Both the position numbers and the translations under genes were made by a program. A stretch of DNA of 51,973 nucleotides from an uncultured Myxococcales bacterium (lineage in GTDB: Bacteria > Myxococcota_A > Polyangia > Palsa-1104 > JAEUJZ01): contig CALMML010000232.1 in assembly GCA_937868485.1 (NCBI GenBank), forward strand, positions 1 through 51,973, given 5' to 3'. Positions 1 through 51,973 of the stretch are shown one piece after another; the stretch's first letter is position 1; every line of letters starts with the position of its first letter. Under the pieces are notes generated by a model, which ran no database searches, was not told the DNA's origin, and worked only from the letters and a program-made list of their open reading frames with translations.

Positions 1-927
1 CGGCGATGACTCTCGAATCAGCGAATAGCGACCCAGGATGTGAATCGCATACTGGCTTCCCGACGCAAACAGCACCAGCGGCAGCGTGCCCATCACCACC
101 GTGAACTTGTCGCCGTGAAGTCCCAGCAGACCCACCGACAGCAGCACCGACAGCCCAACCGTTCCCACCGTCAGCATCACCGACAGTCCGTCTCGGAACG
201 CCAGCAGCACCACCAGCAAAAACAGAAGCAGCGCGATCGGCACCAGACGCTGAACGTCTCGCTGCGTGTCGTCGTAGATCGCTTGGCCCGCAAACGGAGC
301 GCCGCCAAAGTACAGCTTCGCGACGGAATCCAGCTCACTGTGTGCCAGCGACTGCGCTTTTTCCGCCAGCAGCCGCGTCGGAACGCCATCGCCGACAAAG
401 ACCATGATCAGGCCCGCTTCACCGTCTGCCGATACCACGTTGCCGCGAATCGTCGGCTGGCTCAGCGCCCGCGCCCGCACCTTCGCCAGCGTCGCTTCAT
501 CAGTCGGAATCGGCTGCGGCACGAGCAGCGTCAGATCGACGCCACCTTCGATCGGCACCAAGTCGTTGATCGTCGTTGGAGAAACCACCCGATCCACGCC
601 GGTTGTGTTCTTCAGCTGCGTCGACAAGCGATCGATCTTCGACAGCATGTCGGTGGAAAACAGCTTCTGCCCGGGCCGAGGCTCAATGCCGATCAGCGCC
701 ACCCGCAGCGCACCAAAGCGCGCCGCCACGTCGCGAAAGACCGTCACATCCGCGTCGCCTTCCGGCAAAAAGACCAGCAAGTCTTCCTCGCTGCGCAGCT
801 TGCTGACCCCGAGCAGACCGACGCCGCCCACAACCAGGGTCACAAACAGCAGCAGCCACGGAGCACCAAGCAGCCTCATCAGAAAGCCACTTGGTACCTT
901 TTTCCCAGACGGTGTTTCGTCGGACAC
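1..927 (-). CDS. RND/MMPL-family exporter, N-terminal part (cut by window edge)
   Basis: The frame stays open to base 1, so only about 309 N-terminal residues are present. The sequence shows one membrane helix near residues 24-42, a long hydrophilic loop of roughly 180 residues, then at least two more helices ending in SGSQYAIHILGRY, close to the GxxxxIHxxxRY signature of RND/MMPL proteins. Members export lipids, hopanoids or drugs using the proton gradient and sit in the inner membrane. The substrate cannot be told from this half. I chose the GTG at 927, the first start after an in-frame stop, giving a short hydrophilic N-terminus (SDETPSGKK); the ATG at 879 is the alternative. Neither has a clear Shine-Dalgarno. 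It is divergent from the kinase on the right. Confidence 0.85.
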   Translation of the reverse strand, partial: MSDETPSGKKVPSGFLMRLLGAPWLLLFVTLVVGGVGLLGVSKLRSEEDLLVFLPEGDADVTVFRDVAARFGALRVALIGIEPRPGQKLFSTDMLSKIDRLSTQLKNTTGVDRVVSPTTINDLVPIEGGVDLTLLVPQPIPTDEATLAKVRARALSQPTIRGNVVSADGEAGLIMVFVGDGVPTRLLAEKAQSLAHSELDSVAKLYFGGAPFAGQAIYDDTQRDVQRLVPIALLLFLLVVLLAFRDGLSVMLTVGTVGLSVLLSVGLLGLHGDKFTVVMGTLPLVLFASGSQYAIHILGRYSLIRESSP

Positions 928-1059
928 GATGGCTGCGGAACGTACCTAACTTCGATCTCGCCGAGCAAGCAGTGTGCGTTTCTGCATAAATGTGCGAAAT
1001 CGCACACGCTCGAAGCGCCGAAGATCCATTCACCGCAGCTTCAAGTGCAGCGACGGACG

Positions 1060-1090
1060 TTTACGCACCAGCAGCAAGCCGCGATATACT
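1060..1090 (+). promoter_or_regulatory. Candidate promoter ending 6 bases before the kinase GTG
   Basis: TATACT (1085-1090) fits a -10 box; TTTACG (1060-1065) is a weak -35 with a long 19-base spacer. Transcription would begin about at the GTG at 1097, giving a leaderless mRNA. There is no Shine-Dalgarno before that GTG. Confidence 0.4.
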
Positions 1091-1096
1091 GCCCAA

Positions 1097-2491
1097 GTGA
1101 TCGAAGATCCGCCCGGCTTGCCGAGTACCCGGACCGCAGCCTCGTCCAGCCAGGAAACCATCGGTCTCGATGAGCGCAACGTTCCGTTCGAGGTACGCGG
1201 CGGCGAGTCCGGCAGCCTCCCGTTCGGAATCTCTCCCGATCGCATCGTCGGTGGCCGCTACATCATCGAAGGATCTCTCGGCGAAGGCGGCATGGGACGA
1301 ATCTTCAAGATCCGTCACCGCGACCTCGGCAAGATCTTCGCGCTGAAGATCATCCATCACGATCTCGCCCAAAAGCCGCACATCCGCGACGCGTTCTATC
1401 GAGAAGCACGCATGGCAGCGGCGATGAGCCACCCGAACATCATCGGGGTCTTCGACTTCGGCGTCGACGCAAACCACGGCGCGTTTCTCGTCATGGACTA
1501 TCTCAACGGCGAGACGCTGGCCGAGCGGCTCAACCGCGAGCGAGTCCTGTCGATGAACGCCGCGTGCGACATCATGCTCCAGTGCGCCGAAGGCCTTAAC
1601 TACATGCACGGCCTCGGCGTGATTCACTGCGACATCAAGCCAGAAAACGTGTTTTTGTGTGCATCGGGGACGGGAAGTGACAGTCGGCGCAATGAAGTGC
1701 GGCTGCTCGACTTTGGTCTGGCAAGTCGTCCGTCTGTGGATTCTCGAGAACTGGTGGCAGCGACGACGGTAGCCGGAACGCCGACGTACATGGCGCCCGA
1801 GCGAATCCGCGTGCAGACCCCAACGCCAGCGTCGGACGTGTACGCGCTCGGCGTGCTGTTTTACGAGTGTCTGACGGGAAGACCGCCGTTTGCAGGTCGT
1901 CTGCAAGACATCTTGTATGGCCACCTGCGCGAGACGCCGATTCCGCCGAGCCGACTGCTGCGCACCCATCCGCCACTGTCGAAGCCGCTCGAAGAGCTGA
2001 TCCTGCGCGCACTGCACAAAGATCCGCAGCAGCGCTATCAGCAAGCCGCCGACTTTGCCTTCGAGCTACGCCAGATCATGCACAGCTTGGGTCTGCGTCG
2101 TCGCATCGAGGACACCACCCGACCCGTTTCCCCGCGAGCCGATCTGTGTGAAGCGATCGTCGACGCCTGTCCGCTGCCGCTGTTTGTCGCGTCGCCGACC
2201 TGTGAGCTGGTGTTCGGCAACAGTGCGCTGGGCTCGCTCCTCGGGATTCCGCCGGAACACCTACGCGGCAAGCTGCAAGCGACCAAGATCGGTCAGTGGT
2301 GTCCACGCATCGAGCGAGAAGTCCGTCACGTTCTCACCAAGCAGCGCCCCAGTCGGCATCCGCTGCTCGTCGAAACCAGCGTCGGAGAGTCACGCGGAGG
2401 CTGGCTGACACTCGCCCCGTACCGTCGGGAAGGTGACGTCGTCGGCGTCTGCGGCATCATCTCCATCATGGGCGACGGAGAGCTGCTCTAA
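1097..2491 (+). CDS. Hanks-type Ser/Thr protein kinase fused to a C-terminal PAS-like domain
   Basis: Cytosolic PknB-type kinase of 464 residues. The kinase domain spans about residues 53-320: glycine loop GEGGMG (62-67), Lys84, catalytic loop HCDIKPEN (177-184), DFG with Asp205, and APE in YMAPERI. The usual HRD Arg is Cys178, so this is a non-RD kinase and may not need activation-loop phosphorylation in the usual way. Residues about 345-464 look like a PAS sensor (VDACPLPLFVASPTCELVF, then a glycine-rich end), which suggests input from a small ligand or redox signal. No membrane helix is seen. The GTG at 1097 was chosen because a -10-like box ends six bases upstream; an ATG at 974 in the same frame would add 41 residues of low-complexity sequence. 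Kinase assignment is firm, PAS less so. Confidence 0.9.
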   Translation: MIEDPPGLPSTRTAASSSQETIGLDERNVPFEVRGGESGSLPFGISPDRIVGGRYIIEGSLGEGGMGRIFKIRHRDLGKIFALKIIHHDLAQKPHIRDAFYREARMAAAMSHPNIIGVFDFGVDANHGAFLVMDYLNGETLAERLNRERVLSMNAACDIMLQCAEGLNYMHGLGVIHCDIKPENVFLCASGTGSDSRRNEVRLLDFGLASRPSVDSRELVAATTVAGTPTYMAPERIRVQTPTPASDVYALGVLFYECLTGRPPFAGRLQDILYGHLRETPIPPSRLLRTHPPLSKPLEELILRALHKDPQQRYQQAADFAFELRQIMHSLGLRRRIEDTTRPVSPRADLCEAIVDACPLPLFVASPTCELVFGNSALGSLLGIPPEHLRGKLQATKIGQWCPRIEREVRHVLTKQRPSRHPLLVETSVGESRGGWLTLAPYRREGDVVGVCGIISIMGDGELL

Positions 2492-2518
2492 CACAGCCAG
2501 CTCGGCACCACCTCCGCG

Positions 2519-3217
2519 CTACGGCAGATCGAACACCAACACCTCACCCGACGCTTTGCCCTCGACGACCACGCTTGCTTCACCCGAGATCGCCAGCCCA
2601 TCGCCCGCCTTCAGCGCATGTCCTCCGACGACAACTTGACCTTTGACGACGTGAACGTAGCCGTGACGCTCCGGCGCAAGCGCTAGCTGTGCTCGCTGTC
2701 CGACGGAAAACACACCTGCATAGATCGACGCATCCGTGTGTATCGTCACGCTTCCGTCTCGTCCATCCGGCGACGCAATCAGCCGCAGCGTTCCTTCTTT
2801 TTCCGCCGTCGAAAACGACTTCTGTTCATAGCCTGGCTGAATCCCACGCTGCGACGGCAAAAGCCAAATTTGCAAAAAGTGAACCGTCTCACTGCGCGAG
2901 CCATTGAACTCGCTGTGCGTTACGCCGGTCCCCGCGCTCATTCGCTGCACGTCGCCGGGACGAATCGTCGATCCGTTGCCCATCGAGTCCCGATGCGCCA
3001 GCGCCCCCGAGATGACATACGACACGATCTCCATGTCGTGGTGCGGGTGCGTGCCGAAGCCCTGCCCTGGTGAGACGCGGTCTTCGTTGATGACGCGCAG
3101 GTTGCGAAAGCCCATGTGCGCCGGGTCGTAATACGAGCCAAACGAAAACGTGTGATAGGTGTCGAGCCAGCCGTGATCTGCATGCCCACGAGATTCCGCT
3201 TGTCGCAACGTCAACAT
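2519..3217 (-). CDS. Pirin family protein (bicupin, quercetinase-like)
   Basis: 232 residues, the usual size for bacterial pirins of the YhhW/YhaK group. The N-terminal cupin carries the metal-binding signature HPHHDMEIVSYV near residues 57-68, with a further His in THSEFN near residue 101; the second cupin is shorter and lacks a full metal site, as in the family. Some members oxidise quercetin, but the physiological substrate is generally unknown. The ATG at 3217 has GGAGAAA nine bases upstream on the minus strand. It ends 27 bases after the kinase stop, convergent with it. The family assignment is secure, the reaction is not. Confidence 0.9.
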   Translation of the reverse strand: MLTLRQAESRGHADHGWLDTYHTFSFGSYYDPAHMGFRNLRVINEDRVSPGQGFGTHPHHDMEIVSYVISGALAHRDSMGNGSTIRPGDVQRMSAGTGVTHSEFNGSRSETVHFLQIWLLPSQRGIQPGYEQKSFSTAEKEGTLRLIASPDGRDGSVTIHTDASIYAGVFSVGQRAQLALAPERHGYVHVVKGQVVVGGHALKAGDGLAISGEASVVVEGKASGEVLVFDLP

Positions 3218-3552
3218 GATGATTTCTCCGTCGTTGTTGTGCCTTGTTGATGATCAGTGTGCGACCAACTATCCATCTTGAGAATCGGCCAATTCCTGAT
3301 GTCATCTATCGGTTTCAGTGATAGGTAGCCAGATCTCTCGCCTTATGGTGCGCGATCTACTGCCGATCGGATACACCGCAGCGCTCATCTCGCTGATGCC
3401 GACGACATCGCCCCGAAGCGTCGTTCCCGGCGCACGCACTCGCGCGAAAACGCCGCCTCACACGAGCGCAGGCGCGACCGAGAGGTCTTGGCCGATGCGC
3501 ATCGCCAAAAACAAAAAAGGGCTACCAGATGTCTGGTAACCCTGTTTGCTTG
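3218..3552. other. Gene-free stretch between pirin and tRNA-Asn
   Basis: Holds the upstream region of the pirin gene on the left and the tRNA-Asn terminator on the right. A plus-strand frame at 3318-3539 could encode 73 residues but has no recognisable motif, no Shine-Dalgarno and runs through the terminator hairpin, so I do not call it a gene. Confidence 0.6.
3507..3543 (-). terminator. Rho-independent terminator of tRNA-Asn
   Basis: Read on the minus strand, a GGGTTACCAGA / TCTGGTAGCCC stem with a very short loop is followed by TTTTTTGTTTTT. It lies ten bases downstream of the tRNA-Asn 3' end, the expected place for its terminator. Confidence 0.85.
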
Positions 3553-3625
<73 letters not shown>

Positions 3626-3795
3626 AAAGCGCCGAACAGGTGGGATTGAATAGGATTTTGGGCCTTTGTGTCAACGCCTTTTTGCGCGCCTGCCGCTTTT
3701 GCGTCGGACATTTTCTTTGCGCGAAGCCATCGCTGCGTGACCCGAGCGCGTGTCGCTACCGCGAGCACACAAGCTGCCGCCGAGCCCCAAGGTCG

Positions 3796-3803
3796 TGTAA
3801 AGT
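3796..3803 (+). promoter_or_regulatory. Candidate -10 box just before the mannosyltransferase start
   Basis: TGTAAAGT ends six bases before the ATG at 3810. The TAAAGT hexamer would start transcription about at the ATG. The GGGG in between could instead act as a weak ribosome binding site. Confidence 0.35.
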
Positions 3804-3809
3804 GGGGCG

Positions 3810-4520
3810 ATGAACGAAGCCTTAATCATTATCCCTACATACAACGAGCGAGACAACCTGAAGACCCTGTGCGATCAGGTTCTGACGGCGCTGCCCAGCG
3901 CGGATCTGCTGATTGTCGATGACAACTCTCCCGACGGAACGGGTCAGCTCGCCGACGAGATGGCAGCGAAAAACCCACGCATTCAAGTCCTTCATCGCAG
4001 CGGCAAGCTCGGGCTGGGAACCGCGTACATCGCCGGTTTCCGCTTCGCGCTCTCGAAAGGCTACGAGTTCATCTTCGAGATGGACGCTGACTTCAGCCAC
4101 GATCCGGTCTATCTGCCCGCACTGCTCGGTGCGGCCAAGGACGGCGCGGGCGTGGTCATTGGTTCCCGACGAGTTCCCGGCGGTGGTACCGAAAACTGGG
4201 GACTGGGACGACAGCTGATTTCTTCGGGTGGCAGCTTGTACGCACGAACCATCCTCGGACTGGATGTGCGCGATCTGACCTCGGGATTTAAGTGTTTCCG
4301 ACGAGAAGTACTGGCTGCGATCGATCTCGACGCGGTCCGCTCAAATGGCTACAGCTTCCAAATCGAGATGACCTATCGCGCGATTCGCAGAGGCTTTTCC
4401 GTCGCAGAAGTCCCGATCATCTTCATCGATCGCCGCGCCGGCCAGTCCAAGATGTCATCCAAGATCTTTGCCGAAGCCATGGGCATGGTGTGGCGTCTTC
4501 GCTTCGTCAGCGGCATATAA
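3810..4520 (+). CDS. Polyprenol-phosphate mannosyltransferase (DPM1-like, GT2)
   Basis: 236 residues, single catalytic domain of the dolichol/polyprenol-phosphate mannose synthase group. It transfers a sugar, in this family usually mannose from GDP-mannose, to a polyprenyl phosphate at the inner face of the membrane, making the donor for extracytoplasmic glycosylation. Visible motifs are IIIPTYNERDN at the start, DDN (37-39) and DAD (92-94) that bind nucleotide-sugar and metal, and the late RRAGQSKMS segment typical of the family. There are no C-terminal membrane helices, unlike GtrB types. No partner gene for protein or glycan mannosylation lies nearby. The nucleotide sugar is inferred from the family. 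Confidence 0.9.
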   Translation: MNEALIIIPTYNERDNLKTLCDQVLTALPSADLLIVDDNSPDGTGQLADEMAAKNPRIQVLHRSGKLGLGTAYIAGFRFALSKGYEFIFEMDADFSHDPVYLPALLGAAKDGAGVVIGSRRVPGGGTENWGLGRQLISSGGSLYARTILGLDVRDLTSGFKCFRREVLAAIDLDAVRSNGYSFQIEMTYRAIRRGFSVAEVPIIFIDRRAGQSKMSSKIFAEAMGMVWRLRFVSGI

Positions 4521-4586
4521 GGCTGGGGTCTAGCGTCCCCTTTTCACGACAACCATGGCTGTGAGAAAACCAGCCTGGTGACTCGC

Positions 4587-4595
4587 TGCTAGCGT
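4587..4595 (+). promoter_or_regulatory. Extended -10 box (TGCTAGCGT) before the thioesterase gene
   Basis: TG-C-TAGCGT lies 16 bases before the ATG at 4612, implying a leader of about nine bases. It is the same extended -10 type seen before several other genes here. Confidence 0.4.
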
Positions 4596-4611
4596 GCCAT
4601 AGGCAGATGGA

Positions 4612-5052
4612 ATGAACCCGGCGGACGTCTACGACTTGCTCGCGACTCGGATTCCTTTGGTGAAGCGGCTTGGGATCCGAGCCGTTGACCTGTCGCCCTC
4701 GACGGCGCGAGTCCAGCTTCCCTTTGATCCCGAGCTTACCAACCACGGCGGATCGGTTCACACAAGCGCCCAGTTTGCGATCGCGGAGACGGCAGCGCTG
4801 GCTGCGGGACTTCTCTCGCTCAACGGCATGGATGTGACCTGTAGCAGCAAAGGCTGCGAGCTGCGCTTTCGCAAGCCCGCGCGAGGCGACCTGTGGGCCA
4901 GCGCACAAATGCCGGGCAGCGATCCATCCGAGCTTAAGCAGCGTCTCATCGCCGAAGGCAAAGTGGATGTCGCGGTGCTCGTCGAAGTCGTCGATCCAAA
5001 CGGAGAGCGCGTCGCCGAAGGCTCGGTCACGCTCTCTCTTCGCAGGCTCTAA
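4612..5052 (+). CDS. Hot-dog fold thioesterase-like protein (PaaI/DUF4442 type)
   Basis: 146 residues, the size of one hot-dog domain. The centre reads NHGGSVHTSAQFAIAET, which matches the region around the catalytic helix of PaaI-like and DUF4442 proteins, with the Glu at the end of that helix as a likely active-site residue. Family members hydrolyse acyl-CoA thioesters, but many DUF4442 proteins have no tested activity. It stands alone between the mannosyltransferase and a secreted protein, with gaps of about 90 and 130 bases, so context does not name a substrate. Fold assignment is good, function is inferred. Confidence 0.8.
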   Translation: MNPADVYDLLATRIPLVKRLGIRAVDLSPSTARVQLPFDPELTNHGGSVHTSAQFAIAETAALAAGLLSLNGMDVTCSSKGCELRFRKPARGDLWASAQMPGSDPSELKQRLIAEGKVDVAVLVEVVDPNGERVAEGSVTLSLRRL

Positions 5053-5184
5053 GCGCAGCGCGAAAAGTAAGTCCGGACTTCACCACAGAACCCGTCGCTG
5101 CGTCGTGAAAGGAACTTGCGTTTTCTGCGACGCGAGGGCTAATCCTTGAAAAAGTAGTGGTTGATGCAGGAAAGGGCTTTCGGG

Positions 5185-6399
5185 ATGCGGAATCGATCAT
5201 GGATGTGTGCCCTCGGGCTGTCTTCGCTTTTGGCGTTTGACTCGACGGCGTGGGCCAAAGACGCAGCCGAGCTTCATCAAGAAGCGCTGCGGGCATTTAC
5301 CGAGGCTCGTTATACGGACGCGCTCCAGCTGTTCAAAGAAGCCTACGATGCGACGAGCACGCCTGAGATGCTGGTTCGAATCGGTCAGACGCAGCTGAAG
5401 CTGGGACGAAAGACCGAAGCGCTCGATGCGTGTCAGTCGTATCTCTCGCTCACTGCGGAGCGTCCGGAGCCGATGTATCGCGGCTTTGCCGAGCAGTGCG
5501 TCGCTGAGGCCAAAACGGGCCTGGTTCCGACTCGGCCCACGCTCCTTCGCGACAGCGAAGCACGCCCGACGACAACCGACACCGCTCCGACGAATTCGAC
5601 CAAACCAAGTGTGCCGATCATTGAAGAAGAGGATCGTCCCGGCACGACAGCCTCTCGGCCACTGCTTGCAGCGTCGAGCAGTCGACCACCCGCTTCACAA
5701 CCACCGTCGGATACGATTCCTCCAGCGATGGCCAGCTCAATGCTGACTCAGCCGTCGGGTGCCAGCTTGTCGACGGTGTACGACTACTGTCTTCGGCAGC
5801 AGCAAGAGGGTCGAGCAGAAGCGGCGCAGCGCTGTTACGACGAGCTACTTCCGAACGCACTGCGCTCGAGCGGTCTGCAAGAATCGGATGTGCTGCTCGT
5901 ACGCTCGCAGCTTCGTCGATATCCCAATCCAGCCGTCGCGGTTCCATGGCCAATGCAGCGACGAACCGTCGAACAGCGCAACACCGGTCTGTGGGCGGCG
6001 GGCCTTACGCTGTGGCTATCGGCGCTGGTTCCTGCTGTCGCGATGGGACCGATTTACGCGGGAAATCCGGTCTTTGGCGAAAAGACCGACATCGACACCC
6101 ACCGCAGCATCCACTACACGCTGATGATTCCCGTCGTGGGTCCATTCATCAGCGGAATCTGGCTCCCGCTGGTGTCCGAAGATCGCAGCGCGGCGGCCAA
6201 GCAGTATACGGTGCCATGGATCGTCGCTGATGGTGTCGCTCAGCTCGTCGGCATCACGATGCTCGTCGCTGGAGCCCAAAAGACCAAGTACCTGCTTGGT
6301 CCCGGTGCGTCGCAGATCGCTCGATCGATTCGCATCGTGCCCTATCGCAGCAGCGATCTCGGTGGACAAAGCGGCCTGGCACTCGTCGGTCGCTTCTAA
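5185..6399 (+). CDS. Exported TPR protein with C-terminal membrane segments, unknown role
   Basis: 404 residues. A signal peptide ends at about Ala24 (AWA-KD). Residues 25-112 form helical TPR-like repeats (HQEALRAFTEARYTDALQLF, then MLVRIGQTQLKLGRKTEAL). Residues about 113-195 are a Pro/Ser/Thr-rich linker of low complexity. The C-terminal third holds three hydrophobic segments (GLWAAGLTLWLSALVPAVA, a second around IPVVGPFISGIW, a third around VAQLVGITMLVAGA), so the protein is probably anchored with the TPR part in the periplasm. This layout is common in myxobacteria, usually without a known function. The ATG at 5185 was chosen because GGAAAGG lies nine bases upstream; an earlier in-frame ATG at 5164 would break the signal peptide. 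Confidence 0.8.
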   Translation: MRNRSWMCALGLSSLLAFDSTAWAKDAAELHQEALRAFTEARYTDALQLFKEAYDATSTPEMLVRIGQTQLKLGRKTEALDACQSYLSLTAERPEPMYRGFAEQCVAEAKTGLVPTRPTLLRDSEARPTTTDTAPTNSTKPSVPIIEEEDRPGTTASRPLLAASSSRPPASQPPSDTIPPAMASSMLTQPSGASLSTVYDYCLRQQQEGRAEAAQRCYDELLPNALRSSGLQESDVLLVRSQLRRYPNPAVAVPWPMQRRTVEQRNTGLWAAGLTLWLSALVPAVAMGPIYAGNPVFGEKTDIDTHRSIHYTLMIPVVGPFISGIWLPLVSEDRSAAAKQYTVPWIVADGVAQLVGITMLVAGAQKTKYLLGPGASQIARSIRIVPYRSSDLGGQSGLALVGRF

Positions 6400-6664
6400 G
6401 TCTCTCGCCCCTTTTTTCCGTCGCTGTAGCTCCCAAAGCAATCCGCATCTTCATCGGAACAACCCCAAGCAGCTGGCGCTGCTGCGCAGTCATCCAAAAA
6501 AAGCCGACAACTCGCAGACTCACCGCGCACCGCCAGCCAGGTAGGCGGATCTCTGCATTATTTCCCTGTAATGGAGGACACAAGCCTTTTCATGGACTTG
6601 GGCACTGCCATGGTAAGATCTCGCCAGGGGGGCAGTTATTTGCCACCGGAAAGGCTTGCTGCGC

Positions 6665-8281
6665 ATGCGGCTCTTACCGATTGGCCTCTATTTGCTTGCG
6701 ACGCTGGGAACATCCGCATCTTGTGACACCCAGCGACCACCAAGCGCCGAGCAAGTGAGCGGAGGTCTCAGCATCCGGCTTTCCAGCAACGACGTCAGCG
6801 TTCAGCCGGGTGCGAGTGTCTCACTGACGATCAAAGTGAAAACCACCATGGCGCTGTCGGGTCCGGCGCAGCTTTCGCTTTCCTATCCCGACGGTAGTGC
6901 GCTTCCGCAAGGCATTGGCTTTGCATTTGAGCCAAGCAGCCTCACGGTTCCGACGGGCAGCGAAGTCCAAGCGCAGCTTCGCATTTCCGCCGACGCAAGC
7001 ATCAAGATCTCCGATTATGCACTGCTCGTCACCGTCGCGAGCGCTGGCCGGGAAGCGAGCATCCCGGTACTCGTACGAATCTCCGACGTGGGACCGCAGT
7101 GGGCCCGTCAAATCGGCACCACGGGAACCGACACCGCCGTCGCGATGACCACCGACTCGCAAGGCAACCTGTACGTCGCGATCAACTCGACGGGCAGCAT
7201 CGATGGCAAGTCCAACCAAGGTGACTACGATGGATACTTGCTGTCTTACAGTCCCGCCGGACAGCTTCGCTGGACCGCACAGATCGCGTCGAGCAAGACC
7301 GACTACATCACCGGGCTCAGCGTCGACAGAGACGACACGCTCTGGGTTTCAGGCTACACCTTCGGCGTCCTACCGAGTCAAACGTCTCCAGGTCGCACCG
7401 ATGGCTTCGTCGCACGCTTTGCCCAGACCGGCCAGCGCCTGTGGCTGCGTCAGTTTGGCACGACGGAAATCGACAAGCTAACCGGCATCAGCGTCAGCGC
7501 TCAAGGCGTCGCAACCGTCGTCGGGAACACCGAAGGTAGCTACGGCAGCGGAACAAACGCAGGACTCACCGACATTTGGATCGCGCAGCTAGCTTCCGAC
7601 GGAAAAGAGCTCTCTTCCCTTCAGATCGGCAGCGATCAAGGAGACACAGCCAATGCCGTCGCTGTCGATGCCAATCAGGTTTCATTTGTCGTCGGAAATA
7701 CCGAAGGCATCCTTCCAACCGGAAACGCGCTCGGACTCCAAGATGGCTTTGTGTTAACCGTTTTGCCAACCGGCAAGCTAGGCTGGCTTCGTCACGTCGG
7801 TAGTTCAGGCAATGATGAGCTACTTGCTGCCACCACCGACGACAGCGGCGGAGTGTGGGTCGCCGGTAGCACACGAGGCACCTTGCCCGGACAAGTCAGC
7901 ATGGGCGGCCAGGACGGCATGCTCGTTCGCTTCGTATCCGACGGAAGTCGCACAGTCACACGCCAGCTCGGCACAAGCTACCTAGACACCATTCAGTCGC
8001 TCGCATGGGTCAGCGGCAAGCTATACAGCGTCGGAACCACGCGTGGAGCCTTCGCCGATCAAGACGCGCGCGGCAGCTATGATTTTTTCGTGGGACGACA
8101 CGGCTCCGACGGCAGCTTGGCTTGGGTCAGTCAAAACGGAACCGAACAGTCCGACACCGCAGCCGCCATCACCGGTCGAGGAAACCAACTCTTCGTCGCT
8201 GCCACCACATTCGGAGCCTTCGACAACCTGCTCGCCATTGGTGATAGCGATGGCTTTATCCAATCGCTCCGTGTCTACTAA
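6665..8281 (+). CDS. Lipoprotein with SBBP-type beta-propeller repeats
   Basis: 538 residues. A lipoprotein signal peptide ends in the lipobox TSASC at about residue 20. Residues about 35-135 look like an Ig-like or CARDB-like beta domain. From about residue 140 on there are roughly seven repeats of 50-55 residues of the kind found in SBBP proteins: each pairs a W-x-RQ-x-GT strand with a G-D/Q-DG-F/Y strand (for example GLTDIWIAQL, GLQDGFVLTV, GGQDGMLVRF). This predicts a propeller exposed at the cell surface, probably binding or structural. The start at 6665 has GGAAAGG ten bases upstream. The gene stands alone, followed by the tRNA cluster. The ligand is unknown. Confidence 0.85.
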   Translation: MRLLPIGLYLLATLGTSASCDTQRPPSAEQVSGGLSIRLSSNDVSVQPGASVSLTIKVKTTMALSGPAQLSLSYPDGSALPQGIGFAFEPSSLTVPTGSEVQAQLRISADASIKISDYALLVTVASAGREASIPVLVRISDVGPQWARQIGTTGTDTAVAMTTDSQGNLYVAINSTGSIDGKSNQGDYDGYLLSYSPAGQLRWTAQIASSKTDYITGLSVDRDDTLWVSGYTFGVLPSQTSPGRTDGFVARFAQTGQRLWLRQFGTTEIDKLTGISVSAQGVATVVGNTEGSYGSGTNAGLTDIWIAQLASDGKELSSLQIGSDQGDTANAVAVDANQVSFVVGNTEGILPTGNALGLQDGFVLTVLPTGKLGWLRHVGSSGNDELLAATTDDSGGVWVAGSTRGTLPGQVSMGGQDGMLVRFVSDGSRTVTRQLGTSYLDTIQSLAWVSGKLYSVGTTRGAFADQDARGSYDFFVGRHGSDGSLAWVSQNGTEQSDTAAAITGRGNQLFVAATTFGAFDNLLAIGDSDGFIQSLRVY

Positions 8282-8309
8282 CGAAGTCCCGAGGCTGACC
8301 GATCCGTTT

Positions 8310-8338
8310 TTGACAAAGCCAATCTTTTCGCTTGCGTA
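8310..8338 (+). promoter_or_regulatory. Candidate promoter for the tRNA-Ser cluster
   Basis: A perfect TTGACA -35 (8310-8315) is followed after 17 bases by a weak -10, TGCGTA (8333-8338). A G+C-rich stretch and the first tRNA follow about 40 bases later. The -35 is good and the -10 poor. Confidence 0.45.
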
Positions 8339-8378
8339 GGCAGCGAACTCACGGTAAAAGTCGCCTCCACCTCCTTTT

Positions 8379-8461
8379 GGAGGAGTGGCCGAGTGGACGA
8401 AGGCAGCGGTCTTGAAAACCGCAGCGCGAAAGCGCCGGGGGTTCGAATCCCTCCTCCTCCG
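8379..8461 (+). tRNA. tRNA-Ser (anticodon TGA)
   Basis: Type II tRNA. The acceptor pairs GGAGGAG with CTCCTCC; the anticodon stem GCGGT/ACCGC carries loop CTTGAAA, giving anticodon TGA; a long variable arm (GCGCGAAAGCGC) and T-loop GGTTCGAATCC follow. The discriminator is G, as in serine tRNAs. CCA is not encoded. Confidence 0.97.
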
Positions 8462-8501
8462 CTGGCTTGATAACCGAAGAGCGCAACGTAAGGCGAAGCA
8501 G

Positions 8502-8540
8502 CCTGATTCCGTCCCCTCACTCCCATCGGACGGAATCGGG
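8502..8540. repeat. 13-bp perfect hairpin between two tRNA-Ser genes
   Basis: The left arm (8502-8514) and right arm (8528-8540) pair over 13 positions, one of them G-T, around a 13-base loop. Both arms contain TTCCGTC or its complement, so the motif that is over-represented in the window forms the stem. No T-run follows, so it is not a standard terminator; an RNase processing site or a factor-dependent terminator is possible. Confidence 0.6.
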
Positions 8541-8599
8541 ATAGCAAGTTACAGCTGACCAGGCCAATCCAATCGGTCAGCTCGTATGCAGTACAAAAC

Positions 8600-8690
<91 letters not shown>

Positions 8691-8707
8691 AATTTCGAAA
8701 AAAACGC

Positions 8708-8737
8708 TTGTCAGTGCGTGGATGGCTTTTGTATAAG
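8708..8737 (+). promoter_or_regulatory. Promoter for tRNA-Arg and tadA
   Basis: TTGTCA (8708-8713) and TATAAG (8732-8737) are separated by 18 bases, a good sigma-70 fit. Transcription would start near 8744, about 35 bases before the mature tRNA-Arg. Confidence 0.65.
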
Positions 8738-8778
8738 CACTCCCCGCCGCGATTCACTCTCAAGTGAAAACTGGCCCT

Positions 8779-8852
8779 GCACCAATAGCTCAGCTGGATA
8801 GAGCATCGGCCTACGAAGCCGAGGGTCGGAGGTTCGAATCCTTCTTGGTGCG
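8779..8852 (+). tRNA. tRNA-Arg (anticodon ACG)
   Basis: The acceptor pairs GCACCAA with TTGGTGC; anticodon stem TCGGC/GCCGA carries loop CTACGAA, giving anticodon ACG. The first anticodon base A is the one that bacterial TadA converts to inosine, letting the tRNA read CGT, CGC and CGA. The tadA gene starts 70 bases downstream. CCA is not encoded. Confidence 0.97.
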
Positions 8853-8922
8853 CTTGTTCGGGGGTCTACCAGCAAGTCATCAGCCTAGTGCTGATTGCGC
8901 AAATCCTATCGATCTTTTCGGT

Positions 8923-9363
8923 ATGCGATTGGCTCTGGTAGAAGCTGCACAGGCAGCGATGCTAGGAGAGGTTCCCGTTGGCGCAGTCATTCTGCGTGGT
9001 GAACAGGTCCTAGGCGTAGGTGGAAATCGGAGAGAGTCTCTCAATGATCCAACCGCTCACGCCGAGATTCTAGCGCTTCGACAGGCAGCTGCAGCATCTG
9101 GCAGTTGGCGACTGAGTGACGCAACCCTTTACGTCACCCAAGAGCCTTGTCCAATGTGTGCTGGTGCACTGGTCAATGCGCGCATCAAGCGACTTGTCTA
9201 TGGCTGTGGGAATCCCAAAGCTGGAGCAGTTAAAACGCTGTTTCAGATTCCTGAAGACACGCGGCTCAACCACCGAATGGAAGTCACATCAGGTGTCTTG
9301 GCCAGTGAGTGCGGAGACATGCTGACCGCATTTTTTCGTTCTCTACGCGCTACTGCGAAGTAA
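8923..9363 (+). CDS. tadA: tRNA-specific adenosine deaminase
   Basis: Deaminates A34 of tRNA-Arg(ACG) to inosine in the cytosol. With the ATG at 8923 the protein has 146 residues, slightly shorter than typical TadA. The zinc site is complete: H46-A-E48 (TAHAEI) with the catalytic proton-shuttle Glu48, and PCPMC with Cys76 and Cys79. The N-terminal VPVGAV strand lines up with known TadA proteins. The same frame stays open through the tRNA-Arg gene, which is accidental; a TTG at 8854, just after the tRNA, is another possible start giving 23 more residues. There is no clear ribosome binding site at 8923. The gene lies between its own substrate tRNA and two more tRNA-Ser genes with no promoter seen in the gap, so it is probably processed out of a mixed tRNA-mRNA transcript. 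Confidence 0.95.
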   Translation: MRLALVEAAQAAMLGEVPVGAVILRGEQVLGVGGNRRESLNDPTAHAEILALRQAAAASGSWRLSDATLYVTQEPCPMCAGALVNARIKRLVYGCGNPKAGAVKTLFQIPEDTRLNHRMEVTSGVLASECGDMLTAFFRSLRATAK

Positions 9364-9389
9364 ACGTGTTGTATCCTACGGTTTGTGTC

Positions 9390-9408
9390 AGCCAAGTGCT
9401 GCTTGGCT
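9390..9408 (+). repeat. Short hairpin after tadA
   Basis: AGCCAAG (9390-9396) and CTTGGCT (9402-9408) pair around a five-base loop between tadA and the next tRNA-Ser. It lacks a T-run. It may be a processing signal or a weak terminator. Confidence 0.4.
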
Positions 9409-9425
9409 ACATCCGCTCAAGTTCT

Positions 9426-9513
9426 GGAGAGATGGCAGAGTTGGTCGATTGCGTCTGATTCGAAATCAGATGTACCCGCAAGGGTACCGGGGGTTCGAAT
9501 CCCTCTCTCTCCG
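9426..9513 (+). tRNA. tRNA-Ser (anticodon CGA)
   Basis: Type II tRNA. The acceptor pairs GGAGAGA with TCTCTCC; anticodon stem TCTGA/TCAGA carries loop TTCGAAA, giving anticodon CGA, which reads TCG. The variable arm is long (GTACCCGCAAGGGTAC) and the T-loop is GGTTCGAATCC. Confidence 0.97.
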
Positions 9514-9638
9514 CTTCTTTTGTTTCATGCGATAAGCCGCTCGGTGTGAGCAGCTTGTCTGACGGACTGGGCGGCAAGTTCCCCAGTGCGTAGATGAGTG
9601 TTTGTGCCTTGGCCAGATCGCTCATTTGCTTCGCATCT

Positions 9639-9725
9639 GGAGAGATGACCGAGTGGTTGAAGGTGCACGCCTGGAGAGCGTGTGTACTCGAAAGGGTACC
9701 GCGGGTTCGAATCCCGCTCTCTCCG
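9639..9725 (+). tRNA. tRNA-Ser (anticodon GGA)
   Basis: Type II tRNA. The acceptor pairs GGAGAGA with TCTCTCC; anticodon stem CACGC/GCGTG carries loop CTGGAGA, giving anticodon GGA, which reads TCC and TCT. The SRP RNA follows 18 bases downstream. Confidence 0.97.
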
Positions 9726-9743
9726 CCAGGTTTCCCAAGTTAT

Positions 9744-9825
9744 GGCTGTGGGCGACGGGGATTTGGTGAACCCCGCCAGGCCAGGAATGGAGCAACGGTA
9801 GCTTTTGATCCGTGCGCTCGCAGCC
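9744..9825 (+). ncRNA. ffs: Small bacterial signal recognition particle RNA (4.5S RNA)
   Basis: The conserved apical domain is present: GGTGAACC, then CCAGGCCA, the GGAA tetraloop closed by A-T (CCA-GGAA-TGG), and the symmetric-loop strand AGCAACGGTAG that binds Ffh. The ends pair as a long helix (GGCTGTGGGCG with CGCTCGCAGCC). The ACCTCTTTTTG directly after the helix can serve as a rho-independent stop. With Ffh the RNA targets nascent membrane proteins to FtsY and SecYEG. Lying 18 bases after tRNA-Ser(GGA), it may share a precursor with that tRNA. Confidence 0.95.
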
Positions 9826-9887
9826 ACCTCTTTTTGCTTCGCCTGATGTTGCGCGCTCGGTTGGTTTCGAGCCTAGCTGTGTCGGAA

Positions 9888-11756
9888 CTATTTTGCGGAG
9901 CCGTCGCTGTTTAGCGGGAGCCGAAGCGATTGCCCGGCGCCTCTGAGCAGCAGTTTCCGAAGCACGCTCACTGGAACATTTCCGGCCGAAAGCACCGCTT
10001 CATGGAATCCAGCTGCCGAAAATGCTTCGCCTTGTTGTGCTCGGTAGTCGCTACGAAGCTGCGTAAGCTGTAGTGCGCCAAGCGCCGCCATGCCGTACAG
10101 CGGCTCGTAGGTTCCACGCTCGACTTCTCGACGAGCGGTGTGTTCATCGAGGTAACACTCTTCCGCCAAAAAGTGGATTGCGTCCTCCATGCGCTGACCC
10201 GCTGGCGCCACACCGCTTCCGCTGACATGCAGTCGCAGCGCAACAATGAGCCGTCCGAGCTGCACCAAGCGATGCTTGTGAATCAGCAGCTGGAGTCGCT
10301 GGCTAGCGGCTCCTTTGGGAAACAGCTCCATCACAAGCGGCGCGACATACAGCGGCCAGCCTTCCGTCAGCGTCAGTGAGTGACCGCGAAGCCGAAGCTG
10401 CGACAAGCTCGCCTGTTTTTGCCGAAGCACTTGCTGATGAAGCAGTCGTCCCGGCACCACGTCGCGCAGCAGCGTCACCAATATCTGCGAGCGATTGAGG
10501 TTCCGTAGGTGATCGCTAATCAGGCGCTTGTCTTTCCAGTTTACGTCGACGGGATCGTACTGAATCAGCGGCTCTCGCTCGGGTTCCAGCGGCGCAGCCA
10601 CGTCGAGCTGAAGATAACCAAAGCGATACGGTGGCATCTCAACGAGGCGAGGCTTCACCGTCAACGCAGGAAACTGAGAGCTGTCCGCCAGCAGCTCGTA
10701 CAGGCGCTGCATCGACTGCTCCACCTGCGCAGACAGCTCCTCGGGGCGAGGATGATCGTCTTCGATCTCGTGTAGCGCTTCGCTCATCGCCCGCGACGCA
10801 CTGGAATACTCGCTGATGTCCCGCGCAACGTCTTCGGCCTGCTGCTTGACGCGCTGATGTTCTGCTTCCGCCACCGACAGCACCGTTTCCAGCGAGACAT
10901 CGAGAAGCTCCAGCGCCCGCAGTCGCTGCATCAGCCGTTCCCGAGGCAGCGTCCAGTCCCCTTTGCTACGCGGCAGCAGATCGCGCGTCAAAAACGTCGC
11001 GTAGTCGTCGAGCGCTCGCTGCGCATCTTCACGCAGCCTTGCCACTTCATCGCTCTGCTTGGGATCACGCAGACCGACGAGCAAGCGCGGAAGCACCGTC
11101 GCCACAAAGTCTCGGGTCTGCTGCGTCACGTCGATCGCTCGTCGCGTCCACAGCTCCGGCGGATTGCGCAGGTTCCGCACCGCTTCCTTGAGCACCAGCG
11201 GCACCGCTTGCAGTCGACCACGCAGCGCACGCAGACCATTTCCCGTCGCCAAGTTGCTCGTCACCAGCTCATCGAGACCCCAGGCCACAAGCTCCGCGTA
11301 AAACAGCGGACTGCGCTCGTGCGGACGAAGCTCCTCGCGCTCGAAGCGCAGCGCTTCAACCCGCGCCAGCAAAAGCAGCGTATCGAGTCGCTGCGTGTCC
11401 TTTTCCGGTCCGTCGGGAATCGACTGAAGATCGAGCCGCGCAGGCAGCGGCGGCGACAGACCTTCGGCAAAACGTTGCACGCGCTCATGCATGCTGCCGA
11501 GCCGTGTCACTTCGCGCCAGATCGCATCAATCCGCACATCATCAAGCCGCTCGTCGGATGAGTGATCGCCCAGCCAGGTTGCCTGCGTCGGTGAAAACTG
11601 AAGCTCTGCGTCCAGCTCTTCCAGCACCAGCGACGACAAGCTGCTAACCCGAGGGCCAGCGTCAGGCGTCGCAACCACCTTGCTCGACACGCGATTACAA
11701 CCAGGCGCCGCAAGGAGCCACATCGCAAACAGGCCGGAACCAAGCAGACGCTTCAT
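9888..11756 (-). CDS. DUF885-like lipoprotein without the HExxPGH motif
   Basis: 622 residues. The lipoprotein signal peptide ends in LLAAPGC, so the protein is membrane-anchored in the envelope. The helical body and the late TEGWPLYVAPLVMEL segment match DUF885 proteins, which are related to zinc carboxypeptidases and normally carry HExxPGHxxQ. Here that site reads LRDVVPGRLLHQ: Arg431 and Asp432 replace the His-Glu pair and Arg437 replaces the His of PGH. Zinc cannot be held in the usual way, so the protein is probably not a peptidase. The frame is otherwise intact over its full length, which suggests selection for another role. The ATG at 11756 sets the lipoprotein signal; an earlier open stretch lacks coding character. 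Confidence 0.75.
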   Translation of the reverse strand: MKRLLGSGLFAMWLLAAPGCNRVSSKVVATPDAGPRVSSLSSLVLEELDAELQFSPTQATWLGDHSSDERLDDVRIDAIWREVTRLGSMHERVQRFAEGLSPPLPARLDLQSIPDGPEKDTQRLDTLLLLARVEALRFEREELRPHERSPLFYAELVAWGLDELVTSNLATGNGLRALRGRLQAVPLVLKEAVRNLRNPPELWTRRAIDVTQQTRDFVATVLPRLLVGLRDPKQSDEVARLREDAQRALDDYATFLTRDLLPRSKGDWTLPRERLMQRLRALELLDVSLETVLSVAEAEHQRVKQQAEDVARDISEYSSASRAMSEALHEIEDDHPRPEELSAQVEQSMQRLYELLADSSQFPALTVKPRLVEMPPYRFGYLQLDVAAPLEPEREPLIQYDPVDVNWKDKRLISDHLRNLNRSQILVTLLRDVVPGRLLHQQVLRQKQASLSQLRLRGHSLTLTEGWPLYVAPLVMELFPKGAASQRLQLLIHKHRLVQLGRLIVALRLHVSGSGVAPAGQRMEDAIHFLAEECYLDEHTARREVERGTYEPLYGMAALGALQLTQLRSDYRAQQGEAFSAAGFHEAVLSAGNVPVSVLRKLLLRGAGQSLRLPLNSDGSAK

Positions 11757-11842
11757 GGACCAGCAAAGTAGCGCGGTTCGCGGCGGAGTAAAGCGCTCGC
11801 AGCAGCCGAGGGTCGACCAGAAACCGCAAATCACCAGAGTTT

Positions 11843-11851
11843 TGATATCCT
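11843..11851 (+). promoter_or_regulatory. Extended -10 box (TGATATCCT)
   Basis: TG-A-TATCCT lies 16 bases before the ATG at 11868, leaving room for the GAGAAGG ribosome binding site. No -35 of note is seen. Confidence 0.45.
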
Positions 11852-11867
11852 GAGAGAAGGTCGAAAG

Positions 11868-12275
11868 ATGGCCAGCAAACCGTCGGAGCCAGAGAAGGGG
11901 ATCGGAGCCGCAGACAAAGCCCAAGCAGCGGGCCGAGCGGTCCCGGTCGGTCGCGTCAGTCACGTCGAAGGCAGTCAGCAAGTCGACGCAGCCGCCAAAG
12001 CTGCGCCGCTGTCTGCCATGCAAGGTGTGGCTGCCGTCGGTAAAACGGTCTCAGCCGATCGAGTCGCCAGCATTGCCGATCGTCTGCGTCGCGGTGTCAT
12101 CACCAACACGCAGGCTGTCGAGGAGCTGATCGAAGACACGATCCGCACCAGCCTGCCTGGGCTGACGGAGTCGTCTCCGCTGTCTCAGAAGCTGCGCGAG
12201 ATCCTCCAGAGCTATGCGAAGGACGATCCGTATCTGTTTGCCAAAGTCCGACGACTATCGGGGGATCAGGAATGA
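11868..12275 (+). CDS. Conserved-looking protein of unknown function
   Basis: 135 residues. I do not recognise it. The first half is rich in Ala, Gly, Lys and Gln and probably disordered; the second half, from about residue 62, is predicted helical (ADRLRRGVITNTQAVEELIE, then LSQKLREILQSYAKDDPYLF). There is no signal peptide and no membrane helix, so it is probably cytosolic. GAGAAGG lies ten bases before the ATG. The stop overlaps the start of the next gene as ATGA, so the two are translationally coupled and probably work together with the exported PEGA protein. Confidence 0.75.
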   Translation: MASKPSEPEKGIGAADKAQAAGRAVPVGRVSHVEGSQQVDAAAKAAPLSAMQGVAAVGKTVSADRVASIADRLRRGVITNTQAVEELIEDTIRTSLPGLTESSPLSQKLREILQSYAKDDPYLFAKVRRLSGDQE

Positions 12276-13786
12276 GGCGTAGCCACCAGTTCATCGCGGT
12301 CGGCATGGCCTTCTTGATGCTTCTTTCGGGTGCAGATGCCCGAAAGTCGAGCAAGAAGAGCAAAACGACGACGACCGAGGCTGCCTCGCCAGACAGCTCT
12401 GGCGACGGAGGAAGCAGCGCATCGCCGGCAGCGACGAAGACCGAGGAGCCCGCCGCCAGCAAAGAAGACAAAGGCAGCGCACCGTCCGCAGATGCAGCTC
12501 CCGTGGCCACCGCGACGACACCAGCTGGTGATGCCAAGCCCGCGGTGAAGGAAAAGAAAGCCAAGCGACTTCGCTCGACGACACTGCCGCTCTTGGAAAA
12601 GAACTTTCCCGAGGCTGTGTCCGTGACGCTCCAGCGCGAGATGTCGGATGTGCTCAAGCGCAACCCTCGGCTCGATCAAAAAGAGCTGGATGTCCGTCTG
12701 GCAGAGTTTGCGCAAGAGATGCCGTTTGATCAGGTCGAGCTGGCTCGCACTGCGTATCAAAACGGACGCGAAGCGTTTAACAAGCTGGAACTGGATAGCG
12801 CCATCGTGACGCTGTCCGACGCGGTGGATCAGCTCATCGCGGTGCTGCCGTACATCAAAAAGCAAGAGCTGGCCGACGCGATGATGGCGCTGGCGGTCGC
12901 GCAGCAGCAAAAAGGCAAGTCTCCGGCCATGCAGCAGACGCTGCGACGGCTTGTGACGTGGCGTCCAACCTATCAGCTAGATACCGAGCAGTTTCCGCAA
13001 GCGATTGGTGATCCGCTCGAGGCCGCTCGAGGCTATCAAGCGCAGCAGCCGCAAGGACAGCTCAAGGTGCTGTCCGAACCGACGGGCGCGCAGGTCTTCG
13101 TCGACGGAGAGTTTGCAGGCACCGCACCGCTGACGGTGGAACACCTGACCGTCGGTGAGCACTATGTGACGTTCAAGAAGCTCGGCTTCAAGCGTGGTCT
13201 GCGCGTCGCAAACGTGGTCAAAGATCGTCCGGCGCAGATCATGGGCAAGCTCGATCGGTCGGAAAAGTTCCTTCTCGTCGAGCAAGCGATCGGTCGCGTC
13301 GGTCCCGCGATGGGTCAAAAGCGGCTGGATAAGGTCGTCGACAACCTGCGCGAGACGCTGTTTTTGGACCACGCGATCTTTGTGCGAATGCAGCGCGCAG
13401 CGTCTCAGTCGAGCGGCGTCGAAGATGTCAATGTTCACGCCTATCTGTACGATCTGCGCTCACGCAGCCTGCTCAGCGAAAAGAGCGAGCGGGTGCGCGT
13501 CCAAAACGGCGTGCCTGCCGAAGGCGTGATGGCGCTGCTCGCCGACAAGCTGTACGAAGGCGTGGACTATGACTCGGTGGAACAAAAGCCCGATGACGCG
13601 CCGCTGCCGGTGGTGGTTCAGCAAAAGCCGCTCTACAAGCGCTGGTGGTTTTGGACGGCGATCGGTGTGGTGGTCGCCGGAGGAGCCAGCGCACTGGCCG
13701 TCGGTCTGACGCTTCGTCAGCCGAGCTGTCCCGACGGAAACACTTGCACGGGAAACCTGGTCTACTCGCTCCAGATTCCGTTCTAA
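12272..13786 (+). CDS. Exported PEGA-domain protein with C-terminal membrane anchor
   Basis: 504 residues. A signal sequence (MRRSHQFIAVGMAFLMLLSGADA) is followed by a charged, Ser/Thr/Ala-rich low-complexity stretch to about residue 95, then a helical region (about 100-250) that may include TPR-like repeats. A PEGA domain lies at about 267-315 (LKVLSEPTGAQVFVDGEFAGTAP), a small beta fold found in surface proteins. Near the C-terminus WWFWTAIGVVVAGGASALAVGL is a membrane helix. The ATG overlaps the upstream gene by four bases (ATGA). PEGA proteins are often myxobacterial and mostly uncharacterised; I infer an envelope role and nothing more specific. Confidence 0.8.
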   Translation: MRRSHQFIAVGMAFLMLLSGADARKSSKKSKTTTTEAASPDSSGDGGSSASPAATKTEEPAASKEDKGSAPSADAAPVATATTPAGDAKPAVKEKKAKRLRSTTLPLLEKNFPEAVSVTLQREMSDVLKRNPRLDQKELDVRLAEFAQEMPFDQVELARTAYQNGREAFNKLELDSAIVTLSDAVDQLIAVLPYIKKQELADAMMALAVAQQQKGKSPAMQQTLRRLVTWRPTYQLDTEQFPQAIGDPLEAARGYQAQQPQGQLKVLSEPTGAQVFVDGEFAGTAPLTVEHLTVGEHYVTFKKLGFKRGLRVANVVKDRPAQIMGKLDRSEKFLLVEQAIGRVGPAMGQKRLDKVVDNLRETLFLDHAIFVRMQRAASQSSGVEDVNVHAYLYDLRSRSLLSEKSERVRVQNGVPAEGVMALLADKLYEGVDYDSVEQKPDDAPLPVVVQQKPLYKRWWFWTAIGVVVAGGASALAVGLTLRQPSCPDGNTCTGNLVYSLQIPF

Positions 13787-13946
13787 CGAACGCTTCGCCA
13801 AAGCCCTGCCCCGCCCTGGGACTATTTCCCCACACGACGGTTCAAAGTTCGCACATTTAGCCGACCAGCCTGGGGACTTCGCGTCTCACGACGAGGTGAG
13901 GGGGACAGTCCCACCCAGACTTTCCGTCGCTGGCTTCGATTTTCCT

Positions 13947-13972
13947 CACCTTTTCGGTACCGAAAAAAGGTG
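13947..13972. repeat. Palindrome upstream of the glycosyltransferase gene
   Basis: CACC-TTTTCGGT-ACCGAAAA-(AA)-GGTG is a near-perfect palindrome centred near 13959, about 50 bases before the gene at 14024. It may be an operator for a dimeric regulator of the following two genes, or the end of the upstream transcript. It lacks a U-tract after the stem. Confidence 0.45.
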
Positions 13973-14023
13973 CTAGAAGCCAGGGCATTCCGAGCAAAGC
14001 TCGGCAATGGAAGGACAAGTCGT

Positions 14024-15337
14024 ATGGCCGCTTGCCGCATCGCGCTGTTTGCAGACGGGGGATTTCTGGCTCACACCACTCGCGTATTGGAGGTCGGTCG
14101 AGCCCTTCGCAGTCGCTACGGACATGAGGTGATGTTCTGCTGCGACGGACCATATGCGCGGCTGCTGTCGGCGGCGGGCTTTCCAGTGCGTCCGGTCTAT
14201 TCGGTCGATCGCGAAGAGACGCTGCGGCTGGCTCGTCGAGCAGGAGCCTGCGATCTGCGCTGGTGGCAGAAGGTTGCCGAAGACTCGGTGCGGTCTGATC
14301 TGGAAGCGATCGACGCGCTGCGACCGGACTTGGTCGTCGGAGATCTGCGCATGTCGCTCACCACGAGTGCGCGGGCGCGTGGCATTCCGCTCGTGTCCCT
14401 GACGAACGGCGCGTGGACGAGTCGCTTTGCGGAGCAGATCTCAGTTCCCGACGGACACATCTCGGAAAAAATCCTGGGCAAGCGGCTGTCGTCGGCGCTG
14501 TTCCCGGTGCTCAAGAACCTGCTCGTCTGGTACTGGGCGCGCGGCTTTGACAAGGTTCGCGCGCAGCTTGGACTGCCGAAGCTTGGCACGATGTACGATC
14601 TCATCGAGGGAGATCTGACGCTGCTCGCCGATCTGCCCGAGTATTTTCCGATCGTCCCGTCGCCGCCGACCTTCCGCTACATCGGGCCGATTCGCTTTCG
14701 CGAGGCGCTGCCGCGTCCCAAGTGGCTCAGTCAGCTCGATCCAAGTCGTCCGACGCTGTACTTTACGATGGGCTCGACGGGAGACGCGAAGTTCTTCGGC
14801 GAAGCGGTGCGCGTCTTTGGCAACACCGAATACCAAGTGCTGATCACCACCGCCGAGCTTCCGAGCGAGCAGTTTGCGCAGCATCAAAACGTGTTTGTCG
14901 AAAAGCTCGCCGACGGAGACTCGCTGATGGCAGCGTCGCACGTCACGATCACGCACGGCGGCAACGGGACGATTTATCAAGCGCTCGGACAGGGCGTTCC
15001 GGTGATTGGCATCCCGACGATGTTTGACCAAGAGATCAACCTAACGCGGGTCGAACAGCTCGGGGCGGGCATGCGACTGCGACTGCGCGACTGCAAGGGA
15101 GAGACGCTGCGTCAAGCGGTTGAGTCGATCCTGCACAATCCCGCCTATCGTCACGCCGCGCAGAAGCTTCAGCGACGGATTGCCACGATGAACGGACCGC
15201 AGAACGCGGCGCTGCACATCCATCACTTGCTACAGACACGCGACCCGTACTCGGTGCCGGGTGAAGCCAGCGCGATTGTGGCCGAAGCTCCGTCGCCGCT
15301 GACCGCAGAGCCACTGCTGCATCCGCTCGCGGGGTAA
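14024..15337 (+). CDS. UDP-glycosyltransferase family protein (GT1, MGT-like)
   Basis: 437 residues of the GT-B fold. The N-terminal domain begins CRIALFADGGFLAHTTRVLEVGRAL, a typical acceptor-binding start. The C-terminal nucleotide-sugar site is clear near residues 309-330: THGGNGTIYQALGQGVPVIGIP, followed by the FDQEINLTRVE segment that contacts the sugar. Such enzymes glycosylate lipids, sterols, carotenoids or polyketides in the cytosol. The start is set by GGAAGGA eight bases upstream; an in-frame ATG earlier lacks this. The stop lies two bases before the next gene, an E2-like acyltransferase, so the pair probably makes a glycosylated and acylated small molecule or lipid. The acceptor is unknown. 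Confidence 0.88.
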   Translation: MAACRIALFADGGFLAHTTRVLEVGRALRSRYGHEVMFCCDGPYARLLSAAGFPVRPVYSVDREETLRLARRAGACDLRWWQKVAEDSVRSDLEAIDALRPDLVVGDLRMSLTTSARARGIPLVSLTNGAWTSRFAEQISVPDGHISEKILGKRLSSALFPVLKNLLVWYWARGFDKVRAQLGLPKLGTMYDLIEGDLTLLADLPEYFPIVPSPPTFRYIGPIRFREALPRPKWLSQLDPSRPTLYFTMGSTGDAKFFGEAVRVFGNTEYQVLITTAELPSEQFAQHQNVFVEKLADGDSLMAASHVTITHGGNGTIYQALGQGVPVIGIPTMFDQEINLTRVEQLGAGMRLRLRDCKGETLRQAVESILHNPAYRHAAQKLQRRIATMNGPQNAALHIHHLLQTRDPYSVPGEASAIVAEAPSPLTAEPLLHPLAG

Positions 15338-15339
15338 TC

Positions 15340-16269
15340 ATGGCCGCCAACTTGGTGCAGACGACACCGCAGGGTGATCAGATCGAGACGCTGACGCACG
15401 GTGAGCGCTGGTTCGTCGACGCATTTTCGGTGATGCAGCTTCCCGGTGGCTGCATGAATCGTCAGTGCGACATGAGCCAGGCGGCGCGCCTTGTGTCTCG
15501 GCTCAAGCAGCATGGGATTGCAGCGACGTATACGCATGTCCTGCTGCGAGCGGTGGCGCTGGCGCTGTCTCGCTGTCCCGAGTCGCACCAGATCGTCTGT
15601 GGCTATCGGCGCATCCGTCCGGGTCGGGTCGACATCGGGCTTTCCGTCGCAGGTCAGACCAGCTACGCGCCGGTGCTGGTGATCAGCGACGCGACGGACA
15701 AGACGCTGCCGGCGCTGGTGCAGCTGCTCAAAGAAGCGGTGCCGCAGACCCGAGAAAAAGAGCAGCGTGATCTCGACGGAATGAAGCGCAACGGCTGGCT
15801 GATTCCGATTGGTTTTCTGCGACGAGCGATCCTGCGACTGCTCGGACAGATGTTCTGGTTTCGTCACAAGCTCGTCGGGACGTTTCAGGTGACGTGCGTT
15901 CGCCAGGTCGACTCGGTGACACCGCTGACGTTCTATTCGAGTGCGGCGCTCGGGGCTGGTGAAGTGCGCGATCGCGTCATCGCCGTACAAGGTCGGCCCG
16001 AGGTTCGTCCGACGATGATCTTGACCATGTCGTTTGACCATGGCTCGCTCGACGGACGACGCACATCGGATCTGCTTGAGACGATCGCATCGATCCTGGA
16101 AAGCGACGAGCTTCTGCGCGAAGTCGAGCAGCAGCTTGGTCCACTGCCCGTCGTCGATCAGCCCGTACTTCCGTCGCACACAGCTACATCGCCTACGCTG
16201 TCCGACGCTGCGGTGCTGGCTGCATCAGAGCCCACGGCGCTTACTGCGTCGGCATGTGCTGGCGAATGA
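15340..16269 (+). CDS. Stand-alone 2-oxoacid dehydrogenase-type acyltransferase (E2 catalytic domain)
   Basis: 309 residues. It matches only the catalytic core of E2 and chloramphenicol acetyltransferase-like enzymes: THVLLRAVALALSRCP and DIGLSVA near residues 67-110, and the active-site motif DHGSLDG (residues 233-239, His234 and Asp238), equivalent to DHRxxDG of E2. There is no lipoyl or E1/E3-binding domain, so it cannot act in a normal dehydrogenase complex. The last 50 residues are low complexity. Starting two bases after a GT1 glycosyltransferase, it is probably an acyl-CoA dependent O-acyltransferase acting on the same product. Its end overlaps the convergent gene by 29 bases. Confidence 0.8.
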   Translation: MAANLVQTTPQGDQIETLTHGERWFVDAFSVMQLPGGCMNRQCDMSQAARLVSRLKQHGIAATYTHVLLRAVALALSRCPESHQIVCGYRRIRPGRVDIGLSVAGQTSYAPVLVISDATDKTLPALVQLLKEAVPQTREKEQRDLDGMKRNGWLIPIGFLRRAILRLLGQMFWFRHKLVGTFQVTCVRQVDSVTPLTFYSSAALGAGEVRDRVIAVQGRPEVRPTMILTMSFDHGSLDGRRTSDLLETIASILESDELLREVEQQLGPLPVVDQPVLPSHTATSPTLSDAAVLAASEPTALTASACAGE

Positions 16270-16858
16270 TGTTGCTCGCCTGATTCAGGCGACGAAGCTC
16301 GTGCAGCACGCCCAGGATGAACAGCGCCACCACGACGAGCAGCAGCGGAAAGATCAGTCGACTCGACAGCTTTGACACGATCGACCGCTCACGCGGCTTG
16401 TCGGACTGCTGACGGAGCAGCCAGGCACGAAAGCACGACGGACACGCCCAGCCCTCGTCGGTCATCGACACCTGCTGGTCGGACAGCTTGTCACGATGAC
16501 AGTACGAGCAGCGTCCGTCCCCTTGCTGCGACGCGCTGGTCACTTCGATCTCGACGCCACGCTCGGTCAGCACTTGGCTGACGATGTCCGGCGGCGCGTA
16601 CTTGGTCAGCAGTCGCACCACGCCAACCCGTCCAGGATAGCGCGTCCGAAACACGTCTCCGTCGGCGAATGCTTGGGCAGCGTCACAGCATCTTTCCGCT
16701 TCCGCGACCGTTTCCGCGCGCGCACCATCCCAGTCACCGTCGACAGACACCACCAAGTGAACGGCGTGCTTGGTGCGCAGCATCGACACAATCGCTGAAG
16801 CTTCTGGCGGAGACGGCTCCGTCACGGGTGCTTCTTGCGAGGCTGGTTCGTCGCTCAT
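16241..16858 (-). CDS. Tail-anchored protein with a zinc ribbon, unknown role
   Basis: 205 residues. An N-terminal globular region of about 110 residues (HLVVSVDGDWDGARAETVAE) is followed by a treble-clef or ribbon-like Cys/His set, CSYCH near residue 117 and CPSC near 139, which probably binds zinc. A single helix, IFPLLLVVVALFILGVL, lies near residues 168-184 with a short basic tail. Most of the chain should face the cytosol. Its ATG overlaps the stop of the upstream amidohydrolase as ATGA, so the two are coupled. I cannot name the family. Confidence 0.7.
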   Translation of the reverse strand: MSDEPASQEAPVTEPSPPEASAIVSMLRTKHAVHLVVSVDGDWDGARAETVAEAERCCDAAQAFADGDVFRTRYPGRVGVVRLLTKYAPPDIVSQVLTERGVEIEVTSASQQGDGRCSYCHRDKLSDQQVSMTDEGWACPSCFRAWLLRQQSDKPRERSIVSKLSSRLIFPLLLVVVALFILGVLHELRRLNQASNIIRQHMPTQ

Positions 16859-18186
16859 TTGTGTCCCACCGTGCGATCGACGACAACGGTGCCCGCTTTC
16901 ATCACCCAGCGAACGCGCTGCGTCACAGCGGTAATGTCTGAGACCGGATCTCCGTCGACAGCCACCAGATCCGCGAAGAAGCCTGGCGCAACCGCTCCCA
17001 GCGACTTTTCCTGTCCAAGCAGCATCGCCGCATTGGTTGTTGCCGTCGCCAGCGCCTGCACCGGAGTCATGCCCAGCTTCACAAACCAGCCCAGTTCCTG
17101 CGTGTTTTCGCCAAACATCGTAAAGACCGCGTCGCTGCCCATCGCGATGGGAACGCCCATTCGGAACGCGCGACGAGCGGTTTCCAGGTTCTTGGGCACA
17201 AACGCGCGCAGGTTGTTCACCGCGTCGCTGCCAAAGCCATAGATCTTCGGATTGTCGGCGTAATAGCGGTTGTGATCGATGGTCGGCACGTAAAAAATCC
17301 GTCGCCGCGCCATCTCAGCCAGCGTCGCATCATCGATGTCGACGGCATGCTCGATCGAGTCCGCGCCCGCTTTGACCGCGTCACGCGCTCCACTGGCACC
17401 GTACGAGTGCACAGCGATGCGCTTGCCCGCTCGGTGCGCGACATCGACAGCCGCTTTGATTTCATCGTAGGACAGCGTCTGAAAGCCCGTCACATCATCG
17501 TAGCCGCCCGTCGAGGCAACCACTTTGATGAGATCCACTCCGGCGGCAATCTGAAGCCGAACCACTCGCATCACGTCCGCAGGTCCGTCGGCGGTTCCAG
17601 GCGCAACCGGCTGTCCTGGCTTGACGAACTCATCCGTCGCGAAGACCGGAACGCCCGACACAAACATGCGCGGACCCAGCATCGCACCACGTCGGATCAG
17701 ATCGCGCATCGCGAGATCCATCTGCTCAAACGAGCCCAGATCGCGCACCGTCGTGACGCCCGATTCCAGCGTTCGCTTCGCATTTTGCTGCGCCAAGAAC
17801 ACCGTCACCGGCGGTAGACGCTTGACGAACTGCTCGACCGGCTTCATCGGCGAGTCAGGATCGAACAGATACGTCATGTGCGTATGTGCGTCGATAAGCC
17901 CCGGCAGTGCGCTATAGCGACTGAGATCCACGAATGCCGCACCGTCGGGCACAGGCATCGTCGGTCCACCGACCGCTTTGATCCGATCGTTTTCCACCAC
18001 CACCAGCGGGCTGGTGATCACCTTGCCAGTTCCGTCGATCAAGCGGGCGAACCGAATCGCAACCAGCTTGGACGCAGCAAGCGCATCAGGACTGAGCAAC
18101 GTCGTCGCCCAGATCGCGATGGATGCGATTGCTTTTGTAACCCGTAAACGAACTCCGGTGACGACGGAATTCGCGCTCGCTGTCAT
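16855..18186 (-). CDS. Exported amidohydrolase (imidazolonepropionase-like metal hydrolase)
   Basis: 443 residues. An N-terminal hydrophobic signal ends at about DALA-AS, so the enzyme is probably periplasmic. All metal-site elements of the amidohydrolase superfamily are visible: IDAHTHM (the HxH), a Lys in LIKVVAS that can bridge the metals, HSYG and IEHAVD (two His ligands), and GSDAVFT (the catalytic Asp). This resembles prolidase-like and imidazolonepropionase-like hydrolases that cleave peptides or cyclic amides; the substrate cannot be read from sequence. The ATG at 18186 has TGGAGAAA at a good distance, whereas an in-frame start 27 bases upstream does not. It is translationally coupled to the zinc-ribbon gene. 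Confidence 0.88.
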   Translation of the reverse strand: MTASANSVVTGVRLRVTKAIASIAIWATTLLSPDALAASKLVAIRFARLIDGTGKVITSPLVVVENDRIKAVGGPTMPVPDGAAFVDLSRYSALPGLIDAHTHMTYLFDPDSPMKPVEQFVKRLPPVTVFLAQQNAKRTLESGVTTVRDLGSFEQMDLAMRDLIRRGAMLGPRMFVSGVPVFATDEFVKPGQPVAPGTADGPADVMRVVRLQIAAGVDLIKVVASTGGYDDVTGFQTLSYDEIKAAVDVAHRAGKRIAVHSYGASGARDAVKAGADSIEHAVDIDDATLAEMARRRIFYVPTIDHNRYYADNPKIYGFGSDAVNNLRAFVPKNLETARRAFRMGVPIAMGSDAVFTMFGENTQELGWFVKLGMTPVQALATATTNAAMLLGQEKSLGAVAPGFFADLVAVDGDPVSDITAVTQRVRWVMKAGTVVVDRTVGHK

Positions 18187-18280
18187 GGCCAGTTTCTCCA
18201 CCGTAAGTGCCAACGACCTGTGCTGACCCGAGCTACCAGGATAGGCAAGAATCGACGACGCTCATCGCGAAGTTTGTAAG

Positions 18281-18805
18281 CTACAGAGCAAGCAGATCTT
18301 CGCCGTTGTGCAGCGATTGAACGGGCACGCCCAGCGTCTGCATCTCGTGCTCGCCAAGCGACAGCGACTCGACCATCTCCGCAAACGGATGAACGACGCC
18401 AAACTGCGATGACAGCGCTCGCATGATGCCGTCCCACTCACGCGCGGCCTCCAGCGAGGACTGCAGCTCACCGGCATCGCGCGCATGCGCAGTCCAGGCA
18501 GTTTGCAGCGCGGCTCGTCGCAGCCGATCCGCCGCCGTGAGCAGATACTTGGCCGACGCACGAGACAGCGGCAGACCGCTTTCCCGACGCTCGGACGGAT
18601 TTGCACTGGCCGGCTCGGGCACAACCGCCATCACCATCGCTTGCACTTGCTCGGCGGCGCGACCTCGCTCCAGCCGCTTTTCCACTGGAACCGCAGCAGC
18701 GTGGTGGATGTGTTCCATCACCGTCAGCTCTTTCGCCAGCGCCAGCCAGCGATCGACAGGGAGAGACAACGAAAAACGCTTCGACAACGGACTGGAGGTA
18801 CTCAC
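18281..18805 (-). CDS. Protein of unknown function, largely helical
   Basis: 174 residues, no signal peptide and no membrane helix. The sequence is Ala/Leu/Arg-rich and mostly helical (AAEQVQAMVMAVV, LLTAADRLRRAAL, AREWDGIMRALSS). No known motif is seen. The start is a GTG at 18805. TAACAT, a -10-like box, ends eight bases upstream and no Shine-Dalgarno is present, so the mRNA may be leaderless. It follows the Ppx/GppA gene on the same strand after 77 bases, but has its own apparent promoter. Confidence 0.65.
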   Translation of the reverse strand: MSTSSPLSKRFSLSLPVDRWLALAKELTVMEHIHHAAAVPVEKRLERGRAAEQVQAMVMAVVPEPASANPSERRESGLPLSRASAKYLLTAADRLRRAALQTAWTAHARDAGELQSSLEAAREWDGIMRALSSQFGVVHPFAEMVESLSLGEHEMQTLGVPVQSLHNGEDLLAL

Positions 18806-18813
18806 GAGTCCGA

Positions 18814-18819
18814 ATGTTA
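18814..18819 (-). promoter_or_regulatory. Candidate -10 box (TAACAT) before the 18805 start
   Basis: TAACAT on the minus strand ends eight bases before the GTG at 18805. No -35 is evident. It is one of several -10-like boxes next to start codons. Confidence 0.35.
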
Positions 18820-18882
18820 CCCCTGTGCGCGCAGGTTCGTCCGACTTTTTTCGCCCTGGCTTCCGACGGTTTCAGCAGCGTG

Positions 18883-19791
18883 TCAGCCGTCCGCCAGCTC
18901 TTCCAGCACACCCCAGCGCACACCGCGATCGCTCACCACCACGTCGGACAGCCCGGCTCGCTCGGCGCACAAAAGCAGGATCATCGCACCGGCATAGATC
19001 ACATCCGCTCGTCGCACATCCAGACCCGCAAGCTGACAGCGCTCAGCCACCGTCAAGCGTCCGAGGTTTGTGATGATCTCGCGCATCGTCGTCGTCGCGA
19101 TCCGCATGCCATCCACCTTGCGTCCGTCATATTCACGTAGTCCCAGATGCAGTGCAGCCACCGTCGTCGCCGTGCCCGCCAGTGCCACCAGCTCACCTTC
19201 GACCGACGGCAGCTTCGCAAGCTCCGTCTCAATCGCTTCGGTCAGCGCCTTCGTCTCTGCTTCCGTCGGAGGATCGCTGCGAACAAACCGCTCATGCAGT
19301 CGCACCGAGCCCATCTTCACACTCGCCCAGCGCTCTGGCGTCTTGCCACCGACGATAAGCTCCGTCGATCCGCCTCCGATATCGATCACACTGCGACGAC
19401 CACTCGACGGCATCGGCAAGCTCTCGACCACCGATCGAAACGACAGCCGCGCTTCATCGTCGCCGGAAATCACGCGCAGCTCGACGCCGGTCTTGCGCAG
19501 TGCGCTCAAAAACTCTTCGCTGTTTTCGGCAGCTCGCAGCGACTCGGTTCCGACGGCAATGATCTGATCGGCATGAAGCGACTTGGCCCGCGCAATCTGA
19601 CGATCAATTGCCGCCAGCGTGCGCGCAATCGCGTCGGGATGCAGTCGCCCCGTGCGATCCAGATCCTGACCCAGACGCGGCATTTCCAAGAAATCAGCGA
19701 CGGGAAAAAGCCGAGGAAGCGAGCCTTTTACGACATCCGCCACAAGCAGCATGGCGGTATTGGTTCCACAGTCGATGGCAGCAAGACGCAT
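18883..19791 (-). CDS. Ppx/GppA family phosphatase (exopolyphosphatase or pppGpp phosphatase)
   Basis: 302 residues, the length of the two-domain core without the C-terminal HD domain of longer Ppx. ASKHA-fold phosphate-binding motifs are present: AIDCGTNTAMLLV near residues 4-16, VIDIGGGSTELIVGG near 137-151, and LAGTATTVAAL near 207-217. The family removes phosphate from polyphosphate or from pppGpp; short forms do either, so I give no symbol. The ATG at 19791 has no Shine-Dalgarno. The extended -10 TGCTAGCGT ends seven bases upstream, implying leaderless expression. It is cytosolic. Confidence 0.9.
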   Translation of the reverse strand: MRLAAIDCGTNTAMLLVADVVKGSLPRLFPVADFLEMPRLGQDLDRTGRLHPDAIARTLAAIDRQIARAKSLHADQIIAVGTESLRAAENSEEFLSALRKTGVELRVISGDDEARLSFRSVVESLPMPSSGRRSVIDIGGGSTELIVGGKTPERWASVKMGSVRLHERFVRSDPPTEAETKALTEAIETELAKLPSVEGELVALAGTATTVAALHLGLREYDGRKVDGMRIATTTMREIITNLGRLTVAERCQLAGLDVRRADVIYAGAMILLLCAERAGLSDVVVSDRGVRWGVLEELADG

Positions 19792-19798
19792 GGCCGCC

Positions 19799-19807
19799 AC
19801 GCTAGCA
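19799..19807 (-). promoter_or_regulatory. Extended -10 box (TGCTAGCGT) abutting the ppx/gppA start
   Basis: On the minus strand TG-C-TAGCGT is followed by seven bases and the ATG at 19791. A start site seven bases after the hexamer would coincide with the A of ATG. Confidence 0.5.
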
Positions 19808-19833
19808 GATTTTTCGCGCGCCAGACCTCGACG

Positions 19834-20868
19834 TCAGCCCGACTGAAGTCGCTTCTGTAGCTCGCGAATCAGCGACATCAGATCCGTCACCGACAGTCCC
19901 GACCCCGAGACATTGGCAATCTGACCTTCCGCAAACAGAAGTTCCCCTTCGTTGCCGCGCTGAAGCGACATGACCGCCAAGTCTCCGTAGAGCAGCCGTC
20001 CCGGTCGTCCGTTCTGCGCGATGAAGTTGCGAAAGAAGATGTGCTTGACGCCAAACAGCAGCGCATCCGACGCCGAGCCAAACACCGTGCAGTCCAGCAG
20101 CGCGAGCACGTCTTCTTCGTCGGGAACTTCACAGAACTTGCGCGCGTTACGCAGCTTCTTTTCGGGAATGTTCGGCGACAGATACAGCGACGAAAGGTGT
20201 GCGTACGGCTTAAACAGATCGGGCAGCCAGTCGGCGCGCAGCTTGGATTCGCTCAGCTTTGCGACGGGAATCGCCAGCTTTTCGAGCAGCTGATTGTGCT
20301 CACCGTGGATAAACGATCCCAGCTCGCGCCACCGTCCCGGCACCGTCAGGACACGACTGCCCAGTCGATCGAGCACGCGCTGTCTTGCTTCTTCGTCATC
20401 ATCGCGAAGCTGCGCCAGCGTTCGATCATCGGCCCGTCGACAAGCCGCCAGCGCCAGCCCACACAGCGAGCGCGCCAGCAGCCAGCGTCCGATGCCGCGA
20501 GGATAGTCCAGCTCACGCTGAAGCTGCGTCCCGGCCATCAGCTCGCGCAGTCGCTGAAAGTGTCGCTCACTGTCGCTCAGGTTGTTGTCGTAGAGCAGCA
20601 GCACCAGCGCGCGCAGCGGATGCAGCAGATCCGACACAAAGGACGCATCGTCGCGCTCTTCGGGATCGCTGCTCTGAAACAGGTCGAGTTGCGCCTGTCC
20701 CAGATCGTCGCACAGCGAGTGCAGATCGCCCACCAGATCGCTGGTCGTACGCGCTTCCACGAACTTGCGAAACGGCGGCCAGCCAATCGCTGACAGCACG
20801 TCGCCGGACACCCGGAACGCAAGCTCCCACAGTCGATACGGTAATTTTTCCGTCGAAGAAGCTGTCAT
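19834..20868 (-). CDS. Protein of unknown function
   Basis: 344 residues, no signal peptide and no clear membrane helix. I do not recognise the family. The first 190 residues are rich in charged helices (RHFQRLRELMAGTQLQRELD). The C-terminal part has a beta-rich stretch (ALLFGVKHIFFRNFIAQNG, then GRLLYGDLAVMS) that could be a small ligand or lipid-binding domain. It starts 12 bases after the stop of the vWA gene on the same strand, so the two form a likely operon. The ATG at 20868 and a GTG at 20874 are both possible starts. Confidence 0.7.
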   Translation of the reverse strand: MTASSTEKLPYRLWELAFRVSGDVLSAIGWPPFRKFVEARTTSDLVGDLHSLCDDLGQAQLDLFQSSDPEERDDASFVSDLLHPLRALVLLLYDNNLSDSERHFQRLRELMAGTQLQRELDYPRGIGRWLLARSLCGLALAACRRADDRTLAQLRDDDEEARQRVLDRLGSRVLTVPGRWRELGSFIHGEHNQLLEKLAIPVAKLSESKLRADWLPDLFKPYAHLSSLYLSPNIPEKKLRNARKFCEVPDEEDVLALLDCTVFGSASDALLFGVKHIFFRNFIAQNGRPGRLLYGDLAVMSLQRGNEGELLFAEGQIANVSGSGLSVTDLMSLIRELQKRLQSG

Positions 20869-20880
20869 GGCCACGATGAG

Positions 20881-21954
20881 CTACTGTTTGGGACCCATCA
20901 GCGAGCCAATGATCGCGAGCAGGATGATCAGCCCGAGCAGACCTCCCGCGACGGCGAGCACCCAATAATACCAAGGCCAGCCAGCGGGATCGGCAGGCTC
21001 AAACTGCGGCAGCGAGTTCACCGTGATCGTTTCCGACGGAATTTCGTCTTTTCCCGAGCGGAACAAGACCTGAAACACATGCTGCTGACCATCGCCCGAC
21101 TGCGTCAGTCCAAACTTTACGACGTGCGTCGAGAGCATCTCCTCGATCATCTGATCGAAGTAGCCACCGATCTCGCCGACCACTTTGGTGCCGCGCGCCG
21201 TCGAGCCAGCCGCTTTCGACATCTCGATCAGGTTGCGCAGCCGACCCGCTTCAAACGGACCAAAGCCGATGCAGGCCAGACCGACGCCCGCGTCACGCGC
21301 CTTTTTTCCCACTTGCTCGTAGCTGTCCTTGGTTCCCGCCGCGTCGATTCCGTCTGAAAACAGCACAACCATCTTGCGCTTCCCGACGGACTCTCGCAGA
21401 AGGTCAATCGCCACGCGCACACCGTCGAGCATCCGCGTCTCCGTCGCATCTTCGTCAATCTTGAGCTTGTCCAGCTCGCGCGCGACTTCATTGGGACGAC
21501 CCAGATCTTCCAGCTTCTTGTATTCCGACGAGTAGCTGATGATGCCGATCCGACTTTCCGGGATCTTCGCCAGCGTCTTGGCCAGCCGTCCGATGCCGCT
21601 CTTGGCGATGGGCAGACCGTCCTTCATCACCGACGATACCTGCACCACCACGAACAGATCGATCGGCTCTTTGGACTCTGCAAACGAAGCCACCGTCGTC
21701 TGCAAGTCGGACAGCGGCGCACCGTCCATTTGCAGCTTGAAGCCGCCTTTGCTGCGCACCGGCTTTAAGTCATCGTCGACGATGTTCACGTACGCGCGAA
21801 GCTCCGGCAGCTTGTCGATGGCGACGCTTTCCAAGTGAACTTTGACCGGATCGGCCTTCGCGCTGCCTGTGATGCACAGCAAAAGTGCCAGCCAAAACAC
21901 CTGTCGCAGCTGCGTACGAAGCCAACCCAAGCGGTCGTGTGAGCGATGACGCAT
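20881..21954 (-). CDS. Exported von Willebrand factor A-domain protein with C-terminal anchor
   Basis: 357 residues. An N-terminal signal (FWLALLLCITGSAKA) is followed by a small beta domain (about 35-90), then a vWA domain (about 95-275). The MIDAS metal site looks altered: the usual DxSxS reads VVQVSSVM here, and the TDG-like strand is FSDGID with the Asp kept. The end is a membrane helix (YWVLAVAGGLLGLIILLAII) with a short cytosolic tail. Such proteins bind partners in the periplasm, often with MoxR or BatA-like systems; no MoxR gene is nearby. GGAGAGGG precedes the ATG at 21954. The next gene follows after 12 bases. Confidence 0.8.
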   Translation of the reverse strand: MRHRSHDRLGWLRTQLRQVFWLALLLCITGSAKADPVKVHLESVAIDKLPELRAYVNIVDDDLKPVRSKGGFKLQMDGAPLSDLQTTVASFAESKEPIDLFVVVQVSSVMKDGLPIAKSGIGRLAKTLAKIPESRIGIISYSSEYKKLEDLGRPNEVARELDKLKIDEDATETRMLDGVRVAIDLLRESVGKRKMVVLFSDGIDAAGTKDSYEQVGKKARDAGVGLACIGFGPFEAGRLRNLIEMSKAAGSTARGTKVVGEIGGYFDQMIEEMLSTHVVKFGLTQSGDGQQHVFQVLFRSGKDEIPSETITVNSLPQFEPADPAGWPWYYWVLAVAGGLLGLIILLAIIGSLMGPKQ

Positions 21955-22143
21955 AAGGCCCTCTCCAGACGAGAACACAGAAAATTCCACGTTCCCATCA
22001 TAGGGCGAAATCATCCAAAGGAGCGTCAAAAACCCGCACCGCCTGTTCCAAGAACAGCCAGGCCGACGTCGGGTTCAAGTCAGGTCGGACGGCTTTCGCG
22101 CGTCGAAGCCGCGATTTGGGCTCGCTTACATGAGCGCCCTTTT

Positions 22144-22152
22144 TGCTAGACT
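22144..22152 (+). promoter_or_regulatory. Extended -10 box (TGCTAGACT) abutting the 22160 start
   Basis: TG-C-TAGACT ends seven bases before the GTG at 22160. A poor -35 (CTTACA, about 16 bases upstream of the hexamer) is possible. This box decides the start chosen for the next gene. Confidence 0.5.
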
Positions 22153-22159
22153 CGCCACG

Positions 22160-23407
22160 GTGCGTCGCCACTCCTTCTTCTCGAAATCGTTTGTCGCGTG
22201 CTTGGGTCTGTCGCTGGGCGTTGTGGTGCTGAGCGGCTGTCGGCAAAAAACCCAGCCACCGCCCGTCGCGCCCACACCGCCGGTCGTCGCGCAGACCACA
22301 CCGCCGCCCAAGGTGCCGTTTGTGCGACGAAACATGCCGCGCATCGATCTGCACACGCACATCCTGCTCGGATCGGGACTGCGCGCGGCCCGGCTGTTTG
22401 AGCGCTACGGCATCAGCCTGGCGATCAACCTGTCGGGACCGCCTGCAAATCACGGCTTTGAAGAGTTTATCGTCGACAACCAAGTCGCCTACGGGCACTT
22501 GCATACGTTTACTGGGCTCGACTTTGAAGAAGCGAGCAAGCCCGGGTACGGCGCGCGGATGGCGGAAGCGCTCGTCACGGCCAAGAACGCCGGAGCCAAA
22601 GGCATCAAGATCCACAAAGCGCTCGGGCTGGAATACCAAGGGCCCGATGGAAAGCTGCTCAAGATCGATGATCCGGGGCTCGATCCGGTGTTTGAAAAAG
22701 CAGCAGAGCTGAAGCTTCCCGTCGCGATTCACAGCGGCGATCCGCAAGCGTTCTGGCAAGAGCCGAATCCCAAAAACGAGCGCTTCGACGAGCTGCTCGC
22801 GCATCCCGAGTGGAGCTTTTACGACGCTTACAAGCGTGGTGCCGTTCCGTCGTGGCGAGAGCTGTACGATGCGTTTTTGCGTCGCGTCGCCCGTCATCCC
22901 AAGACGATCTTTATCGGCGTTCACTTCGGCAACGCGCCCGAAGAACCCGCGCTGGTGGCCCAAGCGCTCGATAAGTATCCAAACCTGTACATCGACACCG
23001 CAGCGCGACTTCCAGCGATCGGTCGCAGCGACGCAAACCACAGTCCCGAAACGCTGCGCGCGTTCTTTATCAAGTACCAAGATCGGATCTTGTTCGGCAC
23101 CGATACCGCGCTTTCGCGAGGCGGAACGCCGGCGATGTTTGGCTCGGTGGGAACCGATCCTCCGACGGAAGCTGATGGCGATCGCTTCTTCGATTCGACC
23201 TATCGCTACTTTGAAACCGCCGATACCGACATTCCCAGCCCGACGCCGATTCAAGGCAAGTGGACGATCTCTGGCGTGAACCTTCCCGTCGAGGTGCTGG
23301 AAAAAATCTATTTCAAAAACGCAGAACGGCTGCTTGGCGTGACTGCGCCCAAGTCGCCGCTGCCCAAGCAAGAGCAAGGGCCCGCACCAACGGGTGACGA
23401 GCTCTAG
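22160..23407 (+). CDS. Amidohydrolase-2-like lipoprotein
   Basis: 415 residues with the GTG at 22160. The lipoprotein signal ends in VVLSGC with Cys27, followed by a Pro-rich linker. The body is a metal-dependent TIM-barrel of the amidohydrolase-2 group: RIDLHTHIL (His65 and His67), IKIHKALGL, VAIHSGDP with a further His, and the late LFGTDTALSRG Asp. Relatives include decarboxylases and lactonases; substrate unknown. An in-frame ATG at 22130 would add ten residues, but a -10-like box lies inside that extension, so the GTG is preferred. It is followed after 24 bases by an FKBP isomerase gene on the same strand, a likely operon of envelope proteins. Confidence 0.85.
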   Translation: MRRHSFFSKSFVACLGLSLGVVVLSGCRQKTQPPPVAPTPPVVAQTTPPPKVPFVRRNMPRIDLHTHILLGSGLRAARLFERYGISLAINLSGPPANHGFEEFIVDNQVAYGHLHTFTGLDFEEASKPGYGARMAEALVTAKNAGAKGIKIHKALGLEYQGPDGKLLKIDDPGLDPVFEKAAELKLPVAIHSGDPQAFWQEPNPKNERFDELLAHPEWSFYDAYKRGAVPSWRELYDAFLRRVARHPKTIFIGVHFGNAPEEPALVAQALDKYPNLYIDTAARLPAIGRSDANHSPETLRAFFIKYQDRILFGTDTALSRGGTPAMFGSVGTDPPTEADGDRFFDSTYRYFETADTDIPSPTPIQGKWTISGVNLPVEVLEKIYFKNAERLLGVTAPKSPLPKQEQGPAPTGDEL

Positions 23408-23431
23408 GCACTGATCGTTTCGGAGGAACCG

Positions 23432-23908
23432 ATGTCACATCCCTCATTCCGTTCGCTGTCCCGTCTTCTGAGCGTCTTTGTCGTCGCGGGTGCGATCGGA
23501 ACTGCGGTCGCAGACACCGCACCAGCCAAAAAAGCAGAGCCTGCCAAACCCAGCGCGAGCGAAGGAAAAATGATCACTACACCCTCGGGACTCAAGTACA
23601 TCGACACCCAAGTCGGAACCGGCGCGACCCCCAAAAAGGGCCAGATCGTGCGCGTCCACTACACCGGCAAGCTCGCGAACGGTCAGAAGTTTGACAGCTC
23701 CGTCGATCGCGGCGAGCCCTTCGAGTTCCAGATCGGCACCGGCCAGGTCATCAAAGGCTGGGATGAAGGCGTGCTTTCGATGAAGGTTGGCGGCAAGCGC
23801 ACGCTGATCATTCCATCCAGCCTGGGCTACGGCGCGCGGGGCGTGGGCGGCGTGATCCCGCCGGATGCAGAGCTACATTTCGACGTCGAATTGCTTGGCG
23901 TAAAGTAA
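23432..23908 (+). CDS. Exported FKBP-type peptidyl-prolyl isomerase
   Basis: 158 residues. A signal peptide ends near AVA-DT, then a Lys/Ala/Pro linker, then a complete FKBP domain at about residues 48-158. Expected active-site elements are visible: VRVHYTGKLANGQKFDSS, FQIGTGQVIKGWDEG and YGARGVGG. It catalyses cis-trans isomerisation of prolyl bonds and probably helps folding in the periplasm. GGAGGAACC lies just before the ATG. It is placed between a lipoprotein hydrolase and a TerB-like gene, with 24 and 52 base gaps. Confidence 0.95.
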   Translation: MSHPSFRSLSRLLSVFVVAGAIGTAVADTAPAKKAEPAKPSASEGKMITTPSGLKYIDTQVGTGATPKKGQIVRVHYTGKLANGQKFDSSVDRGEPFEFQIGTGQVIKGWDEGVLSMKVGGKRTLIIPSSLGYGARGVGGVIPPDAELHFDVELLGVK

Positions 23909-23914
23909 ATAAGG

Positions 23915-23958
23915 TACGCTCCATTACGATCAGGCGTGGATTTGCACGCTGGAGCGTA
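23915..23958 (+). promoter_or_regulatory. Hairpin hiding the ribosome binding site of the TerB-like gene
   Basis: TACGCTCCA (23915-23923) pairs with TGGAGCGTA (23950-23958), and GCGTG (23934-23938) pairs with CACGC (23945-23949) around a six-base loop. The two stems stack on the right arm, with a ten-base bulge on the left. The Shine-Dalgarno GGAG (23951-23954) is inside the outer stem, two bases before the ATG at 23961. This predicts translation that depends on opening the hairpin. No U-tract follows, so it is not a usual terminator. Confidence 0.6.
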
Positions 23959-23960
23959 GT

Positions 23961-24743
23961 ATGAGCCCTGAACGAACCCCGCCGATTCCGGCCACCACCG
24001 AGACCGGAACACCGCCCACATCCAAAGAAACGCCGCCCTCGAAGCGTCGGCATTCCCTGTCGCATATCATCGAAGCCTTTCGCGGCGATCGTCCGTCGGG
24101 AAGCTCGCCACTGCCATCGGGCGTAACGCCCAGTCCGCTGGCTGCGCAGGATGTTCCTTCGCGACTGACGCCCAGTCCTTCGCGGCTGACGCCCAGTCCT
24201 TCGCAGCTTTCGCCACGGCCTTCGCAGCTTTCGCCCAAGACTGCTCCGAAACGGCACATCTCGCAGGTGATTGAGACGCTGAAGATGCCCAGTCGCGAGC
24301 TGGCCGAGCGCCTGGTTCGACTCGGTTTCGACAGCGAGACCGCGTGCGTGCTGCACATCCTGCCGCTCATCCAGGTTGCCTGGGCCAACGGGGAAATCAG
24401 CCGTCGCGAGCGCAGTCGCATCCTGCAAGTCCTCAAGGTGCGCGACATTCCCGAAGGCAGCCGCGCGTTCATCATGTGTGAGTCGATGCTCACCACGCGC
24501 CCGACGGAAGCCTTCCTGCACGCCAGCCTCGAGTGCCTGCGCGACATCCTGCACAGCAGCCGAGGCAACGCCGCACGCGAAGAACGTCAGCTCATCGATC
24601 TGTGCGTCGAGATCGCGGAAGTCTCGGGCGGCCTGTTCGGACTGCATCGCACCGTCAGCACCACCGAGCGCGCCGTCATCGCCGAGATCGCAGCCACACT
24701 CGGTGACGAAGCCCAGTCCGAGCTACGCCGCATCCTCAACTAA
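23961..24743 (+). CDS. TerB-like helical protein with Pro/Ser-rich repeat N-terminus
   Basis: 260 residues. Residues 1-95 are disordered, rich in Pro, Ser and Thr, and include four 7-residue repeats of the form PSxLxPS (residues 66-93). Residues about 98-260 are all helical and resemble the TerB/DUF-type fold of tellurite-resistance-like proteins (LPLIQVAWANGEISRRERSRI matches the first helix with the acidic position after WANG). Such domains are thought to act at membranes, often with metal ions. No membrane helix is seen. The gene follows the FKBP gene after 52 bases, and a hairpin covers its Shine-Dalgarno. The role is inferred only from fold. Confidence 0.75.
   Translation: MSPERTPPIPATTETGTPPTSKETPPSKRRHSLSHIIEAFRGDRPSGSSPLPSGVTPSPLAAQDVPSRLTPSPSRLTPSPSQLSPRPSQLSPKTAPKRHISQVIETLKMPSRELAERLVRLGFDSETACVLHILPLIQVAWANGEISRRERSRILQVLKVRDIPEGSRAFIMCESMLTTRPTEAFLHASLECLRDILHSSRGNAAREERQLIDLCVEIAEVSGGLFGLHRTVSTTERAVIAEIAATLGDEAQSELRRILN
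24156..24239 (+). repeat. Four 21-bp tandem repeats inside the TerB-like gene
   Basis: Four adjacent 21-base units run from 24156 to 24239, all starting CCTTCGC. Units 1 and 2 differ at one base; units 3 and 4 form a second closely similar pair. Each adds seven codons in frame, so copy-number change would lengthen the linker without a frameshift. Confidence 0.85.
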
Positions 24744-24757
24744 CCAATCATCACAAG

Positions 24758-26461
24758 CTACGTCGCTGGATGGATTGTCCGCGAGGGCAGGACCGCGCTT
24801 GCGAGCAGCGCCAGCACCACCACCGCGCCGCAGCCGATGACGTTGTACCAAAGAAAGCCGATGCTGCTCAGCGCGAAGGTCAGGATCACCGCAACCTGCG
24901 CGACGCACAGCGCCACAAACACGACCGTGCCGCGTACCTTGGGCAGGAAAAAGCCGACGAGAAACACGCCCAGCGTCGGTCCGTAGAAGATCGATCCCAA
25001 GATGTTCACCGCTTGGATCAAGTTGTCGACAAGCTGCGCAAACGTCGCAAACAGCATCGCCAGCACGCCCCACAGCACCGTACACAGCTTGGCCGCGATG
25101 AGGTAGTGCCGATCGCTCGCGCTCGGCTTGATCGTCGTCTTGTAAAAGTCGATCACCGTCGTCGCACCCAGCGCATTGAGCGCACTCGCCGTCGCGGACA
25201 TCGCCGCGCAAAAGATCACCGCGATAAACAGACCGACGAGCCCCGACGGAAAGTGCTCTTTCACAAAGGTGATGAAGATGTAGTCCGCGTCCTTGCTTTC
25301 CGTCTGAGGATGCGCCTGCTTGAGGATCTGCTTGGCCTGGGTCCGCAGCGCTTGCCCGCGCGCGTTTTCGTCACGGAGCGCCGCCTGTGCCGTCGCGACC
25401 TGCGCCGCATCTCCGTGCTGTCGAGACGTCAGCAGCTCCGCGATGTGCTGCTGTTTGCGCGCAAACGACTGCGAAAACTCCGCGTCCACTTGCGCCAACG
25501 CTGGACCTTGTGACGACGCAAGCGCTCGCGACAGCTCGGCTCGCTGAAAGAACAGCGGCGGCTTGTGAAACTGATAAAACGTCAGCACCATCACACCGAC
25601 GAGCAAGATCCCGAGCTGCATCGGCACCTTGACCAGCCCATTCATCAGCAGCCCGAGCCGACTTTCCGCAAGCGATCCGCCCGCCAGATAGCGCTGAACC
25701 TGCGTCTGATCCGTCCCAAAGTACGCCAGCGCCACAAACAGCCCGCCCGTCATGCCCGACCAGAACGTGTAGCGCGTGTCAAAGCGCGGCGAAAAATCGA
25801 CCAGCTTGAGCTTGTCCAGGCTTCCCGCGATGTGCAGCGCGTCGCCAAACGACACCTCTTTGGGCAGCGCGTGCAGCACGAAGTAAAACCCGAGCGCCAT
25901 CCCGCCGAGCATCACCACCATCTGGTAGGTCTGCGTCTGGCTCACCACCCGCGTGCCGCCCGACACCGTGTAGAGGATCACCAGCACGCCAATCAGCAGG
26001 TTTGTCAGGTGCAGCGGCCAGCCCATCACCGACGACAACACAATCGCAGGCGCATAGATCGACAGCCCCGTCCCAAGCCCTCGCTGGAGCAAAAACAAAA
26101 ACGCCGTCAAAAGCCGCGTCTTGCGATCGAAGCGACCTTCCAAGTACTCGTACGCCGTCGTGACCCGCAGCTTCGTATAGATCGGCAGGATCGTCGCGGA
26201 CAGGATCACCATCGCGACCGGCAGCCCGAAGTAAAACTGCACAAAGCCCATTCCGTCTTCGTAGGCTTGCCCTGGCATCGACAGGAACGTGATCGCGCTC
26301 GCCTGCGTCGCCATGATCGACAGCCCGATCGTGTACCACTTCAGATCGCGACCGCCGCGCAGGTACTGATCCGCCGTCTGCTGGACGCGACCTTTCCACA
26401 GCCCGTAGCCCACGATCGCGAGCAGCGTTCCAAACAGCACCAACCAGTCGAGCCGCGTCAC
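24758..26461 (-). CDS. Sodium:solute symporter family protein
   Basis: 567 residues with about 13 membrane helices, the size of SSS family members. The N-terminal LRGGRDLKWYTIGLSIMATQASAITFLSMPG region matches the conserved GR-x-x-W-x-x-G-x-S sequence around helices 2-3 of the family. It imports a small organic solute with sodium at the inner membrane; the sequence is closest in character to SGLT-type transporters, but the solute is not identifiable. A long cytosolic loop (about residues 340-430, charged and Ala-rich) is larger than usual. The GTG at 26461 overlaps the stop of a 43-codon gene as GTGA. An extension upstream to 26542 overlaps that gene and is rejected. Confidence 0.9.
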   Translation of the reverse strand: MTRLDWLVLFGTLLAIVGYGLWKGRVQQTADQYLRGGRDLKWYTIGLSIMATQASAITFLSMPGQAYEDGMGFVQFYFGLPVAMVILSATILPIYTKLRVTTAYEYLEGRFDRKTRLLTAFLFLLQRGLGTGLSIYAPAIVLSSVMGWPLHLTNLLIGVLVILYTVSGGTRVVSQTQTYQMVVMLGGMALGFYFVLHALPKEVSFGDALHIAGSLDKLKLVDFSPRFDTRYTFWSGMTGGLFVALAYFGTDQTQVQRYLAGGSLAESRLGLLMNGLVKVPMQLGILLVGVMVLTFYQFHKPPLFFQRAELSRALASSQGPALAQVDAEFSQSFARKQQHIAELLTSRQHGDAAQVATAQAALRDENARGQALRTQAKQILKQAHPQTESKDADYIFITFVKEHFPSGLVGLFIAVIFCAAMSATASALNALGATTVIDFYKTTIKPSASDRHYLIAAKLCTVLWGVLAMLFATFAQLVDNLIQAVNILGSIFYGPTLGVFLVGFFLPKVRGTVVFVALCVAQVAVILTFALSSIGFLWYNVIGCGAVVVLALLASAVLPSRTIHPAT

Positions 26462-26589
26462 GAATACACCTTCGACAGCGCGTACAGCAGCGCGACCGTC
26501 ACCGCCAGGCTGCCCAGCACCAGCGCGTACAGGTTGTTCCACGATCCCAAGATCGGCGGCGCTTCTTCTTGCGACGAATCAGCAGCCAT
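26458..26589 (-). CDS. 43-residue single-helix membrane protein coupled to the symporter
   Basis: The frame begins with ATG at 26589 and ends in TGA at 26458-26460. The product starts MAADSSQEEAPPILGSW, then has one hydrophobic helix (LYALVLGSLAVTVALLYAL) and a short basic tail (SKVYS). The stop overlaps the GTG start of the symporter by three bases, and the start lies four bases after the stop of the PIG-L gene. The tight packing on one strand, with a membrane helix and a transporter next to it, suggests a small accessory subunit. I know of no named family for it. Confidence 0.7.
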   Translation of the reverse strand: MAADSSQEEAPPILGSWNNLYALVLGSLAVTVALLYALSKVYS

Positions 26590-26593
26590 CACG

Positions 26594-29182
26594 CTACGGC
26601 TCCTGCGAGATCAGGTTGGCAAACAGCCGAAACGCCCCTGGAACGCCCGCCGGAAGCTGACGGAAAAACGACAGCCCGGTATACACAAACGACCCTTTTC
26701 CGTGACGCACCACGATCAAGCTGCCGCGCTTTTCCGGCTCTCCCGGATCGTTCATCGCGAGCGGCGCTTGGTACTTTTCATCCCACTTGTCGGCGAAATA
26801 CAGCCCGCGCTCTTGTACCCAGCCCGCAAAGTCCGCCGGCTTGATCTTGTTTGGCTTTTCGAAGATCGGATGCCCCGGAATCAGCACTTTCACTTCGGCG
26901 TTTTCGTCGGTGACTCGATCGGTTGAGATCTCAAACGGATGCGGACCCATCGGCACCGTCAGCTTCCCGAGCCGATTGCTCGTGTTGTACTGAACCACCA
27001 AGTTTCCGCCCGCCGACACGTACTGCATCAGCTTGTCTCGATAAAACGGCAAGCGCGGGTTCACGTTGTACGCCCGCACGCCGACCACGATCGCGCCGTA
27101 CTGTCCGAGCGGCTGCCGCAGGATCGCGTCTTCCGACAGCATCGTCACCTCAAAGCCCACCTGCTTGAGCGCCGCCGGAACCTCGTCGCCCGCCCCCGCA
27201 ATGTAGCCAATCTTGCTTCGCGTCTTTTGCAGCGACACACCGACCAGCTTCACCGTCGCTTCGGGAAACAGCGTCTGAATCGGAATGTGCGGGTGCTCGA
27301 TGCGCAAGATCCCTCGGCTGTAGGTCTGCCCATCGACGATCGCTTCGACGCGCAGCGTGTTGTCACTTGACACCGACGCCGACGGCAGCTTGTCCCGATA
27401 GCGCACCTGGAACAGCACTTCCTGCTCTTCCCCCTTCTGCGCGAGCGAAAACGCCGCCTGCGCGGGCTCTGCCACGTACATCATCGGCAGCGCAAGCCGC
27501 ACCGTCCCCGAGACGCTGTCTTTGCCCGCCTTCAGCCGCACCCGCAGCGCCCGCGACGACTTGTCCGAAAACATCAGCACCGACGCATCGACGTTCACCA
27601 TCACCTTCGGCGTCACCTCGATGCTACGCAGCCGCTCACCCGCCACCGGATCGGTCCATTTAAACTGCACGGGCCGCACAAGCTGAATCGTCGACGTCTG
27701 CCCATCTGCGCCACGGAAGTCCAGCACAAACTCGACTGGCAGCGACGGCTGATTTTCCGGCTGACCGATCTGTCGCTTGTCACGCTCTGCGACGCGATAC
27801 ATGCCCGGCTCCGGCGCTTCGCTCAGCCAGTACGGATTCGAGATCTCCGTCTGCGCCGCCACCTGCACAGCCCGCTCTAGCTGCCACGGCGTTCCGACGG
27901 ACAGCTCCGCACCGACCGGCACCGTCACCGCGCCCGGCAGCCGCACTTCCCGCAGCTTCACCGACGATGATCCCACCGCAGCGCGCTGAATCACCGACAG
28001 CGTCACCTTCAGCGAGTCCCCTGGAACCACCACGTAATCGCTCGCGACAGACTCCAGGTGCAGGCCCGCGCAGCCGACAATCACGTCGTCGATCTCACGC
28101 AGCTTCGGCGCTTTCCACGGACTATCGGGCAAGCCGAGCAGCTCGGCCCGCGCCCGCAGCAGCGTCGGAATCACCGTCCCTGGCCGTCGCGGATCAAACT
28201 CTTTGGCCGCCTGCCCGAGCAGCTGCGCCAGCTTGTCCCCGCCCGGCACCCGTCGCCATGAGCGATCGATGCCTTCAAACAGACTCTGCGGCAGCTTTCC
28301 GTCGGGACTCTGCGGATACAGCGGCAAGAAATATTCTGGGCTCGGTCCGCGACTACGCGCCGATCCAAAGCCCTGGCTCTTGTGCATGCTGCGACTGTCC
28401 GCCGCCAGCTCTCCGTACGACACGCCCAGCACCGGGTTATAGCCACCGACGTCGAGCTTCACAAACTTCGACAGATCGTCACTGGCCAGCCGTCCCCACG
28501 GGGAGCGATTCCAAAACAGCCGCTTCGCCTGCCACACGCCCACCGTCTGAAGCTGCTCTTTGGCAAAGCTCGGGTCCGCCGCCGCCCGCAGCGCTTCTTC
28601 CGCCAAGATTGCCGACGCTGTGTGATGTCCATGCGTCTCTAGGCCTTGCGTCGGAAAGCGCGTGATGATCACGTCGGGACGAAACTGCCGAATCACCCAC
28701 ACTGCATCCGTCAGCACCGCTTCGCGATTCCAGATCGCCAGCGTTTCCGTCGGAGTCTTCGAATAACCAAAGTCGCGCGCTCGGGTAAAAAACTGTTCTC
28801 CACCGTCGACACGCCGCGCGGCCAAAAGCTCTTGCGTCCGAATCAGCCCGAGCAGCGGACCTTGCTCAGAACCAATCAGGTTCTGGCCTCCGTCGCCGCG
28901 GGTCAGAGACAAGTACGCCGTGCGCGCAAGCTCTTCGCCGCTCAAGTACGCAAGCAGCCGCGTGTTTTCATCATCGGGATGCGCCGCCACATACAGCACA
29001 TTTCCGACGACAGCCAGTCGCTCAATCGCTCGCAGAAGCTCTGCCGCACCCGTTTTTTGATAGCCCGTCTGTCCGTGCCCACGCATCGGCGCAAGCAGTA
29101 CACCGACCATCGTCAGCACGTAAACCAGCCACCGATTCATCGTCCCCAGCACGCGACTTCGTTCCGACATCCGTTTCGACAT
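26594..29182 (-). CDS. Secreted PIG-L family deacetylase with large C-terminal extension
   Basis: 862 residues. A signal peptide (WLVYVLTMVGVLLAPMRGHG) is followed by a PIG-L/LmbE domain: AAHPDDE (His68, Asp71) and, later, THGHHTAS, the metal-binding sites of GlcNAc-deacetylases. The domain ends near residue 300. The remaining 550 residues are beta-rich and then contain an alpha/beta segment (near AIVVGVRAYNVNPRLPF) that resembles a glutamine amidotransferase-like fold, as seen in other long secreted PIG-L proteins. It probably removes acetyl groups from a cell-surface glycan. BshB of bacillithiol synthesis is in the same superfamily, but is short and cytosolic, so this is not it. GGAGG lies ten bases before the ATG at 29182; ATGs at 29170 and 29140 are possible. 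The symporter pair follows directly. Confidence 0.85.
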   Translation of the reverse strand: MSKRMSERSRVLGTMNRWLVYVLTMVGVLLAPMRGHGQTGYQKTGAAELLRAIERLAVVGNVLYVAAHPDDENTRLLAYLSGEELARTAYLSLTRGDGGQNLIGSEQGPLLGLIRTQELLAARRVDGGEQFFTRARDFGYSKTPTETLAIWNREAVLTDAVWVIRQFRPDVIITRFPTQGLETHGHHTASAILAEEALRAAADPSFAKEQLQTVGVWQAKRLFWNRSPWGRLASDDLSKFVKLDVGGYNPVLGVSYGELAADSRSMHKSQGFGSARSRGPSPEYFLPLYPQSPDGKLPQSLFEGIDRSWRRVPGGDKLAQLLGQAAKEFDPRRPGTVIPTLLRARAELLGLPDSPWKAPKLREIDDVIVGCAGLHLESVASDYVVVPGDSLKVTLSVIQRAAVGSSSVKLREVRLPGAVTVPVGAELSVGTPWQLERAVQVAAQTEISNPYWLSEAPEPGMYRVAERDKRQIGQPENQPSLPVEFVLDFRGADGQTSTIQLVRPVQFKWTDPVAGERLRSIEVTPKVMVNVDASVLMFSDKSSRALRVRLKAGKDSVSGTVRLALPMMYVAEPAQAAFSLAQKGEEQEVLFQVRYRDKLPSASVSSDNTLRVEAIVDGQTYSRGILRIEHPHIPIQTLFPEATVKLVGVSLQKTRSKIGYIAGAGDEVPAALKQVGFEVTMLSEDAILRQPLGQYGAIVVGVRAYNVNPRLPFYRDKLMQYVSAGGNLVVQYNTSNRLGKLTVPMGPHPFEISTDRVTDENAEVKVLIPGHPIFEKPNKIKPADFAGWVQERGLYFADKWDEKYQAPLAMNDPGEPEKRGSLIVVRHGKGSFVYTGLSFFRQLPAGVPGAFRLFANLISQEP

Positions 29183-29256
29183 CTGGCAGCAGCCTCCGCG
29201 AAAAAGACCGCGAGTATACGCTGGCCACGACCTGGCGTAGATTGTCGCGCACTCCC

Positions 29257-30891
29257 ATGCTGGCTCCCTTTGGTGCGGCGTTTCTGCGGCGCGATCCGCA
29301 GGCTGTAGGCATTCTGCGACGAGACTTTCGTGACGTGGACGCACGAATCGATGCGACCAGACAAGCCGCACAGCGACGAATTTCCCCCGATCTATTGCAC
29401 GCGCTGCACGTCCAAAACCAGCGCCTGGCCCCAAGTCCGCTTCGGCAAACACACCTCGATCTGCTCGGTCAGCCCGGCCCGCAAGGCACCGCCGTCGTCG
29501 TCACCGGACAGCAAGTCGGTCTGTTTCTCGGTCCGCTCTACACCATCTACAAAGCAGCGACGGCAATTGCCGCAGCCAAGCAGCTTTCCGACGAATCCGG
29601 GATTCCCTGCGTGCCGCTGTTTTGGCTTCAGACCGAAGACCACGACTTTGCTGAGATCGATCACTGCTTTGTGCCGATCGAAGGACAGCCGCCGCTGCGT
29701 CTGCAGCTTGCGCCGAGCGATCCCAGCCTGGCGCGAACCTCCGTCGCACATCGCACGCTCGGACCGTCGGTGGTTCCGCTGATCGATCGCCTGCAAGCCG
29801 AGCTGTCCCACCTTCCACATTCTTCGTCGCTGATCGCATCGCTACGAAGCTGCTATCGACCCGATGCGACGCTGTCCGATGCCTTTGCCAGCTTCCTCGG
29901 TGAGCTGTTTGCCGACGAAGGGCTGCTCGTCCTTGATCCACGACATCCACTCAGCCCGCAGGTGGCCCGTCTGGCGCTGCCGCTCTATCGCTTTGCGCTC
30001 GTCGAAGAACAAACCATCTCAGCGACGCTCACCGCCCGCGCTGATCAGCTTCAGCGGCTCGGTTTTTCCTGTCAGATTCCGATCCGGCCCGATGCCTCGC
30101 TCTTGTTTCATCACCTGCGCGACGTGACCGGACCGCGTTTCCGTCTGGAACGTCCCGCCTGGTCGGTGCCCGATTCCTGTCACGACAAGCTGCGGCTCTC
30201 GGAAGCAGATCTGCTGTCGCTGATGGATCGTGAGCCGTGGCGGTTTAGCTCGTCAGCGCTTCTGCGACCGCTGATTCAAGACACGCTGTTACCGACGGCA
30301 GCCTACGTCGGAGGCCCCGCTGAGCTGAGCTACTTTGCCCAGCTCGGACCGCTCTATTCGCTGCGCCAGCTGCCCGAGCCGCTCGTGATTCCGCGCGCGC
30401 GCTTTCGCTGTGTCGAAGACAACACGCTGTCGTGGCTGCGCAAGCTGAACCTACAAGCGTCCGACGTGGAAGTGCCCCGCGCTGAGCTGATCCGAAAGTG
30501 CCTGCACACCCAGAACGGCAAGCCGCACCCGGACAGCCTCAAAGCGTCGATGTTGTCCGATTTCGGCACGCGCCTGGATGCCCTGGAAGCGCTCGATCCG
30601 GCCCTGCGCGATCCAGTTCGTCGCGCACGAGACACCATCAATCGCTCCATTTCGCACGCAATCGAACGCTACGCGCACGTACTGGCCGAACGTGATGTTT
30701 CGACCACCCAGCGAATCGACCGCCTACAAGCGTTCCTGTTTCCAAATGGAGCCCCTCAAGAGCGCGTCCTGTCCTTGCCTTCCTTTGCCGCCAAGTGGGG
30801 TCTCGCCGCGTTCAAACGGGCGCTGTTTGCGTCGCTTGGCACCGATTCAGCCTGTTCCGATCGACAAACCGTGCGCGAGCTGTGGCTCTAG
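29257..30891 (+). CDS. bshC: Bacillithiol synthase (cysteine-adding enzyme)
   Basis: 544 residues, the normal BshC length. The enzyme joins cysteine to glucosaminyl-malate in the last step of bacillithiol synthesis in the cytosol. Characteristic stretches are VVVTGQQVGLFLGPLYTIYKA, then PCVPLFWLQTEDHDFAEID near residues 115-135, and the C-terminal helical bundle ending in QERVLSLPSFAAKWGL. The ATG at 29257 was chosen; a TTG at 29242 would add five residues. It is divergent from the PIG-L gene by 74 bases and followed after 26 bases by bshA, so the two bacillithiol genes form an operon. Confidence 0.93.
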   Translation: MLAPFGAAFLRRDPQAVGILRRDFRDVDARIDATRQAAQRRISPDLLHALHVQNQRLAPSPLRQTHLDLLGQPGPQGTAVVVTGQQVGLFLGPLYTIYKAATAIAAAKQLSDESGIPCVPLFWLQTEDHDFAEIDHCFVPIEGQPPLRLQLAPSDPSLARTSVAHRTLGPSVVPLIDRLQAELSHLPHSSSLIASLRSCYRPDATLSDAFASFLGELFADEGLLVLDPRHPLSPQVARLALPLYRFALVEEQTISATLTARADQLQRLGFSCQIPIRPDASLLFHHLRDVTGPRFRLERPAWSVPDSCHDKLRLSEADLLSLMDREPWRFSSSALLRPLIQDTLLPTAAYVGGPAELSYFAQLGPLYSLRQLPEPLVIPRARFRCVEDNTLSWLRKLNLQASDVEVPRAELIRKCLHTQNGKPHPDSLKASMLSDFGTRLDALEALDPALRDPVRRARDTINRSISHAIERYAHVLAERDVSTTQRIDRLQAFLFPNGAPQERVLSLPSFAAKWGLAAFKRALFASLGTDSACSDRQTVRELWL

Positions 30892-30917
30892 CCGCCGTTG
30901 CGCGTCACAACCAAGAC

Positions 30918-32117
30918 ATGAACGCTCCGCTGCGCATCGCCGTCACCAGCTTTCCTTCGCTCGGAGGCAGCGGCATCGTCGCCACCGAGCTGGGCCGCGC
31001 CCTCGCCCACCGAGGCCACGAGGTTCACTTTCTGTGCTACGACCGGCCCGCCTGGATCGACGAACCGCGCGATCGCCTGCACGTTCATCGCGTCGAGGTT
31101 CCCGACTATCCGCTGCCCCACTTGGGAGCCTATCCGCTCGCGCTGGCCAGTGCGCTGTCGTCGCTGTGTGAGCGCGTTTCGATCGATCTCATCCACCTGC
31201 ACTACGCGATTCCGCACACCACCAGCGCCGTGCTTGCGAAGCAGCTTCTGGCGTCGCGCGGACTGCCGGTGCCCAAGCTGGTCACGACGCTGCACGGAAC
31301 CGATGTGACGCTTGTCGGCAGCGATCCCGCGATTGCGCCCATTCATCGCTACACGCTCGAGCAGTGCGACGGACTGACCACTCCGTCGGAATACCTTCGC
31401 CAGACCTCCACGATGCGGCTCGGTCTTTCGTCGCAGCTTCCGTTTGAAGTCATTCCCAACTTCATCGACACCGATCGCTTTTCACCCGAGCGAAATCCAG
31501 CGCAGCGACGAGACATTCTATCCAGCATCCTCGGTCGCGAGCTGACGCAGACCGAATCCGACGCGCTGCGCGTGCTGTCGCATAGCTCGAACTTTCGTCC
31601 GGTCAAGCGCATCGACGACCTGCTTCTGATGATGCAAGCGCTCCGCGACGATCTGCCCGTGCTGCTGCTCCTCATCGGCGACGGTCCCGAGCGAGAGCGC
31701 TTACAAAAGCAGGTTCACCAAAACGGGCTCAGCTCGTCGGTGTGCTTTCTTGGCCAGCAACAAGACTTTGTTCCGCTGCTGAAGCTAAGCGACGTGTTTC
31801 TGCTTCCCAGTCAGCTCGAAGGCTTTGGCTTATCGGCCCTGGAAGCCCTGGGCTGTGGCGTTCCCGTCGTGGCCAGCAACGTCGGCGGCTTGCCCGAGGT
31901 CATTACCGACGGACAAAATGGCTTTTTACACGAAGTCGGCAACGTGGCTGCGATCACCAGCGCGGTGCGTCAGCTACTCACCGACGCCACGCGCTGGACC
32001 CAGATGTCACACGCCGCACGACACAGCGTCGAGCAGTCGTTTCGGCGCGATCCCCTCGTGACGCGCTACGAGCAGCTCTTTTTGTCGCTGTGCCGACGGA
32101 CGAAATCGACTACTTAG
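30918..32117 (+). CDS. bshA: N-acetyl-alpha-D-glucosaminyl L-malate synthase
   Basis: 399 residues, GT-B fold, GT4 family. BshA makes GlcNAc-malate from UDP-GlcNAc and malate, the first step to bacillithiol. The start IAVTSFPSLGGSGIVATELGRALAHRGHEVHFL has the GGSG loop typical of BshA, HLHYAIPHTTSA follows, and the donor site EGFGLSALEALGCGVPVVAS with the catalytic-region Glu lies near residues 302-321. Start at the ATG 30918; the frame is open further upstream inside bshC but lacks a start with ribosome binding site. Because bshC and bshA are together, the pathway assignment is strong. bshB is not in the window. It overlaps the convergent DUF2911 gene by eight bases. Confidence 0.93.
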   Translation: MNAPLRIAVTSFPSLGGSGIVATELGRALAHRGHEVHFLCYDRPAWIDEPRDRLHVHRVEVPDYPLPHLGAYPLALASALSSLCERVSIDLIHLHYAIPHTTSAVLAKQLLASRGLPVPKLVTTLHGTDVTLVGSDPAIAPIHRYTLEQCDGLTTPSEYLRQTSTMRLGLSSQLPFEVIPNFIDTDRFSPERNPAQRRDILSSILGRELTQTESDALRVLSHSSNFRPVKRIDDLLLMMQALRDDLPVLLLLIGDGPERERLQKQVHQNGLSSSVCFLGQQQDFVPLLKLSDVFLLPSQLEGFGLSALEALGCGVPVVASNVGGLPEVITDGQNGFLHEVGNVAAITSAVRQLLTDATRWTQMSHAARHSVEQSFRRDPLVTRYEQLFLSLCRRTKSTT

Positions 32118-32985
32118 CCGGGCACTTCCAGTCGACGATCGCTTTTTTGACCTCGTCGGCGAAGAAGAAGCCTTCCGGGTTCTTTTCACCGAGCTGCTTG
32201 GCCTTCTGCGCGAGCGGACATGCATCCTGCGCCTTGCCCTTTTGCGCCAACAGCTGCGCCTTCGTCCACACGTTGAACCACTCTTCACGCAGCGACAGCG
32301 AGCGATCGACAAGCTGCATCGCCCGCTCGGGATCTTTTTTGCTGTCCAGCAGATAGCGCGCCGCGTTGTTGTACGGACGCCACGAGCCTTCCTCTAGACC
32401 CTTGATGTTCGCATCGACCTGCGCGTCGGTGTTTGCCTTGATCACAAACGAAACGCGCAGCTTTTCCCACTCCAGATCGAGTCGCGTGCTCGTCTCGGTC
32501 GTGTCGGAAAACACAAACGTCAGGCGCTCACGCTGTCCGCTCGGCTCGGGCTTCACGGTAAAGCGCAGCAGATCGAGATCCTGCTTGTACTGTCCGGTGC
32601 CGCCCTGGTTCGGGTTCTTGTTGAGGATGATCGTCCAGCTGTCTTTGCCCGGAATCGAAAACAGCGCGTAGCTGCCCGCCGGAACCGGCTTTCCGTCGAT
32701 CGTCACGTCTTTGCTAAACGTCAGCTTCGTCGCTGAGTTTGCACCCGTGCGCCACAGCTGTCCGAGCGGAACCAGCGTCCCGAAGACCTTGCGACCTTTG
32801 AGCGCTGGACTCGAATACTCGACGGACACATCGGTAAGACCGACGGCCTGGCTGACCTTGGCGAGCGGGCTGGGACGCGGCAGCTCAAGCTGCTGAGCCA
32901 GCGCAGCGCCCGGCGCACCGAGCGACAAGAACCCAAGACCGAGCAGCGAAAAGAGACCCGAGCGAAGCAGTGCCTGTGTGTTCAT
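32110..32985 (-). CDS. Exported DUF2911 protein
   Basis: 291 residues. A signal peptide ends near ALA-QQ. The DUF2911 domain (about residues 30-190) is recognisable from SPLAKVSQAVGLTDVSVEYSSP and FGTLVPLGQLWRTGANSATK, and SYALFSIPG follows. The C-terminal third has TPR-like helices with two Cys (DACPLA, WKCPAK). The function of DUF2911 is unknown; the domain is common in Bacteroidetes and Myxococcota envelope proteins. GGAG lies about ten bases before the ATG at 32985. It is convergent with bshA and follows the sensor kinase gene by 101 bases on the same strand. Confidence 0.85.
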   Translation of the reverse strand: MNTQALLRSGLFSLLGLGFLSLGAPGAALAQQLELPRPSPLAKVSQAVGLTDVSVEYSSPALKGRKVFGTLVPLGQLWRTGANSATKLTFSKDVTIDGKPVPAGSYALFSIPGKDSWTIILNKNPNQGGTGQYKQDLDLLRFTVKPEPSGQRERLTFVFSDTTETSTRLDLEWEKLRVSFVIKANTDAQVDANIKGLEEGSWRPYNNAARYLLDSKKDPERAMQLVDRSLSLREEWFNVWTKAQLLAQKGKAQDACPLAQKAKQLGEKNPEGFFFADEVKKAIVDWKCPAK

Positions 32986-33086
32986 GAGCAAATCTCCTGC
33001 CTTTCCACCGGCAAACACCGGAAGGGACCGGCACAGTACTTCACCCGCAGACACGACGCCAACAGGAACGCTGCGCGCCCGGTCGA

Positions 33087-34319
33087 TCAGCCGAGAGGCA
33101 GCGTAAAACCAACCACCGCACCACCCGACGCTGCGTTGGTTGCAAAGACGCGACCACCGTGCGCTTCAGCAATCCGACGGACCAGCGACAGACCAAGTCC
33201 CAGTCCACCGCGATCTTTGGCTCCACGACGGAAGGCTTCAAACGCGCGCTGCTCTTCCCCGTCGGAAAATCCTGCGCCATGATCTTCCACCGAAAAGCGA
33301 ACCCCGTCGGGAACTTTCGCAACCCGCAGCACAACCGGCGGCGCTCCGTGCTTTTTCGCATTGTCGAGCAGCGCGAGCAGTGCCCGTGACAGCAGCGTCG
33401 CATCCGCCGACAGAGTGACCTCTTCCGCGATCAGCTCTCCGTCAGAAAGTCCTGCTCGTTCCAAGGATCGCGCCGCCAGATCTTGCGCGCTCACCGTCCG
33501 TCGCGACAGCGCCGAAAAGTCCAGCCGTGCTTGCGCCAACAGCTCCCCGACCAAGCGATCCATCTCGACCACTTCTTGATCGATCTCGTCGAGATGCTTT
33601 GTCTCTCCGTCGCGCGCCATCTCCAGCAGCAGTCGAATCCGCGTGAGCGGCGTCCGCAGCTCGTGCGACACCGCCGCCAGCAGCTCGCGCTGATCTTTGA
33701 GCTGTTTTTCAATCCGACTCGCCATCTCGTTGATCGCCAGCGACAGCTCACCGACTTCACCGACCTCGTCGTGACGAAGCCGCGCCCGCCGGTCCAGCTT
33801 GCCTTCGCCGAGCTGCCGCGCCACATCCGCCAGCTCGCTCAGTGGCTGTCCGACGCGATGCGACACCCAGCCTGCCAGACCCCACAGCACCGCCACCGCC
33901 GCGAGCAGCGCCAAGATCGTCCGTTTCCACGGAGAACGCGCCATGCCTCCGTCGAAACACAGCTCAACCTGACCGAGCAGCCGACCGTCGCGCACAAGCG
34001 GCGTCCGCAGCGGCAGCCGACAGCGACCGGGAAAGTCCTGTTCACCGAGCAGCTCTCCCGTCGGCAAACGCACCTGCGCGGCGATCCCCAGATCTTGTCC
34101 CATGCTGTGCAAGAGCCGCTGTCTTTCGACGGGAACATCCCACACCGGAAGCAAGATCGCCGACACAAAGCGCGCCACACCGTGCTGATGCGCGCGCCAG
34201 TCGTGGCTACTTCCCGTCGCTCGCAGCACCGACACCACCGCGATCAGCGTCGCCAAGATCGCCAGCGTCAGCCAGACAAACAGCCTTCGTCGCAGCCTCG
34301 CCCGGAAATAGTGCCGCAT
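33087..34319 (-). CDS. Membrane sensor histidine kinase (HAMP, HisKA, HATPase)
   Basis: 410 residues. Two membrane helices (about 15-35 and 130-150) bracket a periplasmic sensor loop of about 95 residues. A HAMP linker follows, then the dimerisation domain with phosphorylated His219 in AAVSHELRTPLTR, and the ATPase domain with LLDNAKKHG (N box), VEDHGAGF (G1) and GGLGLGLSL (G2). It should phosphorylate the OmpR-type regulator encoded 47 bases upstream. The periplasmic loop shows no known ligand site. The ATG at 34319 was preferred; a GTG at 34370 overlapping the regulator stop (GTGA) would add 17 Pro/Arg/His-rich residues. Confidence 0.92.
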   Translation of the reverse strand: MRHYFRARLRRRLFVWLTLAILATLIAVVSVLRATGSSHDWRAHQHGVARFVSAILLPVWDVPVERQRLLHSMGQDLGIAAQVRLPTGELLGEQDFPGRCRLPLRTPLVRDGRLLGQVELCFDGGMARSPWKRTILALLAAVAVLWGLAGWVSHRVGQPLSELADVARQLGEGKLDRRARLRHDEVGEVGELSLAINEMASRIEKQLKDQRELLAAVSHELRTPLTRIRLLLEMARDGETKHLDEIDQEVVEMDRLVGELLAQARLDFSALSRRTVSAQDLAARSLERAGLSDGELIAEEVTLSADATLLSRALLALLDNAKKHGAPPVVLRVAKVPDGVRFSVEDHGAGFSDGEEQRAFEAFRRGAKDRGGLGLGLSLVRRIAEAHGGRVFATNAASGGAVVGFTLPLG

Positions 34320-34366
34320 CCTGTCGCCCGGTCGACGCGGCGCACAGTGCGGAGGATGATAGCCTC

Positions 34367-35080
34367 TCACTCGGCTTGCTCCTTTCCGCTCTCGACGTCT
34401 TTGGCCAGCACATACCCGACGCCACGCACGGTCTTGATCCGTCGCGGTGACTTGGGATCGTCCCCGAGCTTGGCGCGCAGGTGGGAAATGTGAACATCGA
34501 CGGTGCGCTCTCCGACGGTGACATCGTCGCGACCCGCCAGGCTCAGCAGCGCATCACGCGGAACCACTCGCCCCGCTCGACGAGCCAGCGCCAGCAGCAG
34601 ATCGTATTCCAGCCCGGTGATGTCCACGTCTTTGCCATCGAGCTGTACGCGACGAGACGCGACATCAAACCCAAGGCCCGCGACGCTCAGCCGCTCACCT
34701 TCCGGTGCAGGCTGTGACCGACGGAGCAGCGCTCGAATCCGCGCCAGCAGCTCTCGCGGACTAAACGGCTTGGCCAGATAGTCGTCGGCACCCAGCTCCA
34801 GCCCGACGACGCGATCGGCTTCGTCTCCACGCGCCGTCAGCATGATGATCGGCACCCGACTGCCACGCTGACGAATCCGACGACACACTTCCAGCCCGTC
34901 GATTCCCGGCATCATCACGTCGAGAAGGACCAAGTCGAAGCTGGATGATTCCAGCCTGCGCAGGCCGCTCTGACCGTCGCTGGCATGCTCCACCAGCACT
35001 CCGTTTTGATGTAGGAAGGACTTTAGAAGTTCCGCGATGCGGCTGTCGTCGTCGATGAGAAGGGCGCGGATCTCGGCCAT
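34367..35080 (-). CDS. OmpR/PhoB-family response regulator
   Basis: 237 residues: receiver domain (1-118) with acidic pocket D10-D12, phosphoacceptor D54 (LLDVMMPG), Thr in MLTA and Lys in YLAKPF; then a winged-helix DNA-binding domain (about 135-230) ending in GERTVDVHISHLRAKLG and IKTVRGVGYVL. AGGAG lies ten bases before the ATG at 35080. The gene sits between a small His/Cys protein and its partner kinase in the order Spy-like, small protein, regulator, kinase. Direct repeats at 36018-36045 upstream of the first gene are a candidate binding site for it. Confidence 0.95.
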   Translation of the reverse strand: MAEIRALLIDDDSRIAELLKSFLHQNGVLVEHASDGQSGLRRLESSSFDLVLLDVMMPGIDGLEVCRRIRQRGSRVPIIMLTARGDEADRVVGLELGADDYLAKPFSPRELLARIRALLRRSQPAPEGERLSVAGLGFDVASRRVQLDGKDVDITGLEYDLLLALARRAGRVVPRDALLSLAGRDDVTVGERTVDVHISHLRAKLGDDPKSPRRIKTVRGVGYVLAKDVESGKEQAE

Positions 35081-35130
35081 GGGCGACAAGCTCCTAGAGG
35101 AAAGAGCCTTTCACGGCACCGCGCCGGTGT

Positions 35131-35364
35131 CTACTTGGCGGGCGGTGCGACGGGCTGGGCTACGGGCGCAGCGGCAGCGGCGGGTGCAGCAGTCGGAATC
35201 ATTTCCGTCGCTGCGTGTCGCGATTCCCACCGGCAAGCATGCTCGCGATGGCAGCTGTGTGCGAGCGCGCCGGTGCGATGCAAGTGACGAAGGCGCACGA
35301 TTTCTCCGCCGTAGCCAGCAATCACCCCAAGGCCGAGCAGTGCGATGACCAGTTTGCGTCTCAT
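35131..35364 (-). CDS. Small exported His/Cys-rich protein in a two-component locus
   Basis: 77 residues. One hydrophobic helix (LVIALLGLGVIAGYGGEIV) at the N-terminus is followed by a dense set of possible metal ligands: His27, His29, His36, Cys38, His39, His42, Cys44 and His50, then an Ala/Pro-rich tail. GGAG lies about nine bases before the ATG, supporting that this short gene is real. It lies 25 bases after the Spy-like gene and 50 bases before the regulator. I infer that it binds a metal in the periplasm and helps the sensor, but there is no family to confirm this. Confidence 0.72.
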   Translation of the reverse strand: MRRKLVIALLGLGVIAGYGGEIVRLRHLHRTGALAHSCHREHACRWESRHAATEMIPTAAPAAAAAPVAQPVAPPAK

Positions 35365-35389
35365 GATCGCTTCTCCTTGTGGCTAGCGA

Positions 35390-35926
35390 CTACCAGCGTC
35401 CAAAAAACGGGCCCTGTGCGATGAGATCCGCCAAGCGCTGACGCTGATCGGAATCGAACGTCGTGTGCAGCTTGCCAACCGCGTCGACCAGCGCTTTGCG
35501 CAGCGACTCGTGAACTTCGTCGTGGCGCGTCACCGCTTCGGCCAGCGCTTCTTCGCTAAACGACTCGCTTCGCAGCGTCTTGGCGACGTTTTCACGCGCA
35601 CTGCGCAGCGTCTCACGGTTCTTGCTCATCACGTCGCGCAGGCTGCCCAGGATCTCGCGCAGCGCCTTTTCTTGGGCGGGCGTGGCGTTTAGCTCTGACG
35701 AAACACGACGGAGCAAAAAGTCGCCCATTCGCGATCCGCCAAACGGTCCCGATCCGTGGCCGTCGCCGTGATCAAAGCCGTGGTGTCCGTGGTGCCGGTG
35801 TCCAAAGCCGCCGCAGCCGCCACCACCGCAGCCTCCGCAGCCTCCGCGAAAGCGACCATGACAACCACCGCGAACCATCTTCACAAGCGCCACCAGACAG
35901 ATCGAACCGAGGATAAATCCACACAT
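35390..35926 (-). CDS. Spy/CpxP-like periplasmic protein with metal-binding head
   Basis: 178 residues. An N-terminal hydrophobic signal anchor (residues 3-18) is followed by a Gly-rich head with Cys22, 30, 33, 38 and His23, 43, 45, 46, 48, 49, 53, 57. Residues about 70-178 are the helical LTxxQ-type core (LNATPAQEKALREILGSLRD, then FDSDQRQRLADLIA), as in Spy, CpxP and CnrX/ZraP-like heavy-metal sensors. Such proteins bind unfolded proteins or metals and restrain the sensor kinase. GGGAGAA precedes the ATG at 35926. It is the first gene of the four-gene locus. Confidence 0.85.
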   Translation of the reverse strand: MCGFILGSICLVALVKMVRGGCHGRFRGGCGGCGGGGCGGFGHRHHGHHGFDHGDGHGSGPFGGSRMGDFLLRRVSSELNATPAQEKALREILGSLRDVMSKNRETLRSARENVAKTLRSESFSEEALAEAVTRHDEVHESLRKALVDAVGKLHTTFDSDQRQRLADLIAQGPFFGRW

Positions 35927-36017
35927 CTTGTCGTTCTCCCTTTTCGGACTGAACCGTCGCTGCAAACCGTTGCGCGCTGGCTCAGTGCTTATCTGTCCCT
36001 AACCGTAGCTAGGCACT

Positions 36018-36045
36018 GTTAAGCGTCCGTTTGGTGACCGTTAAG
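36018..36045. promoter_or_regulatory. Candidate response-regulator binding site (direct repeats)
   Basis: GTTAAG occurs at 36018-36023 and 36040-36045, exactly 22 bases apart. On the minus strand the repeats read TTAAC at each end of two 11-base units, the helical phasing usual for OmpR-family dimers. The site lies about 95-120 bases upstream of the Spy-like gene and would fit autoregulation of that locus. Confidence 0.45.
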
Positions 36046-36100
36046 AAGTGTGAAGTCGTCGCTGACCGCAGGCTGGAACGCGCAAATCCGACGGAATCCG

Positions 36101-37105
36101 CTACGTCCGTGCGCGCAGAAAGTCGAGCCCAGGCTTGGTTCCGATGTGGTGACGCGCTTCGATAAAGCGAATCGTGCCGCTCTTGCTGCGCATCACCACC
36201 GAGTGCGTCGAGGCCGCGCCGCCAAGGAAACGCACGCCACGCAGCAAGCTTCCATCGGTGACTCCCGTCGCTGCGAACATCACCTGACCTTGCGCCAGAT
36301 CTTCCAAGTGATAAATCCGACTCGGATCTTTGATGCCCATCTTTTCAGCGCGACGGATCTCGTCGTTGTTGCGCCAGCGAAGCTGACCTTGCATGTCGCC
36401 GCCCATACAGCGCACCGCCGCCGCTGCCAGCACTCCTTCGGGCGCGCCTCCCGTTCCGAGCAGCACGTCGATGCCACTATCGGGCTGCGTCGCGGCAACG
36501 GCTGGAGCCACGTCTCCGTCGCTGATCAAGCGAATCCGCGCGCCTGTTTTGCGCACTTCCGCGATCAGCTCGATATGACGATCGCGCTCCAAAATGACCA
36601 CGGTCAGATCGGACACCGCACAGCGCTTGGCTTCCGCCACAGCCGACAAATTCCACGTCGGAGACTTGGCAATATCGATCGCTCCACGCGCCCACGGACC
36701 GACGACAATCTTGTGCATATAGGTATCGGGCGCGTTCAGAAACTGACCATCATCCGCGACGGCAATGACCGCGATCGAGTCCGGCTGTCCCGTCGCACAC
36801 AGGTTCGTTCCTTCCAGCGGATCGACGGCAATGTCCACACGCGGAGGCGCATGATTCGCATGCTGATCGGGATGATTCCAGCCGCTGCCGACGCGCTCTC
36901 CGATGTAGAGCATCGGTGCTTCGTCGCGCTCACCTTCGCCGATGACGACCGTTCCCCGAATGTCCACCGAGTCAAACGCGCGACGCATCGCATCCACCGC
37001 CGCTTGATCCGCCGCTTTGCGATCGCCGCGTCCCATCATGCGGGCCGACGACAGCGCTGCGGCCTCAGTCACGCGAACCATTTCCAGTGCCAGGTTGCGA
37101 TCCAT
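36101..37105 (-). CDS. glpX: Class II fructose-1,6-bisphosphatase
   Basis: 334 residues, the normal GlpX length. It dephosphorylates fructose-1,6-bisphosphate in gluconeogenesis in the cytosol. Signature metal and substrate stretches are present: VVIGEGERDEAPMLYIGE near residues 53-70, IAVDPLEGTNLC near 91-102, and later GTGGAPEGVLAAAA. GGAG lies ten bases before the ATG. The gene stands between the metal-sensing locus and ybgC, all on the minus strand, with gaps above 40 bases. Confidence 0.95.
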   Translation of the reverse strand: MDRNLALEMVRVTEAAALSSARMMGRGDRKAADQAAVDAMRRAFDSVDIRGTVVIGEGERDEAPMLYIGERVGSGWNHPDQHANHAPPRVDIAVDPLEGTNLCATGQPDSIAVIAVADDGQFLNAPDTYMHKIVVGPWARGAIDIAKSPTWNLSAVAEAKRCAVSDLTVVILERDRHIELIAEVRKTGARIRLISDGDVAPAVAATQPDSGIDVLLGTGGAPEGVLAAAAVRCMGGDMQGQLRWRNNDEIRRAEKMGIKDPSRIYHLEDLAQGQVMFAATGVTDGSLLRGVRFLGGAASTHSVVMRSKSGTIRFIEARHHIGTKPGLDFLRART

Positions 37106-37150
37106 CTGTAACGGGCTCCTTGCTAATAAGAGGTAAGAAATAGGCTTCTT

Positions 37151-37570
37151 TTACGGCGTCTCTGCGTCGCTTTGCCGTCCCCGATCGAGCAGCGCTTGCA
37201 TCGACTCCGACAGCCGTCGAGGACGACCGTTGCGACCGACGACCGCGTGCTGCGTCGTGCCCGAGATCAGCAGCTCTCGGCTTTCCGAGTCGTAAATCTT
37301 GTAGTCAAAGATCACGCGCACCGGACCCGCTTGCCGCAGCTTCGCGTCGAGCAGCACCACCTGATCGTAGCGAGCCGACTTGTGATAGCGCACTTGCAGC
37401 TCGTAGACCGGCAGAAGCATTCCTTCCGCTTCCATCGCCAGATACGAGTGCCCGAGTCGCCGCAGCCACTCCGCACGCGCTTGCTCAAACCAGCGCAGCG
37501 CAACTGCGTGGTTTACAATCCCCATTTGGTCGGTGTCTGCATACAGGGCCCGAGCCGTCGAAACAACCAT
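37151..37570 (-). CDS. YbgC/FadM-type acyl-CoA thioesterase
   Basis: 139 residues, single hot-dog domain. The family active-site stretch reads YADTDQMGIVNHAVALRWFEQARAEWLR near the N-terminus, with Asp13 and the conserved NH following; in the family the equivalent Asp is catalytic. These enzymes hydrolyse acyl-CoAs, and YbgC of the Tol-Pal cluster acts near phospholipid synthesis; no tol genes lie here, so I give no symbol. No Shine-Dalgarno is seen. The extended -10 TGCTAGGGT ends six bases before the ATG, so the mRNA may be leaderless. Confidence 0.9.
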   Translation of the reverse strand: MVVSTARALYADTDQMGIVNHAVALRWFEQARAEWLRRLGHSYLAMEAEGMLLPVYELQVRYHKSARYDQVVLLDAKLRQAGPVRVIFDYKIYDSESRELLISGTTQHAVVGRNGRPRRLSESMQALLDRGRQSDAETP

Positions 37571-37576
37571 GCCGGC

Positions 37577-37585
37577 ACCCTAGCA
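37577..37585 (-). promoter_or_regulatory. Extended -10 box (TGCTAGGGT) abutting the thioesterase start
   Basis: TG-C-TAGGGT on the minus strand is followed by six bases and the ATG at 37570. No convincing -35 is present, as is common for extended -10 promoters. Confidence 0.5.
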
Positions 37586-37645
37586 AGGGTCGTCTCAAAT
37601 GGGAAGCTTGGCACCCAGCGCGAGCGCGGCAAAAGAACGACGAAA

Positions 37646-38770
37646 TCAGCCGCTCTTGCTGACACGCGCGGTGGGCAGTCGAACCGCTTTGTTTTCACCA
37701 AAAGCGGGCGTTTCTCCGGCGATGCAGACCCGATTTCGACCACTTTGCTTGGCCCGAAACAGTGCTGCATCCGCCGCTTGCAGCAGGCTGGCTGCGCTGG
37801 TTCCGTCGGTGGGACAGCTTGCCACGCCGACTGAGATCGTCAGCATGCCACCCGGCAGCTCGTGCGTCTGCGGAAAGCGCTCCGCCGCCACGCGCGCCCG
37901 CAGTCGCTCGCCAATGTTCGATGCAACGCGATGATCGGCATTGATGAGCAGCAGCGCGAACTCTTCACCACCGTACCGTGCAACCACGTCGTTTACCCGA
38001 CGGTGTTCCGCAATCAAGCGAGCCACGCGCCGCAGCACCTCATCGCCCGTCTGATGACCAAAGCGATTGTTGTACTGACGGAAGTGATCGACATCGACCA
38101 TCAGCATGCCGAGCGGAATCCCGGTGCGCAGCGATCGCTCGACTTCCAACACCAGGTGTTCTTGCAGATAGCGATGGTTGTGAAGTCCCGTCAGTCCGTC
38201 GGTCGCCGCCAGCTGAGACAGCCGCCGATTCGCCTCTTCCAGCGCGCGCGTTCGTTCTTTCACCCGCGCATCGAGATCCTGCTGCACCGCTTCGAGCTGC
38301 TTTTGCTGCTCGCGCAGCGTCGTCAGCAGTGTCTCTGTCGTTCGTACAAGGCGCTGCTCTCGCAAGATCGACTCGACGCACAGCGTAAGCTGAAGCTCTT
38401 CGATCGGACGACGCAGGAAGTGACAGACGCCCGCGTGACTCACCGACAGCGGCAGCAGCTCATCGTGTGGCGTCGACAGAAGCAGCAGCTTGCTCGCGGA
38501 CGGCGACTTCTGATGCACTTCGATCAGCGCTTCCAGGCCGCCTTCCCCGAGGATCGAACCGCTCAAGATCAGCAGCGCAACGTGCTCGTCTTTCGCATTC
38601 AGCTCGTCGAGCCGCGCACACAGCCCAGCCGGACTCTGCAGACCTTCTACGACGCAGCGCTCACCAAAGCGCGAGAGAAGCTGCTGCCTGAGTCGCAGTA
38701 GCTCCCACTCTTCTTCGTCTAAGCACAGGATGTAATCACGCACCGGCCAGTCCTCATATTGCAGTCCCAT
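37646..38770 (-). CDS. Diguanylate cyclase with N-terminal pseudo-receiver domain
   Basis: 374 residues: a receiver-like domain (about 10-135), a coiled coil (about 138-190: REQQKQLEAVQQDLDARVKE) and a GGDEF domain (about 193-355). The active site GGEEF (267-271) and the inhibitory site RVND (258-261) are intact, so it should make cyclic di-GMP and be held back by product. The receiver keeps D18 and E19-E21 but the phosphoacceptor position reads LLILSGSIL with no Asp, Thr is Ser in LLLST, and the Lys is Arg in FLRRP. It is therefore unlikely to be phosphorylated. A six-base stem encloses the start codon. It is cytosolic. Confidence 0.92.
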   Translation of the reverse strand: MGLQYEDWPVRDYILCLDEEEWELLRLRQQLLSRFGERCVVEGLQSPAGLCARLDELNAKDEHVALLILSGSILGEGGLEALIEVHQKSPSASKLLLLSTPHDELLPLSVSHAGVCHFLRRPIEELQLTLCVESILREQRLVRTTETLLTTLREQQKQLEAVQQDLDARVKERTRALEEANRRLSQLAATDGLTGLHNHRYLQEHLVLEVERSLRTGIPLGMLMVDVDHFRQYNNRFGHQTGDEVLRRVARLIAEHRRVNDVVARYGGEEFALLLINADHRVASNIGERLRARVAAERFPQTHELPGGMLTISVGVASCPTDGTSAASLLQAADAALFRAKQSGRNRVCIAGETPAFGENKAVRLPTARVSKSG

Positions 38771-39107
38771 TTCGGGACTATTGGATCACCACGGCTCTGA
38801 CAGCAGCGGACGCCACCTCAAGGCGGACAGCATAAGCCGTCGCAGAGAGATCCTGACTTGGTACGAAGATGAACTCGATGCCTAGCATCAGCCGACCCTG
38901 AAGGCGGCCTTTATAGCACAACTGCGATTCCTGCACATCCTGGGAAAAGTCGGATCATTAGGCCTGTTGTCGAGGCTGCTATTTATCAATGGCGCAACGC
39001 GAGCGCGTCCGCTAACCGTCCGGCTGGTTCCGCAGCGACCCCAGTGGATGACCTCGCCACAGATTGCCGTAGGGCTCAGCAAATGACCTGTGCTAGGTTG
39101 CGCGGCC
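38771..39107. other. Gene-free divergent intergenic region
   Basis: Separates the diguanylate cyclase (minus) from a lipoprotein gene (plus). It holds the right arm of the start-codon hairpin (38774-38779) and the -10 box of the lipoprotein gene (39091-39099). A minus-strand frame at 38888-39265 (125 residues) overlaps the lipoprotein gene and has no recognisable features, so it is not called. Confidence 0.6.
39091..39099 (+). promoter_or_regulatory. Extended -10 box (TGCTAGGTT) abutting the lipoprotein start
   Basis: TG-C-TAGGTT ends eight bases before the ATG at 39108. No Shine-Dalgarno lies between, so a leaderless mRNA is likely. Confidence 0.5.
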
Positions 39108-39749
39108 ATGGTCTCGGAACTCAGCAAGCGTCTTTTCTCCGTCGGTCTGCTGGTTGGAATGTTTGGGCTTGGCCTGACGAGCGGCTGCGAAACCAACGAC
39201 CCGTGTATCCTTCGGCAAGCGGCCTGTGTGGATGTGTCGCTCATCGGGAAAAAGACCGATGCCACCGGAGCCCCGATTGAGTATCACGACCTGTCGGTGA
39301 AAGTCTGTAGTGGTCCCAGCGTCGCATCGGCTCCTTGTAGTGAAGGAATGGCTCCGCCAAGCTGCGGCAGTGAGCTGGCCAGCACGATGTCGCCGCAGAC
39401 GCTGACCGCCGTGGCTTCGTATTCCGCCAACGTCCAAGGTCTGGTCAGTTTCCAGCTTCCGTCGTCGTTTAATAGCGAAGTGGATGAACCACCAACGGAA
39501 GTGGACAGCCTCGATGCAGCGGCACGCAAAGCCCGACTGCTGATGCTGCGTGATCGCGATCCGCGCGCAGTGCGCATTTTCGTGACACAGCCGCAGAGCA
39601 GTGGCCCAATCACCGTCTGGGATTCACGCTGCGAAGAGGACTTGTTCTCGGCCGATGAATGGTCGAAGCTCAAGTACTATCGTGTTGGCAAAAACGAGTA
39701 CCGATCGGTGTTCGCTCCGCTGCGTAAGGCTCAAACACAGACCCCGTAA
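39108..39749 (+). CDS. Lipoprotein of unknown function
   Basis: 213 residues. The signal ends in the lipobox LTSGC near residue 27. The mature part has several Cys (NDPC, QAACVD, KVC, APC, PSCG, SRC), so disulfides in the envelope are likely. It shows beta-strand character (EYHDLSVKVC, YSANVQGLVSFQLP) but no motif I recognise. The start is set by lipobox and by the -10 box that ends eight bases upstream; an in-frame TTG at 39090 overlaps that box. It is followed after 30 bases by a Gfo/Idh oxidoreductase with its own strong ribosome binding site. Confidence 0.75.
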   Translation: MVSELSKRLFSVGLLVGMFGLGLTSGCETNDPCILRQAACVDVSLIGKKTDATGAPIEYHDLSVKVCSGPSVASAPCSEGMAPPSCGSELASTMSPQTLTAVASYSANVQGLVSFQLPSSFNSEVDEPPTEVDSLDAAARKARLLMLRDRDPRAVRIFVTQPQSSGPITVWDSRCEEDLFSADEWSKLKYYRVGKNEYRSVFAPLRKAQTQTP

Positions 39750-39779
39750 GACCGGGGTTTCACATCGCGGAGGTGCCGC

Positions 39780-40778
39780 GTGACGACACCTCTTCGCGTA
39801 GGAGTGTGGGGGGTAGGGCTGATGGGTGAACGGCACGCGCGTGTGCTGAGCACCCTGCCTGATGCGAGGCTCGTCGCGGTCTACGACGCAAATGCAGACC
39901 GCGCACAGGCCGTGGCGACTCGCTACGGAACCCAGGTTGCTTCGTCACCGGAAGCGCTGCTCGCTGAAGTCGATGCGATCAGCATTGCGACACCGACGCC
40001 GCTGCACTTTGCTCACGTCGAGCAGAGCCTCAGCCTCGGTAAGCATGTGCTGGTCGAAAAGGCGATCACCGAACAGGTCGATCAAGCGGAAGTGCTGACG
40101 GCGCTGGCTCGTCGCACCGGCAAGCTGCTGATGGTCGGTCACATCGAGCGCTATAACCCGGTCTTCACCGAGCTAAAGCGTCTGATTCACGACGGACAGC
40201 AGCGACCCTTTGCGATCGTCTTCCGTCGATTGTCCAGCTTTTCTACGTCGAGCCAAGCCGTCGACGTGGTGCTCGATCTGATGATTCATGACATCGATCT
40301 AATGCTCGATCTCGTCAGAGGTCAGACGGTTTCGCATCACGATGGTTTAGGTCGCGTCGTCCGCACCCGCGACATCGATCACAGCGTCGCGCACGTCAGC
40401 TTTCACGGTGGTCCCGTCGTCACGCTGACCGCATCGCGCGTCACCGAGCACAAAGTCCGTAGCATCGAAGTGACGACACCGTCGGCCTTCATCGTCGCGG
40501 ATCTGCTGCGTAAAGAAATCCAGAGCTATCGCAACGCCGTCTCGTCGTATCAAGCCGCCGACGGTGGAGTGTCCTATCAGCAGCACACGCAGGTCGATCA
40601 AATCCAGATTCCGACGATCGAGCCGCTGCTGCTAGAGCTTCAGGACTTCGTTCGCGCCGCGCGCACCGGACAGCCTCCGCTCGTCACCGCCGAAGACGCC
40701 ACCGAAGCGCTGCGTCTCACCCAAGCCCTGCGACTCCAGATGCTCAGCGGCTTGGCCTATCCGTGTAGCGTGTCCTAG
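39780..40778 (+). CDS. Gfo/Idh/MocA-family NAD(P)-dependent sugar oxidoreductase
   Basis: 332 residues. The N-terminal Rossmann domain reads VGVWGVGLMGERHARVL with the GxGxxG fingerprint, and VEKAITE carries the catalytic Lys seen as EKP in relatives. The C-terminal domain has the family helix DLMIHDIDLMLDLV with the conserved His. MVGHIERYNPVF resembles UDP-sugar 3-dehydrogenases such as GnnA, which feed lipid A or surface sugar synthesis, but the gene is not in such a cluster here. The GTG start at 39780 has GGAGGT six bases upstream. It is convergent with the next gene by eight bases. Family is firm, sugar is not. Confidence 0.88.
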   Translation: MTTPLRVGVWGVGLMGERHARVLSTLPDARLVAVYDANADRAQAVATRYGTQVASSPEALLAEVDAISIATPTPLHFAHVEQSLSLGKHVLVEKAITEQVDQAEVLTALARRTGKLLMVGHIERYNPVFTELKRLIHDGQQRPFAIVFRRLSSFSTSSQAVDVVLDLMIHDIDLMLDLVRGQTVSHHDGLGRVVRTRDIDHSVAHVSFHGGPVVTLTASRVTEHKVRSIEVTTPSAFIVADLLRKEIQSYRNAVSSYQAADGGVSYQQHTQVDQIQIPTIEPLLLELQDFVRAARTGQPPLVTAEDATEALRLTQALRLQMLSGLAYPCSVS

Positions 40779-40786
40779 CGATTCGA

Positions 40787-42289
40787 CTACAGCTTTCCGT
40801 CGCCACGCAGCCGAGCCGCACGCTGCTTGTCGATGTCCGCAAAGTCCCGCTGATGATCGCCTTTGAACAGCGTCTTTAGCTCGGTCACGCCCAGCTTTTC
40901 GACGGAATACAGGAAGTGCGCGAGCACGTTGCGATCGCCATACGCGCTGGCCGACAGTCCCGTCCCGATCAAAAAGTACAGGTGCGCCGCCAGCCCGTAT
41001 TCCCCCAGATCGAGCGCAATGTCGGCATAGCGCAGATAGTCTTCGCCCTCGCTGCGAGGATCCTTCCACAGCGAGCGAAGAGCCAGCCTTCGCATCATCT
41101 GCTGCCGTCGCTGTTCACTTGTGGACACCGCATCGATCTCGAACATCGGATTGCAGCGAAACACGTCGGCGCGAACCTGTTCCCACTCATCCAGCGACGA
41201 TCCGGCCTGCGCCACGCCCTGTCGCATTTCTTTTTCGTTTTGGGCAAACCAGCGCTCGTACAGCGTCAGCGCCGAGCACGGATAGTCACGCAAGATCCCG
41301 TCGTACAGCGAGATCGCGTCGTCGAAGCGCGCTTGATCGTGCAGCTCAACACCGACGCGAATTCGCGCATCCAGCGAGTCATACACCACGATCAGGTATT
41401 CGCGCAGCTGTTCCAGGTAGTCGTGCGCCAGGTTGTCGCTCTTCGCAAAGTAGTAAATCGGCTTCATGTACAGCCGCGTCAGATCCAGCTCGCCACGCGC
41501 CAGGTACAGAAACAGCCGCGACGACACGAGCAGCGGATTGCCTGGCGACATCTCCAGCAGGCCGCGCCAATACTGCGCACTTCCGTCGAGAAGCTGGCTC
41601 ACTGGACCGTGTTTGCGATCGCTTTGCAGCAGCGTCCCGACGCCACGCACGCCCGAAAAGTCCGACTCCGCCGCTTGCATCGCCGCCGTCAGCACCGGCA
41701 GCACTTCCTGTTGCGACCAAGCCTGCAAGATCTGAAGCCGCTGTCCGAGCGTCGCCGACGAAAGCTCCGCCAGCCGTTTTTCATGCGGGGACTGAAGCTT
41801 CGGTGAACACGAGGACTCTCCGTCGGAAGCGCCTGAGCCCACTTTCGCCACCACCCGCAGCGTAAAGTCGACCAGCTTCGTCTTCGGAGGCTCGCTCGCC
41901 AGCAGTGCGCGTCGCAGTCGCTGCGCAAGCTGCGCGGGCAGCACAGGGCTCGACGACAGCTCGACGGACGCTTCGCGATCGGTATGCATCGTCAGTTGTA
42001 CGATGATCGTCCGAGGCTGCGTCTCTTGCTCCAGCGCTTCATCCAGTGCCACAGACAGACGCGGACCCCAGTCGCTGAGCGCCCGACCGGCAAAGTCATA
42101 ACCCGTCAGCGCCTCGGAGCTACGCACTTCCAGACGGGAAAGAAAGCGACTTCGGCCCGGTCCGCTCGATGGCTTCACGCCCGACGAAACCACGACGGGA
42201 GAAGCAACCGATCCCGCACAGCCGACAAGCCACAACAAACAGCACAGAGCCCATGGCCAGCCCACGGCCCGCAGTCCCCCCTGCGTCAT
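40787..42289 (-). CDS. Lipoprotein with helical repeats, unknown function
   Basis: 500 residues. The signal ends in LLWLVGC near residue 24. After a beta-rich region (about 45-150, LSRLEVRSSEALTGYDFAGR) the rest is helical and TPR-like (HDQARFDDAISLYDGIL, LGEYGLAAHLYFLIG). It should be anchored in the envelope. I know of no specific family. Start at the ATG 42289, with GGGGG four to eight bases upstream; a TTG three bases earlier is possible. The gene follows mnmE on the same strand after 92 bases and may be read with it. Confidence 0.78.
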   Translation of the reverse strand: MTQGGLRAVGWPWALCCLLWLVGCAGSVASPVVVSSGVKPSSGPGRSRFLSRLEVRSSEALTGYDFAGRALSDWGPRLSVALDEALEQETQPRTIIVQLTMHTDREASVELSSSPVLPAQLAQRLRRALLASEPPKTKLVDFTLRVVAKVGSGASDGESSCSPKLQSPHEKRLAELSSATLGQRLQILQAWSQQEVLPVLTAAMQAAESDFSGVRGVGTLLQSDRKHGPVSQLLDGSAQYWRGLLEMSPGNPLLVSSRLFLYLARGELDLTRLYMKPIYYFAKSDNLAHDYLEQLREYLIVVYDSLDARIRVGVELHDQARFDDAISLYDGILRDYPCSALTLYERWFAQNEKEMRQGVAQAGSSLDEWEQVRADVFRCNPMFEIDAVSTSEQRRQQMMRRLALRSLWKDPRSEGEDYLRYADIALDLGEYGLAAHLYFLIGTGLSASAYGDRNVLAHFLYSVEKLGVTELKTLFKGDHQRDFADIDKQRAARLRGDGKL

Positions 42290-42381
42290 CAAGCCCCCTT
42301 CGCAGCGTAACTGGCTATGTTACTTGGCTTTTGCGGGGACTTTGCAGCTTTTGTCGCTTCGCCAGCGACGCCGACTGTGGG

Positions 42382-43728
42382 CTATTTCCCGACGCAGAAC
42401 CGCGAAAAGATCGCGTCGAGCACCGCGTCCGTCACTTCTTCGCCGGTCAGCTCTCCAATGCGCGCAGAAGCAATCCGTAGCTCCGACGCTGCCATCTCGA
42501 CAGCACCACCGTGAGCGATCACCTGCTCGGCTCTCGTCAGTGCCTCAGTAGCCAGACGCAGACCTTCCGCCTGTCGAGCGCTCGTCACCACCAGCTCATC
42601 TTGCGCCGCCACACTACCCGCCAGCTGATCCAGCACTCGCTTCCGCAGCGAGGACAGACCCCAGCCATTGAGCGCGCTCACGCCGACGGCATCACTCGGC
42701 ACTGGCAGACAGCCCACCTGATCGGTCTTGTTCCACACCACAAGGTGCGGCAAGTGCTCCGGCAGCGACGAGATCAGCGACTCTTCATCCGGTCCGAGCC
42801 CGCGCTTTCCATCGACCACAATCAGCGCCAGATCGGCTCCGCTGTAGCGACGCTGTCCAAGTCGCAGACCTTGCTCTTCCAGCTCACTTTTGTCGGATCG
42901 CTCGCCCGCTGTATCGATCAGCGTCACCGGAATGCCGTCCCACTCGGACGTAACCTCGACGAAGTCGCGCGTCGTTCCCGGCGTCGCATCGACGAGAACA
43001 CGCTCACTTCCCGACAGCGCATTGACCAAGCTCGACTTGCCTGCGTTGGTTCGGCCAAGCAGCGCCAGCTCCAGCCCCGACGACAGCGCCTTGCCACCAG
43101 CGCGAAAGCTGAGACCCAGCGACGCCAGCTGATTCTTTGCGTCCGACAGCTTGGCCAAAATTCGTCCCAAAATCACCGCATCTTCGTCGAGATCCGGGAA
43201 GTCGAGCAGCCCTTCCACCTCGCCGAGCAGCGTCGTCACTTGCCGTCGCTTTTCTTTGAGCGTTGCCCCAAGCTCGCCGCTAAGCTGACGCTGCGCTTGC
43301 CGAGCCGCTTGCACCGACTGCGCCCCAAGCAGCGACGCCACCGCTTCCGCTCGCGTCAGATCCAGCTTGCCAGCCAAGAACGCCCGCCGCGTAAACTCTC
43401 CCGGCTGGGCCGAGCGAGCACCGACGGAAAGACACGCTTCAATGATTCGCCGCAGCGTCACCGCGCCGCCGTGTCCGTGAATCTCGACGACATCTTCGCC
43501 GGTATACGATCGCGGTCCGCGCATCAGCACAAACAGCACTTGATCGATGACTTCCGACGAATCGGGCGCCGTCACCTGACCGTAATACAGACGATGACTT
43601 TCCAGCTCGACGGGCCACGGCGACAAGATGCGCTGCGCAATCGCAATCGCTTGTGAGCCACTGATGCGGATGATGCCGATGCCACCGCCGATTCCCGAGG
43701 CGATGGCGCAGATGGTGGGCGAGGCCAA
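42382..43728 (-). CDS. mnmE: tRNA modification GTPase
   Basis: 448 residues, full length. MnmE with MnmG places the carboxymethylaminomethyl group on wobble uridine 34 of some tRNAs. The N-terminal tetrahydrofolate domain reads IASGIGGGIGIIRISG; the central G domain has GRTNAGKSSLV (G1), the G2/G3 region with DTAGE, and NKTD (G4); the protein ends in FCVGK, whose Cys is the conserved catalytic one. The start is a TTG at 43728, six bases after the yidC stop, with no ATG in frame. mnmG is not in the window. Confidence 0.97.
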   Translation of the reverse strand: MASPTICAIASGIGGGIGIIRISGSQAIAIAQRILSPWPVELESHRLYYGQVTAPDSSEVIDQVLFVLMRGPRSYTGEDVVEIHGHGGAVTLRRIIEACLSVGARSAQPGEFTRRAFLAGKLDLTRAEAVASLLGAQSVQAARQAQRQLSGELGATLKEKRRQVTTLLGEVEGLLDFPDLDEDAVILGRILAKLSDAKNQLASLGLSFRAGGKALSSGLELALLGRTNAGKSSLVNALSGSERVLVDATPGTTRDFVEVTSEWDGIPVTLIDTAGERSDKSELEEQGLRLGQRRYSGADLALIVVDGKRGLGPDEESLISSLPEHLPHLVVWNKTDQVGCLPVPSDAVGVSALNGWGLSSLRKRVLDQLAGSVAAQDELVVTSARQAEGLRLATEALTRAEQVIAHGGAVEMAASELRIASARIGELTGEEVTDAVLDAIFSRFCVGK

Positions 43729-43734
43729 GGCGGG

Positions 43735-45528
43735 TTACTTCTTCTTGCTCGGCGACTTCTTGCCACCCGACGACTTCTTGCCAGGCGCGTCGATGACTTC
43801 CACCGCAGGCTCGGACTTGCTCGCCGAGCCGGTCTTGTTCACGCGGTTGATGACTTCCTGCTGAACCATGCCGAGCACCGTGTTCGTCAGGATGTACAGC
43901 GTCAGTCCCGCCGGCAAAAAGATGCTGAACACCGTAAACATGATCGGCATCATCGTCGTGACCATCTTCATCTGCGGATCAACCGGCGTCGTCTTGGCCG
44001 ACTGCTTGGTCTGCAAGAACATCAGCACGCCCGTCAGCAGCGGCAGCACAAAGTACGGGTCCGACGCGGTCATATCGGAAATCCACCACAGCCGGACTCG
44101 ATACAGCTCCACCGCGTTGCCTAGCATCGAATAGAGCGACACCCAGATCGGCATCTGCAGCAGGATCGGCAGACAGCCACCGAGCGGACTGACGCCGTGC
44201 TCACGCTGAAGCTGCAGGATCGCCATGTTCAGATCGTTGCGCTGGTCGTCACGCGGGAACTTGACCTTGAGCGCGTCCATCTTCGGCTTCAGCTCTTGCA
44301 TCGCCTTGGCCGACTTCATCGCTTTGAGCGACGGCCACAGCATCGCCAGCTTCACAAACAGCGTCAGCAGCACGATCGCAATCGCCCACGAGCCGCTCAT
44401 GTGGAAAAACTGTCGCAGAATCCACAAAAGAGGCCGCGCAATCATACCCAGGCCCCAGGTGTACTCAATCGCCGACGACATGCCGACGGTCTGACCGCTT
44501 ACCGTCACTCCATCGAGCGCTTCCGGCTGCTTCGGACCGACGTAGAGCGTAAACGGATAGCTGACCTTCTGACCCGCTTGCAGGAGCTGATCGCTGAACA
44601 CCACCGACGCGGCGATCGCACCGTTTGCGTCCGCCTTCGCCTTGGCCTGCTTGTCGCCAACCTGCGAACCAAACGGCATGCCCAGTCCGACGATGAAGTA
44701 CTGCTGCGCAATGCCCAGCCAGCGCAGCCCGCCGCGTAGATCCTCGGCGTCCGCCTTGTTTTCGAGCAGCGCTTCCAGGTTCAGGCTGTGACGCTTGCCT
44801 GCTTTGTCCCACAGCACTTCGTTTTGCACGACGCGCGGCGAAAACATGCCGGTCTTCTGCGTCGGATCTTGATAACCCTCCAGCCCCACTTCGAGGTGAT
44901 GGTTCACCGGCGCGCTCTTTTTGTTTTCCACGTCGACGGTAAAGCCAATCTGGAGACTCTTTGGCGGAAACGAAAACGTCTTTACGACCTTCACATCCGG
45001 CAGATCGAGCACAAAGCTCAGCTTGCGCGTCTGATCGGGCAGCGTATCGTCGGAAGCCAGGACGTACGGCTGCTGATCGGCGGGCTCAGGCAGCGACACG
45101 CCGCTCTCGGGAAGACGAACAAGCAGCGACGGACGATAGCTCGTCAGCAGGTTGGTCGGCCCGTCTTGGCTGCGCACTTCCTGAACCGGCTGACCGTTCT
45201 TTAGCGTCAGCCAGCGAATGTCGCGGCTCCACATCTTCTGATCGAGCAGCTCAAACTTGGTCAGCGCTGCGCCTCGGCTCGTCACTTCGACGCGATACAG
45301 CCCCGGCTGCTCGACGACTCGGCGCACTTCTTCCATCGGAGGCGCCGTCGGAGCTGCAGCTTGTGGCGCTCCGGGCTGCGTCGGCTGACCACTAACCTGG
45401 CCCGCCGTCTGATTCGCGCTATTTCCGGGCGTCGCTTTCTTCTGGAAGAAGCCGGTCAGCATCGACCAAGCCACCACCACGACCAAGCACAGCCCGATGG
45501 CCAGCATGGCCCGTCTTTCCTGGTTCAT
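43735..45528 (-). CDS. yidC: Membrane protein insertase
   Basis: 597 residues of the Gram-negative type: an N-terminal membrane helix, a large periplasmic domain (about 60-370), then the conserved five-helix insertase core (about 375-575: SWAIAIVLLTLFVKLAMLWP, GGCLPILLQMPIWVSLYSML). The strand just before the stop is very Lys- and Ser-rich. YidC inserts membrane proteins alone or with SecYEG and the signal recognition particle, whose RNA is encoded at 9.7 kb. The ATG at 45528 follows TAGGAGC at about 14 bases. It lies in the order rpmH, rnpA, yidD, yidC, mnmE. Confidence 0.97.
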   Translation of the reverse strand: MNQERRAMLAIGLCLVVVVAWSMLTGFFQKKATPGNSANQTAGQVSGQPTQPGAPQAAAPTAPPMEEVRRVVEQPGLYRVEVTSRGAALTKFELLDQKMWSRDIRWLTLKNGQPVQEVRSQDGPTNLLTSYRPSLLVRLPESGVSLPEPADQQPYVLASDDTLPDQTRKLSFVLDLPDVKVVKTFSFPPKSLQIGFTVDVENKKSAPVNHHLEVGLEGYQDPTQKTGMFSPRVVQNEVLWDKAGKRHSLNLEALLENKADAEDLRGGLRWLGIAQQYFIVGLGMPFGSQVGDKQAKAKADANGAIAASVVFSDQLLQAGQKVSYPFTLYVGPKQPEALDGVTVSGQTVGMSSAIEYTWGLGMIARPLLWILRQFFHMSGSWAIAIVLLTLFVKLAMLWPSLKAMKSAKAMQELKPKMDALKVKFPRDDQRNDLNMAILQLQREHGVSPLGGCLPILLQMPIWVSLYSMLGNAVELYRVRLWWISDMTASDPYFVLPLLTGVLMFLQTKQSAKTTPVDPQMKMVTTMMPIMFTVFSIFLPAGLTLYILTNTVLGMVQQEVINRVNKTGSASKSEPAVEVIDAPGKKSSGGKKSPSKKK

Positions 45529-45542
45529 GAGGACAAATGCTC

Positions 45543-45869
45543 CTAGCGGTGCGGCGGGTCATAACCGCCGGGATGAAATGGGTGACAGCGACATAGCCGA
45601 AGCAGCGCCATCTGGCTACCCCTTAGCGCACCGTGCTCGGCAATCGCGAGCCGTGCGTATTCCGAGCAGGTCGGATAAAAGCGGCAGCCCGAACCCGAAA
45701 GCAGCGCCAGCGCCGTCGAGACGAAGCGCTGATAAAAGCCAATGAGTCCGGTGAAGAGACGAGCGGCGCTGGGCAGAAGCCGAGTCGACGACATGCGAGG
45801 CAAGACTACCCGCTCCGTCCCAGACGGCAAGAGCGAACACACGGTCTGGGTCTCGGAAGGCGCGGGCAT
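45543..45869 (-). CDS. yidD: YidD membrane protein insertion efficiency factor
   Basis: 108 residues with the ATG at 45869. The core matches Yid[21 protein letters not shown] with its two Cys, and [12 protein letters not shown] at the C-terminus. It helps YidC-dependent insertion at the inner membrane face. The ATG at 45794 (MSSTRLL) would give 83 residues, closer to the usual 70-90, and could be the true start. No clear Shine-Dalgarno favours either. The gene lies between rnpA (14 bases) and yidC (14 bases). Confidence 0.95.
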
Positions 45870-45883
45870 GACGATGGAATCTG

Positions 45884-46264
45884 TTAGGAGAGTCGCGGAC
45901 TACGGATGCGGTGTCGAACTTCGATTAGCTCGTCGCACAGCGCAGAAAACGTAGCGTCTTTGGCGTGCGGCTTGGCAATCAACACCAGCTGTAGACCTTG
46001 CGGAAGCTCGTGCTTGTGAAGACGAAACGCTTCTCGCAGCAGGCGCTTGATTCGGTTTCGCTCGACGGCACCACCGACTTTGCGAGATGCAGTAATCCCC
46101 AAGCGCAGCGGCACATCACTCACAAACTGGTAAAAAGCCAGCAGGTGTTTGGTAACAACCTTGCGACCTTCTCCCTGGATGCGAACGAAGTCGGGACGCT
46201 TGCGGATGCGCTCGGCTTTGGGAAACAAAAAACCGAGCGAAGACGGCGAAGTGATCGATGACAA
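45884..46264 (-). CDS. rnpA: Ribonuclease P protein component
   Basis: 126 residues. The RNA-binding signature is clear: [13 protein letters not shown] near residues 69-81, with the N-terminal [12 protein letters not shown] that contacts the tRNA precursor. With the RNase P RNA it trims tRNA 5' ends. No ATG is in frame; TTG at 46264 is the best start. It follows rpmH after 30 bases in a conserved bacterial order. Confidence 0.96.
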
Positions 46265-46294
46265 GAGCGACGCTGCGCGAACGCGACAGCCTGA

Positions 46295-46444
46295 TTACTT
46301 CGAGGCGACCTTCACGGTCAGGCGCTTGCGGCCCTTGCGGCGACGGTTGTTGAGGACGAGACGACCACCGAGAGTGGCCATACGGGCACGGAACCCGTGG
46401 GTGCGCTTACGACGAATGTTGTGAGGCTGATAGGTACGCTTCAC
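46295..46444 (-). CDS. rpmH: 50S ribosomal protein L34
   Basis: 49 residues starting [21 protein letters not shown], the near-invariant L34 sequence. The start is GTG at 46444, with AAGGAGA six bases upstream. A longer open frame upstream (to 46507) is not coding. L34 is an early-assembled, basic protein of the large ribosomal subunit. Confidence 0.98.
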
Positions 46445-46510
46445 AGCGATCTCCTTGTACGAAATTCTCGCGGGAAAACAGGCCCTTAGGTCGGGGCAAT
46501 TAGACACAGC

Positions 46511-46540
46511 TAGGTATCAGACCGCGCATTCGCCTGTCAA
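46511..46540 (-). promoter_or_regulatory. Sigma-70 promoter of the rpmH operon
   Basis: On the minus strand TTGACA (46535-46540) and TACCTA (46511-46516) are 18 bases apart. Transcription would start near 46504, about 60 bases before the rpmH GTG. Confidence 0.7.
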
Positions 46541-46628
46541 GCACCGCAAGCGCTGACTCGGCCCGCAGCGAAAAAGAGCGCGTCCCTATCGTCTCGCTGG
46601 TGTGCGGCTTGCGCTGGGTGTGCGCAGG

Positions 46629-48068
46629 TTACGGGACGGATGGATCAGACTGATCGGGCGGAGCTGCATCCATCGGAGCCTCAGCGGGCGCAGGCGGTAG
46701 TGGGTCCAGTCGTTCCGTCGTGGCTGTATCCGTCGAAAGCGGCAGCTCAAGCGGCTTGTCCTGATGACCCGGAAGTCGCAGCGTCAGCGTCACGTTGCCA
46801 GGTCCAGCGGGGCGCTCGATGGAAAGCGGCGTCTTGCCAAGCGACTGCCCGTTTTCATCGATCACCTCTGCCTCAGCGGGAATGCTCGCGATCGAGAGCC
46901 GAACCGGCGGCTTTTGCGTCATCGCAGCGTACAGCGCGCGACCTTTGAGCTGCCAAGCCACCGCGCCCAGCGTCCCACAGATGAACACCGACAGCACAAA
47001 CCACAGACCCGCGCGACCCGAGCCTGGCCTCACGGCCATCAGACGCTCTGTCTTCGCGGTTGGCTCGTGAACCGGCACTTCTTGCGGAACACCGTCTGTG
47101 GCACGCACCGGATTCACATCTTTTGCCAGGTTGCGACGGGACGATCCCTCGCTGCCCAGTGCCATAACCACGGCTTGACTGCTGGACGTGCTCAGCGACG
47201 CAGAACCATAGAGCTGCTGTAGCTCGTTTGCGACCTCGCCTGCCGACGGACGACTGACCGAGTCTTTGTCGAGCATGCGATGAACCAGCGCCGCCAGCGC
47301 CACGCCACAGCCAGGAGCCTTCGACAGCAGCGGCGGCGGATCGGCAAACATGTGTTTGGACAGAAGCTCCGCGTCGGTGTCCGCATCAAACGGAATCTCG
47401 CTGCTGAGCATTTCGTAAAAGATCACACCGAGCGAATAGACATCGCTCTTGGGATCCGCTGCGCGCGCACTCTTGCACTGCTCAGGCGCCATGTACGCCG
47501 GTGTCCCAAGGATCGTTCCGGTGTTGGTAATCCCTTCGCCACCCTCGGGTTCAATGATCTTCGCGAGCCCAAAGTCGAGAATCTTCGAGCGCTCGCCGCC
47601 CGTCATCTCCGGGTCCCGCACAATCATGATGTTCACCGGCTTCAAATCTCGGTGAACGATGCCTTTTTCGTGAGCGGCTTGGAGCGCGGATGCCATCTGA
47701 CGACCGAGTCGCATCACGGCTTCAGGCGGTAGCTTGCCACCTTGCGCGTCGAGTCTCTGACGGAGCGTCTCTCCGCTCAGATATTCCATCACGATGTAGG
47801 CCGTTCCGTCGTCGGTTTGGCCGAACTCGTAGATGTGAACAATGCCGGGATGCTCGACGATGCTGGTCGCTTTGGCTTCGTTGAGAAAGCGCGTGGCGAT
47901 CTGGCGATTGTTGGCAAAGCGCTTGTGCAGCAGCTTGATCGCGGCACGACGCTTCATCTGGTCGTGCACAGCCTCGAAGACCTGCCCCATTCCGCCCGAT
48001 CCGAGCATACGGACGATTTGGTAGTGGCCAATCCTTTTGTCCACGACGGTCCCCTGAGAGCTGCTCAT
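46629..48068 (-). CDS. Transmembrane Hanks-type Ser/Thr kinase with PEGA-like extracellular domain
   Basis: 479 residues. The kinase domain (about 14-275) has every key residue: glycine loop GSGGMG, Lys45, Glu64, HRD (139-141), Asn146, DFG (165-167) and YMAPEQ. A linker leads to a membrane helix near residues 353-373 ([18 protein letters not shown]). The outside part has a PEGA-like beta fold ([25 protein letters not shown]) and a Pro/Asp-rich tail. This is the PknB-like layout with a surface sensor domain replaced by PEGA. Substrates are unknown. TATAAT lies about 40 bases upstream. It sits where dnaA is often found next to rpmH. Confidence 0.93.
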
Positions 48069-48108
48069 CGCATCCAGATAGTGATCTGAAATACGATTTG
48101 GAAACTGG

Positions 48109-48114
48109 ATTATA
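48109..48114 (-). promoter_or_regulatory. TATAAT -10 box of the PEGA kinase
   Basis: A perfect TATAAT on the minus strand lies 40 bases before the ATG at 48068. No strong -35 is seen at 16-18 bases. Confidence 0.5.
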
Positions 48115-48264
48115 GCCGGAATTGACGATGCCAGTCTGGCTTGATTTGTGTCGACACGTAGATAAATGTCAGGTTTTCAAGCAGAGCTTGGGCTGTTTAG
48201 TATTCATTTTTTCAGTAATTTCCCGCATACTCCAGACTCAATTTTGAACCTTCTCGGACGAACA

Positions 48265-50454
48265 ATGGGGCGAACCTCTAGCCTGCTCTCTCGACTCGCG
48301 TGCCTTTCCATCGGACTGCTTGGCCAAGTGGCTGTGGCAGCCCCGCATCCGTATTCCGTCGACGACCTGCTGCGGCTGTATCGGGTTTCTGACCCGCAGG
48401 TGACGCCCGACGAGCGGCTGCTGTTTTTTACACAATCGCAGGCTCGGCTCGACGGCAATCGCTGGCAAGGAACCATCTGGGTTCAGTCGCTGTCGCAGAC
48501 GGGCTTGCCGCTCGGTCCGGCGCAGCAGTTTACGTTTCCCGAGCACAGCGGCAAGGGCGAAGGCCAGGACTTTTCGCCGCGTCTGTCACCGAGCGCGAAC
48601 AAGCTGGCGTTTGTCTCGACGCGAGACGGCGGCGCACCGCAGCTTTACGTGATGCCGATTGGCGGCGGAGAAGCGCGCAGGCTGACCTCGGTTCCGTCGG
48701 GAGCGAGTGATCCGATGTGGACGCCCGACGGACGCGGCCTGGTCTTTACCAGCAAAGTGTACGCCGACTGTCCGCCACTGCCCGCCGGGGACGAGTGCAA
48801 TCGCAAGCGAAGCACGGCGCAAGAGCAAAGCCCGGTGCAAGCGCGCATCGCGGACCGGCTGTTTTACCGTCACTGGGATGACTGGTTCGACGGAAAGCGC
48901 AAGCATGTGCTGCGGGTGATGCTGCCGGATTCGCCGTCACAGCCGGTCTCTGCGCCCGTCGATCTGACGCCGGGTGACTTCGATGCGCCGCCGATTGCCC
49001 GAGGTGGAGACGAGCCTTACGCGATCTCTCCCGACGGAAAAGAGCTGGTCTTTGTCCAAAACCGCGACCGCGATGTGGCGTCGTCGACGAACTCGGATCT
49101 GTGGGCAGTGCCGCTTGGGAAAGACTTCGTGCCAGCGGGTCAGCCGCGCAACCTGACGTCGAAGAACCTGGCGTCGGACATCGCGCCACGCTTTTCGCAC
49201 GACGGACGATTTCTGGCATTTCTGGCGCAGCGACGGCCCGGCTTCGAGGCAGACCGCTGGGAAGTGTGGCTGCACGATCGCGTCACGGGTCAGTATCGCT
49301 CGCTGACGGAAAAGGTGGACCTGACGGCGCATGAGCTGACGTGGTCCGACGACAACCAGCGCATTTACTTCGTCACCAGCGTCAAAGGCCGTCGCGCCAT
49401 CATGGCGGTGGACATCAGCGGTCAGCAGGCTCCCGTCGAAATCGGACAAGGCGACGCGAGCGAGCTTCAGCTTGTGCGCGGCAAGAGCGGTCCGGCGCTG
49501 TACTTCTCTCGGGGCAGCTTGCAGCGTCCGCCGGAGGTGTTCCGCATCGACCTCGACGCGATGGGCAAGGCGACGGGACCGGCGAGCCAAGTGACCAAGC
49601 AAAACGATGCGGTGCTGGCAGAGCTACGGCCCGGACCGACGAGCCAGCTGTTTGCGCGCAGCCAAGACGGTCTGACGCTGCACAGCCACGTCATTACGCC
49701 GCCGGACTTTACGCCGACGCAGAAATATCCGGCGGTGGTGATCATTCACGGTGGACCGCAGGGCGCGTGGGAAGATGCGTGGCACTGGCGCTGGAACGCG
49801 CAGCTCTTTGCGGGAGCGGGCTACGTGGTGCTGCTCGCCAACCCGCGCGGCTCGGAAGGCTTTGGTCAAAAGTTCGTCGATCAAGTGTCGGGCGACTGGG
49901 GTGGCAGAGCGTACGACGATGTGATGAAGCTTACCGATGTGCTGGCGCAGCAGCCGTACATCGATGCAAAGCGCATTGGTGCAGCGGGAGCCAGCTACGG
50001 CGGCTACATGGTCAACTGGCTGGCCGGGCACACCGATCGCTTTGCGGCGCTGGTGAGTCACGCGGGCGTGTTCGATCTGCGCTCGATGGCCGGGGAAACC
50101 GAAGAGCAGTGGTTCCCGCGCTGGGAGTTTGGTGGCGATTCCTGGCAGAGCGATCAGCACGATCGGTTTAGTCCGTCGCGCTTCGTCGACAAGTTCAAGA
50201 CCCCGATGCTGGTCATCGCGGGAGAGCGTGACTACCGAGTGCCCGCCGGCCAAGCGCTCCAGCTCTTTACCGCGCTTCAGCATCGCAAGGTTCCGTCGCG
50301 GCTGCTGCTGTTTCCCGGGGAAAATCACTGGGTCGGAAAGCCGCTGCATACCAGGCTCTGGTATGGAACCGTGCTCGACTGGCTGAGCCGCTACATGGGC
50401 GGAACCAAGCCCGATCCCAAGATCATCGACAGCGCCACGACGATCGCCAAGTAG
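48265..50454 (+). CDS. Exported S9 family serine peptidase (dipeptidyl/acylaminoacyl peptidase-like)
   Basis: 729 residues. A signal peptide ends near VAVA-AP. Residues about 40-450 form a WD40/TolB-like beta-propeller (repeats such as ISPDGKELVFVQNRD and RFSHDGRFLAFL). The C-terminal alpha/beta hydrolase domain carries the triad: Ser577 in GASYGGYM, Asp656 in GERDYRVP and His688 in ENHWVG. It should cut short peptides in the periplasm or outside the cell. The ATG at 48265 gives the signal peptide; an in-frame ATG at 48166 adds 33 residues ahead of it. It faces away from the PEGA kinase, with about 200 A+T-rich bases between them. Confidence 0.93.
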   Translation: MGRTSSLLSRLACLSIGLLGQVAVAAPHPYSVDDLLRLYRVSDPQVTPDERLLFFTQSQARLDGNRWQGTIWVQSLSQTGLPLGPAQQFTFPEHSGKGEGQDFSPRLSPSANKLAFVSTRDGGAPQLYVMPIGGGEARRLTSVPSGASDPMWTPDGRGLVFTSKVYADCPPLPAGDECNRKRSTAQEQSPVQARIADRLFYRHWDDWFDGKRKHVLRVMLPDSPSQPVSAPVDLTPGDFDAPPIARGGDEPYAISPDGKELVFVQNRDRDVASSTNSDLWAVPLGKDFVPAGQPRNLTSKNLASDIAPRFSHDGRFLAFLAQRRPGFEADRWEVWLHDRVTGQYRSLTEKVDLTAHELTWSDDNQRIYFVTSVKGRRAIMAVDISGQQAPVEIGQGDASELQLVRGKSGPALYFSRGSLQRPPEVFRIDLDAMGKATGPASQVTKQNDAVLAELRPGPTSQLFARSQDGLTLHSHVITPPDFTPTQKYPAVVIIHGGPQGAWEDAWHWRWNAQLFAGAGYVVLLANPRGSEGFGQKFVDQVSGDWGGRAYDDVMKLTDVLAQQPYIDAKRIGAAGASYGGYMVNWLAGHTDRFAALVSHAGVFDLRSMAGETEEQWFPRWEFGGDSWQSDQHDRFSPSRFVDKFKTPMLVIAGERDYRVPAGQALQLFTALQHRKVPSRLLLFPGENHWVGKPLHTRLWYGTVLDWLSRYMGGTKPDPKIIDSATTIAK

Positions 50455-50466
50455 CTGCAACACTGG

Positions 50467-50497
50467 CAATAAGAGGCGTTTTGTATGCCTCTTATTG
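50467..50497. terminator. Inverted repeat between convergent genes, likely bidirectional terminator
   Basis: CAATAAGAGGC (50467-50477) and GCCTCTTATTG (50487-50497) pair perfectly over 11 bases with a nine-base loop. It begins 13 bases after the S9 peptidase stop and ends 15 bases before the integrase stop. There is no long T-run, so terminator is the favoured but not the only reading; an attachment core is the alternative. Confidence 0.6.
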
Positions 50498-50511
50498 TCA
50501 TGTCTGCGGAG

Positions 50512-51615
50512 TCAGTAGCGTAGACGCTCTAGCTCGTGGGACAAAAAGTCCGGCGCGAGGTGACTATAGATCAGCGTCATCCGTAGATCCGCGTGTCCCA
50601 GCAGCTTCTGTAACGTCAAAATGTTTCCGCCTTGCATGATGAACTGCGATGCAAAGGTGTGACGAAGCGCATGAAATCCGCGCGTAAGGGGCTGACACGC
50701 AGCGTCGCGCAGAAGCTTCGGGAGTCCGTGCGCAACGCGACGTCCTGACATGCCAAATCCCTGCTTGGTTTGCACCGGACAGACCAGCCGTTCCGGCGTC
50801 TTGGGACAGCGCGATTGCCAGTCCGTCAGCAGCGGAATCAGCGCAGAGTGTAGCGGCAGATGACGCACCAGACCCGACTTGGGAGTCTGCCGGTAGCTCC
50901 GCATCACCGACATCCGACCGCTTGCCAGATCGATGTCTTGCCAGCGCAGACCGAAGATTTCTCCTCGGCGTAGACCTTGTCGCAGCGCAATCGCAATCGC
51001 CACCGCACGCGACCAGTCCACCGCGCGATCTGTTGTGCGCGCTCGCTCTTCCGCAAGCGAAAGGAGTCGCCTGGCTTCATCAAGGGTCAGGTATTCCAGC
51101 GACGACTCACGCCGAGGCAGCTCCAGTCCTTTTTGCGGACTCTGCGCCAGCAGACCGACACGCACCGCCCAGGACAGACACGTTCCAAGCGGACGCAGCG
51201 CAGCCCGCACCGTATTCGATCGATAGCGCGTGCAGAGCTGATTCCGTAGTCGTTCCAGATCCACCAGCTTGAGCGACGAAGCCTGCACATTCCCAATCAG
51301 CGGCAGAACCCGCCGCAGCGCAGTCTGTGCTGTCGATCGATAGCGCGTCAGATCCTTGATCTGTGGACCTCCGCACTCTTCTAGCCAGCGCATACACAGC
51401 GCACTCACCGTCAGCGCAGGTGTCTGTGGCTTGGCGACTTCGAGTCCTGCTTGTCCGCGCGCAACCTTCGCTTCGATCTCGACCAGCATCTTCTTTGCCA
51501 GCGCCAGCGTGGGCTGGTGACTCGCTCTCTGTCTGCGCGTTCCGTCTACATCCACCCAGCGAATGTAAAAGCCGATGAAGCGCCCGTTTCTCTTCTTGCG
51601 GATGATGTCACCCAC
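50512..51615 (-). CDS. Phage-type tyrosine recombinase (integrase)
   Basis: 367 residues. An arm-binding N-terminal region (about 1-60, KKRNGRFIGFYIRWVDVDG), a SAM-like core-binding domain (about 70-165) and the catalytic domain (about 175-360). Catalytic residues are all visible: Arg in GLRRGEIFGLRW, HALRHTF (His and Arg), the His in LLGHADLRMTLIYSH, and the nucleophile Tyr just after it. It should be active. It cuts and joins att sites by a Tyr-DNA link in the cytosol. There is no tRNA, excisionase or phage gene beside it. It is next to the truncated kinase on the right. Confidence 0.93.
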   Translation of the reverse strand: MGDIIRKKRNGRFIGFYIRWVDVDGTRRQRASHQPTLALAKKMLVEIEAKVARGQAGLEVAKPQTPALTVSALCMRWLEECGGPQIKDLTRYRSTAQTALRRVLPLIGNVQASSLKLVDLERLRNQLCTRYRSNTVRAALRPLGTCLSWAVRVGLLAQSPQKGLELPRRESSLEYLTLDEARRLLSLAEERARTTDRAVDWSRAVAIAIALRQGLRRGEIFGLRWQDIDLASGRMSVMRSYRQTPKSGLVRHLPLHSALIPLLTDWQSRCPKTPERLVCPVQTKQGFGMSGRRVAHGLPKLLRDAACQPLTRGFHALRHTFASQFIMQGGNILTLQKLLGHADLRMTLIYSHLAPDFLSHELERLRY

Positions 51616-51651
51616 GCGAAAAATGTCCCCCGCGCGATCGTATCACGGGCC

Positions 51652-51671
51652 GTGCACCGCTTGTGCACCGC
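51652..51671. repeat. Paired GTGCACCGC direct repeats upstream of the integrase
   Basis: GTGCACCGC occurs at 51652-51660 and again at 51663-51671, 11 bases apart, and each contains the palindrome GTGCAC. They lie 36 bases upstream of the integrase start, the right place for integrase arm sites, an operator, or part of an attachment site. Confidence 0.5.
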
Positions 51672-51779
51672 GCACGCTGTGGATGCTCTCGTCGAAGAAA
51701 ACAGGATGGTGCAGAGTCCTTGGTTTTTACGGCTGCGTAAGTCCGCACAAGGATTTAGCTTTTCCTGATCCACGCGCAG

Positions 51780-51973
51780 ATGTACGACATCGGAGAACAC
51801 CTGGGCGAAAAGTTCCTGACGATGGAGCTGATCGACGGTGCGCCGCTGTCTCAAGTGCTCGGAATCGAGGAAGGGAATCCGCATGCACTGCCCGTCACGC
51901 GCGTACTCCCGATTGTGATCGAGATCTGTGCGGGACTCACCGCTGCGCACGAGATCGGGATCATTCATCGGGA
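51780..51973 (+). pseudogene. Ser/Thr kinase fragment without N-lobe (also cut by window edge)
   Basis: The open frame gives YDIGEHLGEKFLTMELIDG, then VIEICAGLTAAHEIGIIHR, which is the region from the beta-4/5 strands to the HR of the HRD loop of a Hanks kinase. The glycine loop, the beta-3 Lys and the alpha-C helix that must come before it are absent: an in-frame stop lies at 51756-51758, and the bases between there and the integrase encode nothing like an N-lobe. The ATG at 51780 is accidental. The fragment lacks the ATP-binding half, so it should not work as a kinase. It probably lost its front when the integrase region came in, or belongs to a gene left behind after such an event. Confidence 0.75.

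Follow-up and report, generated by a model that had tools for sequence, protein, structure and literature searches.

The locus and the inverted repeat

The window (the whole stretch of 51,973 nucleotides analysed here, from an uncultured Myxococcales bacterium) carries on its + strand an amidohydrolase-like gene followed by an FKBP gene and a TerB-like gene. The FKBP gene (23432-23908, + strand; stop codon at 23906-23908) encodes an FKBP-type peptidyl-prolyl isomerase (PF00254, E 8.4e-39), and the element described below follows it, as the original prediction had said. The TerB-like gene (23961-24743, + strand) encodes a protein of 260 aa, and its ATG at 23961 is backed by conservation in three species. 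The label 'TerB-like' is reasonable though weakly grounded: DUF533 is the protein's single Pfam match, and its E-value of 9e-4 falls short of the Pfam cut-off. A 21-bp tandem repeat of four copies (24155-24237) encodes TPSPS-type repeats in this protein, the length of which is 260, 268, and 274 aa across the three species, with visibly different repeat numbers. Two other species of the window's genus, G002 and G001, were used in the comparison. Close orthologues of the TerB-like protein were found only in these two in a search of 58 related genomes, with identities of 95% over residues 66-260 in G002 and 80% over residues 66-259 in G001. When weaker matches are counted, 19 of the 58 genomes have one. 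Within the order, 5 of 14 genomes have a match, which is weak in two of them.

The inverted repeat begins with a 5' outer arm TACGCTCCA (23915-23923, + strand), which is the exact complement of the 3' outer arm TGGAGCGTA (23950-23958, + strand), and the outer stem thus comprises nine perfect pairs with no mismatch. The 3' outer arm holds the Shine-Dalgarno sequence GGAG (23951-23954). A bulge of 10 nt (23924-23933, + strand) leads to the inner stem, whose arms GCGTG (23934-23938, + strand) and CACGC (23945-23949, + strand) form five pairs in the window around a loop of 6 nt (23939-23944). The outermost of these five pairs is broken in both relatives, and the other four are invariant. The nine-base and five-base stems and the ten-base bulge are exactly as predicted from the sequence. 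GGAG does lie inside the outer stem; the two-base distance to the ATG belongs to the end of that stem, and GGAG itself is six bases away.

Repeat statistics give the hairpin no special standing. When arms of 9 bp or more and loops of 3-40 nt are required, the window yields eight perfect inverted repeats, and ten shuffles of it yielded 9-15. Among 363 starts, that of the TerB-like gene is the only one whose Shine-Dalgarno region is covered by a perfect stem of 9 bp or more, and one other start has a stem of 8 bp. The 363 starts are the 366 called ones minus three with less than 60 nt upstream, and the G002 element is absent from this count, its start having been missed by the gene caller. Taken alone, one stem of this kind close to a start is within chance for a window with 40 called genes. 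The 81-nt region folds somewhat better than its shuffles (z -2.2; 5 of 200 were as good), and the fold concerned differs from the one drawn above. The longest inverted repeat of the window by the inverted-repeat scan is one of 11 bp at 50467-50497, which lies between two convergent called genes and is possibly a two-way terminator.

Conservation of the element in the genus

The evidence that the hairpin element is no chance feature comes from its conservation in three species of the genus, and not from repeat statistics. It lies upstream of the TerB-like gene in both G002 and G001, and the conserved block spans 54 columns (23913-23966, + strand), 41 of them invariant in the three species. Over the aligned block, G002 is 86% and G001 75% identical to the window. 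Since G002 is so close to the window, the comparison effectively covers two lineages. If the nine outer and the inner four pairs are taken as paired, none of their 26 columns varies, while 5 of the 18 unpaired ones (the remaining columns within columns 3-46 of the element alignment) are invariant (Fisher 1.7e-7). For the 5' arms alone, 13 of 13 columns are invariant (4e-5). The hexamer TACGCT at the start of the 5' outer arm is common to all three species, while the G001 flank before it does not align with that of the window. Judged from these alignments, the element is real and conserved. Conservation for coding reasons was rejected from the same alignment, in which the variable block alters most codons while the arms stay unchanged.

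Compensatory changes were looked for; 13 of the 14 pairs never vary, and the remaining one, the fifth of the inner stem, is disrupted in G002 and G001 alike. Covariation is therefore uninformative on structure, because no pair varies among the outer nine and the inner four.

No convincing further copy turned up when a covariance model built from the three elements was run on 289 genomes of the class. Listed matches with an E-value of at most 0.5 occur in 41 of these genomes, the three known ones included, and the best match outside the known elements has an E-value of 0.003, about the chance level for that many searches. In the six nearest genomes the same model gave no convincing further copy, with a best other E-value of 1.5. 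Scans for the exact two-arm pattern returned 56 stretches in genome contigs, among them L085 and L096 on contigs as long as those of G002 and G001, and 12 viral stretches, and a shorter pattern occurs at 18 places in the six nearest genomes, three of which are the known elements. Of the other 15, ten were folded, and two checked for open frames, L024 and L031, were both rejected as lying inside long ones. L031 has a near-identical counterpart in G001, and its match is probably shared coding sequence.

A candidate promoter in the 5' arm

The 5' outer arm contains a candidate -10 hexamer, TACGCT (23915-23920, + strand), with a conserved GG just before it, as is usual in the genus. A candidate -35 hexamer, TTGCTT (23891-23896, + strand), precedes it by 18 nt and falls within the 3' end of the FKBP gene. 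G001 has TTGAGT instead, at a spacing of 17 nt from its TACGCT, and the DNA there does not align with the window. The GG before TACGCT, which lies outside the stem, is invariant, and this fits a promoter.

The -10 type was characterised from the genus itself. In the window and 460 kb of G002 (contigs C55, C102, and C48; L150-L152 and L154-L173), TANNNT peaks 6-8 nt before the start codon, with 33 of 279 genes that have a gap of at least 30 nt. The background elsewhere is about two per position, with 9 at one position, 45, and the 33 include five cases of one gene seen in both genomes. Leaderless transcripts thus seem to be common in the genus, as far as this positional signal can tell, and the signal is useful independently of the hairpin question. 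Two further loci of the window touch on the same subject. Another leaderless-like start belongs to a minus-strand gene that begins at 18805: the stretch upstream of it (18806-18865) shows strong conservation in the three species, and TAACAT lies 8 nt before its GTG in the window. Within 22130-22165, the ATG at 22130 of the amidohydrolase-like open reading frame is not conserved in G002 or G001, and a conserved GCTAGACTCGCC lies downstream of it. The gene caller places the G002 start at a GTG just past GCTAGACTCGCC, and the gene may be leaderless with a later start.

A -10 model was built from 32 leaderless-like sequences that had been selected for TANNNT, and the -35 weights were set by hand. 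G is usual just ahead of the -10 in this model (22 of 32 and 17 of 32). TTGAGT-17-TACGCT is the top site upstream of the TerB-like gene in G001, with a score of 13.2 (about 1e-5 of 103,862 null positions). TTGCTT-18-TACGCT is second best in the window and G002, with a score of 8.7 (3.4e-4); there TAAAGT at -60 outscores TACGCT with 9.9, and has no G001 counterpart. A score of 8.7 is reached in 8 of 323 in-gene stretches and 13.2 in none of the 323, while upstream stretches reach them in 60 and 4 of 271, respectively, a count that includes the source genes of the model. In upstream regions, TTG most often precedes TANNNT by 22-24 nt (9, 10, and 8 of 221 sites, compared with 0-8 for other distances). 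TACGCT is only mildly enriched upstream of genes: 11 occurrences, counting the present one, compare with an expectation of 5.3 and with 8 on the opposite strand. A plain consensus scan requiring 9 of 12 bases found no sigma-70 promoter in this region of the window or in that of G001.

Distant TerB-like homologues were also considered, with 17 of 18 loci used (L019 was dropped as it has stops inside). In 8 of the 17 loci, TANNNT occurs 6-8 nt before a candidate start, with 72 starts examined. A promoter hard against the gene is therefore common among the TerB-like homologues.

The most likely reading is that the element combines a promoter with a ribosome site and that the halves of the two that face each other are complementary. 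On the sequence evidence, we hold with moderate confidence that the repeat would be a compact promoter-plus-ribosome-site module, with the -10 in the 5' arm and the Shine-Dalgarno sequence in the 3' arm. TACGCT would serve as the -10 of a sigma-70-type promoter of the TerB-like gene. From the usual -10 spacing, transcription would start at about 23926-23929, in the bulge at an invariant ACG, and the leader would be about 32-35 nt long without the outer 5' arm. The 9-bp stem that hides the Shine-Dalgarno sequence would then be impossible in the mRNA made from the gene's own promoter, because this mRNA begins past the outer 5' arm; the stem would be possible only in RNA that reads through from the FKBP gene. 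Several findings count against the promoter-plus-ribosome-site reading. TAAAGT scores higher in the window and G002, the consensus scan is empty, TACGCT is enriched only mildly, the RNAalifold consensus is the drawn fold, and short G002 RNA that starts a few bases later is predicted to be less open (see below). The invariant bases around GGAG exceed the needs of a plain ribosome site, and a match of nine bases between the arms is left unexplained by a promoter alone.

Predicted folding, alternative readings and known systems

The drawn fold is the minimum free energy (MFE) structure in none of the three species. Over 62 nt, the drawn fold and the MFE are -21.0 and -23.1 kcal/mol in the window, -15.5 and -22.4 kcal/mol in G002, and -15.5 and -20.4 kcal/mol in G001, differences of 2.1, 6.9, and 4.9 kcal/mol, respectively. 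The MFE structure of the window pairs the Shine-Dalgarno sequence only partly and in another register, and 4 of the 18 pairs of this alternative are broken in one or two of the three sequences. The RNAalifold consensus is the drawn fold with two extra pairs.

The cost of opening the region from the Shine-Dalgarno sequence to the AUG at 37 C, with the 5' arm included, is predicted as 7.1-11.4 kcal/mol in the window, 11.7-12.0 in G002, and 4.5-5.3 in G001. In RNA that begins at the conserved ACG, the corresponding values are 5.1, 4.9, and 4.1 kcal/mol, and starts 2 and 4 nt past the ACG give 4.4-7.3, the G002 RNA from 23930 being less open at 7.3. The median opening cost over 134 Shine-Dalgarno genes is 6.9 kcal/mol; all three values for RNA from the ACG fall below it, which favours the promoter reading, and so does the range of the arm-containing G001 RNA. 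Scrambling the 5' arm changes the cost from 10.7 to 7.8 +- 2.0 in the window, from 11.7 to 8.9 +- 2.1 in G002, and little in G001 (4.9 to 4.6 +- 0.4). Opening GGAG alone costs 1.5-2.4 in long and 2.6 in short RNA of the window, 5.0 and 3.4 in G002, and 2.9-3.6 and 2.8 in G001. The models thus predict hiding of the start region in the two close species and not in the third (G001), and in the window they suggest that the AUG side is held more than GGAG.

The promoter-plus-ribosome-site reading has a functional version, a possible read-through lock, and the probabilities of the two overlap. The lock would depend on the origin of the transcript: with the promoter in the 5' arm, RNA reading through from the FKBP gene would be silenced, and RNA from the gene's own promoter would be translated. 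We put it forward tentatively, and the complementarity of the arms may instead be incidental. The invariance of all 26 paired columns against 5 of 18 unpaired ones is in its favour, as are the higher opening costs of the arm-containing RNA of the window and G002 relative to RNA from the ACG and the fall of those costs when the arm is scrambled. It is also in favour of the lock that no terminator-like site occurs on the + strand within 23650-24050, nor in the matching G001 stretch; a terminator-like site on the - strand lies at 24046-24034. However, the long and short RNAs of G001 are nearly alike and respond little to scrambling, and GGAG alone is no harder to open in the long RNA of the window than in the short one. 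Complementarity between the -10 and the Shine-Dalgarno sequence is not general in the genus (50 genes, mean 3.34 versus 3.32 shuffled, the 9-bp case itself being absent from this count), and the support comes effectively from two lineages with no covariation.

The leader that would arise from the gene's own promoter has a further predicted feature. The invariant ACGC-TGGA-GCGT (23946-23957, + strand) could fold locally into an alternative hairpin that has GGA in its loop and, for the isolated 12-mer, an energy of -2.9 kcal/mol. The ACGC-UGGA-GCGU hairpin occurs in 7 of the 12 MFE structures computed for the short RNA of the three species, with two starts and two temperatures each. The leader could therefore expose GGA in a loop if it folds in this way, and the hiding stem and the GGA-loop stem compete for the same GCGT strand. 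CsrA binds GGA in hairpin loops. A search for CsrA found none in any of the 14 genomes of the order, with the control positive in 3 of 14 named genomes, and a CsrA-regulated leader was rejected on this absence.

Alternatively, the conserved bases could form a DNA operator, in which a regulator binds repeated ACGCT/AGCGT boxes, one over the -10, with the palindrome ACGCTGGAGCGT over the ribosome site. ACGCTGGAGCGT is an invariant 5-2-5 palindrome around the Shine-Dalgarno sequence; the upstream box is invariant as well, and a box over the -10 would suit repression. Nevertheless, the occurrences of ACGCTNNAGCGT (14, 15, and 11 in the three genomes) show no enrichment over the reversed control (16, 21, and 17), and the centres of the outer and inner repeats do not coincide as those of a single dyad would. 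We consider an operator doubtful.

The original prediction took the hairpin as the layout of an RNA thermometer or of a switch opened by a ligand or protein on the gene's own mRNA. The layout itself holds in part, as the repeat is real, GGAG is buried on paper in a perfect stem, the outer arms are invariant in three species, and the RNAalifold consensus agrees with the drawn fold. The function assigned to it is not supported: the drawn fold is never the MFE, the G001 start is predicted to be open even in read-through RNA, and the 5' arm matches a -10 and probably lies outside the mRNA. In addition, the two middle bases of GGAG in the window RNA are computed to be 0.71-0.99 paired from 4 to 55 C, with no melting over this range. 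No Rfam match was found up to an E-value of 5 within 23300-24300, a search that an uncatalogued thermometer would escape, and neither a convincing further copy among the listed matches of the class genomes nor CsrA in the order points to a switch. Such a switch is unlikely, to the extent that we give it little weight. Least probable of all is translational coupling, in which ribosomes finishing the FKBP gene would open the stem, since the FKBP stop, although 4 nt ahead of the element in the window and in G002, is 86 nt away in G001, where the element is intact.

A convincing hairpin that hides a Shine-Dalgarno sequence can thus arise from a -10 box and a ribosome site conserved for other reasons. 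Because the two can mimic such a hairpin, information on the transcription start site is needed before a riboswitch or thermometer is called.

RNA thermometers usually have imperfect stems. The element shares with the ROSE and fourU thermometers a Shine-Dalgarno sequence paired with an upstream strand, and differs from them in its perfect 9-bp stem, its middle Shine-Dalgarno bases, which in the window are predicted to stay largely paired up to 55 C, and its lack of an Rfam match. With the leaderless-like genes of the genus and the distant homologues it shares the TANNNT type of candidate -10 close before the start. In contrast to the leaderless-like genes, the candidate -10 here ends 40 nt before the ATG, which gives room for a short leader with a Shine-Dalgarno sequence.

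The closest likeness in anatomy is to the leaders of phage T4 gene e and I-TevI. As described for these two (PMC3014915, PMC2988022), the ribosome site is buried in a stem, and the DNA of its 5' strand contains a promoter; the long RNA is closed, and the RNA made from the arm promoter, which is without that strand, is open. A literature search of limited reach turned up no bacterial chromosomal case plainly on point by title, and no claim of absence is made. That a lock of the T4 type guards a bacterial chromosomal gene here, with the RNA from its own promoter refolding to show the ribosome site in a loop, is a suggestion we make with somewhat more reserve than the lock in general. The layout that the element would share with them is a stem over the Shine-Dalgarno sequence with promoter DNA in its 5' strand. 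Unlike gene e and I-TevI, the present element lies on a bacterial chromosome, has a candidate promoter of the sigma-70 type, and has no known temporal programme; its start region is predicted to be open in one of three species, and its lock function is only proposed. If the lock is true, a phage arrangement would also serve, in bacteria, to separate the translation of two neighbouring genes.
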